Shown: in pieces, positions 1-41,057 of the stretch
How the letters are laid out: every line of letters starts with the position of its first letter
How positions within the stretch are numbered: position 1 is the stretch's first letter
NCBI GenBank assembly: GCA_029862005.1
Contig: JAOTYD010000029.1
Location: 1-41,057, forward strand
Length of the DNA stretch: 41,057 nt
Direction: 5' to 3'
DNA from: Gammaproteobacteria bacterium
GTDB taxonomy: Bacteria; Pseudomonadota; Gammaproteobacteria; GCA-001735895
Translations under genes and position numbers: made by a program
The notes under the pieces: model-generated
Database searches by the model: none
Told to the model about the DNA's origin: nothing
What the model saw: only the letters and a program-made list of their open reading frames with translations

Positions 1-276
1 CTGGATCAGAACGGGAAAATCGAGAAACGGGAATGGAAAGCGATCCGGGCAGCAGCACGCAAATTAGTGCTTAACCGGCTGAACAGTGAGCATAAGGAGC
101 ACCACGTAATGTCGCGTCCCGAGAACGGGGACCAGCCCTATATTCTATCGGCAACGCCGGAGGAGGATTTGCTGTCACATAAAAAATGGCGTGCCGGTTT
201 GTCGGTATCGGCCGCGTTTCTGGCCTTTACTGCACTTATCGTGATGTTTTCAATCCGCGCACCCTTTTCCATTTGA
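1..276 (+). CDS. GIDE-like (E3 ubiquitin ligase-type) membrane protein, C-terminal end only
   Basis: The reading frame is open from the first base, so this is the last 91 residues of a larger protein whose start lies outside the window. It begins with an EF-hand-like acidic stretch (LDQNGKIEKREW), then a helix rich in Arg and Ala, then HVMSRPENGDQPYILSA, and ends in one membrane segment (about residues 64-85) and a short tail. From memory of the family, this combination matches the C-terminus of bacterial proteins annotated as GIDE-domain or 'E3 ubiquitin ligase' proteins. The ubiquitin-ligase label comes from eukaryotic relatives and is not a demonstrated bacterial function. The N-terminal part needed for firm assignment is missing. 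Confidence 0.55.
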   Translation: MDQNGKIEKREWKAIRAAARKLVLNRLNSEHKEHHVMSRPENGDQPYILSATPEEDLLSHKKWRAGLSVSAAFLAFTALIVMFSIRAPFSI

Positions 277-321
277 ATGCGCTCCCCAGTTGAGTAGACT
301 ACCCGACTTGATATAGACCAT

Positions 322-2370
322 GTGGCCGAAGCCTTGAGCAATCCGTTACTCGAACCCGGCAACCTGCCGGCTTTCAGCAAAATAAGCCCCGAAATAATTG
401 AACCCGCAATCAAGCAGTTGATTGATAAAAATCGGGGCGCGATCGCAAAGTTAACCCAACAACCGGATTCAAACTGGGACAACCTGATCAAACCACTGGA
501 GTTAATGGGCGATCGCCTCGACAAGGCCTGGTCACCGGTGCGGCATCTGAACTCGGTCAAGAGCAGTCCGGCACTGCGAGACGCCTACAATAACTGCTTG
601 CCTTTACTCAGCGAATATTCGACCGAGATCAGTCAAAATCGCGAACTTTACCGGGGATATCGAAACATCGCCGCTTCGGCAGAATTTGACGAATTCAGCC
701 CGGCCCAGCAAAAAGCGATCACCGACGCGTTGAAGCATTTTCGTCTGGGCGGGGTCGAGCTTGAAGGAGAAGACAGGTCGCGTTACCAGCAGTTGCAAAA
801 GGAATTGTCCGACCTCCAGTCGAAATTTGAAAATAACCTGCTCGATTCCACTCAAGCCTGGCAGTACCTGACCGAAGACAAGACAGAATTACAGGGCTTG
901 CCCGAGTACGGGCTGGCCATGTTGCGACAACTTGCTGCACAGAAAGAAGTAACGGGTTATCGGGTTACCCTCGACATGCCCTGCTATCTCGCGGTGATCA
1001 CCTATGCCGATAATCGGGATCTGCGAAAAGCGCTTTATGAAGCCTATGTGACGCGTGCTTCAGACCAGGGATTCACTGACAAAATCTGGGATAATGCAGC
1101 TATCATGGTCGAAATTGTCGCTAAAAGACAAGAAAAAGCCAAGATGTTGGGATTTAGCTCTTACGCCGAATACTCGTTGGAAACCAAGATGGCGGTAAGT
1201 GTCGACCAGGTGATCGAATTTCTGAACGATCTGGCCGAACGTTCAAAACCCGCCGCGATGGCCGAGGTTGATGAGCGTCAGGCCTACGCCGAGTCACTGG
1301 GATTTGTCGGAGAGCTTGAGGCCTGGGATTACGCTTACTACAGCGAAAAGCTGAAACAACATCGTTACCAGATATCCGACGAAGACCTGAAGCCTTATTT
1401 CTCTGACCACCGGGTGATCAAGGGCTTGTTTGATATCGTCGCCAGGCTATACGGTGTCAGTATTTCGAGAGTAAGCGCCGAAATCGATGTCTGGGATGAA
1501 GCTGTAAGTCTTTACCAGATACTAAATGATCAGGCCGAGGCAATTGGCCAGTTTTATCTGGACCTTTATGCACGCGAAAACAAGCGCGGTGGGGCCTGGA
1601 TGGATGAGTGCGTCAATCGCTATCGTATCGATGGTAAAATCCAGCTACCGGTTGCCTACCTGACCTGTAACCTGACGCCCCCGCTGGGTGAAGAGCCGGC
1701 GCTATTTACGCACGATGAGGTCATCACACTATTTCATGAATTTGGCCACGGGCTTCACCATATGTTGACGCAAGTCGACGTACCGGATGTGGCCGGCATC
1801 AACGGCGTCGAGTGGGACGCGGTCGAATTGCCAAGCCAGTTCATGGAAAACTTTTGCTGGGAGCGCGAGGCACTTGACCTGTTTGCACGGCATTACCAGA
1901 CGGATGAGCCACTACCGGGCGAACTTTACCAACGAATGTTGGCTGGACGGAATTTTCAAAGCGCCCTGCAGATGTTGCGCCAGATAGAGTTTGCCTTGTT
2001 CGATATTCGCCTGCATCAGCAGACGGAAATTAGTTCAGCCGGGGAAATTCAGTCGATTCTGGACCTAGTCAGATCCGAGACTGCGGTCGTTAAAACACCC
2101 CCAATTAATCGCTTTCAGAATAGTTTTTCACATATTTTTGCAGGCGGGTATGCGGCAGGTTACTATAGCTACAAGTGGGCGGAAGTATTATCCGCAGATG
2201 CTTTTGCTGCATTTGAAGAAGAAGGAATATTCAATCCTGAAACCGGGCAAAGATTTCTGCAATGTGTGCTGGAACAGGGGGGTTCACGTCCTGCAATGGA
2301 ATCCTTCCGATGTTTTCGTGGCCGCGAGCCGGAAATCGATGCATTATTAAAACATAGTGGAATTGGCTAG
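322..2370 (+). CDS. prlC: Oligopeptidase A (M3 family zinc metallopeptidase)
   Basis: Cytoplasmic zinc endopeptidase that degrades short peptides, including cleaved signal peptides. The 682-residue length fits the family. The zinc motif HEFGHGLHH lies at residues 472-480: the two His of HExxH bind zinc and the Glu is catalytic. The N-terminus SNPLLEPGNLPAFSKI is typical of PrlC. The start is uncertain. GTG at 322 gives MAEALSNPLL, while TTG at 334 gives MSNPLL, which matches the family better; neither has a clear Shine-Dalgarno. The SH3b gene follows after 3 bases, so the two are probably cotranscribed. Confidence 0.93.
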   Translation: MAEALSNPLLEPGNLPAFSKISPEIIEPAIKQLIDKNRGAIAKLTQQPDSNWDNLIKPLELMGDRLDKAWSPVRHLNSVKSSPALRDAYNNCLPLLSEYSTEISQNRELYRGYRNIAASAEFDEFSPAQQKAITDALKHFRLGGVELEGEDRSRYQQLQKELSDLQSKFENNLLDSTQAWQYLTEDKTELQGLPEYGLAMLRQLAAQKEVTGYRVTLDMPCYLAVITYADNRDLRKALYEAYVTRASDQGFTDKIWDNAAIMVEIVAKRQEKAKMLGFSSYAEYSLETKMAVSVDQVIEFLNDLAERSKPAAMAEVDERQAYAESLGFVGELEAWDYAYYSEKLKQHRYQISDEDLKPYFSDHRVIKGLFDIVARLYGVSISRVSAEIDVWDEAVSLYQILNDQAEAIGQFYLDLYARENKRGGAWMDECVNRYRIDGKIQLPVAYLTCNLTPPLGEEPALFTHDEVITLFHEFGHGLHHMLTQVDVPDVAGINGVEWDAVELPSQFMENFCWEREALDLFARHYQTDEPLPGELYQRMLAGRNFQSALQMLRQIEFALFDIRLHQQTEISSAGEIQSILDLVRSETAVVKTPPINRFQNSFSHIFAGGYAAGYYSYKWAEVLSADAFAAFEEEGIFNPETGQRFLQCVLEQGGSRPAMESFRCFRGREPEIDALLKHSGIG

Positions 2371-2373
2371 CTA

Positions 2374-3042
2374 ATGTTAAAAATGAAATATCTGGGTTTA
2401 ACCCTGGTTTTTTACTGTGTGCTGGTTGCAGCCCAGGAAACAACCGATCAGGATACGGACAGGCAGTATGTCACCGACCAGTTACGCCTGTCGCTGTACC
2501 AGCAGGCAAATTCGTCCAGCCAGGTTATTAAGCTGCTGCAATCGGGGGATATACTCGAAATAGAGCAGATTCAGGGCCCCTACGCGTTTGTTACCACGGC
2601 CGATGGTACCAAGGGATGGGTTAAACGCGGTTTTCTGTCGACCAAGCCGACCTTCAATATTTTATACCAGGAAGAGCAAAAAAAGACGGCAAGCCTTGCC
2701 TCAGAAATCGAAAAATTCAGCAACAGCAAGGCCGTCATCGACCAGTATGAAAAGGATATGGACGGCCTGGTCGAAAAAATAGACCTGCTTGAATCCGAGA
2801 AACAAAAGTCAGCCAAATCGATCGAAGAGTTGCAACAAGAAGTTGAGGCAAAACAGCGTGAAATTGATCTGAAAGATGCTGATAGCGCGCCCGCCATCTT
2901 TGTTTTGAAGGACACGTTTATGCGTTACTGGGAAATCATCGTGCCGATAATTGTCGTCATAATAATTTTAAGTTTCCTGGTCAGTAAGTTATTCATCGAG
3001 GCTCGAATCAAAAGAAAATTTCACGGCATCAAGATCTGGTAA
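2374..3042 (+). CDS. SH3b-domain membrane protein, YgiM/TIGR04211 type
   Basis: A 222-residue envelope protein. In order it has an N-terminal signal sequence (about residues 4-20), a bacterial SH3 domain (about 28-90, with the family-like GTKGWVKRGFLS near its end), a long charged coiled coil (about 98-170), a strong transmembrane helix (about 188-206, IIVPIIVVIIILSFLV) and a short basic tail ending in KFHGIKIW. This layout is that of the YgiM/TIGR04211 family, whose role is poorly known. Residues 1 and 4 are both Met, so ATG at 2383 is an alternative start. The gene sits between prlC (3-base gap) and ubiD (stop directly followed by the ubiD ATG). Confidence 0.85.
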   Translation: MLKMKYLGLTLVFYCVLVAAQETTDQDTDRQYVTDQLRLSLYQQANSSSQVIKLLQSGDILEIEQIQGPYAFVTTADGTKGWVKRGFLSTKPTFNILYQEEQKKTASLASEIEKFSNSKAVIDQYEKDMDGLVEKIDLLESEKQKSAKSIEELQQEVEAKQREIDLKDADSAPAIFVLKDTFMRYWEIIVPIIVVIIILSFLVSKLFIEARIKRKFHGIKIW

Positions 3043-4509
3043 ATGGAATACCGGGACCTGCGAGACTTTATCGACCAGCTCGAGCAGGGTGGCGATCTAA
3101 AACGTATCAGCAAAACAGTCTCACCCCATCTTGAGATTACAGAGATTGCGGCTCGTGTCCTGCGCGCTGGCGGACCGGCGCTGCTGTTCGAGCGACCCGG
3201 GGACAGCGAGATTCCACTGCTGGCCAATCTGTTCGGTACCGAGCGTCGCGTCGCATTGGCGCTGGGAGAGAATAATGCGACGTCGTTACGCGAAGTCGGG
3301 AAATTACTGGCCTTTCTGAAGGAGCCCGCGCCACCAAAAGGCTTCAGGGAAGCGATGAAAACGCTGCCAATCTATAAAAAAGTTCTCGATATGTCGCCAA
3401 AGGTTGTAAAAAAAGGCAAATGCCAGGAAGTTCGATTCGACGGCGATGAGGTCGATTTGGGCAGGCTGCCGATCCAGACCTGCTGGCCGGAAGATGCTGC
3501 ACCGCTCATCACCTGGGGCCTTGTCACCACCCGGGGACCGACAAAGCAACGGCAAAACCTCGGAATTTATCGTCAGCAAATGATCGACCGCAACCGTCTC
3601 ATCATGCGCTGGTTATCGCACCGCGGCGGAGCCCTGGATTACCAGGAATGGTGCCAGCAAAAAGGTGATGAACCTTTCCCGGTCTCGGTAGTGTTGGGAT
3701 GTGATCCGGCGACCATCCTGGCGGCAGTTACGCCTATCCCTGACGCGCTTTCAGAATATGCTTTTGCCGGGCTGCTGCGGGGCTCCAAAACCGAAGTAAC
3801 CCGGTCGCTGCTTTCCGATCTCGAGATCCCTGCGCGCGCCGAAATCATACTCGAAGGCCATATATATGCAGGTGATGAAGCCGATGAGGGCCCTTTTGGT
3901 GATCACACCGGCTATTACAACGAAATCGAGAAATTTCCGGTATTCACGGTCGAGTCCATGAGCACACGCGAAAATCCGATATATCACAGCACCTATACCG
4001 GCCGACCACCCGATGAACCCTCGGTACTCGGGCTAGCGCTCAACGAGGTCTTCATACCGATCCTGCAAAAGCAGTTTTCTGAAATCGTCGATTTTTACCT
4101 GCCAGCTGAAGGTTGCTCTTATCGGGTGGCGATCGTCAGCATCAGAAAACAGTACCCCGGTCATGCCAGGCGGGTAATGATGGGAGTCTGGTCGTTCCTG
4201 CGCCAGTTCATGTATACCAAGTTTGTCATCGTCGTGGACGACGATATCGATGCCCGCAGCTGGGAGGATGTCATCTGGGCGATTTCAACGCGTGCCGATC
4301 CGGCGCGCGACATTACTTTGATCGAAAACACGCCCATCGATTATCTAGACTTTGCCTCCCCGGTATCCGGCCTGGGGTCAAAAATGGGGCTGGACGCGAC
4401 CAACAAGCTGCCCGGTGAAACCGGGCGTGAATGGGGCAAGCCGATCGTCATGTCACCTGACGTTGTCGACAGGATCGACCAGGTATGGTCCGAGCTCGGG
4501 CTTGATTGA
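3043..4509 (+). CDS. ubiD: 3-octaprenyl-4-hydroxybenzoate carboxy-lyase
   Basis: UbiD decarboxylates polyprenyl-4-hydroxybenzoate in ubiquinone synthesis and uses prenylated FMN made by UbiX, which is not in this window. The 488-residue length and the N-terminus [19 protein letters not shown] are typical. The conserved [11 protein letters not shown] block near residues 282-292 lies in the cofactor and active-site region. The C-terminus has the usual [13 protein letters not shown] segment. The ATG directly follows the TAA of the preceding SH3b gene, which suggests translational coupling. The other ubi genes here (ubiE, ubiJ, ubiB) are about 26 kb away. Confidence 0.95.
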
Positions 4510-4583
4510 ATGCCAGCTTTTGCACCGGCATAGAAATTCGACGATAATCAGTACTCACAATAAAAAACGAAACCGGAGGTAAC

Positions 4584-5228
4584 ATGCGCTCAATCATGGT
4601 GTTAAATTCCAAGGGCGGCTCGGGAAAGAGCACGGTAGCGACGAGCATTGCCAGCTACTATGCAACCCAGGGAAAAAAGGTCATGCTGGTCGATCTCGAT
4701 CCTCAGGCCTCCAGTCTGGAATGGCTGGAAGCGAGACCCAGCGGACGCAGTTCAATTACTGGCGTAGATGGATCCGGCGGTCACTTCCGGATTCCCCGAA
4801 GTGCCGACTATGTCGTATATGACACGCCTGCCGCGGTCCACGGCAGGGAGTTAAGTGATTTCTTGCGACGCGCGCAAAGCATCATTATTCCGGTACTACC
4901 CTCGCCAATCGATATGCGAGCAGCAACCCCGTTCATCCAGAAAGTGCTCAACAATGGTCGTATTGCGCGCAAGGAAGCGAGGGTTGCCCTGATCGCAAAT
5001 CGCTGTCGTGAAACTTACAATATTTATCATGAGCTTGATCATTACCTGCGCAAAGTGCGCAAGGCGCCCTTTATCAGCGTATTACGGGAAACCCAGAACT
5101 ATGTGCGCGCCGCGGAACGCGGACTCGGTATATTCGAGCTGGCGCCTTATTCGGTGCGTAAGGATCTTGATCAATGGGATCCTATTATTCGCTGGCTCAA
5201 TAGCAAGCGCAGCCTGCCAATGAGCTGA
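4584..5228 (+). CDS. Orphan ParA/MinD-type P-loop ATPase
   Basis: A 214-residue ParA-superfamily ATPase. The deviant Walker A KGGSGKST is at residues 10-17, with signature Lys10 and P-loop Lys15. VDLDPQ follows at 36-41 and the Walker B-like VVYDTPAA at 77-84. Such proteins dimerise on ATP and position DNA or protein cargo. The ATG at 4584 is preceded by a strong GGAGG at 4575-4579. No parB, no parS-like site cluster and no replication gene is visible nearby, so a role in chromosome or plasmid partition is not supported. The next gene is a ferredoxin 16 bases downstream in another frame. The cargo cannot be inferred. Confidence 0.85.
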   Translation: MRSIMVLNSKGGSGKSTVATSIASYYATQGKKVMLVDLDPQASSLEWLEARPSGRSSITGVDGSGGHFRIPRSADYVVYDTPAAVHGRELSDFLRRAQSIIIPVLPSPIDMRAATPFIQKVLNNGRIARKEARVALIANRCRETYNIYHELDHYLRKVRKAPFISVLRETQNYVRAAERGLGIFELAPYSVRKDLDQWDPIIRWLNSKRSLPMS

Positions 5229-5244
5229 GCGCATCTCGGAATCG

Positions 5245-5535
5245 ATTTACCAGGTCACGATAATTCCGACGGGTGAGCAGTTCGCTTGTCCGGCTGACCA
5301 GTCTATTCTCGCGGCTGCTCATGCGGCCAATATCCTGATTTCCTATAGTTGCCGTGGCGGGCGCTGTGGTTCATGCCTGGGAAAGCTGCACCGGGGTGAA
5401 ATCAATTATCCAACCGGGCAGCCCGATGCAATTTCCGAGGCGCAAACCGAACAGGGCTATACCTTGTTCTGCAGCGCCTTTGCCTTGTCGGATCTCACCA
5501 TTGAATTAATTATTCCGTCGCTTCCAGGTTCCTAG
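5245..5535 (+). CDS. Plant-type 2Fe-2S ferredoxin, apparently ATT-initiated or fused by frameshift
   Basis: The open frame from 5224 to the TAG at 5533-5535 encodes a plant-type 2Fe-2S ferredoxin. The cluster ligands are Cys36, Cys41, Cys44 and Cys76 (CX4CX2CX31C), within SYSCRGGRCGSC and TLFCSAF. There is no ATG, GTG or TTG in the frame before the cluster-binding region. The ATT at 5245 falls exactly where ferredoxins begin (M-Y-Q-V-T-I-style N-terminus) and has a weak GGA 4 bases upstream, so I place the start there. Alternatives are ATC at 5233, a +1 frameshift from the ParA gene at its UGA, or a sequence error. In relatives such a domain can be the N-terminus of a flavin reductase encoded after ubiD; no reductase domain follows here. 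Confidence 0.65.
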   Translation: MYQVTIIPTGEQFACPADQSILAAAHAANILISYSCRGGRCGSCLGKLHRGEINYPTGQPDAISEAQTEQGYTLFCSAFALSDLTIELIIPSLPGS

Positions 5536-6230
5536 TTTGATTCTATGGCCATGGCGACCGCCTGGCTGGCATGAATTGCGGTACTATCGTAAAGCTTGAT
5601 ATCGGTATGCTGTTGCTGCAGTAACAGACCGATCTCGGTGCAACCCAAAATGACGCCATCGATGTGTTGTTCGCGCAATCGATCGATAATAGCGAGATAA
5701 ACCTCGCGTGATTCGGGTTCAATCTGACCCTGACATAACTCCTGGTAAATGATGTCATGCACCATTTGCCGGTCGTGCATTTCAGGCACCACAACCTCGA
5801 TACCATGGTCTCCGGTGATACGATCGCGGTAAAAATCGAGCTCCATCGTAAACGCGGTGCCGAGCAAACCGACGCGTTCAACACCCTCCTGTTTCAATAC
5901 CTGCGCAGTCGCATCGGCGATGTGCAGCAGCGGGATATCGACCGCCGCGTTGACTACGTCAGCAACCCGGTGCATGGTATTGGTGCCAATCAAAAAGAAG
6001 TCAGCCCCCCCGGCCTCGATTCGATACGCTGCATCGACCAGGATTTGTGCTGCAGCTTCCCAGTCCCCGTCATGCTGTAGTTTCTCGATCGGTGCAAAAT
6101 CGACGCTGTACATTAGTAATTTCGCCGAATGCAACCCGCCCAGGCGCTGCCTGACCTCGCTATTGATAAGTTGATAGTAAAGCTGGCTGCTCTCCCAGCT
6201 CATGCCACCGATTAAGCCGATCGTTTTCAA
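5532..6230 (-). CDS. Aspartate/glutamate racemase family protein, YgeA type
   Basis: A 232-residue cofactor-independent amino-acid racemase. The N-terminus KTIGLIGGMSWESS is typical of the YgeA branch. The first catalytic position is Thr83 (GTNTMH, where most Asp/Glu racemases have Cys) and the second is Cys197 (LGCTE). The E. coli YgeA enzyme has been described with the same Thr83/Cys197 pair and L-to-D preference, so this is a subgroup trait and not a damaged site. The start is TTG at 6230, chosen because it gives the family N-terminus. Its stop overlaps the ferredoxin stop by 4 bases, tail to tail. The natural substrate is not certain. Confidence 0.88.
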   Translation of the reverse strand: MKTIGLIGGMSWESSQLYYQLINSEVRQRLGGLHSAKLLMYSVDFAPIEKLQHDGDWEAAAQILVDAAYRIEAGGADFFLIGTNTMHRVADVVNAAVDIPLLHIADATAQVLKQEGVERVGLLGTAFTMELDFYRDRITGDHGIEVVVPEMHDRQMVHDIIYQELCQGQIEPESREVYLAIIDRLREQHIDGVILGCTEIGLLLQQQHTDIKLYDSTAIHASQAVAMAIESN

Positions 6231-6274
6231 CAGGTTTATTTAAACTAAAAAAATGCACTATAACAGGTTAGCAC

Positions 6275-6493
6275 ATGCATACTTTTGAATTCGACATGGC
6301 GCTATCGGCGATGAAGACCCGGGCCATTTACGAGGGCCAGGCACGCTACATCGTGGTTGAGTCTGACCAGGGGGTAAAGCTGCAGCTGCCCGCGTCCAAT
6401 TTTTACCGGCACGTTACCGCAGAGGGGATCCAGGGGCGTTTCAGCGTCGATGTCGACGCCGATAATAAAATCATCGCGTTGCGACGACTTTAA
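6275..6493 (+). CDS. DUF2835 family small protein
   Basis: A 72-residue protein matching the DUF2835 pattern: an N-terminal beta-strand (FEFDMALS), a tyrosine-rich segment with [10 protein letters not shown], the family hallmark [13 protein letters not shown], and [11 protein letters not shown] near the end. The family is widespread in Gammaproteobacteria and has no known function. It is divergent from the racemase gene (44 bases between starts) and converges on trhO, sharing the four bases TTAA at the stops. Confidence 0.8.
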
Positions 6494-7473
6494 TTCTCCG
6501 TACTACGCTGGATTTGCTTGGCGGCCAGCTTGGCCTGCCTGCGCTGGTCGGCCTGCCTGGCGGCGTCGGCACCGATGTGATCTTCGCCTCGATCCAGGGC
6601 AAGCCTGACCTGTTTTTCGCGCTCACGAAAGCGACCGCGTTCATGATTCGATCTGGAATCATAACAGGCCGGGCAGCTGACACCGGCCTGGTACTTGTCA
6701 CTGGCCTTGTCGGCTTCGGTAATCGGTAAACGGCAGGCATGACACTGGTCATAGCTGCCCTTTTCAAGCGCGTGATTCACGCTGACGCGATTATCGAATA
6801 CGAAGCACTCGCCATGCCAGCGACTCTCGGCTTCGGGCACCTCTTCAAGATACTTCAAAATACCGCCCTGTAAATGATAAACCTCGTCAAAGCCCTGCTG
6901 GCGCAAGTAAGCAGTCGACTTTTCACAGCGAATGCCACCGGTGCAGAACATCGCTACCTTGCGGTGTTTTTGCGGATCGAGGTGGTGCGCAGCGTAGCTC
7001 GGAAAATCACGGAACGACTGTGTGTTGGTGTGTATTGCGCTATCAAAGCTGCCGATTGCCGATTCATATTCATTACGGGTGTCGATCAGGGTTACCTCGG
7101 GATCGCTGATCAATTCATTCCAGTCGGCCGGGCTGACATAGGTGCCCCGGTAGTCAGGGTCAATACCTTCGATGCCCATGGTCACAATTTCGCGTTTCAG
7201 TTTGACGCGTGATCGGTAAAAGGGCATTTCATCATCATAAGATTCCTTGCAATCGAGATCACTCAGTCGAGAATCCCGCTGCAGGGTGTCGAGCAGGTAG
7301 TCGATCGAAGCCCTGCTGCCGGCAACGGTTCCATTGATGCCTTCGGCGGCAAGCAGCAGGGTACCACGGACCTGTTTGTCGAGCATCACCTGCAACAGTG
7401 GCTCGCGTAATTCAGCAAAATTATCTAAGTGCACGAAACGGTAAAGCGTCGCAATGACGATGGGAGATGTCAT
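6490..7473 (-). CDS. trhO: tRNA uridine(34) hydroxylase, rhodanese-like
   Basis: TrhO (YceA) is the oxygen-dependent hydroxylase that makes 5-hydroxyuridine at the tRNA wobble position. The protein has 327 residues: an N-terminal alpha/beta domain (about 1-100), a rhodanese domain (about 115-215) with active-site Cys177 in [12 protein letters not shown], and a C-terminal part with paired cysteines (CHACRLP and SCPACY) that look like a small metal site. The ATG at 7473 is preceded on this strand by GGAGG, about 6 bases away. A sigma-70-type promoter with an overlapping 17-bp palindrome lies about 50 bases upstream. Confidence 0.92.
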
Positions 7474-7520
7474 CTAGCCTCCTGGAGCGTAAATCCAGAG
7501 CCGGGTTTAAAAAGGGTCGC

Positions 7521-7537
7521 TATTCTAGCCTAGAATA
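7521..7537. promoter_or_regulatory. Perfect 17-bp palindrome over the trhO -10 box (possible operator)
   Basis: The sequence TATTCTAG-C-CTAGAATA is a perfect inverted repeat with 8-bp arms and a one-base centre. It covers the predicted trhO -10 element completely, a usual position for a repressor operator. The regulator is not identified. A fortuitous overlap with the -10 sequence is possible. Confidence 0.4.
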
Positions 7538-7550
7538 AAATGAGCGTCAT
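7522..7550 (-). promoter_or_regulatory. Predicted sigma-70 promoter of trhO
   Basis: Read on the minus strand, ATGACG (7550-7545) and TAGAAT (7527-7522) are separated by exactly 17 bases. The -10 box matches TATAAT in 5 of 6 positions and the -35 box matches TTGACA in 4 of 6. Transcription would start near 7515, about 40 bases before the trhO ATG. This is seen by eye and not scored against a matrix. Confidence 0.5.
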
Positions 7551-7587
7551 CCCGCTTCGGCGGACCGCCGCGTAAGTATTGGCGAAA

Positions 7588-7824
7588 TCAGCCGCCGGCT
7601 TTTTCGATGACGTCAATGTGGTGATCGATGAAGTCGATTTGATCACCCGGCCGGATCTTTTTGCGTTTCCGGGTTTCAATCTCGCCATTGACGCTGACCA
7701 GGCCGTCGGTTATTGCCTGTTTGGCATTACCGCCACTGTCGGCAAGACCTTCAAATTTCAGTATCTTGTAGAGTTCAACAAACTCGGATTCGAGCTCGGC
7801 AATAATGTTATCGGAATCGGGCAT
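7588..7824 (-). CDS. S4-domain RNA-binding protein, YbcJ-like
   Basis: A small S4-domain protein of 78 residues. The S4 core reads FVELYKILKFEGLADSGGNA, then AITDGLVSVNGEIETRKRKK and IRPGDQIDF, which is the YbcJ family pattern. YbcJ has an S4-like RNA-binding fold, but its RNA target is unknown. The ATG at 7824 lies one base after the stop of the upstream SRPBCC gene. An in-frame TTG at 7836 would add four residues and overlap that gene; ATG is preferred. Confidence 0.8.
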   Translation of the reverse strand: MPDSDNIIAELESEFVELYKILKFEGLADSGGNAKQAITDGLVSVNGEIETRKRKKIRPGDQIDFIDHHIDVIEKAGG

Positions 7825-7825
7825 G

Positions 7826-8269
7826 CTACTCGTCAAAGTCGATATGGACGTCGTCCGGGTAAGGCTGACCCCTGCCGGTTTCGATACAGGATTTTATGCT
7901 CATCATGAAAATTCCCCACTTGGTACTGCAGTGCGCCAGAAACTCAGAAGATTTTTGCCAGTTATAATGGCTGAAGTTTACAATCGTCTGCTTGCCGTCT
8001 TCATTGAGCTCAAACAGGATTTCGGAGCCCATCCAGTCGGGCGGCATCTCGCCCGAATGCCGCCAACGGACCAGACGATCAGGAATTAACTCGATGACTT
8101 CAAAATCGGGACCGCCACCGCCAAAGCGAAACTCGATAATCGATCCCACGGCACCGGCACCCCGGGTGTCGGTCGTCCACCATTTTGACAGCCCGGTATC
8201 GGTCGTCAGCAATTCGTAAACCTGTGCAGCGCTGCCGCCAACGCCGATGCGGTGCCTGATTTCAGCCAT
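7826..8269 (-). CDS. SRPBCC (AHSA1-like) domain protein
   Basis: A 147-residue START/SRPBCC-fold protein of the AHSA1 type. It starts with an IRHRIGVGGSAAQVYELLTT strand-helix, then has a TGLSKWWT segment, the GSIIEFRFGGG and VRWRHSG strands, and a long C-terminal helix around WGIFMMSIKSCIETG. Such proteins form a hydrophobic pocket, and the ligand or client cannot be told from sequence. It is the first gene of a two-gene unit with the S4 protein and is divergent from the RbgA-like GTPase. Confidence 0.75.
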   Translation of the reverse strand: MAEIRHRIGVGGSAAQVYELLTTDTGLSKWWTTDTRGAGAVGSIIEFRFGGGGPDFEVIELIPDRLVRWRHSGEMPPDWMGSEILFELNEDGKQTIVNFSHYNWQKSSEFLAHCSTKWGIFMMSIKSCIETGRGQPYPDDVHIDFDE

Positions 8270-8289
8270 GGCGGTAGTTTAAACGTTTT

Positions 8290-8318
8290 AATGACATTGG
8301 GAATAGAGTTAGCCAGAA
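8290..8318 (+). promoter_or_regulatory. Predicted sigma-70 promoter of the RbgA-like GTPase gene
   Basis: ATGACA at 8290-8295 (5 of 6 to TTGACA) and CAGAAT at 8313-8318 (4 of 6 to TATAAT) are 17 bases apart in the gap between the divergent SRPBCC and GTPase genes. A start near 8325 would give a leader of about 23 bases before the ATG at 8348. Found by eye. Confidence 0.4.
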
Positions 8319-8347
8319 TATGGGAGTCTTTTCACAGTAGATACGTC

Positions 8348-9259
8348 ATGATTCAGTGGTATCCGGGCCATATGCACAAGGCGAGCAAGGCGTTCACCAA
8401 GATCTTGCCACAGGTCGATCTTGTGATCGAAGTGCTCGATGCGCGCTTGCCCGGGTCCAGCGAAAACCCGATGCTGGCGGAGCTGCGGCGCGATAAGCCC
8501 TGCATCAAACTGCTCAACAAAAGTGACTTGTCGTACCCAACGCAACTCGCCGAATGGATAACTAGCCTGGAACAGCAGAATCTTGTAAAAACGCTGGTTT
8601 GCAGCCTCAGTGATAACTCTATTTTCGAGCTGCCCGGATTATGCCGTGCCCTGGTGCCGCGGCGTAACAATCGGACGTCGATGATTTATGCGATGATTGC
8701 CGGCATCCCCAATGTTGGCAAATCAACCCTGATCAACCGGTTGGCGGCTCGCCGTATCGCCAAAACCGGGAACGAAGCTGCCCTCACGCGCATGCAGCAG
8801 CGCGTTGAGATATCATCCGAACTGACGCTGATCGATACGCCTGGAATGCTGTGGCCGAATATCGAAAACGAGGCCAGCGGCTACCGCCTTGCCGCCACTG
8901 GTGCGATACGTGATACCGCGCTGGAGATTCAGGAGGTTGCGAGTTTTGTCGCCGGATTTATGCTCAAAACTTATCCCGAGCGCCTGACGCAACGTTACGG
9001 CATCGAGCCGCTGCCGCAGACCGAGATAGAATTGCTGGAAGCGATTGCACGCAACCGGGGCTGCATTATTGCCGGTGGCCGGGTAGACCTGGAAAAGGTA
9101 TCGCGGTTGTTGATCAACGAGTTGCGTAGCGGGGAACTGGGTGGAGTTTGCCTGGAAACACCCGCGGATTTTGCTGCCGAATGGGAGCAGGTTGAGATTA
9201 TTCGGGCCGAAAAGGCGGCCAAAAAAGAAGCGCGCAAAGCACTGCGCCAGAAACAGTAA
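8348..9259 (+). CDS. ylqF: Ribosome biogenesis GTPase, YlqF/RbgA family
   Basis: A circularly permuted GTPase of 303 residues. The G4 motif (NKSD, near residue 57) comes before the G1 P-loop (GIPNVGKST, about 118-126) and G3 (DTPG, about 161-164). The N-terminus IQWYPGHMHKA is the YlqF hallmark and sets the start at ATG 8348; a longer in-frame opening from 8252 would run into the divergent neighbour. In Bacillus RbgA promotes late 50S maturation, and gammaproteobacterial homologues are less well studied. The C-terminus is a basic helix rich in Lys and Arg, consistent with rRNA contact. Confidence 0.9.
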   Translation: MIQWYPGHMHKASKAFTKILPQVDLVIEVLDARLPGSSENPMLAELRRDKPCIKLLNKSDLSYPTQLAEWITSLEQQNLVKTLVCSLSDNSIFELPGLCRALVPRRNNRTSMIYAMIAGIPNVGKSTLINRLAARRIAKTGNEAALTRMQQRVEISSELTLIDTPGMLWPNIENEASGYRLAATGAIRDTALEIQEVASFVAGFMLKTYPERLTQRYGIEPLPQTEIELLEAIARNRGCIIAGGRVDLEKVSRLLINELRSGELGGVCLETPADFAAEWEQVEIIRAEKAAKKEARKALRQKQ

Positions 9260-9272
9260 GCGGGGAGATGCC

Positions 9273-9740
9273 ATGATTATTCGAAGGGCACTACTACAGG
9301 ATGCGGCAGAACTGGTGGAATTTAACATTAGCATGGCGCACGAAACCGAAGGAATTGAACTCTTACCCGAGGTCATCGGTGCCGGAGTAAAGGCGATGAT
9401 CGAAAATCCACAAATGGGCTTTTACCTGGTGGTAGAGCTTGATAATGGCATCCAGGCGTCGCTGATGGTGACCACAGAATGGAGCGACTGGCGCAACGGC
9501 AGGTTCTGGTGGATTCAGAGCGTCTACGTGCGCCCCGCGTATCGCCGCCAGGGCCTTTACCGTGAGCTGTATCAGCGCGTCAAGGAGCTCGCCGAACAGG
9601 AACCCGCGGTCTGTGGCTTCCGCCTCTACGTCGAGCATTGGAATACCGTTGCGCAAAAGACTTACGCCTCGCTGGGCATGACGGAAACCGTGTACAAGAT
9701 GTTCGAAGAACTCAAACCAGGCCTCGAATATAAAAAATAG
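9273..9740 (+). CDS. GNAT family N-acetyltransferase
   Basis: A single GNAT domain of 155 residues. It starts with IIRRALLQDAAELVEFN, and the acetyl-CoA loop is RPAYRRQGLYRELY (QxxGxY/L type), preceded by the WIQSVYVRP strand. The LYVEHWNTVAQKTYASLGM end is typical of motif B. The start at 9273 is supported by GGGGAG at 9262-9267. It begins 13 bases after the GTPase gene and is probably cotranscribed with it. The substrate is unknown. Confidence 0.88.
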   Translation: MIIRRALLQDAAELVEFNISMAHETEGIELLPEVIGAGVKAMIENPQMGFYLVVELDNGIQASLMVTTEWSDWRNGRFWWIQSVYVRPAYRRQGLYRELYQRVKELAEQEPAVCGFRLYVEHWNTVAQKTYASLGMTETVYKMFEELKPGLEYKK

Positions 9741-9772
9741 TTACGCAAGCATCATTACAGTCCGACGTTATT

Positions 9773-9786
9773 CCCGCTTGCGCGGG
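9773..9786. repeat. CCCGC-TTGC-GCGGG hairpin, possible dispersed palindromic repeat unit
   Basis: A perfect 5-bp GC stem with a four-base loop lies between the GNAT gene and the thiamine operon, set in 'TTATTCCCGCTTGCGCGGGTA'-like context. It lacks a T-run, so it is not a clear intrinsic terminator. The core resembles the short 'ATTCCCGC..GCGGGAAT' units scattered in many proteobacterial intergenic regions. Partial look-alikes occur at 7547-7557 and 33497-33506. Confidence 0.4.
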
Positions 9787-9806
9787 TATGGCACTAATAA
9801 TATAGT
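9778..9806 (+). promoter_or_regulatory. Predicted sigma-70 promoter of the thiamine operon
   Basis: TTGCGC at 9778-9783 and TATAGT at 9801-9806 (5 of 6 to TATAAT) are 17 bases apart. The predicted start near 9813 falls just before the first stem of the TPP riboswitch at 9815, as expected for a riboswitch leader. The -35 box lies inside the loop and 3' arm of the 9773-9786 hairpin. Confidence 0.5.
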
Positions 9807-9814
9807 CATCATTC

Positions 9815-9904
9815 CTCAACGGGGTGCTCTAGCGAGCTGAGAGGTGTTGTTTCGACACCAACTCGATGAACCTGATCCAGTTAATACTGGCGTAGGGATG
9901 TGAG
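9815..9904 (+). ncRNA. TPP riboswitch (THI element)
   Basis: The aptamer consensus is clear. GGGGTGCTC at 9821-9829 and the conserved CTGAGAGG at 9837-9844 form the pyrimidine-sensor side. The variable P3 stem GGTGTTG..CGACACC follows, then GATGAACCTGATCCAGTTAA at 9866-9885, and CTGGCGTAGGGATG at 9887-9900 closes the pyrophosphate side. P1 can form from CTCA (9815-9818) with TGAG (9901-9904). It precedes thiB by about 57 bases. On binding TPP it would lower expression of the transport operon. I see no T-run after it, so translational control of thiB is more likely than termination. Confidence 0.95.
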
Positions 9905-9961
9905 CGTACTAAAGCTGGTTCCCATCTCTCCGTTTTAACGTTCAGCTAAATGGAGATTATT

Positions 9962-10963
9962 ATGTGTTCAATTACAAGATGCCTCGGCAGCATCCTGTTG
10001 CTGTCGTCTTTTGCACTACAGGCTGCAACACCCAAACTGGTAGTGTATACCTATGATTCGTTTACCAGCGACTGGGGGCCAGGACCCCAGATCAAAACAG
10101 CGTTCGAAGCCCAATGCGATTGCAGTCTCGAATTAGTGGGCCTGGAAGACGGGGTATCGATGCTCAATCGGCTTAAGCTTGAAGGCAAAAACACGAGGGC
10201 CGATATTTTACTCGGAATCGACACCAGCTTGACCGCAGATGCGCGCGCTAGTGGTCTGTTTGAGGCCCATGGCATTGCCTTTGAAAACTCGACGCTACCG
10301 GAACCATGGCTGAGTGATTTATTTTTACCCTATGACTACGGCTATTTTGCTTTTATCTACAACCGCGAAAAACTGGCTAATCCGCCATCGAGTTTGCGAC
10401 AACTGATCGAGGCAGAGCAGGGGCCCAGTATCCTGGTACAGGACCCGCGAACGTCGACCCCGGGCCTGGGTTTGCTGCTATGGATAAAGAAGGTTTACGG
10501 CGACGAGGCTGACGAGGCCTGGGCCCGGTTATCAAGGCGCATTGTTACCGTGAGCAAGGGCTGGAGTGAAGCCTATGGCCTGTTTTTAAAAGGCGAGGCC
10601 GACATGGTGCTCAGTTATACCACGTCCCCGGCTTATCACATCATCGCCGAGAACGACACGCGGTATGCAGCCGCGCAATTTAGCGAGGGTCACTACCAGC
10701 AGATCGAGGTCGCCGGCCTCGTGCAAAGCAGCCAGCAAAAGAAACTGGCGCGGGACTTTCTCGAATTTATGCTGAGCGAGAAATTCCAGGCGATTATCCC
10801 GACGACTAACTGGATGTATCCCGCGGCCTTGTCGAGCGATCGATTACCACCGGACTTCGGGCAGTTAATCGACCCATCTCCCGCGCTGTTGCTGGATGAC
10901 CAGCTGGTTGCGAGCGAGCGTAAAAGATGGGTGGATGAATGGCTTGAGGTCATGTCGCGCTAG
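9962..10963 (+). CDS. thiB: Thiamine ABC transporter, periplasmic binding protein
   Basis: The solute-binding protein that captures thiamine and its phosphates in the periplasm. It has a signal peptide (about residues 1-22, hydrophobic LGSILLLSSFALQA), followed by KLVVYTYDSFTSDWGPGPQI, typical of ThiB. The start is ATG 9962, with GGAG at 9952-9955 at correct spacing; an in-frame ATG at 9950 overlaps that Shine-Dalgarno and is less likely. The protein has 333 residues. It is the first gene after the TPP riboswitch, and thiP follows 4 bases later. Confidence 0.94.
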   Translation: MCSITRCLGSILLLSSFALQAATPKLVVYTYDSFTSDWGPGPQIKTAFEAQCDCSLELVGLEDGVSMLNRLKLEGKNTRADILLGIDTSLTADARASGLFEAHGIAFENSTLPEPWLSDLFLPYDYGYFAFIYNREKLANPPSSLRQLIEAEQGPSILVQDPRTSTPGLGLLLWIKKVYGDEADEAWARLSRRIVTVSKGWSEAYGLFLKGEADMVLSYTTSPAYHIIAENDTRYAAAQFSEGHYQQIEVAGLVQSSQQKKLARDFLEFMLSEKFQAIIPTTNWMYPAALSSDRLPPDFGQLIDPSPALLLDDQLVASERKRWVDEWLEVMSR

Positions 10964-10967
10964 ACTG

Positions 10968-12542
10968 ATGACCCCGGTAAATCCACGTGCAATACCGGCA
11001 GGCATCGTGCTGGTAATGCTCGGGCTGATCATATTGGCGCCGTTGATCAGTCTGGTAAACCTCAGTGGACTGCCGGGTTACGAGTCCGGCGACCTGCAGT
11101 TCTGGCATAGCAGATATATTCGACGGGTTTTATGGTTCAGTCTCTGGCAGGCGAGCCTTTCGACACTATTAAGTGTATTACCGGCAATCCTGGTTGCACG
11201 TGCCTTTGCACTGCAACCGAGTTTCCCGATGCGCGCCCTGTTACTTCGACTCTTCGCGTTACCACTGGTCGTGCCCGCGGTGGTTGCCGTGATGGGAGTG
11301 GTTTCCGTTTATGGCAGCGATGGCTGGGTATCGCTCGGCGGGTCGCTGTACGGGCTGAACGGCATATTGCTGGCGCATGTTTTCTTCAATCTGCCGCTCG
11401 CGGTGCGGTTGCTGTTACCACAATGGCAGACGATTCCCGAGCACCACTGGCAGCTTGGCGAGCAGCTCGGTATGAGTGCGTGGCAACGCTGGCGTTTGCT
11501 TGAATGGCCAGCCCTGCGCGAAGCATTACCGGGGATTATGCTGCTGGTATTCATGTTGTGCCTGACCAGCTTTGCAGTGGTATTAACGCTGGGTGGCGGT
11601 CCAAAAAGCACGACCCTGGAAGTCGCGATTTACCAGTCACTGCGTTTTGATTTTAATCCTGCCAGGGCCGTTGTGCTGGCACTGCTGCAGCTCCTGGTAT
11701 GCATGCTGGTAGCCATTGCCACGCTAAAACTGCAACGTTTGCCCGAAGTTGAAATCGCGCTGAATTCCGGGGCGCGGATGAACCGCATTATGCATAATCC
11801 GCTCAACGTGGCACTAATACTGGTGGCAGCGGTTTACGTCGGTTTACCGCTGTTGTCGATGTTAGTCGATGCCTTTACAGGACCGGTTGTGCAGGTTATC
11901 GCCAGTCATTATCTGTGGCTGGCAATTGGCAAGACGCTGCTTATCGGTTTATCGACGGCGTTACTGTCGGTCTGCGCAGGCTGGTTTCTGCTGCAATATA
12001 ACGCGAGCCTCGCTCATGCGGGACAAACGGGCCGGGCAAAGTTGGTCGATCTTGCCGGATCGATCGTTTACGTGGTGCCGCCACTTGTCATCGGTACCGG
12101 GATATTCGTGCTGTTATCATCGCGGGTTGATGTCTTTAAATGGGTCTACCCGATTGTGATCATAATCAACGCATTGATGGGACTGCCGTTCGTCATTCGC
12201 AGCCTGGGCGCGACACTGCGACAAAATTATGCCCGCTACGATTACCTTTGTCAGAGTCTGGGTTTGCAGGGTTGGAACCGGTTTCGTTATCTCGAATGGC
12301 CGCTAAGTCGCCGCTCGCTGGGATTGGCTGCTGCTCTGGTCGCGGCACTTGCGATGGGCGACCTCGGCGTCATTGCGTTGTTTGGTACTCCCGAAACCGC
12401 AACCCTGCCACTGGTCATATATCAACAGCTCGGCGCCTATCGGATCCCGGATGCAACAGTGACCGCGCTGGTACTGCTGTGCCTGTGCCTCGGCGTTTTC
12501 TGGCTGCTGGAACGGGGTATTGGCGGGAAACCCGATGCTTGA
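10968..12542 (+). CDS. thiP: Thiamine ABC transporter permease
   Basis: A 524-residue inner-membrane permease made of two homologous halves fused in one chain, about six membrane helices each, as in E. coli ThiP. The two cytoplasmic EAA-type loops that dock on ThiQ are visible: EQLGMSAWQRWRLLEWPALR at about 163-182 and the matching QSLGLQGWNRFRYLEWPLSR at about 425-444. The start ATG 10968 lies 4 bases after the thiB stop; longer in-frame openings overlap thiB. The 3' end overlaps thiQ by 8 bases. Confidence 0.92.
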   Translation: MTPVNPRAIPAGIVLVMLGLIILAPLISLVNLSGLPGYESGDLQFWHSRYIRRVLWFSLWQASLSTLLSVLPAILVARAFALQPSFPMRALLLRLFALPLVVPAVVAVMGVVSVYGSDGWVSLGGSLYGLNGILLAHVFFNLPLAVRLLLPQWQTIPEHHWQLGEQLGMSAWQRWRLLEWPALREALPGIMLLVFMLCLTSFAVVLTLGGGPKSTTLEVAIYQSLRFDFNPARAVVLALLQLLVCMLVAIATLKLQRLPEVEIALNSGARMNRIMHNPLNVALILVAAVYVGLPLLSMLVDAFTGPVVQVIASHYLWLAIGKTLLIGLSTALLSVCAGWFLLQYNASLAHAGQTGRAKLVDLAGSIVYVVPPLVIGTGIFVLLSSRVDVFKWVYPIVIIINALMGLPFVIRSLGATLRQNYARYDYLCQSLGLQGWNRFRYLEWPLSRRSLGLAAALVAALAMGDLGVIALFGTPETATLPLVIYQQLGAYRIPDATVTALVLLCLCLGVFWLLERGIGGKPDA

Positions 12543-13245
12543 AATCAGGCAACTGGCGTTTCGTTACGCGGGTGAACATTCATCGCCCATGTATTTCGAT
12601 CTGAAGGTCGAACCGGGTGAAGTATTAAGCCTGATCGGCCCGAGTGGCTCCGGTAAATCGACGCTGCTGGCGCTTATCGCCGGTTTCCTGGCACCGGGTT
12701 CAGGGCGGATTCTGCTCGATGATGAGGGCATTGAAAAGCTGCCCGTGGCATCGCGCCCGGTGTCAATTGTTTTTCAACAGCACAACCTGTTCCCGCACCT
12801 CGATGTCTTTACCAATGTCGCACTGGGAATCAACACCTCTTTGCGTTTGGCACCGCAACAGGTCAGCGAGGCAAATGCAGCCATCGCGCGACTCGGACTT
12901 GGCGGGCTGCAATTGCGCAAACCTGGTGAACTCTCGGGTGGGCAGCGGCAGCGTGTTGCGCTGGCGCGGGCCCTGGTGCGCAGGCGTAAAATCTTGCTGC
13001 TCGATGAAGCTTTCGCGGCACTCGGTCCGGCGCTACGGGCTGAATTGATAGAGCTGGTCAAAAACCTGGTTGATGAATGTAAAATGGTGGCAATGCTGGT
13101 CAGTCACCAGCCCCGTGATGCGTTGATTGCATCGGCACGGACTGCTTTTATCTGCAATGGTAAAGTTGCTGCTGTAGAACCGACGTTGACATTACTCGAA
13201 CAATCCGAGCTGCCGGAAGTACGCGATTACCTGGGGGCGCCGTGA
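12535..13245 (+). CDS. thiQ: Thiamine ABC transporter ATP-binding protein
   Basis: A 236-residue ABC ATPase energising ThiBP. Walker A is GPSGSGKST (about 35-43), the Q-loop is in VFQQHNLFPHL, the signature is LSGGQRQRV (about 132-140), Walker B is ILLLDEAF and the switch His is in LVSHQ. Two departures are visible: DEAF instead of the usual DEPF after Walker B, and AALGPALR where the D-loop normally reads SALD, so the D-loop Asp is Gly. All ATP-contacting residues are intact, so I expect it to work. It overlaps thiP by 8 bases and the kinase gene by 4. Confidence 0.92.
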   Translation: MLEIRQLAFRYAGEHSSPMYFDLKVEPGEVLSLIGPSGSGKSTLLALIAGFLAPGSGRILLDDEGIEKLPVASRPVSIVFQQHNLFPHLDVFTNVALGINTSLRLAPQQVSEANAAIARLGLGGLQLRKPGELSGGQRQRVALARALVRRRKILLLDEAFAALGPALRAELIELVKNLVDECKMVAMLVSHQPRDALIASARTAFICNGKVAAVEPTLTLLEQSELPEVRDYLGAP

Positions 13246-14033
13246 GTCAGGCCGAAATTGAAAAGGTATTCTCATGCTTGCCGCTGTTGAAGGACTTCGC
13301 ACCCGAAGATTTCGAGATAACGCCGTTAGCGGGCTTGACCAACCATAATTTTAGACTTCAAAATCCGGCACACGACTGGGTATTGCGAATTCCGAAATCC
13401 AAAACCAATCGATATATCGATCGTGGCGCCGAAGCCCACAACCAGTCGCTGGCATTCGATCTTGGCATCGCGCCACAAGCAAGTTGGCGAGACAGTGCGG
13501 GCATTACGCTAACGCCGACGCTGAATTCAAGTCGCGCACTGCGCGCCGCCGATTTTGATAGCGATAAATTGTTGTCAGCGATTCTTGCGCCGATACAGCG
13601 CCTGCATCGTAGCCAGCTTCGATTTCGCGGTAAGGTAGATCTGAATGACCTGTTGCACCGGTTTTACGAAATATTGGGCCAGGCGGAACAGCAGAGCCTG
13701 TGGCCGCGAATGCGGCAAGCCGAGCGCGTACTATCGTTACTCGAGGCCCGCGACAGCTCTTATGTTGCCTCGCATAACGACCTGGTGCTCGATAACCTGT
13801 TGCTGGACAATAAACGGATATGGTTAATCGACTGGGAGTTCTCGGCAATGGCATCGCCTTACTGGGACCTGGCGACAATTTGCAACGCGGCAAACCTTGG
13901 CCTCGAACAAAGTCAGCGATTGTTGCGCACCTATTGTGCGGGGGCGCGCCCGATGGATGAGTCGGTATTATTTGATTATCGAGGATTACAGAGGTTGCTC
14001 AGTGATTGCTGGATGGCCGCATTTGCGGATTGA
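13242..14033 (+). CDS. Choline/thiamine kinase-family phosphotransferase, probable thiamine kinase
   Basis: A 263-residue aminoglycoside/choline-kinase fold protein. Visible elements are ITPLAGLTNHNFRLQ (nucleotide loop), the WVLRIPKSK lysine strand, the catalytic loop SHNDLVLDNLLL (Asp base and Asn) and the metal-binding IDWEF. The start GTG overlaps the thiQ stop as GTGA, which implies translational coupling. From the fold and its place in a TPP-riboswitch operon I infer that it phosphorylates imported thiamine, like ThiK. Sequence alone does not exclude choline or another alcohol as substrate. Confidence 0.75.
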   Translation: MSQAEIEKVFSCLPLLKDFAPEDFEITPLAGLTNHNFRLQNPAHDWVLRIPKSKTNRYIDRGAEAHNQSLAFDLGIAPQASWRDSAGITLTPTLNSSRALRAADFDSDKLLSAILAPIQRLHRSQLRFRGKVDLNDLLHRFYEILGQAEQQSLWPRMRQAERVLSLLEARDSSYVASHNDLVLDNLLLDNKRIWLIDWEFSAMASPYWDLATICNAANLGLEQSQRLLRTYCAGARPMDESVLFDYRGLQRLLSDCWMAAFAD

Positions 14034-14044
14034 GTAGATTCGCA

Positions 14045-14923
14045 ATGGTTACCCATTCAGCAAGCCTGTACCTTGCCGCGGTGTTGATCTGGGGCTCCAC
14101 CTGGTTTGCGATAACATTTCAACTCGGAACGGTTGCTGCTGAAATCTCACTGGTTTACCGCTTTGGCCTGGCAGCGATAATCCTGCTGTTATTCTGTTTG
14201 TTCACGCGGCGCAAGTTACGCTTCACGGTGAGCGAGCATGGTTTTATTGCACTGCAGGGGTTGTTTCTATTCTCGAGTAATTACCTCGTATTTTACTGGG
14301 CGACATCGCTGCTGACCTCCGGCATTGTTGCGCTGCTGTTTTCCACGGTTATTTTGATGAACATCGTCAACGGTGCCGTTTTCATGGGCAGTCCGGTCCG
14401 ACCGCGCGTCATGCTGGGCGCCTGTATTGGTATTGGTGGTATCGCAGCAATTTTCTGGTCCGAAGTCAGTTCGGTCGAAAATATTGCCGATACCTGGCGT
14501 GGGTTGTGGATGTGCCTGATCGCGACCTTCTTTGCCTCGATAGGCAATATTATTTCAGCGCGAAATCAGAAATCCGGTATACCGGTAGTGCAGACAAATG
14601 CCTGGGGCATGGCCTACGGCACGATGATCATGATCGTTTTCGCGTTGTTCAGTCGCGCCACGTTTAACTATGACCCCACTTTGAGTTACAGCCTCTCGCT
14701 GATTTATCTTGCGGTTTTCGGTTCGATCCTGGCGTTCGGATCATACCTTACGCTGGTCGGACGAATCGGAGCCGACAAGGCGGCCTATGCCGCGGTTTTA
14801 TTTCCGGTCATCGCGCTGGGTCTGTCAACGCTGTTTGAAAATTACATCTGGACTTTGCAGGCGCTGCTGGGTTTCGCCATGGTGCTGCTTGGTAACTATA
14901 TTGTGCTCTCACGGCAAAGTTAA
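14045..14923 (+). CDS. EamA-type (DMT superfamily) transporter
   Basis: A 292-residue protein with about ten hydrophobic helices in two EamA repeats. The first starts at ASLYLAAVLIWGSTWFAI, and the second ends at FENYIWTLQALLGFAMVLLG. The start is ATG 14045, 11 bases after the kinase gene, so it is probably the last gene of the thiamine operon. Its substrate is unknown; position suggests, but does not prove, a link to thiamine or its precursors. Its stop overlaps the convergent 700-residue gene by 4 bases (TTAA). Confidence 0.85.
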   Translation: MVTHSASLYLAAVLIWGSTWFAITFQLGTVAAEISLVYRFGLAAIILLLFCLFTRRKLRFTVSEHGFIALQGLFLFSSNYLVFYWATSLLTSGIVALLFSTVILMNIVNGAVFMGSPVRPRVMLGACIGIGGIAAIFWSEVSSVENIADTWRGLWMCLIATFFASIGNIISARNQKSGIPVVQTNAWGMAYGTMIMIVFALFSRATFNYDPTLSYSLSLIYLAVFGSILAFGSYLTLVGRIGADKAAYAAVLFPVIALGLSTLFENYIWTLQALLGFAMVLLGNYIVLSRQS

Positions 14924-17022
14924 ATCCGTGCCAGCGGGTCTCCGAGTAGATTGGAAACGTTCGGCACCTGTTCCAGTGCCCATTTCAATTGATCGCGCGA
15001 GGCCGAGCCTAGCTGGCCCGGCGCGACGCGGTTCGACAGCGGTATCCCAGCTTCGAGATCGAGCAATTGTTGCTCCAGTATGGTATGGAAAATAATACGG
15101 TGGGCCTCGCTGAGGTTTTCCAGCGTGATCTGCATGTTATCGATTTCTGCACTGATTGCGGTGTAGCGCGCCGGCGTTGAGCGTGCGCGCAGACGATGCT
15201 TGATCGCCAGTACGCGTGCCGTCGAAAACAACGGCATGATGCCCCCCATTTTCAAATCCATGCGGCCATTGTCGAGTTTGAAGCGACCAAATAGTCCCAG
15301 TGGCGGCGAATTCTTGCAGGCGTTGATCGACATCAGCTTGATAAACAGTTTCGATTCGCTGCCCAGTTTAAAAGCATTGTCGAGGACGGCATCGGCAAGC
15401 CCGGTATCGCCATGTACGCCGACCGCGTCGAAAAAAATATCACACTTCAGGATATCCTCGGGATTCTGGCGCCGTATCCAGGTTTGCAGCATGTCATGCC
15501 AGCCCGACAGCGATAGCCGCCAGTCGGGATTGCTCGCCATGACTTTTCCCTGGCAGTAGGGTACGCCCGCAGCATCGAGCATATCGGATACCTTGCGACC
15601 AAGTTCGGCAAACCACTGATCTTCAGGTCCGCCAGGTCCGCCCTCGGCGAATACGATGGCATTGTCCTGGTCCATCGCCAACAGGCTTTCTCCGCGACCG
15701 CCAGACCCGAGCACCAGCATGGCGTAGGGGCAGGGTGGCGGGGTCGACATTTCTCGCTCGGCCAGGATGCAGGCCTGGCGCGTCAGTGCACAGAGTTCGC
15801 GCGAAATCACTGCGGCCACGTCGCGGACGTCGACATCCTCTGCAACCAGGCTCTTGGCGACCAGTGCGATATTGCCCCATACGGCGGACATTTGCCCGGT
15901 ACTATCGGCAGCGTCGATGTCGTCTCCCAGCAGTACCGCGTCATCGGCACGTTGGCGCAACAGGTCACGTGCCGACAGCGCGCCGATAATATTGCCATGG
16001 TTATCGTGTACTCCAAGGTGACGGACGTGCATGCGTTTCATGCGCGCGATGGCGCGGTAAACGAAGGCATCGGCAGACAGGCTTGCCAGTGGATAAACCG
16101 CAATATCACTGACCGGAAGTTCGAAAGCGGCAGCGCCAAGTTCACGAAACTTGCGCAGTAAATCCCGCTCGGTCACGATGCCCAACTTGTCACCGGTTTT
16201 CGCAGGATGTACGTAGACGGAGCTGACCTCTCGGTCGATCAGGGTCGCCAGCGCTTCGCGCAGGCTGATGCCGTGGTCAACGATCAGGGGCGGGCTGTTC
16301 ATCAGGTCGCGCAGGCGATGCCGGTAGGGAAAGCTGTCGATTCGGGCCAATGCGGTGCGCGTGCTTTTCGCTTGCTGGATATCGAGCCAGCCGATCTGGG
16401 CCTCGCGAGTACTGGCCTCGCTGAAGCGTTCACAGGCTCTTTCGAGTTCGGCCAGCGTGCGAATCCCGCGCTCGCGTAGTCTCGGGATCAGTGCGACAAA
16501 AATTTCGGCGGTTGCAATCGCGTCACCCAGTGCGCTGTGACGGTTCCTGGTTTCAACGCCAATCCAGCCGGCTATAGTGTCGAGTGAAAAATCGGGCAGG
16601 TTGGGAGAGAGTAGATTGACCAGGAAACGTACGTCCAGACAACGTGGTGCAGACCATTCGAGCCCGGCAATTTCGGTTTCACGTTTCAGCATCGCCAGGT
16701 CAAAGCCGGTCGCATACCCGACCAGGACTGAATCACCGCGCCATTCGTCAAATGCCCTGACCACCTCGCTGAAGCCACTGGCATCAGATACATCAGCGTC
16801 GCTGATACCGTGAATGGCCTGGCTTTCGGGTGGAATCGGCACCCCGGGATTGATCAGTTGCTGGAAATTCTGGGTCTCGTCGACCTCGCCATGCACAATA
16901 CGCACCGCGCCGAGTTGAATCATACGCGCGCTGCTGGTATCCAGGCCGGTGGTCTCGCTGTCGAAGGCGAGCGCATCCAGCGATAATAATGGGATCGACG
17001 CAGGATTATGCTGCTTCGCCAT
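14920..17022 (-). CDS. DEDDh exonuclease - CBS pair - DUF294 nucleotidyltransferase fusion
   Basis: A 700-residue multidomain protein. Residues about 12-185 form a DnaQ-like 3'-5' exonuclease with Asp21, Glu23, Asp108, His162 and Asp167 (DEDDh). Residues about 236-358 are a CBS pair (VDHGISLREALATL, GIVTERDLLR, GALSARDLL), which usually senses adenine nucleotides. Residues about 432-505 are a DUF294 putative nucleotidyltransferase with LVLGSGGRGE and MDQDNAIV (G-S and D-x-D metal motif), followed by the DUF294 C-terminal helical domain. All catalytic motifs are present. It starts 3 bases after the SDR stop, so the two are cotranscribed. DUF294-CBS proteins are common, and N-terminal exonuclease fusions occur in some Proteobacteria. 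The pathway is unknown. Confidence 0.85.
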   Translation of the reverse strand: MAKQHNPASIPLLSLDALAFDSETTGLDTSSARMIQLGAVRIVHGEVDETQNFQQLINPGVPIPPESQAIHGISDADVSDASGFSEVVRAFDEWRGDSVLVGYATGFDLAMLKRETEIAGLEWSAPRCLDVRFLVNLLSPNLPDFSLDTIAGWIGVETRNRHSALGDAIATAEIFVALIPRLRERGIRTLAELERACERFSEASTREAQIGWLDIQQAKSTRTALARIDSFPYRHRLRDLMNSPPLIVDHGISLREALATLIDREVSSVYVHPAKTGDKLGIVTERDLLRKFRELGAAAFELPVSDIAVYPLASLSADAFVYRAIARMKRMHVRHLGVHDNHGNIIGALSARDLLRQRADDAVLLGDDIDAADSTGQMSAVWGNIALVAKSLVAEDVDVRDVAAVISRELCALTRQACILAEREMSTPPPCPYAMLVLGSGGRGESLLAMDQDNAIVFAEGGPGGPEDQWFAELGRKVSDMLDAAGVPYCQGKVMASNPDWRLSLSGWHDMLQTWIRRQNPEDILKCDIFFDAVGVHGDTGLADAVLDNAFKLGSESKLFIKLMSINACKNSPPLGLFGRFKLDNGRMDLKMGGIMPLFSTARVLAIKHRLRARSTPARYTAISAEIDNMQITLENLSEAHRIIFHTILEQQLLDLEAGIPLSNRVAPGQLGSASRDQLKWALEQVPNVSNLLGDPLARI

Positions 17023-17025
17023 GTA

Positions 17026-17772
17026 TTAACGGCCACCGGAAACGTCGATGAAACTGCCCGAGGTGTAGCTCGAGGCATCCGATAGCAGCCACAGAATTGC
17101 TTCAGCCACCTCGGCGGTATAACCGCCTCGCTGCATCGGTACACCCGCCTTGAGGCGATCGACCCGACCCGCTTCTCCGCCATCGGCGTGAATGTCGGTA
17201 TAAATCAGGCCCGGCTTGACCGCGTTAACACGGATACCCTGGTCGCCCACTTCCTTCGCGAGTCCTATCGTCATCGCATCGATCGCGCCCTTGGCGGCGG
17301 CATAGTCGATATACTCGTGAGGTGCACCCAGGTCGGCTGCGCGTGATGACAAGTTAACGATAGATCCGCCCTTGCCGCCCGATCGGGTCGACATTCGATT
17401 GATTGCTTCCCGCGCACACAGGAAACTGCCGACGACGTTGGTTTCGAGAATGCGTCGCCAGCGCGCGGGCGACATATCGACAAGATCGCTTTGCGGTTCG
17501 AGGATGCCCGCGTTGTTGACCAGTCCGTCGAGTCGCCCCAGGTCGCGATCGATGGCACGGTACATGGCCTCCACTTCGGACTCGACGCCGACATCCGCCT
17601 GGTAGATGATTGCCTGGTGACCCCCTTCAGTCAGCGTCTCGAGCAATTCGCTGGCCGCTTGCTCGTTTCGTAAATAGTTGAGGCACAGCGAGTAGCCGTG
17701 CGCGGCCGCCAGGCGCGCGGTTTCGGCGCCGATGCCGCGACCTGCGCCGGTGATGAGTAATACTTTCGACAT
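17026..17772 (-). CDS. Short-chain dehydrogenase/reductase (SDR)
   Basis: A classical SDR of 248 residues. It has the cofactor motif TGAGRGIG (8-15), NNAGI at about 87-91, catalytic Ser in VNLSS, and the YAAAK catalytic Tyr/Lys. The C-terminus SGSFIDVSGGR is typical of FabG-like enzymes. The substrate cannot be assigned. It lies 42 bases after a small unknown gene and directly before the DUF294 fusion, with which it probably shares a transcript. Confidence 0.88.
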   Translation of the reverse strand: MSKVLLITGAGRGIGAETARLAAAHGYSLCLNYLRNEQAASELLETLTEGGHQAIIYQADVGVESEVEAMYRAIDRDLGRLDGLVNNAGILEPQSDLVDMSPARWRRILETNVVGSFLCAREAINRMSTRSGGKGGSIVNLSSRAADLGAPHEYIDYAAAKGAIDAMTIGLAKEVGDQGIRVNAVKPGLIYTDIHADGGEAGRVDRLKAGVPMQRGGYTAEVAEAILWLLSDASSYTSGSFIDVSGGR

Positions 17773-17791
17773 GGCGTTTGCCCTTCTTCCA

Positions 17792-17810
17792 GCAAAAACC
17801 AGGTTTTTGC
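17792..17810. repeat. Perfect 19-bp palindrome in the gap before the SDR gene
   Basis: GCAAAAACC-A-GGTTTTTGC is a perfect inverted repeat with 9-bp arms. It fills nearly half of the 42-base gap between the 110-residue gene and the SDR start. Its 3' arm ends in a run of five T on either strand, so it could act as a weak bidirectional terminator or attenuator between gatB and SDR transcription, or as a protein-binding site. The stem is AT-rich, which argues against a strong terminator. Confidence 0.5.
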
Positions 17811-17814
17811 CGGG

Positions 17815-18147
17815 TTACTGGTAGATCAGTTCAAGGGTCTCGGGCTCGTGTGCGCGATCACGTATCGCCTGCAGGCCCAGCACACCCTTGGTGTCTTGCC
17901 GAATTTCAATATAAATCTGGTCGCTGGTAACCTGCAGGTTTCCAACCAGCGCCAGCGCGTCGGCGTGTTGATTGTAAACGATAATCGCTCCGGGGTTGGC
18001 ATCGAGACCGGCCTGCAGTTGATCCTGATCAAGACAGGTTTCACAATCGTCAGCACCCGGCATTAACAGTGCAACCAGGGGTTTGTCTCCCCGGTGTACG
18101 GCGCGGGTGATGATTTTATAACTGCAGCTGCGCTTGATCGTAAGCAT
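17815..18147 (-). CDS. Unrecognised 110-residue protein downstream of gatB
   Basis: I do not recognise the family. The protein is soluble, mixed alpha/beta, with an early basic strand (TIKRSCSYKIITRAV), a DDCETCLD motif (a CxxC pair in an acidic context, about residues 34-41), then strands IIVYNQH, ALALVGNLQVTSDQIYIEI and a C-terminal LELIYQ. The CxxC could be redox-active or bind metal, but there is no second pair. Its ATG is 6 bases after the gatB stop, so it is cotranscribed with gatCAB. Codon use looks like its neighbours. Confidence 0.65.
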   Translation of the reverse strand: MLTIKRSCSYKIITRAVHRGDKPLVALLMPGADDCETCLDQDQLQAGLDANPGAIIVYNQHADALALVGNLQVTSDQIYIEIRQDTKGVLGLQAIRDRAHEPETLELIYQ

Positions 18148-18153
18148 GGCGTT

Positions 18154-19590
18154 TTACTTTAACTTTTTAAGCAGTAACACATTAACCTGTGCCGGATTAG
18201 CCTTGCCCTGCGACTGTTTCATGATCTGGCCAACGAAAAAGCCAAGGACTTTTTCCTTGCCAGCGCGGAACTGTTCGACCTGTTCCGGGTTCGCGGCGAT
18301 GACCGCATCGATCAGGTTTTCAATGGCGCCGCTGTCGGTAATCTGTTTCAGGCCACGCGCCTCGATAATTTCATCGGCGCCACCTTGACCCTGCCACATC
18401 GCTTCGAACACTTCCTTGGCGATCTTGCCCGAAATTGTCTGGTCGGTGATACGAGCCACCAGCTGGGCTAGCATTACCGGTGTAATCGGTGCCGCCGAGA
18501 TGTCGAGGCCGCTCTTGTTCAGAGCACCTGCGAGGTCGCCCAGAATCCAGTTGACAAGCGGCCCGGACAGTTCCGGGGATTCGGCGATCGCGGTTTCAAA
18601 ATAAAGCGCGGTATCGCGATTAGCGGTTAACAGCTCGGCGTTGTAGTCGGACAGCTTGAGGTCATCGATATAGCGTTGTTTTTTCTCTTCGGGTAGCTCC
18701 GGCAGTTCGTCACGGATGCGCGCAATATCGTCGTCGCTGATGGTGACTGGTAGTAAATCCGGATCGGGAAAGTAGCGGTAATCGTTGGCCTCTTCCTTGC
18801 TGCGCATCGAGCGGGTTTCATCGCGCTCGGCATCGTAAAGCCGGGTCTCCTGCACCACCTGCCCGCCATCCTCGATCAAATCGATCTGACGTTCAATTTC
18901 AAAATTGATCGCGCGCTCGAGAAAACGAAAAGAGTTGATATTTTTAAGCTCGGCACGGGTGCCGAGTTCGCTTTCCCCCTTGCGCCGGACTGACACGTTA
19001 GCATCGCAACGATACGAACCTTCCTGCATGTTGCCATCGCATATTTCGAGGTAGCGCACGAGCGAATGAATTTTACGCGCGTATGCGACCGCCTCTTTCG
19101 CCGACCGCATATCCGGTTCGGATACGATTTCGAGCAGCGGCGTACCGGCACGATTCAGATCGATGCCGGTCTGATCTGGAAACTGGTCGTGAATCGATTT
19201 ACCGGCATCTTCCTCGAGATGTGCCCGAGTAATCCCGATTTCCTTGTGCTCACCCTCGGCGGGGCTGATTGAGATATGCCCCTTGCCGACAATCGGTAGT
19301 TCGAATTGCGAGATTTGGTAACCCTTGGGCAGATCGGGGTAAAAATAATTCTTGCGTGCAAAAACCGAGTGACGATCAATCTCCGCGTCAATCGCAACCC
19401 CGAAGCGAATCGCCATGCTGACGGCCTCGCGGTTAAGTACCGGTAATACCCCGGGCATACCGAGATCGACCGCGCAGGCCTGGGTGTTGGGTTCGGCACC
19501 AAATGCGGTCGAGGCACCGGAAAAAATCTTGCTCACGGTTGCTAGTTGCGCATGAATCTCCAGCCCGATGACGCTTTCCCAATTGCTCAT
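18154..19590 (-). CDS. gatB: Asp-tRNA(Asn)/Glu-tRNA(Gln) amidotransferase subunit B
   Basis: GatB binds the mischarged tRNA and phosphorylates its side chain before amidation. The protein has 478 residues, the usual length. The N-terminal catalytic cradle starts [13 protein letters not shown] and has [13 protein letters not shown], then [15 protein letters not shown]. The C-terminal part is the helical and YqeY-like tail, ending in LLKKLK. Its start overlaps the gatA stop by 4 bases (ATGA). Confidence 0.96.
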
Positions 19591-21038
19591 GGCCCTATAT
19601 CCGGGGTTTGTAAATGCCAGTCGGTGACCTGTTGATAATGATGCGCAACCGCCAGTAAACCGGCTTCATCGAAATAGTTGCCGATCAACTGCATACCGAC
19701 CGGCAATCCATCGACAAAGCCAACCGGTAGCGACATGCCGGGCAGGCCGGCGAGGTTCAGCGAAATCGTGTAAATATCCTGCAGGTACATGCTGACAGGA
19801 TCATCCGTCTTGGCGCCGATTTCGAATGCGACATCGGGCGTGGTCGGGCCCAGGATCAGATCGACGTTTTCGAAAGCGTTTTGAAAATCATCCTTGATCA
19901 TGCGCCGAAGCTGCTGCGCCTTGAGATAGTAGGCGTCGTAATAGCCGGCTGAAAGCGCGTAGGTACCAATCAGGATGCGGCGTTTAACCTCGGCACCAAA
20001 GGCTTCGCCACGTGATCGCTTGTATAGATCTTCTAGGTCCACCGGATTTTGGCAACGGTAGCCGAAACGCACGCCGTCGAATCGCGACAGGTTGGAAGAA
20101 CATTCCGCCATCGCAATCACGTAGTAGGTCGGAATCGACAGGCCGGTATTCGGCAGCGAAATTTCCTTTATTTCGGCGCCAAGCTTGCGCAACTCCCCAA
20201 TCGCCGTGTCGATAACGGTAGCCAGGCGACTGTCCAGGCCCTCGGCGAAATATTCTGTGGGTAACCCTATTTTCACGCCCTCGATGCCCTGTGAAAACCG
20301 GCCGTTGAAATCGGGCACTGGTTCCTCGGAGGAGGTTGAATCACGATGATCGAAACCGGCCATGGTTTGCAACAACAGTGCACAGTCCCCGGCGCTACGC
20401 GCAAAAGGGCCTCCCTGGTCGAGGCTCGAACCGTAGGCAATCATGCCGTATCGCGACACCCGCCCATAGGTCGGTTTGATACCGGTTACTCCGCAGAAAG
20501 CGGCGGGTTGTCGAATCGAACCACCGGTATCGGTGCCCGTGGCGGCGGGGGCGAGTCCTGCCGCAACCGCTGCAGCTGAACCCCCCGATGACCCGCCCGG
20601 CACGTGCTGGATATTCCACGGATTGGCCACGGGACCATAAAAGGAATTCTCATTGGAGGATCCCATCGCGAATTCATCCATGTTGGTTTTGCCCAGCATC
20701 ACCGCGCCGTCACGCTTGAAGTGTTCGATCACAGTCGCATCGTAGGGCGCGATAAAATTATCCAGGATACGTGAGCCGCAGGAAGTTCTAATCCCGTCTG
20801 TGCAGAAAAGGTCCTTGTGCGCAATTGGCACGCCGTTGAGCGGACTCACGTCGCCGGCGGATCGCGCCGCGTCGGCCTGCCGTGCCTGCTCGAGCGCCAG
20901 CTCTTCGTTCACGCTGATATAGCAATTAAGTACCGGGTTGTGCTGCTGAATGCGTGCCAGGTACTCCTGGGTGATTTCGACGCTCGAAAATTCACCCCGG
21001 GCCAGACCCTGGCATATCCCGGTGACGCTGTCCGTCAT
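19587..21038 (-). CDS. gatA: Asp-tRNA(Asn)/Glu-tRNA(Gln) amidotransferase subunit A
   Basis: GatA is the glutaminase that supplies ammonia to GatB. The 483-residue protein belongs to the amidase-signature family: catalytic Lys in [12 protein letters not shown], the Gly/Ser-rich [14 protein letters not shown], and [15 protein letters not shown] with the cis-Ser and nucleophilic Ser. It overlaps gatC by one base (TAATG) and gatB by four, so the three subunits are translated together. Confidence 0.96.
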
Positions 21039-21325
21039 TATTCAATCACCTTCGGTACCCGGTAAAATCCGTCGGCGACATCCGGAGCGATCTGCTGGAA
21101 CTTGTCACGCTGGTTGGTTTCAGTGACTTCATCGCTACGCAGGCGCTGGCTCGCATCGAGTGGATTTGACAGTGGAGCGACCCCGCTGCTATCGACTGCA
21201 TTCATTTGGTCAACCAGCGACAGGATGCTGGTTAAATCGTTTACGTAATCGTCAATGGCATCTTCATCAATATGCAGTCGCGCCAGGTGCGCAATGTTGC
21301 GGATGTCGTCGGATTTCAGGGTCAT
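21038..21325 (-). CDS. gatC: Asp-tRNA(Asn)/Glu-tRNA(Gln) amidotransferase subunit C
   Basis: GatC is the small subunit that stabilises the GatA-GatB interface. It has 95 residues, the typical length, with the N-terminal [14 protein letters not shown] helix and the [20 protein letters not shown] segment diagnostic of GatC. It is the first gene of gatCAB and divergent from mreB, with a 212-base gap between them. Confidence 0.94.
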
Positions 21326-21421
21326 TTCAGGAAAATTCCACCGGGCCTGAGAAAAGCCCGCAAACTTACCACAATTTCACCGCTTGTATAAGCAAAAGAC
21401 TGATTTTTAAGGTATTTCACC

Positions 21422-21450
21422 TTGTGAAAATGATATACCGTTGCTAGAGT
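21422..21450 (+). promoter_or_regulatory. Candidate promoter for mreBCD
   Basis: TTGTGA at 21422-21427 and TAGAGT at 21445-21450 are separated by 17 bases, each matching consensus in 4 of 6 positions. The rest of the 212-base gatC-mreB gap is AT-rich and holds a short CGGGC..GCCCG inverted repeat near 21341-21361, in the gatC leader. I see no gene in it. AT-rich -10-like strings near 21510-21520 are alternatives. Confidence 0.3.
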
Positions 21451-21528
21451 ATGTTAGATCTGCGTGAAAGTTACGCAGGGCTGGGAAATTTCGTGCAGAC
21501 GCACTTCAAATATTATATAGCAGGTTAA

Positions 21529-22584
<1,056 letters not shown>

Positions 22585-22606
22585 AAGCACACCGGCCACT
22601 GTCTAA

Positions 22607-23425
22607 ATGAAGACAATAATAGAGGTTCGTGGCGCAACACTACAGGCGCTGTTTCTAATCGGGCTGTGTCTCGCGATGATGTTCGTCGATCATCGCTTTC
22701 AACATCTCGAGATAGTACGCGCCAAGATTTCACTGGCGATTTCCCCATTAATATACATGGTCAGCTTGCCGGCAACCGGGGGCAACTGGCTCAGCGACTG
22801 GTTCACTTCACATACCGAATTACTGAAAGAAAACGAGGCACTCAGAGCGGAAGGCCGTATCCTCAACGCGCGCCTGCAGAAGTTCGAAATCCTGGCCGAA
22901 GAAAATGCGCGCTTGCGCAGCCTGCTGGGATCATCGCGCAAGATAGCCGATGATGTTATCGTCGCCGAGCTTTTATCGGTAGACCAGAATCCATATAGTC
23001 AACTCATCGAAATCAACAAGGGGAGCAGCGATGGGGTCGAGATAGGCCACGCCGTAATCGACGACTTCGGTATCATGGGCCAGGTCGTACACGTCAATCC
23101 ACAATCGGCAACCATAATCCTGATTTCCGATCCGGAGCACGCGATCCCGGTACAGTTTATCCGCAGCGGTACGCGCTCGGTTGCGTTTGGCAGGGGCTCA
23201 ACGCGCCAGCTCGAACTGCGCTACCTGCCAGCGACCGCGGATATCATGATCGATGACGAACTGGTCACTTCGGGCCTGGGCGGACGCTTTCCACCCGATT
23301 ATCCGGTAGCGAAGGTTACCGCAATCAATGAAGACAAGGTGCGCGGATTCGTTTCGGTTCTGGCCGAACCGAAGGCACGGCTTGACTCCAGTCGCGAAGT
23401 GCTGGTTATCAAGCCCAGACAGTAA
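22607..23425 (+). CDS. mreC: Rod shape-determining protein MreC
   Basis: A bitopic inner-membrane protein linking MreB to the periplasmic wall enzymes. It has 272 residues: an N-terminal hydrophobic helix (about 14-28), a coiled coil (about 68-106, with NARLQKFEILAEENARLRSL) and the paired beta-barrel domains (DQNPYSQLIEINKGSSDGVE, VIDDFGIMGQV). The start is 22 bases after mreB. The next gene, mreD, begins 1 base after its stop. Confidence 0.95.
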   Translation: MKTIIEVRGATLQALFLIGLCLAMMFVDHRFQHLEIVRAKISLAISPLIYMVSLPATGGNWLSDWFTSHTELLKENEALRAEGRILNARLQKFEILAEENARLRSLLGSSRKIADDVIVAELLSVDQNPYSQLIEINKGSSDGVEIGHAVIDDFGIMGQVVHVNPQSATIILISDPEHAIPVQFIRSGTRSVAFGRGSTRQLELRYLPATADIMIDDELVTSGLGGRFPPDYPVAKVTAINEDKVRGFVSVLAEPKARLDSSREVLVIKPRQ

Positions 23426-23426
23426 C

Positions 23427-23906
23427 ATGTCGCAGCTGAAATATCTGGTCATATACTTGAGTCTGCTGGTAGCGCTGGTGCTCATGATCCTGCCCTTACC
23501 TGACTGGGTGCAGATCTATCGACCGAACTGGATAGCGCTGACGCTGATTTACTGGAGCATGGCCCTGCCCAAGCGGGTCGGTCTGTGGTACGCATTTTTT
23601 ACCGGCATTATTCTTGATACCTCCCTCGGAACCCTGCTGGGTCAACACACCCTGCCGCTGATCATTATCATTTATATCAACCTCAATCTTTACCTGCGCA
23701 TTCGCGTTTTAGCGCTGGCGCAGCAAGCGATTTACATATTCGCATTACTGTTAATTGACCAGGTGATCGTTGTCTGGGTCGAGGGTGTTCTGGGTCGTCC
23801 AACACCGGTGCTGACTTTCTTCGGGGCGCCGTTTATCGGCATGCTGATCTGGCCATGGGTATTCGTGGTGTTGCGCGACATCCGTCGCAAAGCCTTGATG
23901 AGATAA
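23427..23906 (+). CDS. mreD: Rod shape-determining protein MreD
   Basis: A 159-residue integral membrane protein with about five helices and the PNWIALTLIYWSMALPKRVG segment typical of MreD. The start ATG 23427 follows the mreC stop by one base; a longer in-frame opening from 23328 overlaps mreC and is not needed. It completes the mreBCD operon, and rnd follows after 6 bases. Confidence 0.93.
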   Translation: MSQLKYLVIYLSLLVALVLMILPLPDWVQIYRPNWIALTLIYWSMALPKRVGLWYAFFTGIILDTSLGTLLGQHTLPLIIIIYINLNLYLRIRVLALAQQAIYIFALLLIDQVIVVWVEGVLGRPTPVLTFFGAPFIGMLIWPWVFVVLRDIRRKALMR

Positions 23907-23912
23907 TCCATT

Positions 23913-25073
23913 TTGACTCGACAGCATGAATACGAATATATCGATAGCAATGCCAGGCTGGCCGAGTTTTGTGCCGGCCTGGGCGAAGCGGGCTATTGTG
24001 CGATCGATACCGAGTTCATCCGCGAGAGCACCTATTACCCCGAACTGGCGCTGATCCAGATCGCAAGCGATAAGCGTTTAGCCTGTGTTGATCCGCTCGC
24101 CATCGACGATTTTGCGCCGTTGGCCGAGTTACTGGTCAAGCAGAACCTGTTGAAGGTTTTTCATTCGTCTTCGCAAGATCTCGAAATCCTGTACCAGAAA
24201 TTCGGAGCGGTGCCATCACCGGTATTTGATACCCAGTTAGCCGCCGCGGTGCTCGGTTACAACTACCAGATTTCCTATGCTGAGCTGGTGCAGCAGGTTA
24301 CCGGGACGGCGCTCGATAAAAAACATACGCGCGCCAACTGGTTGCGCAGACCGTTGAGCCGGGATGAACTCGATTACGCGATGGACGATGTACGCTACCT
24401 GTTGGCGGTTTACGAGGAACTAAACCAGAAGCTCGAGTCGACGGGGCGCAGCAGCTGGATCGAAAGAGATTTGCGTGCTATGAGCGACCCGAAAACCTAC
24501 CAGGTCGACAAGGCGGGGTTATGGCGGCGGCTCAAAGGGGTGTTGAAACTCAAGGGTGAAAAGCTGCAAATTGCGAGTGAATTGTGCCAATGGCGCGAGG
24601 GACTGGCGCAGCGCCAGAACCGACCCCGCCGCTGGATCGCCAAGGATGATGCGCTGATTGAAATAGCGCGCCAGAAACCGATTGACCTTAAAGCCCTGGT
24701 GCAAATTCCCGAGTTGAGTGATAAAACCGCCAAGCGCTATGGCGACGAGATATTGCAGATAATCGCGCATGCTGCTCAGGTTGACCCGGCACAGTGGCCA
24801 CAGCATGACAGGTTTAAAAGTCTGAACAAGCAACAGCTGGCGCTGGGCGACTGCCTGATGGCTTTATGTAGGATGATCGCCGATCAGAACCAGATTGCAC
24901 TCGCAACGCTGGCAACCCGCAAGGATATCGATAACCTGATTCTGAACTATAAAAGCAGTCGCCTGATGCAGGGTTGGCGTTTTTCGATGGCGGGTGAGCA
25001 GTTGCTCGAATTTATGCACGGCCAGTCCATCATCAGCGTGGATAACGAAGCGCTTAAGCTCGATCCCAAATAA
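23913..25073 (+). CDS. rnd: Ribonuclease D
   Basis: A 3'-5' exoribonuclease for tRNA 3'-end maturation. It has 386 residues: a DEDDy exonuclease domain (about 10-190) with Asp32 and Glu34 in IDTEF, the HSSSQDLEIL Asp and the YAMDDVRYL Tyr and Asp, then HRDC-type helical domains (about 210-370). The only plausible start that keeps the N-terminal strand is TTG at 23913; the nearby ATG at 23926 is out of frame. The weak start may keep expression low. The 132 bases after it hold no gene that I can see. Confidence 0.94.
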   Translation: MTRQHEYEYIDSNARLAEFCAGLGEAGYCAIDTEFIRESTYYPELALIQIASDKRLACVDPLAIDDFAPLAELLVKQNLLKVFHSSSQDLEILYQKFGAVPSPVFDTQLAAAVLGYNYQISYAELVQQVTGTALDKKHTRANWLRRPLSRDELDYAMDDVRYLLAVYEELNQKLESTGRSSWIERDLRAMSDPKTYQVDKAGLWRRLKGVLKLKGEKLQIASELCQWREGLAQRQNRPRRWIAKDDALIEIARQKPIDLKALVQIPELSDKTAKRYGDEILQIIAHAAQVDPAQWPQHDRFKSLNKQQLALGDCLMALCRMIADQNQIALATLATRKDIDNLILNYKSSRLMQGWRFSMAGEQLLEFMHGQSIISVDNEALKLDPK

Positions 25074-25205
25074 CCCATTCGCAGTCCCATCGATCAACAC
25101 GGCATTAACGGTGCGGGTATCGGGATATCTTTGCGGGACGCTGCGCAGCAGGGAAGTTGCGCGCGAGCCTACAGTAGGAATTTGTGGAGTTGGGCCGCGA
25201 ATGGA

Positions 25206-25610
25206 TTACTGAACGAGAATACTGGAGAACAGGATTTCGCTGACCACCGCACTGCCGGAAAGGTCGGCAATTAAGGCCTGCACCTGTGATGTCGCTTGCA
25301 GACGGATTTCCTCGCGCCGGGCGGGTGATTTGATATCGCCTGCTTTTTGCTCGCTGAGCAGCATGATCAGGCTATGCCGAATCGCCGGCACATGTGTCTT
25401 GATGGTCTCTTCTGCGTCCGAATCACTGACCAGCACATCGGCGCTGAGCTGCAGAAAAGTGAGCCGCCTGGAGCCGCTCAGGTTAAGTACCATCGGATCA
25501 CCCAGTGAAATATAGGCCGAGGCCGCCCTGGCTTCTGCCTCGTCATCTGCTGCATTTACCTGGGCGAATACCATCATTAGTATCGTTGCGCTTAAAATTA
25601 GCTTTTGCAT
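25206..25610 (-). CDS. FliL-like secreted protein without flagellar neighbours
   Basis: A 134-residue protein with a cleavable-looking signal peptide (about 1-20, ending QVNA) and a FliL-type domain: YISLGDPMVLNL, RLTFLQLSADVLV, IKTHVPAIRHSLIMLLSEQ, the basic RREEIRLQA helix and the C-terminal VSEILFSSILVQ. True FliL is a membrane-anchored stator protein, and this form seems to be released to the periplasm after cleavage. No flagellar gene lies in the window. AAGGA stands 7 bases before the ATG. The function is unknown. Confidence 0.8.
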   Translation of the reverse strand: MQKLILSATILMMVFAQVNAADDEAEARAASAYISLGDPMVLNLSGSRRLTFLQLSADVLVSDSDAEETIKTHVPAIRHSLIMLLSEQKAGDIKSPARREEIRLQATSQVQALIADLSGSAVVSEILFSSILVQ

Positions 25611-25675
25611 GGTTATTCCTTACCTCTCATGTAATATAGTTTGTTTATTAAATTCTCGCTTCAAGTGCCCCGGTC

Positions 25676-25906
25676 ATGACTCCAGAACATATTCAACAGT
25701 TAATCGCCTCACAGATGCCGGATGCGGCCGTTGAAGTCAGCGGTGGCGAAGGCAAGTTTGTTGCCAACGTCATCAGCGATGCATTCGAGGGCCTGTCCCC
25801 GATCAAACGTCACCAGCTGGTTTACGCCTGTGTCAACAATGAAATTGCTTCCGGTGAATTGCATGCATTAACCATTGTTGCTAAGACGGCTGCCGAGGCT
25901 GGCTAA
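25676..25906 (+). CDS. ibaG: BolA-family protein IbaG/YrbA type
   Basis: A 76-residue BolA-like protein. It has the helix TPEHIQQLIASQMP, the strand AAVEVSGGEGKFVANVIS, the FEGLSPIKRHQLVYACVNN helix (with the Y..VN pattern of IbaG) and the ELHALTIVAKTAAE end with a conserved His. Such proteins work with monothiol glutaredoxins in iron-sulfur trafficking. In many Gammaproteobacteria it sits beside murA, but not here. Its stop shares CTAA with the convergent diguanylate cyclase gene. Confidence 0.88.
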   Translation: MTPEHIQQLIASQMPDAAVEVSGGEGKFVANVISDAFEGLSPIKRHQLVYACVNNEIASGELHALTIVAKTAAEAG

Positions 25907-27600
25907 TCGGCAATAAACTGGCAATCACGCCCTGAATTCTTGGCCTTGTACAAGGCCTTATCGGCGCGTTCGTATATCGACTCGACATCATCACCGTCGC
26001 GGGTTTCAGTAATGCCTGCTGACAATGTCAGGGTTACCGGCTCGCCCTTGAAATGAAAACTACTGGCGGCAATGCCGGCACGCATTTTTTCCACCAACTT
26101 GCTCGCATTGTCCTGCGCGGTGCTGGTCAGCAACAATACGAATTCTTCGCCGCCGATGCGGAATACATAATCCGACTGGCGCACATAGGTCGTCATCAGC
26201 TGCGCAACAAGTTTCAATGCCTTGTCGCCCGCGTTGTGCCCATAGGTATCATTGATCCGTTTGAAGTGATCGATGTCGAGAATAACGTAGCTGAACGGCG
26301 TTTGGTAACGGGTCCAGCGCGCGAGCTCCTGCTGAATACGCTCGTCGTAGGCCATACGGCTATAAACACCGGTGAGCGCGTCATAAAGCAGTTTGGTGCG
26401 GTTCTCCTGCAGCATGACCTGTAATTCCTGAGTCTCCTGTTCCATCTGGGAGAGCTGCTCGGTGAGCTTCAGGTTGCGCTCTGCGGTTGCCTCGTGGCGC
26501 TCGTCAAAGCGTTCCGCAAAATCATCGACGCCACCACTGATATCGTCAATATTTTTTGAAATCTCGGACTTCAACTCCTGCAGGTCATTGCTGGATCGGG
26601 AGTTTTTCTGAATTAGCTCGATGCCTTCCTGCACAAAACCCTGTAACGATTTGGCATCCTCGTAATTGGACTCCTGGTCCTTCTGATCTTCATTGATGGC
26701 CTGGGTTACATCACCCAGCTGTTCGGTGACCTTGACAATAAAGTTTTCAAGCCCGCGTTTTTCCTGCTCGAGATTTTTAAGTGAGCTCGAAATCGAGTTA
26801 ACGATGTCGTTCAGAGTATCGGTCCATTGTTCATCGTCAACGCCTTCGTGTACGCGGGTCTGGATCTCCTGGGTGGCGCTGTCTGCGCCTTGAATAAGCG
26901 CAAGTTTTTCGAGCAGAGTGGTCATCATCTGATCGGACTGAGCGCCGGTGGAATTCGAGTTGATTTGCGTGTTGATCAAACTGGCCAGGGCATTCAGTTC
27001 CTGCTCCCTTACTTCACCGGTATCACCCGTCAATGCGCGTGCCTTTTCTAAAGTGGATTCGTCGAGATCGAGTAACTGCAGTAACGGCAGGATAGAACTG
27101 GAAGATGTACCCTTGATGTTGTTACTGCCGAAATTTTCGTTGATGAGCACGGAAAGCTTCTGAATGTAAGCGCTTACCGAGTCACGATCATGACCGTTGG
27201 CGACCGAGATCAGCAATTCCGAGCAGATATCCTTCAACTGGCCACGTTGAGCTGCGTTAAAGTGAATGTTCTGCAGCAATTCAAGCATTAGCATGACGGG
27301 ATCAGAACGACGCGATTTGGCGCCTGCTTTTGGATTTCCGAGCGACGCTACGATTTTAGCGAGCTGTGGTAGTGCCGCGGCAAGTTCATCGTCATGCTTA
27401 TCCCGCGACAGCTCCTGTATGGTGCGTAACTGCTTGTCGAGCCCGGCATCGAGCCCTCGGCCGGCAATACTCAGGCGGCTGATCGCCATGCGCAGCAGCG
27501 TCTCGCATTGCACCCACTGCTGTTCGCGCGCCTCAAGATCCTTGAGTGCGTCTTGATATCTCGACTCCCAGTCGGTATTTTGTTCGACCTCGTGCAACAT
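25903..27600 (-). CDS. Diguanylate cyclase (GGDEF) with long helical N-terminus
   Basis: A 565-residue protein. The C-terminal GGDEF domain (about 395-563) has the active-site motif RIGGEEF (GGEEF at 483-487) and an inhibitory I-site RQSD exactly five residues before it, so it should make c-di-GMP and be product-inhibited. The first 390 residues are almost entirely helical, with a predicted coiled coil (about 290-395) leading into the GGDEF domain. There is no membrane helix, PAS, GAF or receiver domain that I can recognise. The input signal is unknown. It is divergent from the Rieske gene. Confidence 0.9.
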   Translation of the reverse strand: MLHEVEQNTDWESRYQDALKDLEAREQQWVQCETLLRMAISRLSIAGRGLDAGLDKQLRTIQELSRDKHDDELAAALPQLAKIVASLGNPKAGAKSRRSDPVMLMLELLQNIHFNAAQRGQLKDICSELLISVANGHDRDSVSAYIQKLSVLINENFGSNNIKGTSSSSILPLLQLLDLDESTLEKARALTGDTGEVREQELNALASLINTQINSNSTGAQSDQMMTTLLEKLALIQGADSATQEIQTRVHEGVDDEQWTDTLNDIVNSISSSLKNLEQEKRGLENFIVKVTEQLGDVTQAINEDQKDQESNYEDAKSLQGFVQEGIELIQKNSRSSNDLQELKSEISKNIDDISGGVDDFAERFDERHEATAERNLKLTEQLSQMEQETQELQVMLQENRTKLLYDALTGVYSRMAYDERIQQELARWTRYQTPFSYVILDIDHFKRINDTYGHNAGDKALKLVAQLMTTYVRQSDYVFRIGGEEFVLLLTSTAQDNASKLVEKMRAGIAASSFHFKGEPVTLTLSAGITETRDGDDVESIYERADKALYKAKNSGRDCQFIAD

Positions 27601-27713
27601 CGGTTCAGTATCCGTGTCCCTTCCCTTAACGGGTCCGGGGTGAATGCAGATTCTTGCCCTGTTATTGTGGCTCCCACGTTATCGGCTTTGAGCGAGGATT
27701 TATAAGTAAAAAT

Positions 27714-28058
27714 ATGGAAAATTTATTGTTTATTTGCACGATGGAAAGGTTGTCCGATCCGGGTTCCTACGGATTTTCACTGGACTGCGCGGGAGAGACT
27801 GTCGAGGGATTCGTGGTAAGGCGTGACGGTGAATGCTTTGGGTATCGCAATAGCTGCCCGCATACCGGTTCACCGCTGGACTGGGTTGATCACCAGTTCC
27901 TCGATATTGAGGGCAGGTTGATCCAGTGTGCAGTGCACGACGCACGCTTTCTGATTGATACCGGGGAATGTGTTCTGGGGCCCTGTCCGGGGGAAAGCCT
28001 CGAGTCCCTGCCGATCAGGGTACAAGGTGAAAAAGTCTACTTGCTCAGTGACGCGTAG
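27714..28058 (+). CDS. Rieske 2Fe-2S domain protein
   Basis: A 114-residue stand-alone Rieske protein. The cluster motifs are CPHTG (Cys-x-His) and CAVHDARF (Cys-x2-His), about 20 residues apart, flanked by FGYRNSCPH and [13 protein letters not shown]. Such small soluble Rieske proteins act as electron carriers for oxygenases or other redox enzymes, but no partner is next to it. The start is ATG 27714; ATG 27741 is a possible shorter start. Its last 22 bases overlap the convergent rimO gene. Confidence 0.88.
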
Positions 28059-29356
28059 AGATCGTACTCATCAGCGGCGCTAATCTCGACATGGCAGAAT
28101 TCACCCAGGGGTAAATTGCTATCCGTTTCAATATGAACCACGCCGTCTATCTCGGGCGCATCGGCATAACTGCGCCCGATATAACCATTCTCGCTACCCG
28201 TTTCCACCAATATGGACATTTGTTGGCCGACGCGCTGCTGCAATTTCTGCGCACTGATCGCCTGCTGTTTGAGCATGAAGCGATGAAAACGCTCCTGCTT
28301 GAGTGATTCGGGTACCGGGTTGGTAAATGCGTTCGCGCTTGCGCCCTCGACCGCTGAATAGGTGAAACAGCCGACACGGTCGAGCGCCGCGAGTTCGAGA
28401 AACTCTAGTAGTTGCTCGAAATCGGCCTCGGTTTCGCCCGGAAACCCGACGATAAAGGTGCTGCGGATAACAATTTCAGGACAAATTTCACGCCATTTCA
28501 GAATTCTGTCGAGCATGCGATCACGATTTCCAGGCCTTTTCATGGACTTCAGGATGCGCGGGCTTGCGTGTTGCATCGGGATATCCAGGTAAGGCAGGAT
28601 AGCGCCGTCAGCCATCAGCGGAATCACGTCATCGACGTGCGGGTAGGGGTAAACGTAGTGCAGGCGAATCCAGACACCTAACTGACCCAGCGCGCGGGCC
28701 AGGTCGAGAAACCGGGTCTGCAGTGGCTGACCTTGCCAGAATCGGGTGGTGTATTTGCAATCCACGCCGTAGGCGCTGGTGTCCTGCGAAATGACCAGTA
28801 TCTCTCGAATTCCCGCATCGACCAGGACCTGTGCTTCATGCATGACTTCATCGATGGGTCTGCTTACCAGGTCACCGCGCAGTGATGGGATGATGCAAAA
28901 GCTGCATCGATGATTACAGCCTTCGGATATTTTCAGGTAGGCATAATGCCGCGGCGTCAGGCGCACGCCCTGTTTTGGTACCAGGTCCAGGAACGGATCA
29001 TGAGGCGCCGGCAAGTGTTGATGCACTGCCTGCATGACTTCATCTCGGGCGTGGGGGCCGGTGACGGCGAGCAGCGAAGGAAAGCGATCGTTGATCAAGT
29101 CGGCGCGTTTGCCGAGACAGCCGGTGACGATGACCCTGCCGTTGTGGAGCAGCGCCTCACCGATCGTGTCGAGTGACTCTTCGACGGCGCTATCGATAAA
29201 TCCACAGGTATTTACGATAACCATATCTGCGTTATCGAATTCAGGTACGATGTCATAGCCTTCAGCCTGCAACTGCGTAATAACCTGTTCCGAGTCGACG
29301 GTCGCTTTCGGACATCCCAGGCTGACAAACCCGATTCGGGGCGACGTCGGTTTCAT
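28037..29356 (-). CDS. rimO: Ribosomal protein S12 methylthiotransferase
   Basis: A radical-SAM enzyme that adds a methylthio group to the conserved Asp of ribosomal protein S12. It has 439 residues: an N-terminal MTTase domain ([15 protein letters not shown], with further Cys in NTCGF and VTGCLGKR), the radical-SAM [16 protein letters not shown] motif (CX3CX2C) and a C-terminal TRAM domain. ATG 29356 is used as the start; TTG 29371 in frame would add five residues. The 290 bases upstream of this ATG, up to 29647, hold no gene I can support. Confidence 0.95.
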
Positions 29357-29646
29357 TTCAGGATCAGGCAAGGTAAAAAAAGTTTGCTTTCCAGCAGTGA
29401 TTTGCTATCAGTTCTGAACAACGAGCACGCGGCCGGGCTGCAATCGCGGTGCCCGGGGTTGTTGAAAATGACCCTGTGGCAGTACCATGAGTGATTATTT
29501 TGGTGTTTCAATTCGGTGATACAGCCTGGAAGAGGCCGCATTATCCTCGAATTTGTGATGCAGCGCAAAAATCGAGCGCGCTGGGCACTGGATGAACCCG
29601 GTGATCCATGATTTAATCCTGCATATCAGCAGATTACGGTAAAGCC

Positions 29647-30375
29647 ATGAAATCTATAAAATTACTGCTTGTACTATTTATCCTGTCGAGCCAGTCGTTT
29701 TCTGCTCGAGCCGAGTTACTGGATCAGGGCTTGAATTCGATCATGCAGATTATCGATAAGGCCATTGTCGAACTTGGCCAACAAACTACCGGAGACAGTG
29801 TCGAAGCGGATGCCGCGGCGCTCGAAAATGCCACCAGCACCATTGTCAACCTGTCGAGAACGCTTGGTACGCTAAGTTATTCGCGCCTGCAGTGCGGCGA
29901 AGCCGGTGTGCTGGCCGAATTTACCCAGCGCGTTCAATTGATGCCCGAAGAAAGTCGTGATCCCATGCGTGATGCTTTCCAGGAAGGTTTCGATAAAAGC
30001 AAAGAGGAAACCCCGTTATTGTCGACGGATGAATGTGAGCGCCTGACACGTTCACGGGTTCGAAGTGAGCCGACCGACGAAGCGAATGTGATCGAAGACA
30101 AGAGTACGGCCAAGGCGGAATCCGAGGCCGAGGAAGTCAAGGAAGAGCTGCCACCCGAAGACCCGAAATTCCGGCATTTACGTATCGCCGAATTGACCGG
30201 CCAACTCGCCTACAAGCGCAAGTTTTGCGAGGATGAGAAAGTCTTCAACCGAGATTACAACGAATATCTCGAATCCATTCCTGAAGAATTCCGCGAAGAA
30301 GTTAAATCGGCCTACTGGAAGGGTTTCAAGCATGGCAAGCACCTCAATAAAAACCTGACCAGGGAACAGTGCTAA
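29647..30375 (+). CDS. Secreted protein with duplicated two-cysteine module, unknown function
   Basis: A 242-residue protein with a signal peptide (about 1-22, ending SARA). It contains two similar modules: residues about 69-130 and 180-242. Each has a G-x2-L-x-Y-x-R-x2-C start (Cys83, Cys194), an internal P-E-E-x-R with an A/S-x-GF segment, and a closing Cys (Cys130, Cys242), spaced 47 and 48 residues. An acidic, disordered linker (about 135-175) separates them. Each module resembles the pattern I know from TIGR02301 proteins, which is also uncharacterised. A disulfide in each module is likely in the periplasm. Its stop shares CTAA with ubiB. Confidence 0.75.
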   Translation: MKSIKLLLVLFILSSQSFSARAELLDQGLNSIMQIIDKAIVELGQQTTGDSVEADAAALENATSTIVNLSRTLGTLSYSRLQCGEAGVLAEFTQRVQLMPEESRDPMRDAFQEGFDKSKEETPLLSTDECERLTRSRVRSEPTDEANVIEDKSTAKAESEAEEVKEELPPEDPKFRHLRIAELTGQLAYKRKFCEDEKVFNRDYNEYLESIPEEFREEVKSAYWKGFKHGKHLNKNLTREQC

Positions 30376-32042
30376 TCGTCGAGATAGCTGCTGATTAGCA
30401 GGTAAATTCCGGGTATTGCCAGGGCCGCGCTCAGCAGTGGCATAATGATTTGCCCGCTTCCCACCATGATCGGAGCAATACCGTCGAGCCCCATAATGAT
30501 ACTGGCGCTGATCACAAAGCTGCCGCCGATAACGGCGCGGATACTGCGCCGGTTTGCCCGGCGAATTTCGTGCTTTAGCGCGTCAATCTGTTGCGAGCGC
30601 AGTTCCACCCGGAGTTCATCGTTGGCAATCCGATCAAGCGCCTTGAAAGCAAGCTGGGGAAGATCCGGCAAGTGTTCGGCGATGTAAGGCAGGTTTTTTT
30701 TCATGCCCTTGATCAGGGCGCCGGTACCCAGCTGCTCGGAAAGCCAGCGCTCGATAAAGGGTTTGGCCGTGTCCCAGAGATCCAGCTGGGGATACAATTG
30801 CCGGCCGATTCCCTCAATATGCAGAAAGGTTTTTTCAAGTAACAGCAGCTGGGGCTGAATTTCCATGTTAAATGCACGTGCTGTCTGGAACAGGCGCAGC
30901 AGTAGCTGGCCGAACGAGATTTCTGCCAGCGGGCGTTGAAACATGGGCTCGCAAACACTGCGGATAGTGGCTTCGAATTCGTCGATACGGGTGCCATGAT
31001 CGACCCAGCCCGAATCGACATGCAGTTCGGCGACACGCCGGTAATCGCGATTGAAAAATGCAACGAAATTTTCCGCAAGGTAGCGTTGATCGCTGGTTGA
31101 CAGGGATCCCATGATGCCAAAATCAACCGCGATATACCTTGGGTTCTGGGGATTGCTGGCAGCAACGAAAATATTGCCCGGGTGCATGTCGGCATGGAAG
31201 TAATTGTGATCAAATACCTGCGTAAAAAAGATTTCTACACCCTTGCGTGATAAAACCTCGAGGTTGATGTCGTGTTTTTGCAGCTGCTTGATATCAGATA
31301 TTGGGATACCGCTGATGCGCTCCATGACCATGACGCGGGAGCGGCAATAATCCCAGTGCACAGATGGCACATAGAGGTCGGGTGAATCCTCGAAATTGCG
31401 GCGCAGTTCACTGGCGTTCGCGGCTTCCCGAACCAGGTCGAGCTCATTGAAGATAGTGGTTTCGAATTCGCGCACTATCTGGATAGGCTTAACCCGCCTG
31501 GCTTGTTGCCAATAGCGATCGGCCATTTTCGCGAGCAGCATCAACACCTCGATATCCTGGCGAATCTTCTGTTCGATGCCGGGGCGTACGATCTTGACAA
31601 CGACGTCCTGGCCGTCAGGCAGTTGCGCGCCATATACCTGCGCAATCGAGGCAGAGGCGATTTCACGTTCATCAAATTTGCCGAACGCCCGCTCCAGCGG
31701 CATACCCAGTTGTTGCTCGATAATGTCGCGTGCCTGGTGCCAGGGGAAGGGTGGTACCTGGTCGAGTAATTTCTCGAGTTCGTCGGCAATTTCATCACCG
31801 AACAGATCACGTCGTGTTGACATCATCTGCCCGAACTTGATGAAGATCGGCCCCAGCGACTCTATGCATAAGCGCAGGCGCACGGCCTCGCTGCGGTCGT
31901 TGCCTCGAAACCAGTTAAACGGATTAATCTTGCCCAGCCAGTATAGCGGGCGGTAGAAATGCATCGATAAAACGATTTCGTCGAGCCCGAAACGGGCTAG
32001 CGTGAAGTTGATCGAGATCAGGCGTGACAGGTTACGCATCAC
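30372..32042 (-). CDS. ubiB: Ubiquinone biosynthesis accessory kinase-like protein UbiB
   Basis: An atypical kinase-fold ATPase of the ADCK/UbiB family needed for ubiquinone synthesis. It has 556 residues: the KFGQ motif (FIKFGQMMSTRRDL) of the family-specific N-terminal extension, ASASIAQVYGA (Ala-rich nucleotide loop), the invariant Lys strand VVKIVRPG, the catalytic-loop NYFHADMHPGN and the metal site AVDFG. Two C-terminal membrane helices follow (about 505-552). Its start overlaps the ubiJ stop by 4 bases. Confidence 0.96.
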   Translation of the reverse strand: MMRNLSRLISINFTLARFGLDEIVLSMHFYRPLYWLGKINPFNWFRGNDRSEAVRLRLCIESLGPIFIKFGQMMSTRRDLFGDEIADELEKLLDQVPPFPWHQARDIIEQQLGMPLERAFGKFDEREIASASIAQVYGAQLPDGQDVVVKIVRPGIEQKIRQDIEVLMLLAKMADRYWQQARRVKPIQIVREFETTIFNELDLVREAANASELRRNFEDSPDLYVPSVHWDYCRSRVMVMERISGIPISDIKQLQKHDINLEVLSRKGVEIFFTQVFDHNYFHADMHPGNIFVAASNPQNPRYIAVDFGIMGSLSTSDQRYLAENFVAFFNRDYRRVAELHVDSGWVDHGTRIDEFEATIRSVCEPMFQRPLAEISFGQLLLRLFQTARAFNMEIQPQLLLLEKTFLHIEGIGRQLYPQLDLWDTAKPFIERWLSEQLGTGALIKGMKKNLPYIAEHLPDLPQLAFKALDRIANDELRVELRSQQIDALKHEIRRANRRSIRAVIGGSFVISASIIMGLDGIAPIMVGSGQIIMPLLSAALAIPGIYLLISSYLDD

Positions 32043-32698
32043 CGCGGATCAGTTTTTGTGAGCAACTGCTGCAGCCTGGCCTCGGCGCGCGCGACATCAT
32101 GCTTGAGCTCGGTAAGCCGGGATTGAAAATCCTCGAACTCGGTCACCGTTGGACTGAGACGCGCCTCTTCGCGTAGGTACTCACTGCTGGTCTGCAGCAA
32201 TGAGTCAGCACTTTGTCGCAACCAGGTTCCGAGCGCGCGTGAGCGCTGATGGACCTGGAAAGCCACTACATCCCCGGTGCGTCGTGCCAGCGCTTCCTCC
32301 CAGTCGATATCCAGGTCGGACAGAATCTTCTGCATTTTTTGTGCCAGCGCCACGTTACCCCGGAAGCTGACGCGTTCCTGCATCGATGTCGAAACCTTGT
32401 CATCCAGTGACGCGAGGTTGACCAGGCTGATCAGGCGTCCAGAAATCGTCGCGTCCGGTGGATTGAGCGGTCCCGCGCTTCGACTCAGACGAATACCCCA
32501 GGATCCCGGATGACAATAGAGCTGGAAATCGAGATCGGTGATATCGATGGCAATGCAGTACCCTTGCAATTCCTGACAACCCGCGAGCGCATCCTCGTCC
32601 AGACCGAGCAGGCGATTGGCACCGATTTCGGCTGCGACGAGGAGCGAATTCTGTATCGATTCGAGGAAGTTTGCATTTAAGCTGTCTGCAGATTGCAC
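32039..32698 (-). CDS. ubiJ: Ubiquinone biosynthesis accessory factor UbiJ (SCP2 domain)
   Basis: A lipid-binding SCP2-domain protein that organises the soluble Ubi complex. It has 219 residues: the N-terminal SCP2 fold (about 30-130, with CIAIDITDLDFQLYCHPG and ATISGRLISLVNLA) and a C-terminal coiled coil (about 175-215, ending in RAEARLQQLLTKTD). The start is GTG at 32698, 14 bases after ubiE. Gene order ubiE-ubiJ-ubiB is as in E. coli and Pseudomonas. Confidence 0.93.
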   Translation of the reverse strand: MQSADSLNANFLESIQNSLLVAAEIGANRLLGLDEDALAGCQELQGYCIAIDITDLDFQLYCHPGSWGIRLSRSAGPLNPPDATISGRLISLVNLASLDDKVSTSMQERVSFRGNVALAQKMQKILSDLDIDWEEALARRTGDVVAFQVHQRSRALGTWLRQSADSLLQTSSEYLREEARLSPTVTEFEDFQSRLTELKHDVARAEARLQQLLTKTDPR

Positions 32699-32712
32699 GG
32701 TGAAATGACCAC

Positions 32713-33468
32713 CTAGTACTTGAAAGCACGATGCAGGGCAACGATACCGCCGCTGAGATTATGCACCTCGACTTCGTCAAAACCACCCTGTTCGATAATG
32801 ATTTGTTTCAACGCCTCCTGGTCCGGATGCATTCGAATCGACTCGGCAAGATACTGGTAACTGTCGCGGTCGCCGGCAATAAATTCACCCATGCGCGGCA
32901 GAATATTGAAGGAGTAAAAATCGTAGAGCTTATCCAATGGCTGGTAAAGCGGTTTGGAAAACTCGAGCACGCAAAGACGACCACCGGGTTTCAGAATGCG
33001 CTGTATCGATGCCAGTGCTGCAGCTTTGTCAGTGAAATTGCGCAGACCAAAGGCAATGGTGATGCAGTCGAAATAATTGTCAGCAAATGGTAATAACTCG
33101 GCGTTACATTGCACGGCTTCGGCTCGACTAACGACGCCATTGTCGATCAACCGGTCTCGCCCCCGGTGTAACATCTCGGCGTTAATATCAGCCAGAACAA
33201 CAAGACCGTCTTTACCGACCATCTGTGCCTGTTTAAACGCCAGGTCGCCGGTGCCACCGGCGAGGTCGAGCACTTTGTGACCGGGTCGCAAACCACACAT
33301 TTCAAGTGTAAAGCGCTTCCACAGGTGATGCACGCCCAGCGACATGACGTCGTTCATCAGGTCGTATTTTTGCGCGACCGAACTGAACACGGCACCCACC
33401 CGGCCCTGCTTTTCCGTGACCGGGATCTCTTCGAAACCAAAGTCTGTGGTAGATTTTTCGCGCATCAT
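32713..33468 (-). CDS. ubiE: Ubiquinone/menaquinone C-methyltransferase
   Basis: An SAM-dependent methyltransferase for the C-methylation step of ubiquinone and menaquinone. The SAM loop is [12 protein letters not shown], and the family motifs [19 protein letters not shown] and [13 protein letters not shown] are intact. ATG 33468 gives 251 residues, the E. coli length, with the N-terminal [14 protein letters not shown]; the open frame continues upstream to 33546 but without family similarity. The 141-base gap to the DUF971 gene holds no other gene. Confidence 0.95.
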
Positions 33469-33609
33469 CGAACCATAACACGTGACATCGATTGCGTCAT
33501 TCCCGCGCCGGTAACGCCATGGCCGCATCCCTTTTAGCTGCGCCACACGGAGTCCCCGGCCGCGCCTTTAGGGTTCACACGATTCCCGATCACACGAGAT
33601 TGTTGCTCT

Positions 33610-33966
33610 TTAAGCGCCTGGCTTGCGCTTGTGGCCCTCGGCTTCGAGCCGCTCCAGGTAATGTTGCCATCTTTCTTCGTAGGTTACGCCGAGTTCGTAC
33701 AGGTAGTCCCAGCTGTAAATGCCGGTATCGTGATTATCGTCGAAAGCCAGCTTGATCGCGTAATGGCCCATCGGTTCGATATTGTTGATATTGACGTCCT
33801 CCTTGCCAACCTGCAGCACGTCCTGACCGGGACCATGACCCTGCACTTCCGCGGAAGGCGAGTAGACCCTCAAGTACTCGACCGGCAACTTGAAACTTGA
33901 ACCGTCCTCAAAGCTGAGTTCGAGCACGCGCGACATTTTATGCAAATTTATTTCGGTCGGCTTCAT
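33610..33966 (-). CDS. DUF971 (GBBH-like N-terminal domain) protein
   Basis: A 118-residue protein matching DUF971: PTEINLHKMSRVLELSFEDG, LPVEYLRVYSPSAEVQGHG and HDTGIYSWDYLYELG. The domain is the N-terminal fold of gamma-butyrobetaine hydroxylase, used here alone. Homologues lie beside hslVU in Pseudomonas. A role in iron-sulfur handling has been discussed for the fold, but nothing here shows it. The ATG overlaps the hslU stop by one base (TGATG). Confidence 0.88.
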   Translation of the reverse strand: MKPTEINLHKMSRVLELSFEDGSSFKLPVEYLRVYSPSAEVQGHGPGQDVLQVGKEDVNINNIEPMGHYAIKLAFDDNHDTGIYSWDYLYELGVTYEERWQHYLERLEAEGHKRKPGA

Positions 33967-35312
33967 CAGAGTATGTACTGTGACAGGTCTTCATCCAGTG
34001 ACAGCTCACCGAGATGCTCGTTAACGTATTCGGCATCGATAGTAATGGTTTGATCGACCATGTCCGAAGCCTCGAAACTGACAGTATCGAGCAGTCGCTC
34101 CATCACCGTATGTAAACGGCGTGCACCTATATTTTCCTGCTTTTCGTTAACCTGCCAGGCAACCTCGGCAATGCGTGCAAGACTGTCATCGGTAAAGACC
34201 AGGCCGACACCTTCGGTTTCCATCAGCGCAGTGTACTGTTCCGTCAGCGAGGCGTTCGGCTCACGCAGGATGCGCACGAAATCGTTCACGGTCAGCGCCG
34301 AGAGTTCGACCCGTATCGGCAGACGCCCCTGCAGTTCCGGGATCAGGTCGCTGGGCTTGGCAACGTGAAAGGCGCCCGAGGCGATGAATAAAATATGATC
34401 CGTTTTAATCATGCCGGCTTTGGTAGTTACGGTGCAGCCCTCGACCAGGGGTAACAGGTCGCGCTGCACGCCCTCACGCGATACGTCGGTGCCACTGGTT
34501 TCGCCCCGCTTTGCAACCTTGTCGATTTCATCGATAAAAACGATGCCGTTTTGTTCCGCGTTTTCGAGTGCTGTCAGTTTCAGTTCATCCTCGTTGATTA
34601 ACTTTGCGGCCTCTTCGTCGGTCAGCATTTTGAGCGCATCCTCGACGCGCAATTTACGTGTCTTGGTTTTCTGGTTACCCAGGTTCTGGAACAGGCCCTG
34701 CAGCTGGTTGGTCATATCCTCCATTCCAGGGGGCGCCATAATCTCAACACCAAGCGACGGCAGCTGCAGATCAATTTCGATCTCCTTGTCGTTGATTTTG
34801 CCCTCGCGCAGCATTTTGCGGAATTTCTGACGCGTGCCGTCACTGCTGGCATCCTCTTCCCCGGTAATGTCTTTCGGACGGGGCAGTAATGCATCCAGCA
34901 CCTTCTCCTCGGCGGCATCCTCGGCGCGGTGGCGCACCCGGCCGACTTCCGACTCGCGCATTTGCTTGATCGACACATCAACAAGGTCACGGATGATGGA
35001 CTCGACATCACGGCCGACGTAACCGACCTCGGTAAACTTGGTTGCTTCAACCTTGATAAAAGGCGCGTTCGCAAGTCGCGCCAGGCGACGCGCGATCTCG
35101 GTTTTACCAACCCCGGTGGGTCCCATCATCAGTATATTCTTGGGCGTAATTTCGTTGCGCAGCTCTTCGCTGACTTGCTGGCGTCGCCAGCGGTTGCGCA
35201 GCGCGATTGCGACCGCACGTTTGGCCTTGTCCTGACCGATGATATGATTATCGAGTTCCTGCGAAATCTCGCGCGGGGTCATCGGCGACTGGGTAATGGT
35301 TTTGGTATCCAA
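33966..35312 (-). CDS. hslU: HslU, ATPase subunit of the HslVU protease
   Basis: An AAA+ unfoldase that feeds substrates to HslV. It has 448 residues: Walker [10 protein letters not shown], the pore-loop segment TEVGYVGRD (GYVG), the inserted I-domain (about 110-235), Walker B IVFIDEID and the C-terminal tail ending LSQYIL, which docks in HslV. The start is 9 bases after hslV, so the subunits are cotranscribed from the sigma-32-like promoter. Confidence 0.97.
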
Positions 35313-35321
35313 GGCTTTAAC

Positions 35322-35861
35322 CTAGTAATCGATAGCTTCGAAAGTATGATTGAGATTGGTAAATACACAGATTTCGCCGGCGATCTGCAATCCCTTCTCG
35401 ACAATTTCGCGTGCACTCATCTCGGTCGTGTCAAGCATCGCGCGTGCGGCTGCCTGGGCATAGGCGCCGCCCGAACCGACTGCCATCAGGCTATCTTCCG
35501 GTTCAATGACGTCTCCGTTACCCGAGATAATCAGTGAAGCCTCTTCATTGGCGACGCAAAGCAGTGCTTCGAGGCGTCGCAGCGCGCGATCGGAGCGCCA
35601 TTCCTTCGCCAGTTCGACCGCGGCGCGAACCATCTGGCCATTGTGTTTCTCGAGTTTACCTTCGAATAGCTCGAACAGCAGAAATGCGTCGGCAGTACCC
35701 CCGGCAAATCCGGCGACGACTTTATCCAGGTAAAGCCGGCGTACCTTGCGTGCGTTTCCTTTCATGATGGTGTTACCCAGGCTGACCTGGCCGTCACCGC
35801 CAATCACAACGCTGTTATTACGACGCACCGATAATATCGTAGTGCCTTCGAACTGTTCCAA
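35322..35861 (-). CDS. hslV: HslV, threonine protease subunit of HslVU
   Basis: A proteasome-beta-like peptidase. The active-site Thr is the first of TTILSVRRN, which follows a six-residue leader MEQFEG that must be removed; E. coli HslV only loses its Met. Such leaders are common in other Proteobacteria. The [10 protein letters not shown] block and the catalytic-site Lys (NARKVRRL region) are present. It has 179 residues. The start is TTG at 35861, the only in-frame option giving this leader. Confidence 0.95.
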
Positions 35862-35897
35862 GATCCCGCCCCGGCAATTTCATTATGGACATTGTGA

Positions 35898-35925
35898 TAT
35901 ATGGGCGAACGGAAATAAATACAAG
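35898..35925 (-). promoter_or_regulatory. Predicted sigma-32 heat-shock promoter of hslVU
   Basis: On the minus strand CTTGTAT (35925-35919) and CCCATATA (35905-35898) are 13 bases apart. This matches the heat-shock pattern CTTGAAA-N13-CCCCATNTA well (5 of 7 in the -35; CCCAT plus T in the -10). Transcription would begin near 35890, about 30 bases before the hslV TTG. hslVU is a sigma-32 operon in E. coli. The site lies in the 104-base gap after xerC. Confidence 0.6.
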
Positions 35926-35965
35926 TTTTCAGGGTCATCGCCACAGGTTTGGCGCCTGGCCGACC

Positions 35966-36859
35966 TTATTTGCGCTTGGCGCGTGGGTGTGCCCCGTCGT
36001 ATACCCTGGCCAGGTGCTGAAAGTCGAGATGCGTGTATACCTGGGTGGTCGCGATATTCGCGTGCCCGAGCAGTTCCTGCACCGCACGCAGGTCCGAACT
36101 GGATTCGAGCATATGGGTGGCAAAAGAGTGGCGCAACGTGTGTGGTGACAAATGCTGATCGAGTGCCTGGCACTGGATCAACTGGTTGAGCCGGCTTTGC
36201 ACGTTGCGCGGCGAGATACGCTTGCCCTGCTTGCTCAGAAACAGGGCCACCTGTTGACTGTCCTGGGTGAAATCCTGGCGCAGTTTTAGCCAGCGCTTTA
36301 CCGCGGTAACGGCCCTTGAGCCGACCGGCAGGTAACGGGTTTTATTTCCCTTGCCGGTAACCACCAGTTGCTGCTGTGACAAATCAATGTCATCGAGATT
36401 GATATTGACCAGCTCGGCGAGTCGCAGGCCCGAGGAGTAAATCAATTCGAAAATAGCCGCGTCACGAACCTGAACTGCGTTGCTGTCATCGGGAATAGAC
36501 AGCAAGCGGTCGATGGTTTCGGCATCGCAGGTTTTGGGCAGGGGCTTGTCTCTTTTAGGCGCACTCACGTCGAGCGCCGGATTTTTTGTAACCACCGCGC
36601 TGCGGATCAGAAACTGGTAAAAGCTGCGAATCGAGGATAGTTCACGTTGAATAGTGCGGCTCTTGCGCCCGAGGCGATGGCGTTTGGCGGCAAAACCGCT
36701 GACCTGCGCATGGCCGACCTGCGCCCAGGTTTCAATCCCCTGGCCAGCCAGGTATTGCCTGAACTGATTCAGATCGCGCCGGTAGTTTGTGCAGGTATGC
36801 GGTGAGTAATACTTTTCACTGCGTAACATCTGGATGAACAGGTCCAGATCCTGGTCCAT
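35966..36859 (-). CDS. xerC: Tyrosine recombinase XerC
   Basis: XerC, with XerD, resolves chromosome dimers at dif. It has 297 residues: an N-terminal SAM-like DNA-binding domain (about 1-95) and a catalytic domain. The catalytic residues are the Arg in SSGLRLAEL, the Lys in TGKGNKTR, the His and Arg in HTLRHSFATHML, the His in LLGHANI and the nucleophile Tyr in TTQVYTH. It begins 5 bases after the DUF484 gene, the normal neighbour of xerC. I see no dif site in the window. Confidence 0.94.
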   Translation of the reverse strand: MDQDLDLFIQMLRSEKYYSPHTCTNYRRDLNQFRQYLAGQGIETWAQVGHAQVSGFAAKRHRLGRKSRTIQRELSSIRSFYQFLIRSAVVTKNPALDVSAPKRDKPLPKTCDAETIDRLLSIPDDSNAVQVRDAAIFELIYSSGLRLAELVNINLDDIDLSQQQLVVTGKGNKTRYLPVGSRAVTAVKRWLKLRQDFTQDSQQVALFLSKQGKRISPRNVQSRLNQLIQCQALDQHLSPHTLRHSFATHMLESSSDLRAVQELLGHANIATTQVYTHLDFQHLARVYDGAHPRAKRK

Positions 36860-36864
36860 CCGGG

Positions 36865-37569
36865 CTACTCCGCCTGCAGCAGGCTCTGCAAACGCGTACT
36901 GACCAGTTCGCCCAACTGCTGAAGAAAGATAGTACCCATGCTGACACCGAAACGATCGGCGTTAACGCTGCCGAGGCACAATAGCCCGAGATTGCCAGTG
37001 TGGTACAGCGGGATCAATGCGCTCGAACCAATGCGGATATCCGGGCCGAATAGCTCGCGGTTGATCTTTTCGTCCTGTTGGCCACAGACCGGTTTGCGCG
37101 CTTCAATCCAGGGTTTGACACTATCGACGATGCCGCTTTCGCTATCAAGATAAAGCCCGTCAAGAATATTTTCTGTCTCGCTAACACCCGGAAGAAAGCG
37201 GAAACAGACAAAATCGGTATAAAAGAAGGTTTGCACCTGGTCCTGCACCATCGACAGTATGTCGTGCAACTGATCGGTATTCATCAGCTCCAGTGCAAGG
37301 CGATGAAAACGCTGATTCAGCTCCTCGTTTTCGCGGGCAATACCGACCAGCTCGTCGATTTTGGCCTTCAGTGTCTGGTTTTCTTCGCGCAGTAACTTGA
37401 GCTGGCGTTCCACCAGCGAAGTTGCGCCACCGGTCTTGTGCGGAATCACAAGGGAGGAAAAAACCTCCGGGTAAGACATCAGCACTTCGGGATTGTCTCG
37501 CAGGTACTGAACCACTTTTGTCTCGTCTGTTGGATCGGATTGCTGCTGTTCAGCGGATACTTCACTCAT
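36865..37569 (-). CDS. DUF484 (GAF-like) protein
   Basis: A 234-residue DUF484 protein: an N-terminal helical part (VVQYLRDNPEVLMSYPEVFS), a coiled coil (about 60-85, KLLREENQTLKAKIDELVG) and a GAF-like domain (about 95-230). It is a conserved neighbour of dapF and xerC in Gammaproteobacteria (YigA in E. coli), function unknown. Its start overlaps the dapF stop by 8 bases. Confidence 0.92.
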   Translation of the reverse strand: MSEVSAEQQQSDPTDETKVVQYLRDNPEVLMSYPEVFSSLVIPHKTGGATSLVERQLKLLREENQTLKAKIDELVGIARENEELNQRFHRLALELMNTDQLHDILSMVQDQVQTFFYTDFVCFRFLPGVSETENILDGLYLDSESGIVDSVKPWIEARKPVCGQQDEKINRELFGPDIRIGSSALIPLYHTGNLGLLCLGSVNADRFGVSMGTIFLQQLGELVSTRLQSLLQAE

Positions 37570-38395
37570 AATTGATTTCGCCCTGATAAACCATAGCCGT
37601 TTCGCCCGTCATCATAACGGGGTTTGCGTCACCTTGCCATTCCAGTTTGAGTTCGCCGCCTACTAGCACCGCTTTTGCGACCGGTTCCAGCAGGCCGAGC
37701 TGCACCCCGGCAACCATCGCGGCACAGGCGCCACTGCCGCAAGCGCGGGTTTCACCCACGCCGCGCTCGAAAACGCGCAATTTGAAAGTATCGCGCGCAA
37801 GGATCTGCATAAAGCCGACGTTCACGCTGTCGGGGAATAACAGGTTTGCCTCGAAATGGGGTCCCATGGTCTCTACGCCCGCGGTATCTACATCGTCAAC
37901 CTGGATAACCATGTGCGGATTTCCGATCGACATTGCGCTGAAACTGATTTCATGGCCCTCGTAATCGGTCTGGTAGAGATCCTGCCGTCGCTCTGCCCGC
38001 AATGGAATTTCGGCCGGGTCAAATCGCGGAATGCCCATATCGACGCGGTAACGGGTCGTATCGATCGCTTCGAGTTTCAACAGGCCCGAGCTCGTTTCCA
38101 CCGGGATAACGTCGAGCGTGGTCAGACCCTGTTCACGCACGAAGCGCGCGAAACAGCGCGCGCCATTACCGCATTGCGCGACTTCGCCGCCATCGGCGTT
38201 AAAGATCCGGTACTTGAATGCAGCGGCGTGGTTATCGGGTTTTTCAACGATCAGCATTTGATCAAAACCGATGCCATCGTAGCGGTCGGCCCAACGCCTC
38301 ACCAGTTCGGGGCGCGGTTCAAAATGCTGGTTGATCGCATCGATAACGGCAAAATCGTTACCGAGACCGTGCATCTTCGCAAATCTCAATTTCAC
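37562..38395 (-). CDS. dapF: Diaminopimelate epimerase
   Basis: Converts LL-DAP to meso-DAP for peptidoglycan and lysine. It has 277 residues, two mirror-like halves. The catalytic Cys pair lies in AQCGNGARCFARF and ETRACGSGACAAM. The N-terminus KMHGLGNDFAVID is diagnostic. The start overlaps the lysA stop by 4 bases (ATGA), and the next gene overlaps by 8. Confidence 0.97.
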   Translation of the reverse strand: MKLRFAKMHGLGNDFAVIDAINQHFEPRPELVRRWADRYDGIGFDQMLIVEKPDNHAAAFKYRIFNADGGEVAQCGNGARCFARFVREQGLTTLDVIPVETSSGLLKLEAIDTTRYRVDMGIPRFDPAEIPLRAERRQDLYQTDYEGHEISFSAMSIGNPHMVIQVDDVDTAGVETMGPHFEANLLFPDSVNVGFMQILARDTFKLRVFERGVGETRACGSGACAAMVAGVQLGLLEPVAKAVLVGGELKLEWQGDANPVMMTGETAMVYQGEINYE

Positions 38396-39639
38396 GGCAA
38401 CAGGGACTCACCGCGAATCAGGTCGGCAAAGCTCTCGCGTTTGCGCACGCAGAAATGCATGTCGCCATCGACCATAACCTCGGCCGCACGTGCTCGCGTA
38501 TTGTAATTTGACGCCATGCCGAACGCGTAAGCTCCACTCGATCGAATTGCGAGCAAGTCATCTTGCTCGAGGCTCAAGCTGCGATCCTTGCCGAGAAAGT
38601 CGCTCGATTCACAAATTGCGCCGACCACGTCGTAAGTCTGCTCGCGAGCAGAGCTGTCTTGCCTGACCGGGATAATTTCCTGCCAGGCACCGTAGAGCGA
38701 AGGTCTGATCAGGTCGTTCATCGCCGCATCGATTACGGCGAAGTTTTTGTCGGGCCCGTGCTTCAGATAGTTGACCCGGCTGACCAGGATGCCCGCATTG
38801 CCGGCAATAGCGCGACCGGGTTCGATGATGATAGTGCCATCGAACTTTTGCAGGTGCTCACGCAGGGCGCTGGCCCATTCGGCAGGTAGCGGCGGCTCCT
38901 CGTCGCGATAACGGATTCCGAGGCCGCCACCGAGGTCCAGGTGATGAATATTGACGCCCTGTTGTCGCAAGCGATCGATCAACTCCAGCAGTCGATCAAA
39001 TGCATCGATATACGGTGACATTTCGGTTAACTGTGAACCGATGTGACAGTCCATACCGATGACATCGATGTTATCGAGCGCGGATGCGTCGAGGTAAATC
39101 TGCTCGGCATCGCTGAAAGGGATGCCGAACTTGTTTTCTTTGAGCCCGGTGGAAATGTAGGGATGTGTCTTGGCGTCGACGTCGGGATTGACGCGAAACG
39201 AAACCCGCGCCGTCTTGCCTTTGCGCCCGGCAATTTCATTGGTGCGATCGAGTTCCTGCGCGGACTCGACGTTGAAGCAGAGAATATCCAGATCCAGCGC
39301 GGTTTCGATTTCATGCGCCAGTTTACCAACCCCGGAAAAGACGATGCGCTCCGCCTTGCCGCCAGCCTGCAGCACGCGCTGCAGTTCACCACCGGAAACA
39401 ATATCGAAGCCCGAGCCGAGGCGTGCCAGCAGGTTCAATACGGCGAGATTGGAGTTTGCCTTGACCGCGTAACAGACCAGGTGATCGTGCCCGTCAAGCG
39501 CGTTATCGAAGGCATGCCAATGGCGCTCCAGCGTAGCCCGTGAATAGACGAACAGCGGGGTACCGTAGTTAGCGGCAAGATCGGTAATCGCGATGTCTTC
39601 GCAATAGAGTTCACCCTGTTTATATTCGAAATGATCCAT
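38392..39639 (-). CDS. lysA: Diaminopimelate decarboxylase
   Basis: A PLP enzyme for the last step of lysine synthesis, meso-DAP to lysine. It has 415 residues: the PLP Lys in VCYAVKANSNLAVL (about residue 59), the glycine-rich HHLDLGGGLGIRY phosphate site, EPGRAIAGNAG and the substrate Cys in GAICESSDFL. It is preceded by the lptM lipoprotein gene (2-base gap) and overlaps dapF. Having lysA and dapF together in one operon is usual in Pseudomonas-like genomes. Confidence 0.97.
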   Translation of the reverse strand: MDHFEYKQGELYCEDIAITDLAANYGTPLFVYSRATLERHWHAFDNALDGHDHLVCYAVKANSNLAVLNLLARLGSGFDIVSGGELQRVLQAGGKAERIVFSGVGKLAHEIETALDLDILCFNVESAQELDRTNEIAGRKGKTARVSFRVNPDVDAKTHPYISTGLKENKFGIPFSDAEQIYLDASALDNIDVIGMDCHIGSQLTEMSPYIDAFDRLLELIDRLRQQGVNIHHLDLGGGLGIRYRDEEPPLPAEWASALREHLQKFDGTIIIEPGRAIAGNAGILVSRVNYLKHGPDKNFAVIDAAMNDLIRPSLYGAWQEIIPVRQDSSAREQTYDVVGAICESSDFLGKDRSLSLEQDDLLAIRSSGAYAFGMASNYNTRARAAEVMVDGDMHFCVRKRESFADLIRGESLLP

Positions 39640-39641
39640 AC

Positions 39642-39773
39642 CTATCCGCTAACATTCTTGGCCTTTTTCTCTTCTTCCTCGGGCAATACCAGGGCGCCCT
39701 TGTTACCGCAGCCGGAAAGCACCAGCAACAGGCAACAGCAGGTCAGAAAGCTGATAAGACGGAATCGCATCAT
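39642..39773 (-). CDS. lptM: Small lipoprotein, LptM (YifL) type
   Basis: A 43-residue lipoprotein. It starts MMRFRLISFLTCCCLL, with a lipobox LSGC, and continues CGNKGALVLPEEEEKKAK. The Cys-Gly-x-Lys-Gly-x-Leu pattern and the place directly upstream of lysA-dapF match LptM/YifL, which helps mature the LPS translocon LptDE in E. coli. The ATG overlaps the stop of the LysE gene (ATGA). An in-frame Met at 39770 is an equal choice. Conservation beyond the motif cannot be judged by eye. Confidence 0.85.
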   Translation of the reverse strand: MMRFRLISFLTCCCLLLVLSGCGNKGALVLPEEEEKKAKNVSG

Positions 39774-40408
39774 GCCGCAGAGATTACACGCTTTGCACCG
39801 AGTGCCCAAATCCCGGCACCAAACAACAGCCCACCACCGACCAGGCTATAGATTCTTTGCGCGCGTGGGGACGCGAGCAGGCGTCGAATTGACGCTGCAA
39901 ACAGGGCGTAACTGGTCGCACCAATGGTGGCGAGCACGACAAAGGTTACCCCGAGAATCCACAATTGCGGTATCACCGGGTGTGCGGCGCTGATGAACTG
40001 CGGCAGCAGGGCGATAAAAAACACGATGCTCTTGGGATTCAGGGCGGTGACGACAAAGGCGTTGCCGAAAAGCTTGTGCGCTGCCACCTCCGGAGTTTGC
40101 TGGACCTGTTCGGGCACCGGGTTGCCGGCAGCACGCAGCAGCAGAATACCGAGGTAGATCAGGTAGAGGCCGCCGATCCACTTGACGATCGTAAACCAGA
40201 AAGCCGATGCTGCGAGCAGGGTACCCACGCCGATCAATGACAGCGTGATTGCGACCGAGTCGCCAAGCGCTACGCCGGCGACCACAGGTAATGTGGCCTT
40301 ACGCCCATGCGCAATCGAATAGCTCAACACCAGCAGGATGGTCGGGCCCGGGATCGCCAGTACGACAGTACTGGTGGCGACATAAGCTAGCCAGAGTTCA
40401 AGCGGCAT
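39770..40408 (-). CDS. LysE/RhtB-family amino-acid exporter
   Basis: A 212-residue membrane protein with about six helices. The family motifs are seen in the N-terminal VLAIPGPTILLVLSYSIAHG and in FVVTALNPKSIVFFIALLPQF. The substrate is not known; with lysA just downstream, lysine or a related amino acid is a reasonable guess. It starts 2 bases after the DUF402 gene and overlaps lptM by 4 bases. Confidence 0.9.
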   Translation of the reverse strand: MPLELWLAYVATSTVVLAIPGPTILLVLSYSIAHGRKATLPVVAGVALGDSVAITLSLIGVGTLLAASAFWFTIVKWIGGLYLIYLGILLLRAAGNPVPEQVQQTPEVAAHKLFGNAFVVTALNPKSIVFFIALLPQFISAAHPVIPQLWILGVTFVVLATIGATSYALFAASIRRLLASPRAQRIYSLVGGGLLFGAGIWALGAKRVISAA

Positions 40409-40410
40409 GA

Positions 40411-40902
40411 TCAGGCCTCCGGCAACAGCTCCCGCCGCCGTGCTTCAAACTCGGATAACAGCCTGCCGGGATCCGCACACAGGGCATCGCGCGCAGTTTC
40501 GATATAGGCGCGCAGGTTGCGATCAAGGTCATCGGGCAATTCGTCTTCATCCAGCACTCGGCAACGCAGGTCAGGCGAAATCAGCACATCCACGGCCAGG
40601 TCGCGCCACGCGACCTGATCAGTGGATATGTGGGTGTTATCGCAGATATTAAAGTATAACGCCAGCGTTTGGCATTGGTGGTCAATCCAGTGGTAGGCGT
40701 TGTAGGCCCGGTCCTCCCAGAAATATCCGATGCTGATCGAGTTTTTCGGCAGCAGCAGGTCTTCAAGCTGTATGTCGCGAGGCATTCGATATATCATGGC
40801 GATCTCGCCCTTGGCACGCTTCAGCAGCTCACAGTTAAATTCCTTGCGCTCACCCGCAAGCGTGGTCTTTATTTCTACGATACGGGCGCCGGGCAAAGTC
40901 AA
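40411..40902 (-). CDS. DUF402 domain protein
   Basis: A 163-residue protein of the DUF402 type: YHWIDHQCQTLALYFNICDN, DQVAWRDLAVDVLISPDLRC and VLDEDELP are the core motifs. DUF402 proteins include nucleoside phosphatases and RNA-binding proteins, so no function is assigned. The start TTG at 40902 overlaps the upstream stop as TTGA, which suggests translational coupling; no ATG gives a full domain. Confidence 0.8.
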   Translation of the reverse strand: MTLPGARIVEIKTTLAGERKEFNCELLKRAKGEIAMIYRMPRDIQLEDLLLPKNSISIGYFWEDRAYNAYHWIDHQCQTLALYFNICDNTHISTDQVAWRDLAVDVLISPDLRCRVLDEDELPDDLDRNLRAYIETARDALCADPGRLLSEFEARRRELLPEA

Positions 40903-41057
40903 ATTTCAAACAGGATCGGTTTGGCGCCTTTCCACAGCGTGGCGATGCCAATCTCGCGCAGCTTGTCCAGATCGGAAGTGATCGTGGCGAAATGGTTGCC
41001 GGCGAGCGTGCCTGCCTTCGATGCGAACTGAACGCTGCCGTAGGCAATCAGGATTTC
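40899..41057 (-). CDS. DUF3830 (cyclophilin-like) family protein, C-terminal end only
   Basis: The last 52 residues of a protein that enters from outside the window. The sequence has AYGSVQFASKAGTLAGNHFA and ends LWKGAKPILFEI, which I recognise as the C-terminal hallmark of DUF3830, a cyclophilin-like family without known function. Identification rests on memory of the motif only. It ends with TGA overlapping the DUF402 TTG start. Confidence 0.55.
   Translation of the reverse strand, partial: EILIAYGSVQFASKAGTLAGNHFATITSDLDKLREIGIATLWKGAKPILFEI

Follow-up and report, generated by a model that had tools for sequence, protein, structure and literature searches.

A conserved protein with two tandem DUF2385-like modules in an order of Gammaproteobacteria

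In this study, we analyzed a stretch of 41,057 nucleotides from a gammaproteobacterial genome (contig JAOTYD010000029.1, here called the window) and found that the gene at positions 29647-30375 encodes a protein built from two homologous copies of a two-cysteine module. The gene is real and both modules are under purifying selection. Sequence comparisons indicate that the protein is a distant tandem relative of DUF2385, sharing common ancestry of the domain. What is new is a tandem variant of a known, uncharacterised domain, which is conserved and worth a name; the finding overturns nothing, and the evidence compels no mechanism. A full-text literature search that excluded most subscription journals and supplements returned no paper on DUF2385, TIGR02301 or PF09539. 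The parts of the gene are as follows:

29647..30375, + strand: whole gene for a two-module DUF2385-like protein, presumably exported, 242 aa plus stop
29647..29712, + strand: signal-peptide-like N-terminus, residues 1-22 (MKSIKLLLVLFILSSQSFSARA, followed by E), recognised by eye from the sequence
29713..29790, + strand: conserved N-terminal helix, residues 23-48 (DQGLNS..IIDKAI), from the alignment and helical in the model
29827..30066, + strand: module 1, residues 61-140, 85% mean identity to relatives
29893..29895, + strand: Cys83 codon, which directly follows the first helix of module 1; invariant across all 23 proteins
30034..30036, + strand: Cys130 codon, close to where the last helix of module 1 begins; invariant across all 23 proteins
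30067..30159, + strand: variable acidic linker, residues 141-171, 44% mean identity of relatives to the window protein
30160..30372, + strand: module 2, residues 172-242, 75% mean identity to relatives
30226..30228, + strand: Cys194 codon, where the first helix of module 2 ends; invariant across all 23 proteins
30370..30372, + strand: Cys242 codon, last residue, invariant in 23 of 23

The open reading frame starts with ATG and stops with TAA, giving a product of 242 amino acids that, in identity and architecture, is very probably a two-module relative of DUF2385; it would be soluble and exported. Export to the periplasm is suggested by the signal-like N-terminal segment, which by eye ends in ARA before E23 and has 48% mean identity to relatives over residues 1-22; a lipobox cysteine is absent, the first cysteine being residue 83. 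Conservation was read from an alignment of the window protein with 22 of 25 related loci (L032, L040 and L055 were omitted as close copies). In these 23 proteins, the N-terminal helix has invariant D26, Q27, G28, L29, S31, I35, D37 and A39 and is separated by a variable stretch from module 1, and every protein has exactly four cysteines after residue 22. The linker, described as acidic in an earlier reading of the sequence alone, is indeed both acidic and variable; behind the signal-like stretch, only residues 49-60 are less conserved, and pLDDT falls below 50 at residues 141-164 in the full structural model.

That sequence-only reading had proposed two copies of a two-cysteine module with Cys-Cys spacings of 47 and 48, and both points hold: the cysteines lie at 83, 130, 194 and 242, and a BLASTP comparison, a shuffle test and half-profiles all agree on the repeat. 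The two halves share GTLSYSRLQC and GQLAYKRKFC, PEESR and PEEFR, EGF and KGF, and DEC and EQC. The opening motif it had written as G..L.Y.R..C is a genuine shared element, although its true form, G.L.Y.R..C, is one residue shorter. The local BLOSUM62 score between the halves was 79, compared with a shuffle mean of 23.8 (sd 4.5, maximum 49; fitted p ~6e-8), and BLASTP of one half against the other gave E 2e-9 as a single comparison, with 28% identity over 58 columns. The profile match between the halves, which had been suggested as a check, was found by hhalign with profiles of 23 sequences each (E 5.3e-7, probability 92%), whereas the N-terminal segment matched neither half in this half-profile comparison. 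A chance resemblance could draw on the modest identity of 27-28% over ~60 residues; against it, none of 2000 shuffles reached the real score, the two E-values are very low and both half-profiles match the same outside family, so that chance has a negligible probability.

The full model (pLDDT 72.9, pTM 0.43) places helices at residues 54-82, 87-97, 101-121 and 127-140 in module 1 and at 173-195, 202-210 and 213-233 in module 2, and the helices follow one another in the same order in both halves. Module 2 modelled alone (pLDDT 91.5, pTM 0.78) forms three helices, with Cys194 ending the first helix and Cys242 at the C-terminus. In module 1, helix 127-140 lies at and after the second cysteine, whereas module 2 stops at its cysteine. 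Foldseek searches of the PDB with the full and module 2 models gave no match at E <0.001, nor did a search of viral models with module 2, for which the top VIA-align Z was 4.8 (rmsd 3.2, 65 aligned). Residues 19-103 of the full model matched a SNARE Habc domain in VIA-align (Z 8.7, rmsd 2.3, 84 aligned), to which we gave no weight because the match spans the signal-like end plus half of module 1 and because such a Z is common for helical bundles. Searches of solved structures by sequence returned only chance-level matches, namely, E 0.06 at best for the whole-protein profile (a designed fibre protein), 0.075 for the module profile, 0.56 for one alpha member of DUF2385 and 0.7 for the alpha profile. 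As far as these models go, the structure searches show neither a new fold nor a known one.

The relationship to TIGR02301, for which the earlier reading had gone no further than a relation in pattern, can be raised to distant homology, since matches were obtained in both search directions. TIGR02301 (NCBIfam, a hypothetical equivalog) and DUF2385 (PF09539) are two names for the same domain. In hmmscan, the whole window protein was significant for TIGR02301 (28.9 bits, E 9.3e-7) but stayed under the curated cut-off of 42.55 bits, and DUF2385 scored 22 bits (E 2.5e-4) with a gathering cut-off of 25 bits. Formal membership of either family therefore fails. In addition, TIGR02301 describes a single domain of about 121 positions, whereas the window protein consists of two modules; a single-domain positive control covered profile positions 7-119 with 137.1 bits. 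At a limit of E up to 10, each profile aligned in two stretches of the window protein, one of which passed alone at E 0.05 for TIGR02301 and none for DUF2385. Among the 23 aligned proteins, TIGR02301 matched 17 and DUF2385 matched 19 at E <=0.05 (best 9.1e-7 and 1.4e-5, respectively). Other rows that fell within the same limit of E 10 were read as noise: YjdP (0.028) and beta-lactamase (0.14) from NCBIfam, both over the signal-like N-terminus, and UBM (0.067) and DUF6395 (0.09) from Pfam.

A profile of 20 single-domain DUF2385 sequences ranked every tandem copy above the decoys. All 26 tandem copies (the window and the 25 loci) scored 18.1-27.2 bits as whole proteins and 11.5-16.5 bits for the best single stretch, whereas the best of 3000 shuffles reached 8.0 bits and the best other ORF 6.9 bits (the ORF set comprised 2065 ORFs including the 26 copies; decoys numbered about 5,000 in all). 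By hhalign, both half-profiles aligned with the alpha DUF2385 profile, module 1 with E 3.3e-6 (probability 88%) and module 2 with E 2.3e-4 (probability only 44%). In the reverse direction, a blind search of 398 genomes of the phylum with the gamma-module profile found only the window's genome and one single-domain DUF2385 carrier (G574, E 3.3e-4); it missed the remaining carriers, although DUF2385 itself had matched in 55 members of a 398-genome phylum sample with the same genome numbers. All 55 were labelled 'same phylum' and none 'same class', and among 14 named control genomes only Caulobacter vibrioides had the domain, from which we infer that the carriers are alphaproteobacteria.

The gamma modules and DUF2385 have in common two cysteines bracketing a helical core. 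Across an alignment of 41 gamma modules, which contains all 23 rows for module 2 and 18 of the 23 for module 1, G14, L16, C23, G55 and C71 do not vary, and G14, R20, C23 and C70 are among the invariant columns of 19 alpha members (of 20 fetched; L089 was omitted). Like the window protein, TIGR02301 proteins are small and have an LG.L.Y.R..C-like helix, an inner F..GY/GF and a second cysteine; unlike it, they have one domain, their middle loop (LLDAE.P..RR) is longer and their sequence continues further beyond the second cysteine, and DUF2385 carriers show one match per genome (in the 55 phylum-sample and 193 single-family genomes). Some results weaken the kinship. Module by module it is weak: with a limit of E 1, TIGR02301 matched 23 of the 41 modules (best 0.0039), and a different family, CD1375, matched 10 of them (best 0.0022). 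The case for distant homology comes from the combination of three points: one protein contains two modules that match, the cysteines are shared and many relatives agree. An internal duplication of a TIGR02301-related domain, as originally proposed, is supported by searches in both directions.

Searches for a single-domain relative in the same class gave matches that we regard as chance. The kinship is also weakened by six-frame searches of the genome that contains the window, in which neither TIGR02301 nor DUF2385 gave a match at E 0.001; at a looser limit, TIGR02301 matched the window's copy in the 369-genome class sample at E 0.0076, below three places in other families. At E 0.05, TIGR02301 matched 12 of the 369 genomes, two from the window's own family, and none of the 369 passed its cut-off. 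The best open candidate (L121, E 0.001) runs antisense over a gene that we take to be an XRE-type regulator, and we regard it as chance; it should be noted that its 18.7 bits on the alpha profile lie in the range of the weakest true copies. The other same-class places were also considered chance: several contain internal stops, L122 and L125 fell to ~5 bits when rescored on the alpha profile and L127 gave no score.

In a domain tree (66 rows, 77 columns), a branch sets each of three groups apart from the rest, namely, module 1 (93/73), module 2 (95/88) and the alpha domains (99/94), although the tree is unrooted, with few columns and long branches. Because the three groups separate in the tree, the duplication is probably older than the 23 sampled proteins. 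The middle loop with P-E-E is shorter in both modules than in the alpha domains; this common shortening would fit a duplication inside this lineage, a matter that the unrooted tree does not decide.

The tandem gene was found in 36 of the 41 genomes of its order, including a partial copy at a contig start (G019), and in 21 of the 22 with a completeness of 90% or more and a contamination of 5% or less; it was not found in G011, G020, G022, G028 and G033. One copy is present in 35 of the 36 carriers. The remaining carrier (G010, 5% contamination) has two copies on separate contigs (C96:2051-2758 and C237:5049-5789), either a paralogue or a mixed assembly. In the class sample, the protein occurred in 3 of 369 genomes, all of the window's own family, within which it spans three genera, and it was absent from the 72,556 plasmid records searched. 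The 25 named loci are titled mostly as uncultured Gammaproteobacteria assemblies; a Sedimenticola assembly and a symbiont of Olavius algarvensis are also among them. Comparison with five chosen from the 22 relatives gave a dN/dS of 0.05-0.09 for the mature part in four cases, dS being saturated in the fifth. In three of the five comparisons, dN/dS was 0.006-0.048 for module 1 and 0.022-0.115 for module 2, and it was higher for the linker (0.18-0.32).

The genes on either side of it in the window are both oppositely oriented, and it belongs to no operon, so its neighbours say little about its job. Across the 25 related loci, genes that we read as rimO and ubiB lie on the opposite strand, rimO upstream in 22, ubiB downstream in 19 and both in 17; Pfam assigned UPF0004/Radical SAM/TRAM and ABC1 domains to these neighbours. 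Some of the missing flanks are explained by cut loci: in two (L038 and L045) the sequence stops directly behind the gene, and one (L052) starts 238 bases before it. Three others (L046-L048) have 6 kb downstream without ubiB, and rimO was not found in 6 kb upstream in L053. In L052 (949-4019) and L053 (6714-8461), additional DNA separates the gene from ubiB. For the alpha DUF2385 genes, 20 of the 55 carriers were selected and the neighbours of eleven loci were read by eye; an SRAP/YedK-like gene was seen in several and a Nudix-like gene in one, and no operon emerged among the eleven.

Several other genes of the window were also noted. A small protein with a signal-like N-terminus (25206-25610, - strand) contains a FliL domain (68.6 bits, cut-off 24.6), FliL normally being a membrane-anchored flagellar protein, and the adjoining gene (25903-27600, - strand) encodes a GGDEF protein with a DGC-associated coil domain. 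The two are present together in 10 of the 25 related loci; a GGDEF gene lies near the tandem gene in 13 of 25, with only 29% identity in one. A single ORF at 14920-17022 (- strand) fuses an RNase T-type exonuclease, CBS domains and a DUF294 nucleotidyltransferase pair. A small stand-alone Rieske-domain protein is encoded at 27654-28058 (+ strand); its gene and the neighbouring radical SAM gene overlap at their 3' ends by 22 bases.

What the protein might do can be approached from its architecture. Each DUF2385-like copy would be compact and helical, with one disulfide (83-130 in the first, 194-242 in the second) probably closing it, and the two units would hang on a flexible acidic linker behind the conserved N-terminal helix. 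Four DsbA-family matches over the cut-off and one DsbB were found in the same genome; disulfides could therefore form in an exported protein whose cysteines are paired. The module helices are nearly invariant at polar and non-polar residues alike, the acidic tether changes fast and the mature part has no enzyme family match in Pfam or NCBIfam. On this basis, each module may offer a conserved helical face to a partner, and the protein could act in the periplasm as a two-site, non-catalytic binding or scaffolding factor with a housekeeping job for this bacterial order. Taken as a whole, an exported two-module periplasmic binding or scaffolding factor is our best explanation, held tentatively, and we are slightly less confident of the binding mechanism itself: we infer export, disulfides, binding role and two sites alike, and binding is what one would guess by default for any small helical protein that lacks a catalytic signature.

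Two alternatives start from known small periplasmic proteins. One is a chaperone or stress protector, in which two disulfide modules would shield envelope proteins; HdeA is the model for such shielding. The modules are small, helical, two-cysteine and exported-looking, and most genomes of the order have a single copy, which would suit this role. Yet the Pfam and NCBIfam rows for the window protein contain no chaperone family, solved chains match by sequence only at chance level and the neighbours scanned include no stress gene, and we consider the chaperone role improbable. A pilotin-like role appears less probable still. Pilotins of the PulS/OutS/GspS type (TIGR01004, PF09691) are small periplasmic proteins, lipoproteins, of which GspS and PulS act on secretins by a helical groove; by analogy, the modules would escort or bind a secretin or another outer-membrane assembly. 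One single-domain DUF2385 protein matched NCBIfam PulS_OutS (E 0.0029), and the two-cysteine layout of K-12 YacC, a pilotin-family protein (PF09691, 37.6 bits), resembles the window protein by eye, with a stretch ending in FLKNDC and a second cysteine 55 residues on. The PulS_OutS match, however, dropped to E 0.064 in one of 19 members once the signal-peptide part was removed, and none of the 41 window-type modules matched at E up to 1. YacC aligned at noise with DUF2385 and both modules in hhalign (E 0.25-0.64), and the DUF2385 profile gave it -0.9 bits, place 930 in the hit list, a score that shuffles reach as well. YacC was used alone in these comparisons, a broader pilotin alignment being unavailable since PF09691 occurred in none of 151 class-sample genomes. 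Thus, kinship to pilotins has no statistical support in sequence, and, in contrast with these lipoproteins, the window protein has no lipobox. The Foldseek and VIA-align matches listed contained no pilotin, an absence that does not exclude a pilotin fold.

The other two alternatives differ in what the cysteines or the exported modules would be for. In a redox-active or sensing protein, the disulfides would open and close, and four invariant cysteines could serve such a function; nevertheless, CxxC is absent, all 23 proteins have always four cysteines, and the paired ones lie 47-48 residues apart at the edges of a helical core, as structural disulfides often do. We therefore regard a redox function as very unlikely. 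An immunity or inhibitor protein that counters a toxin secreted by competitors is even harder to credit: small exported helical disulfide proteins are sometimes of such a kind, but immunity genes are usually patchy and fast-changing, whereas this gene has the same chromosomal place in 17 of the 25 loci, is carried by 36 of the 41 genomes of the order, is under strong constraint and has no match on the plasmid records.

A wider and more doubtful proposal is that DUF2385 belongs with its tandem gamma version to a single, overlooked family of periplasmic helpers with a core envelope function. In this order, a duplication that predates the 23 sampled proteins would then have given the helper, originally single-site, a second site. 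A strongly conserved homologous tandem in another class implies that the DUF2385 domain is older or more mobile than now described. Moreover, the tandem is a natural two-copy experiment, which could point out the residues that must stay in both copies and help in finding a partner.

Finally, the occurrence of the single-domain form was observed within one family, where DUF2385 was present once each in 193 of 199 sampled genomes, including one of 1.1 Mb. It was not found in six, four of them with 1.0-1.6 Mb and the other two with 4.3-5.0 Mb, which means that some genomes can do without the domain. Among small genomes of two genus codes (G468, G943 and G868 of g380; G789, G888 and G957 of g472), it has been kept in some and is missing in others, and such uneven presence within one genus code offers a possible lead to what the domain depends on.
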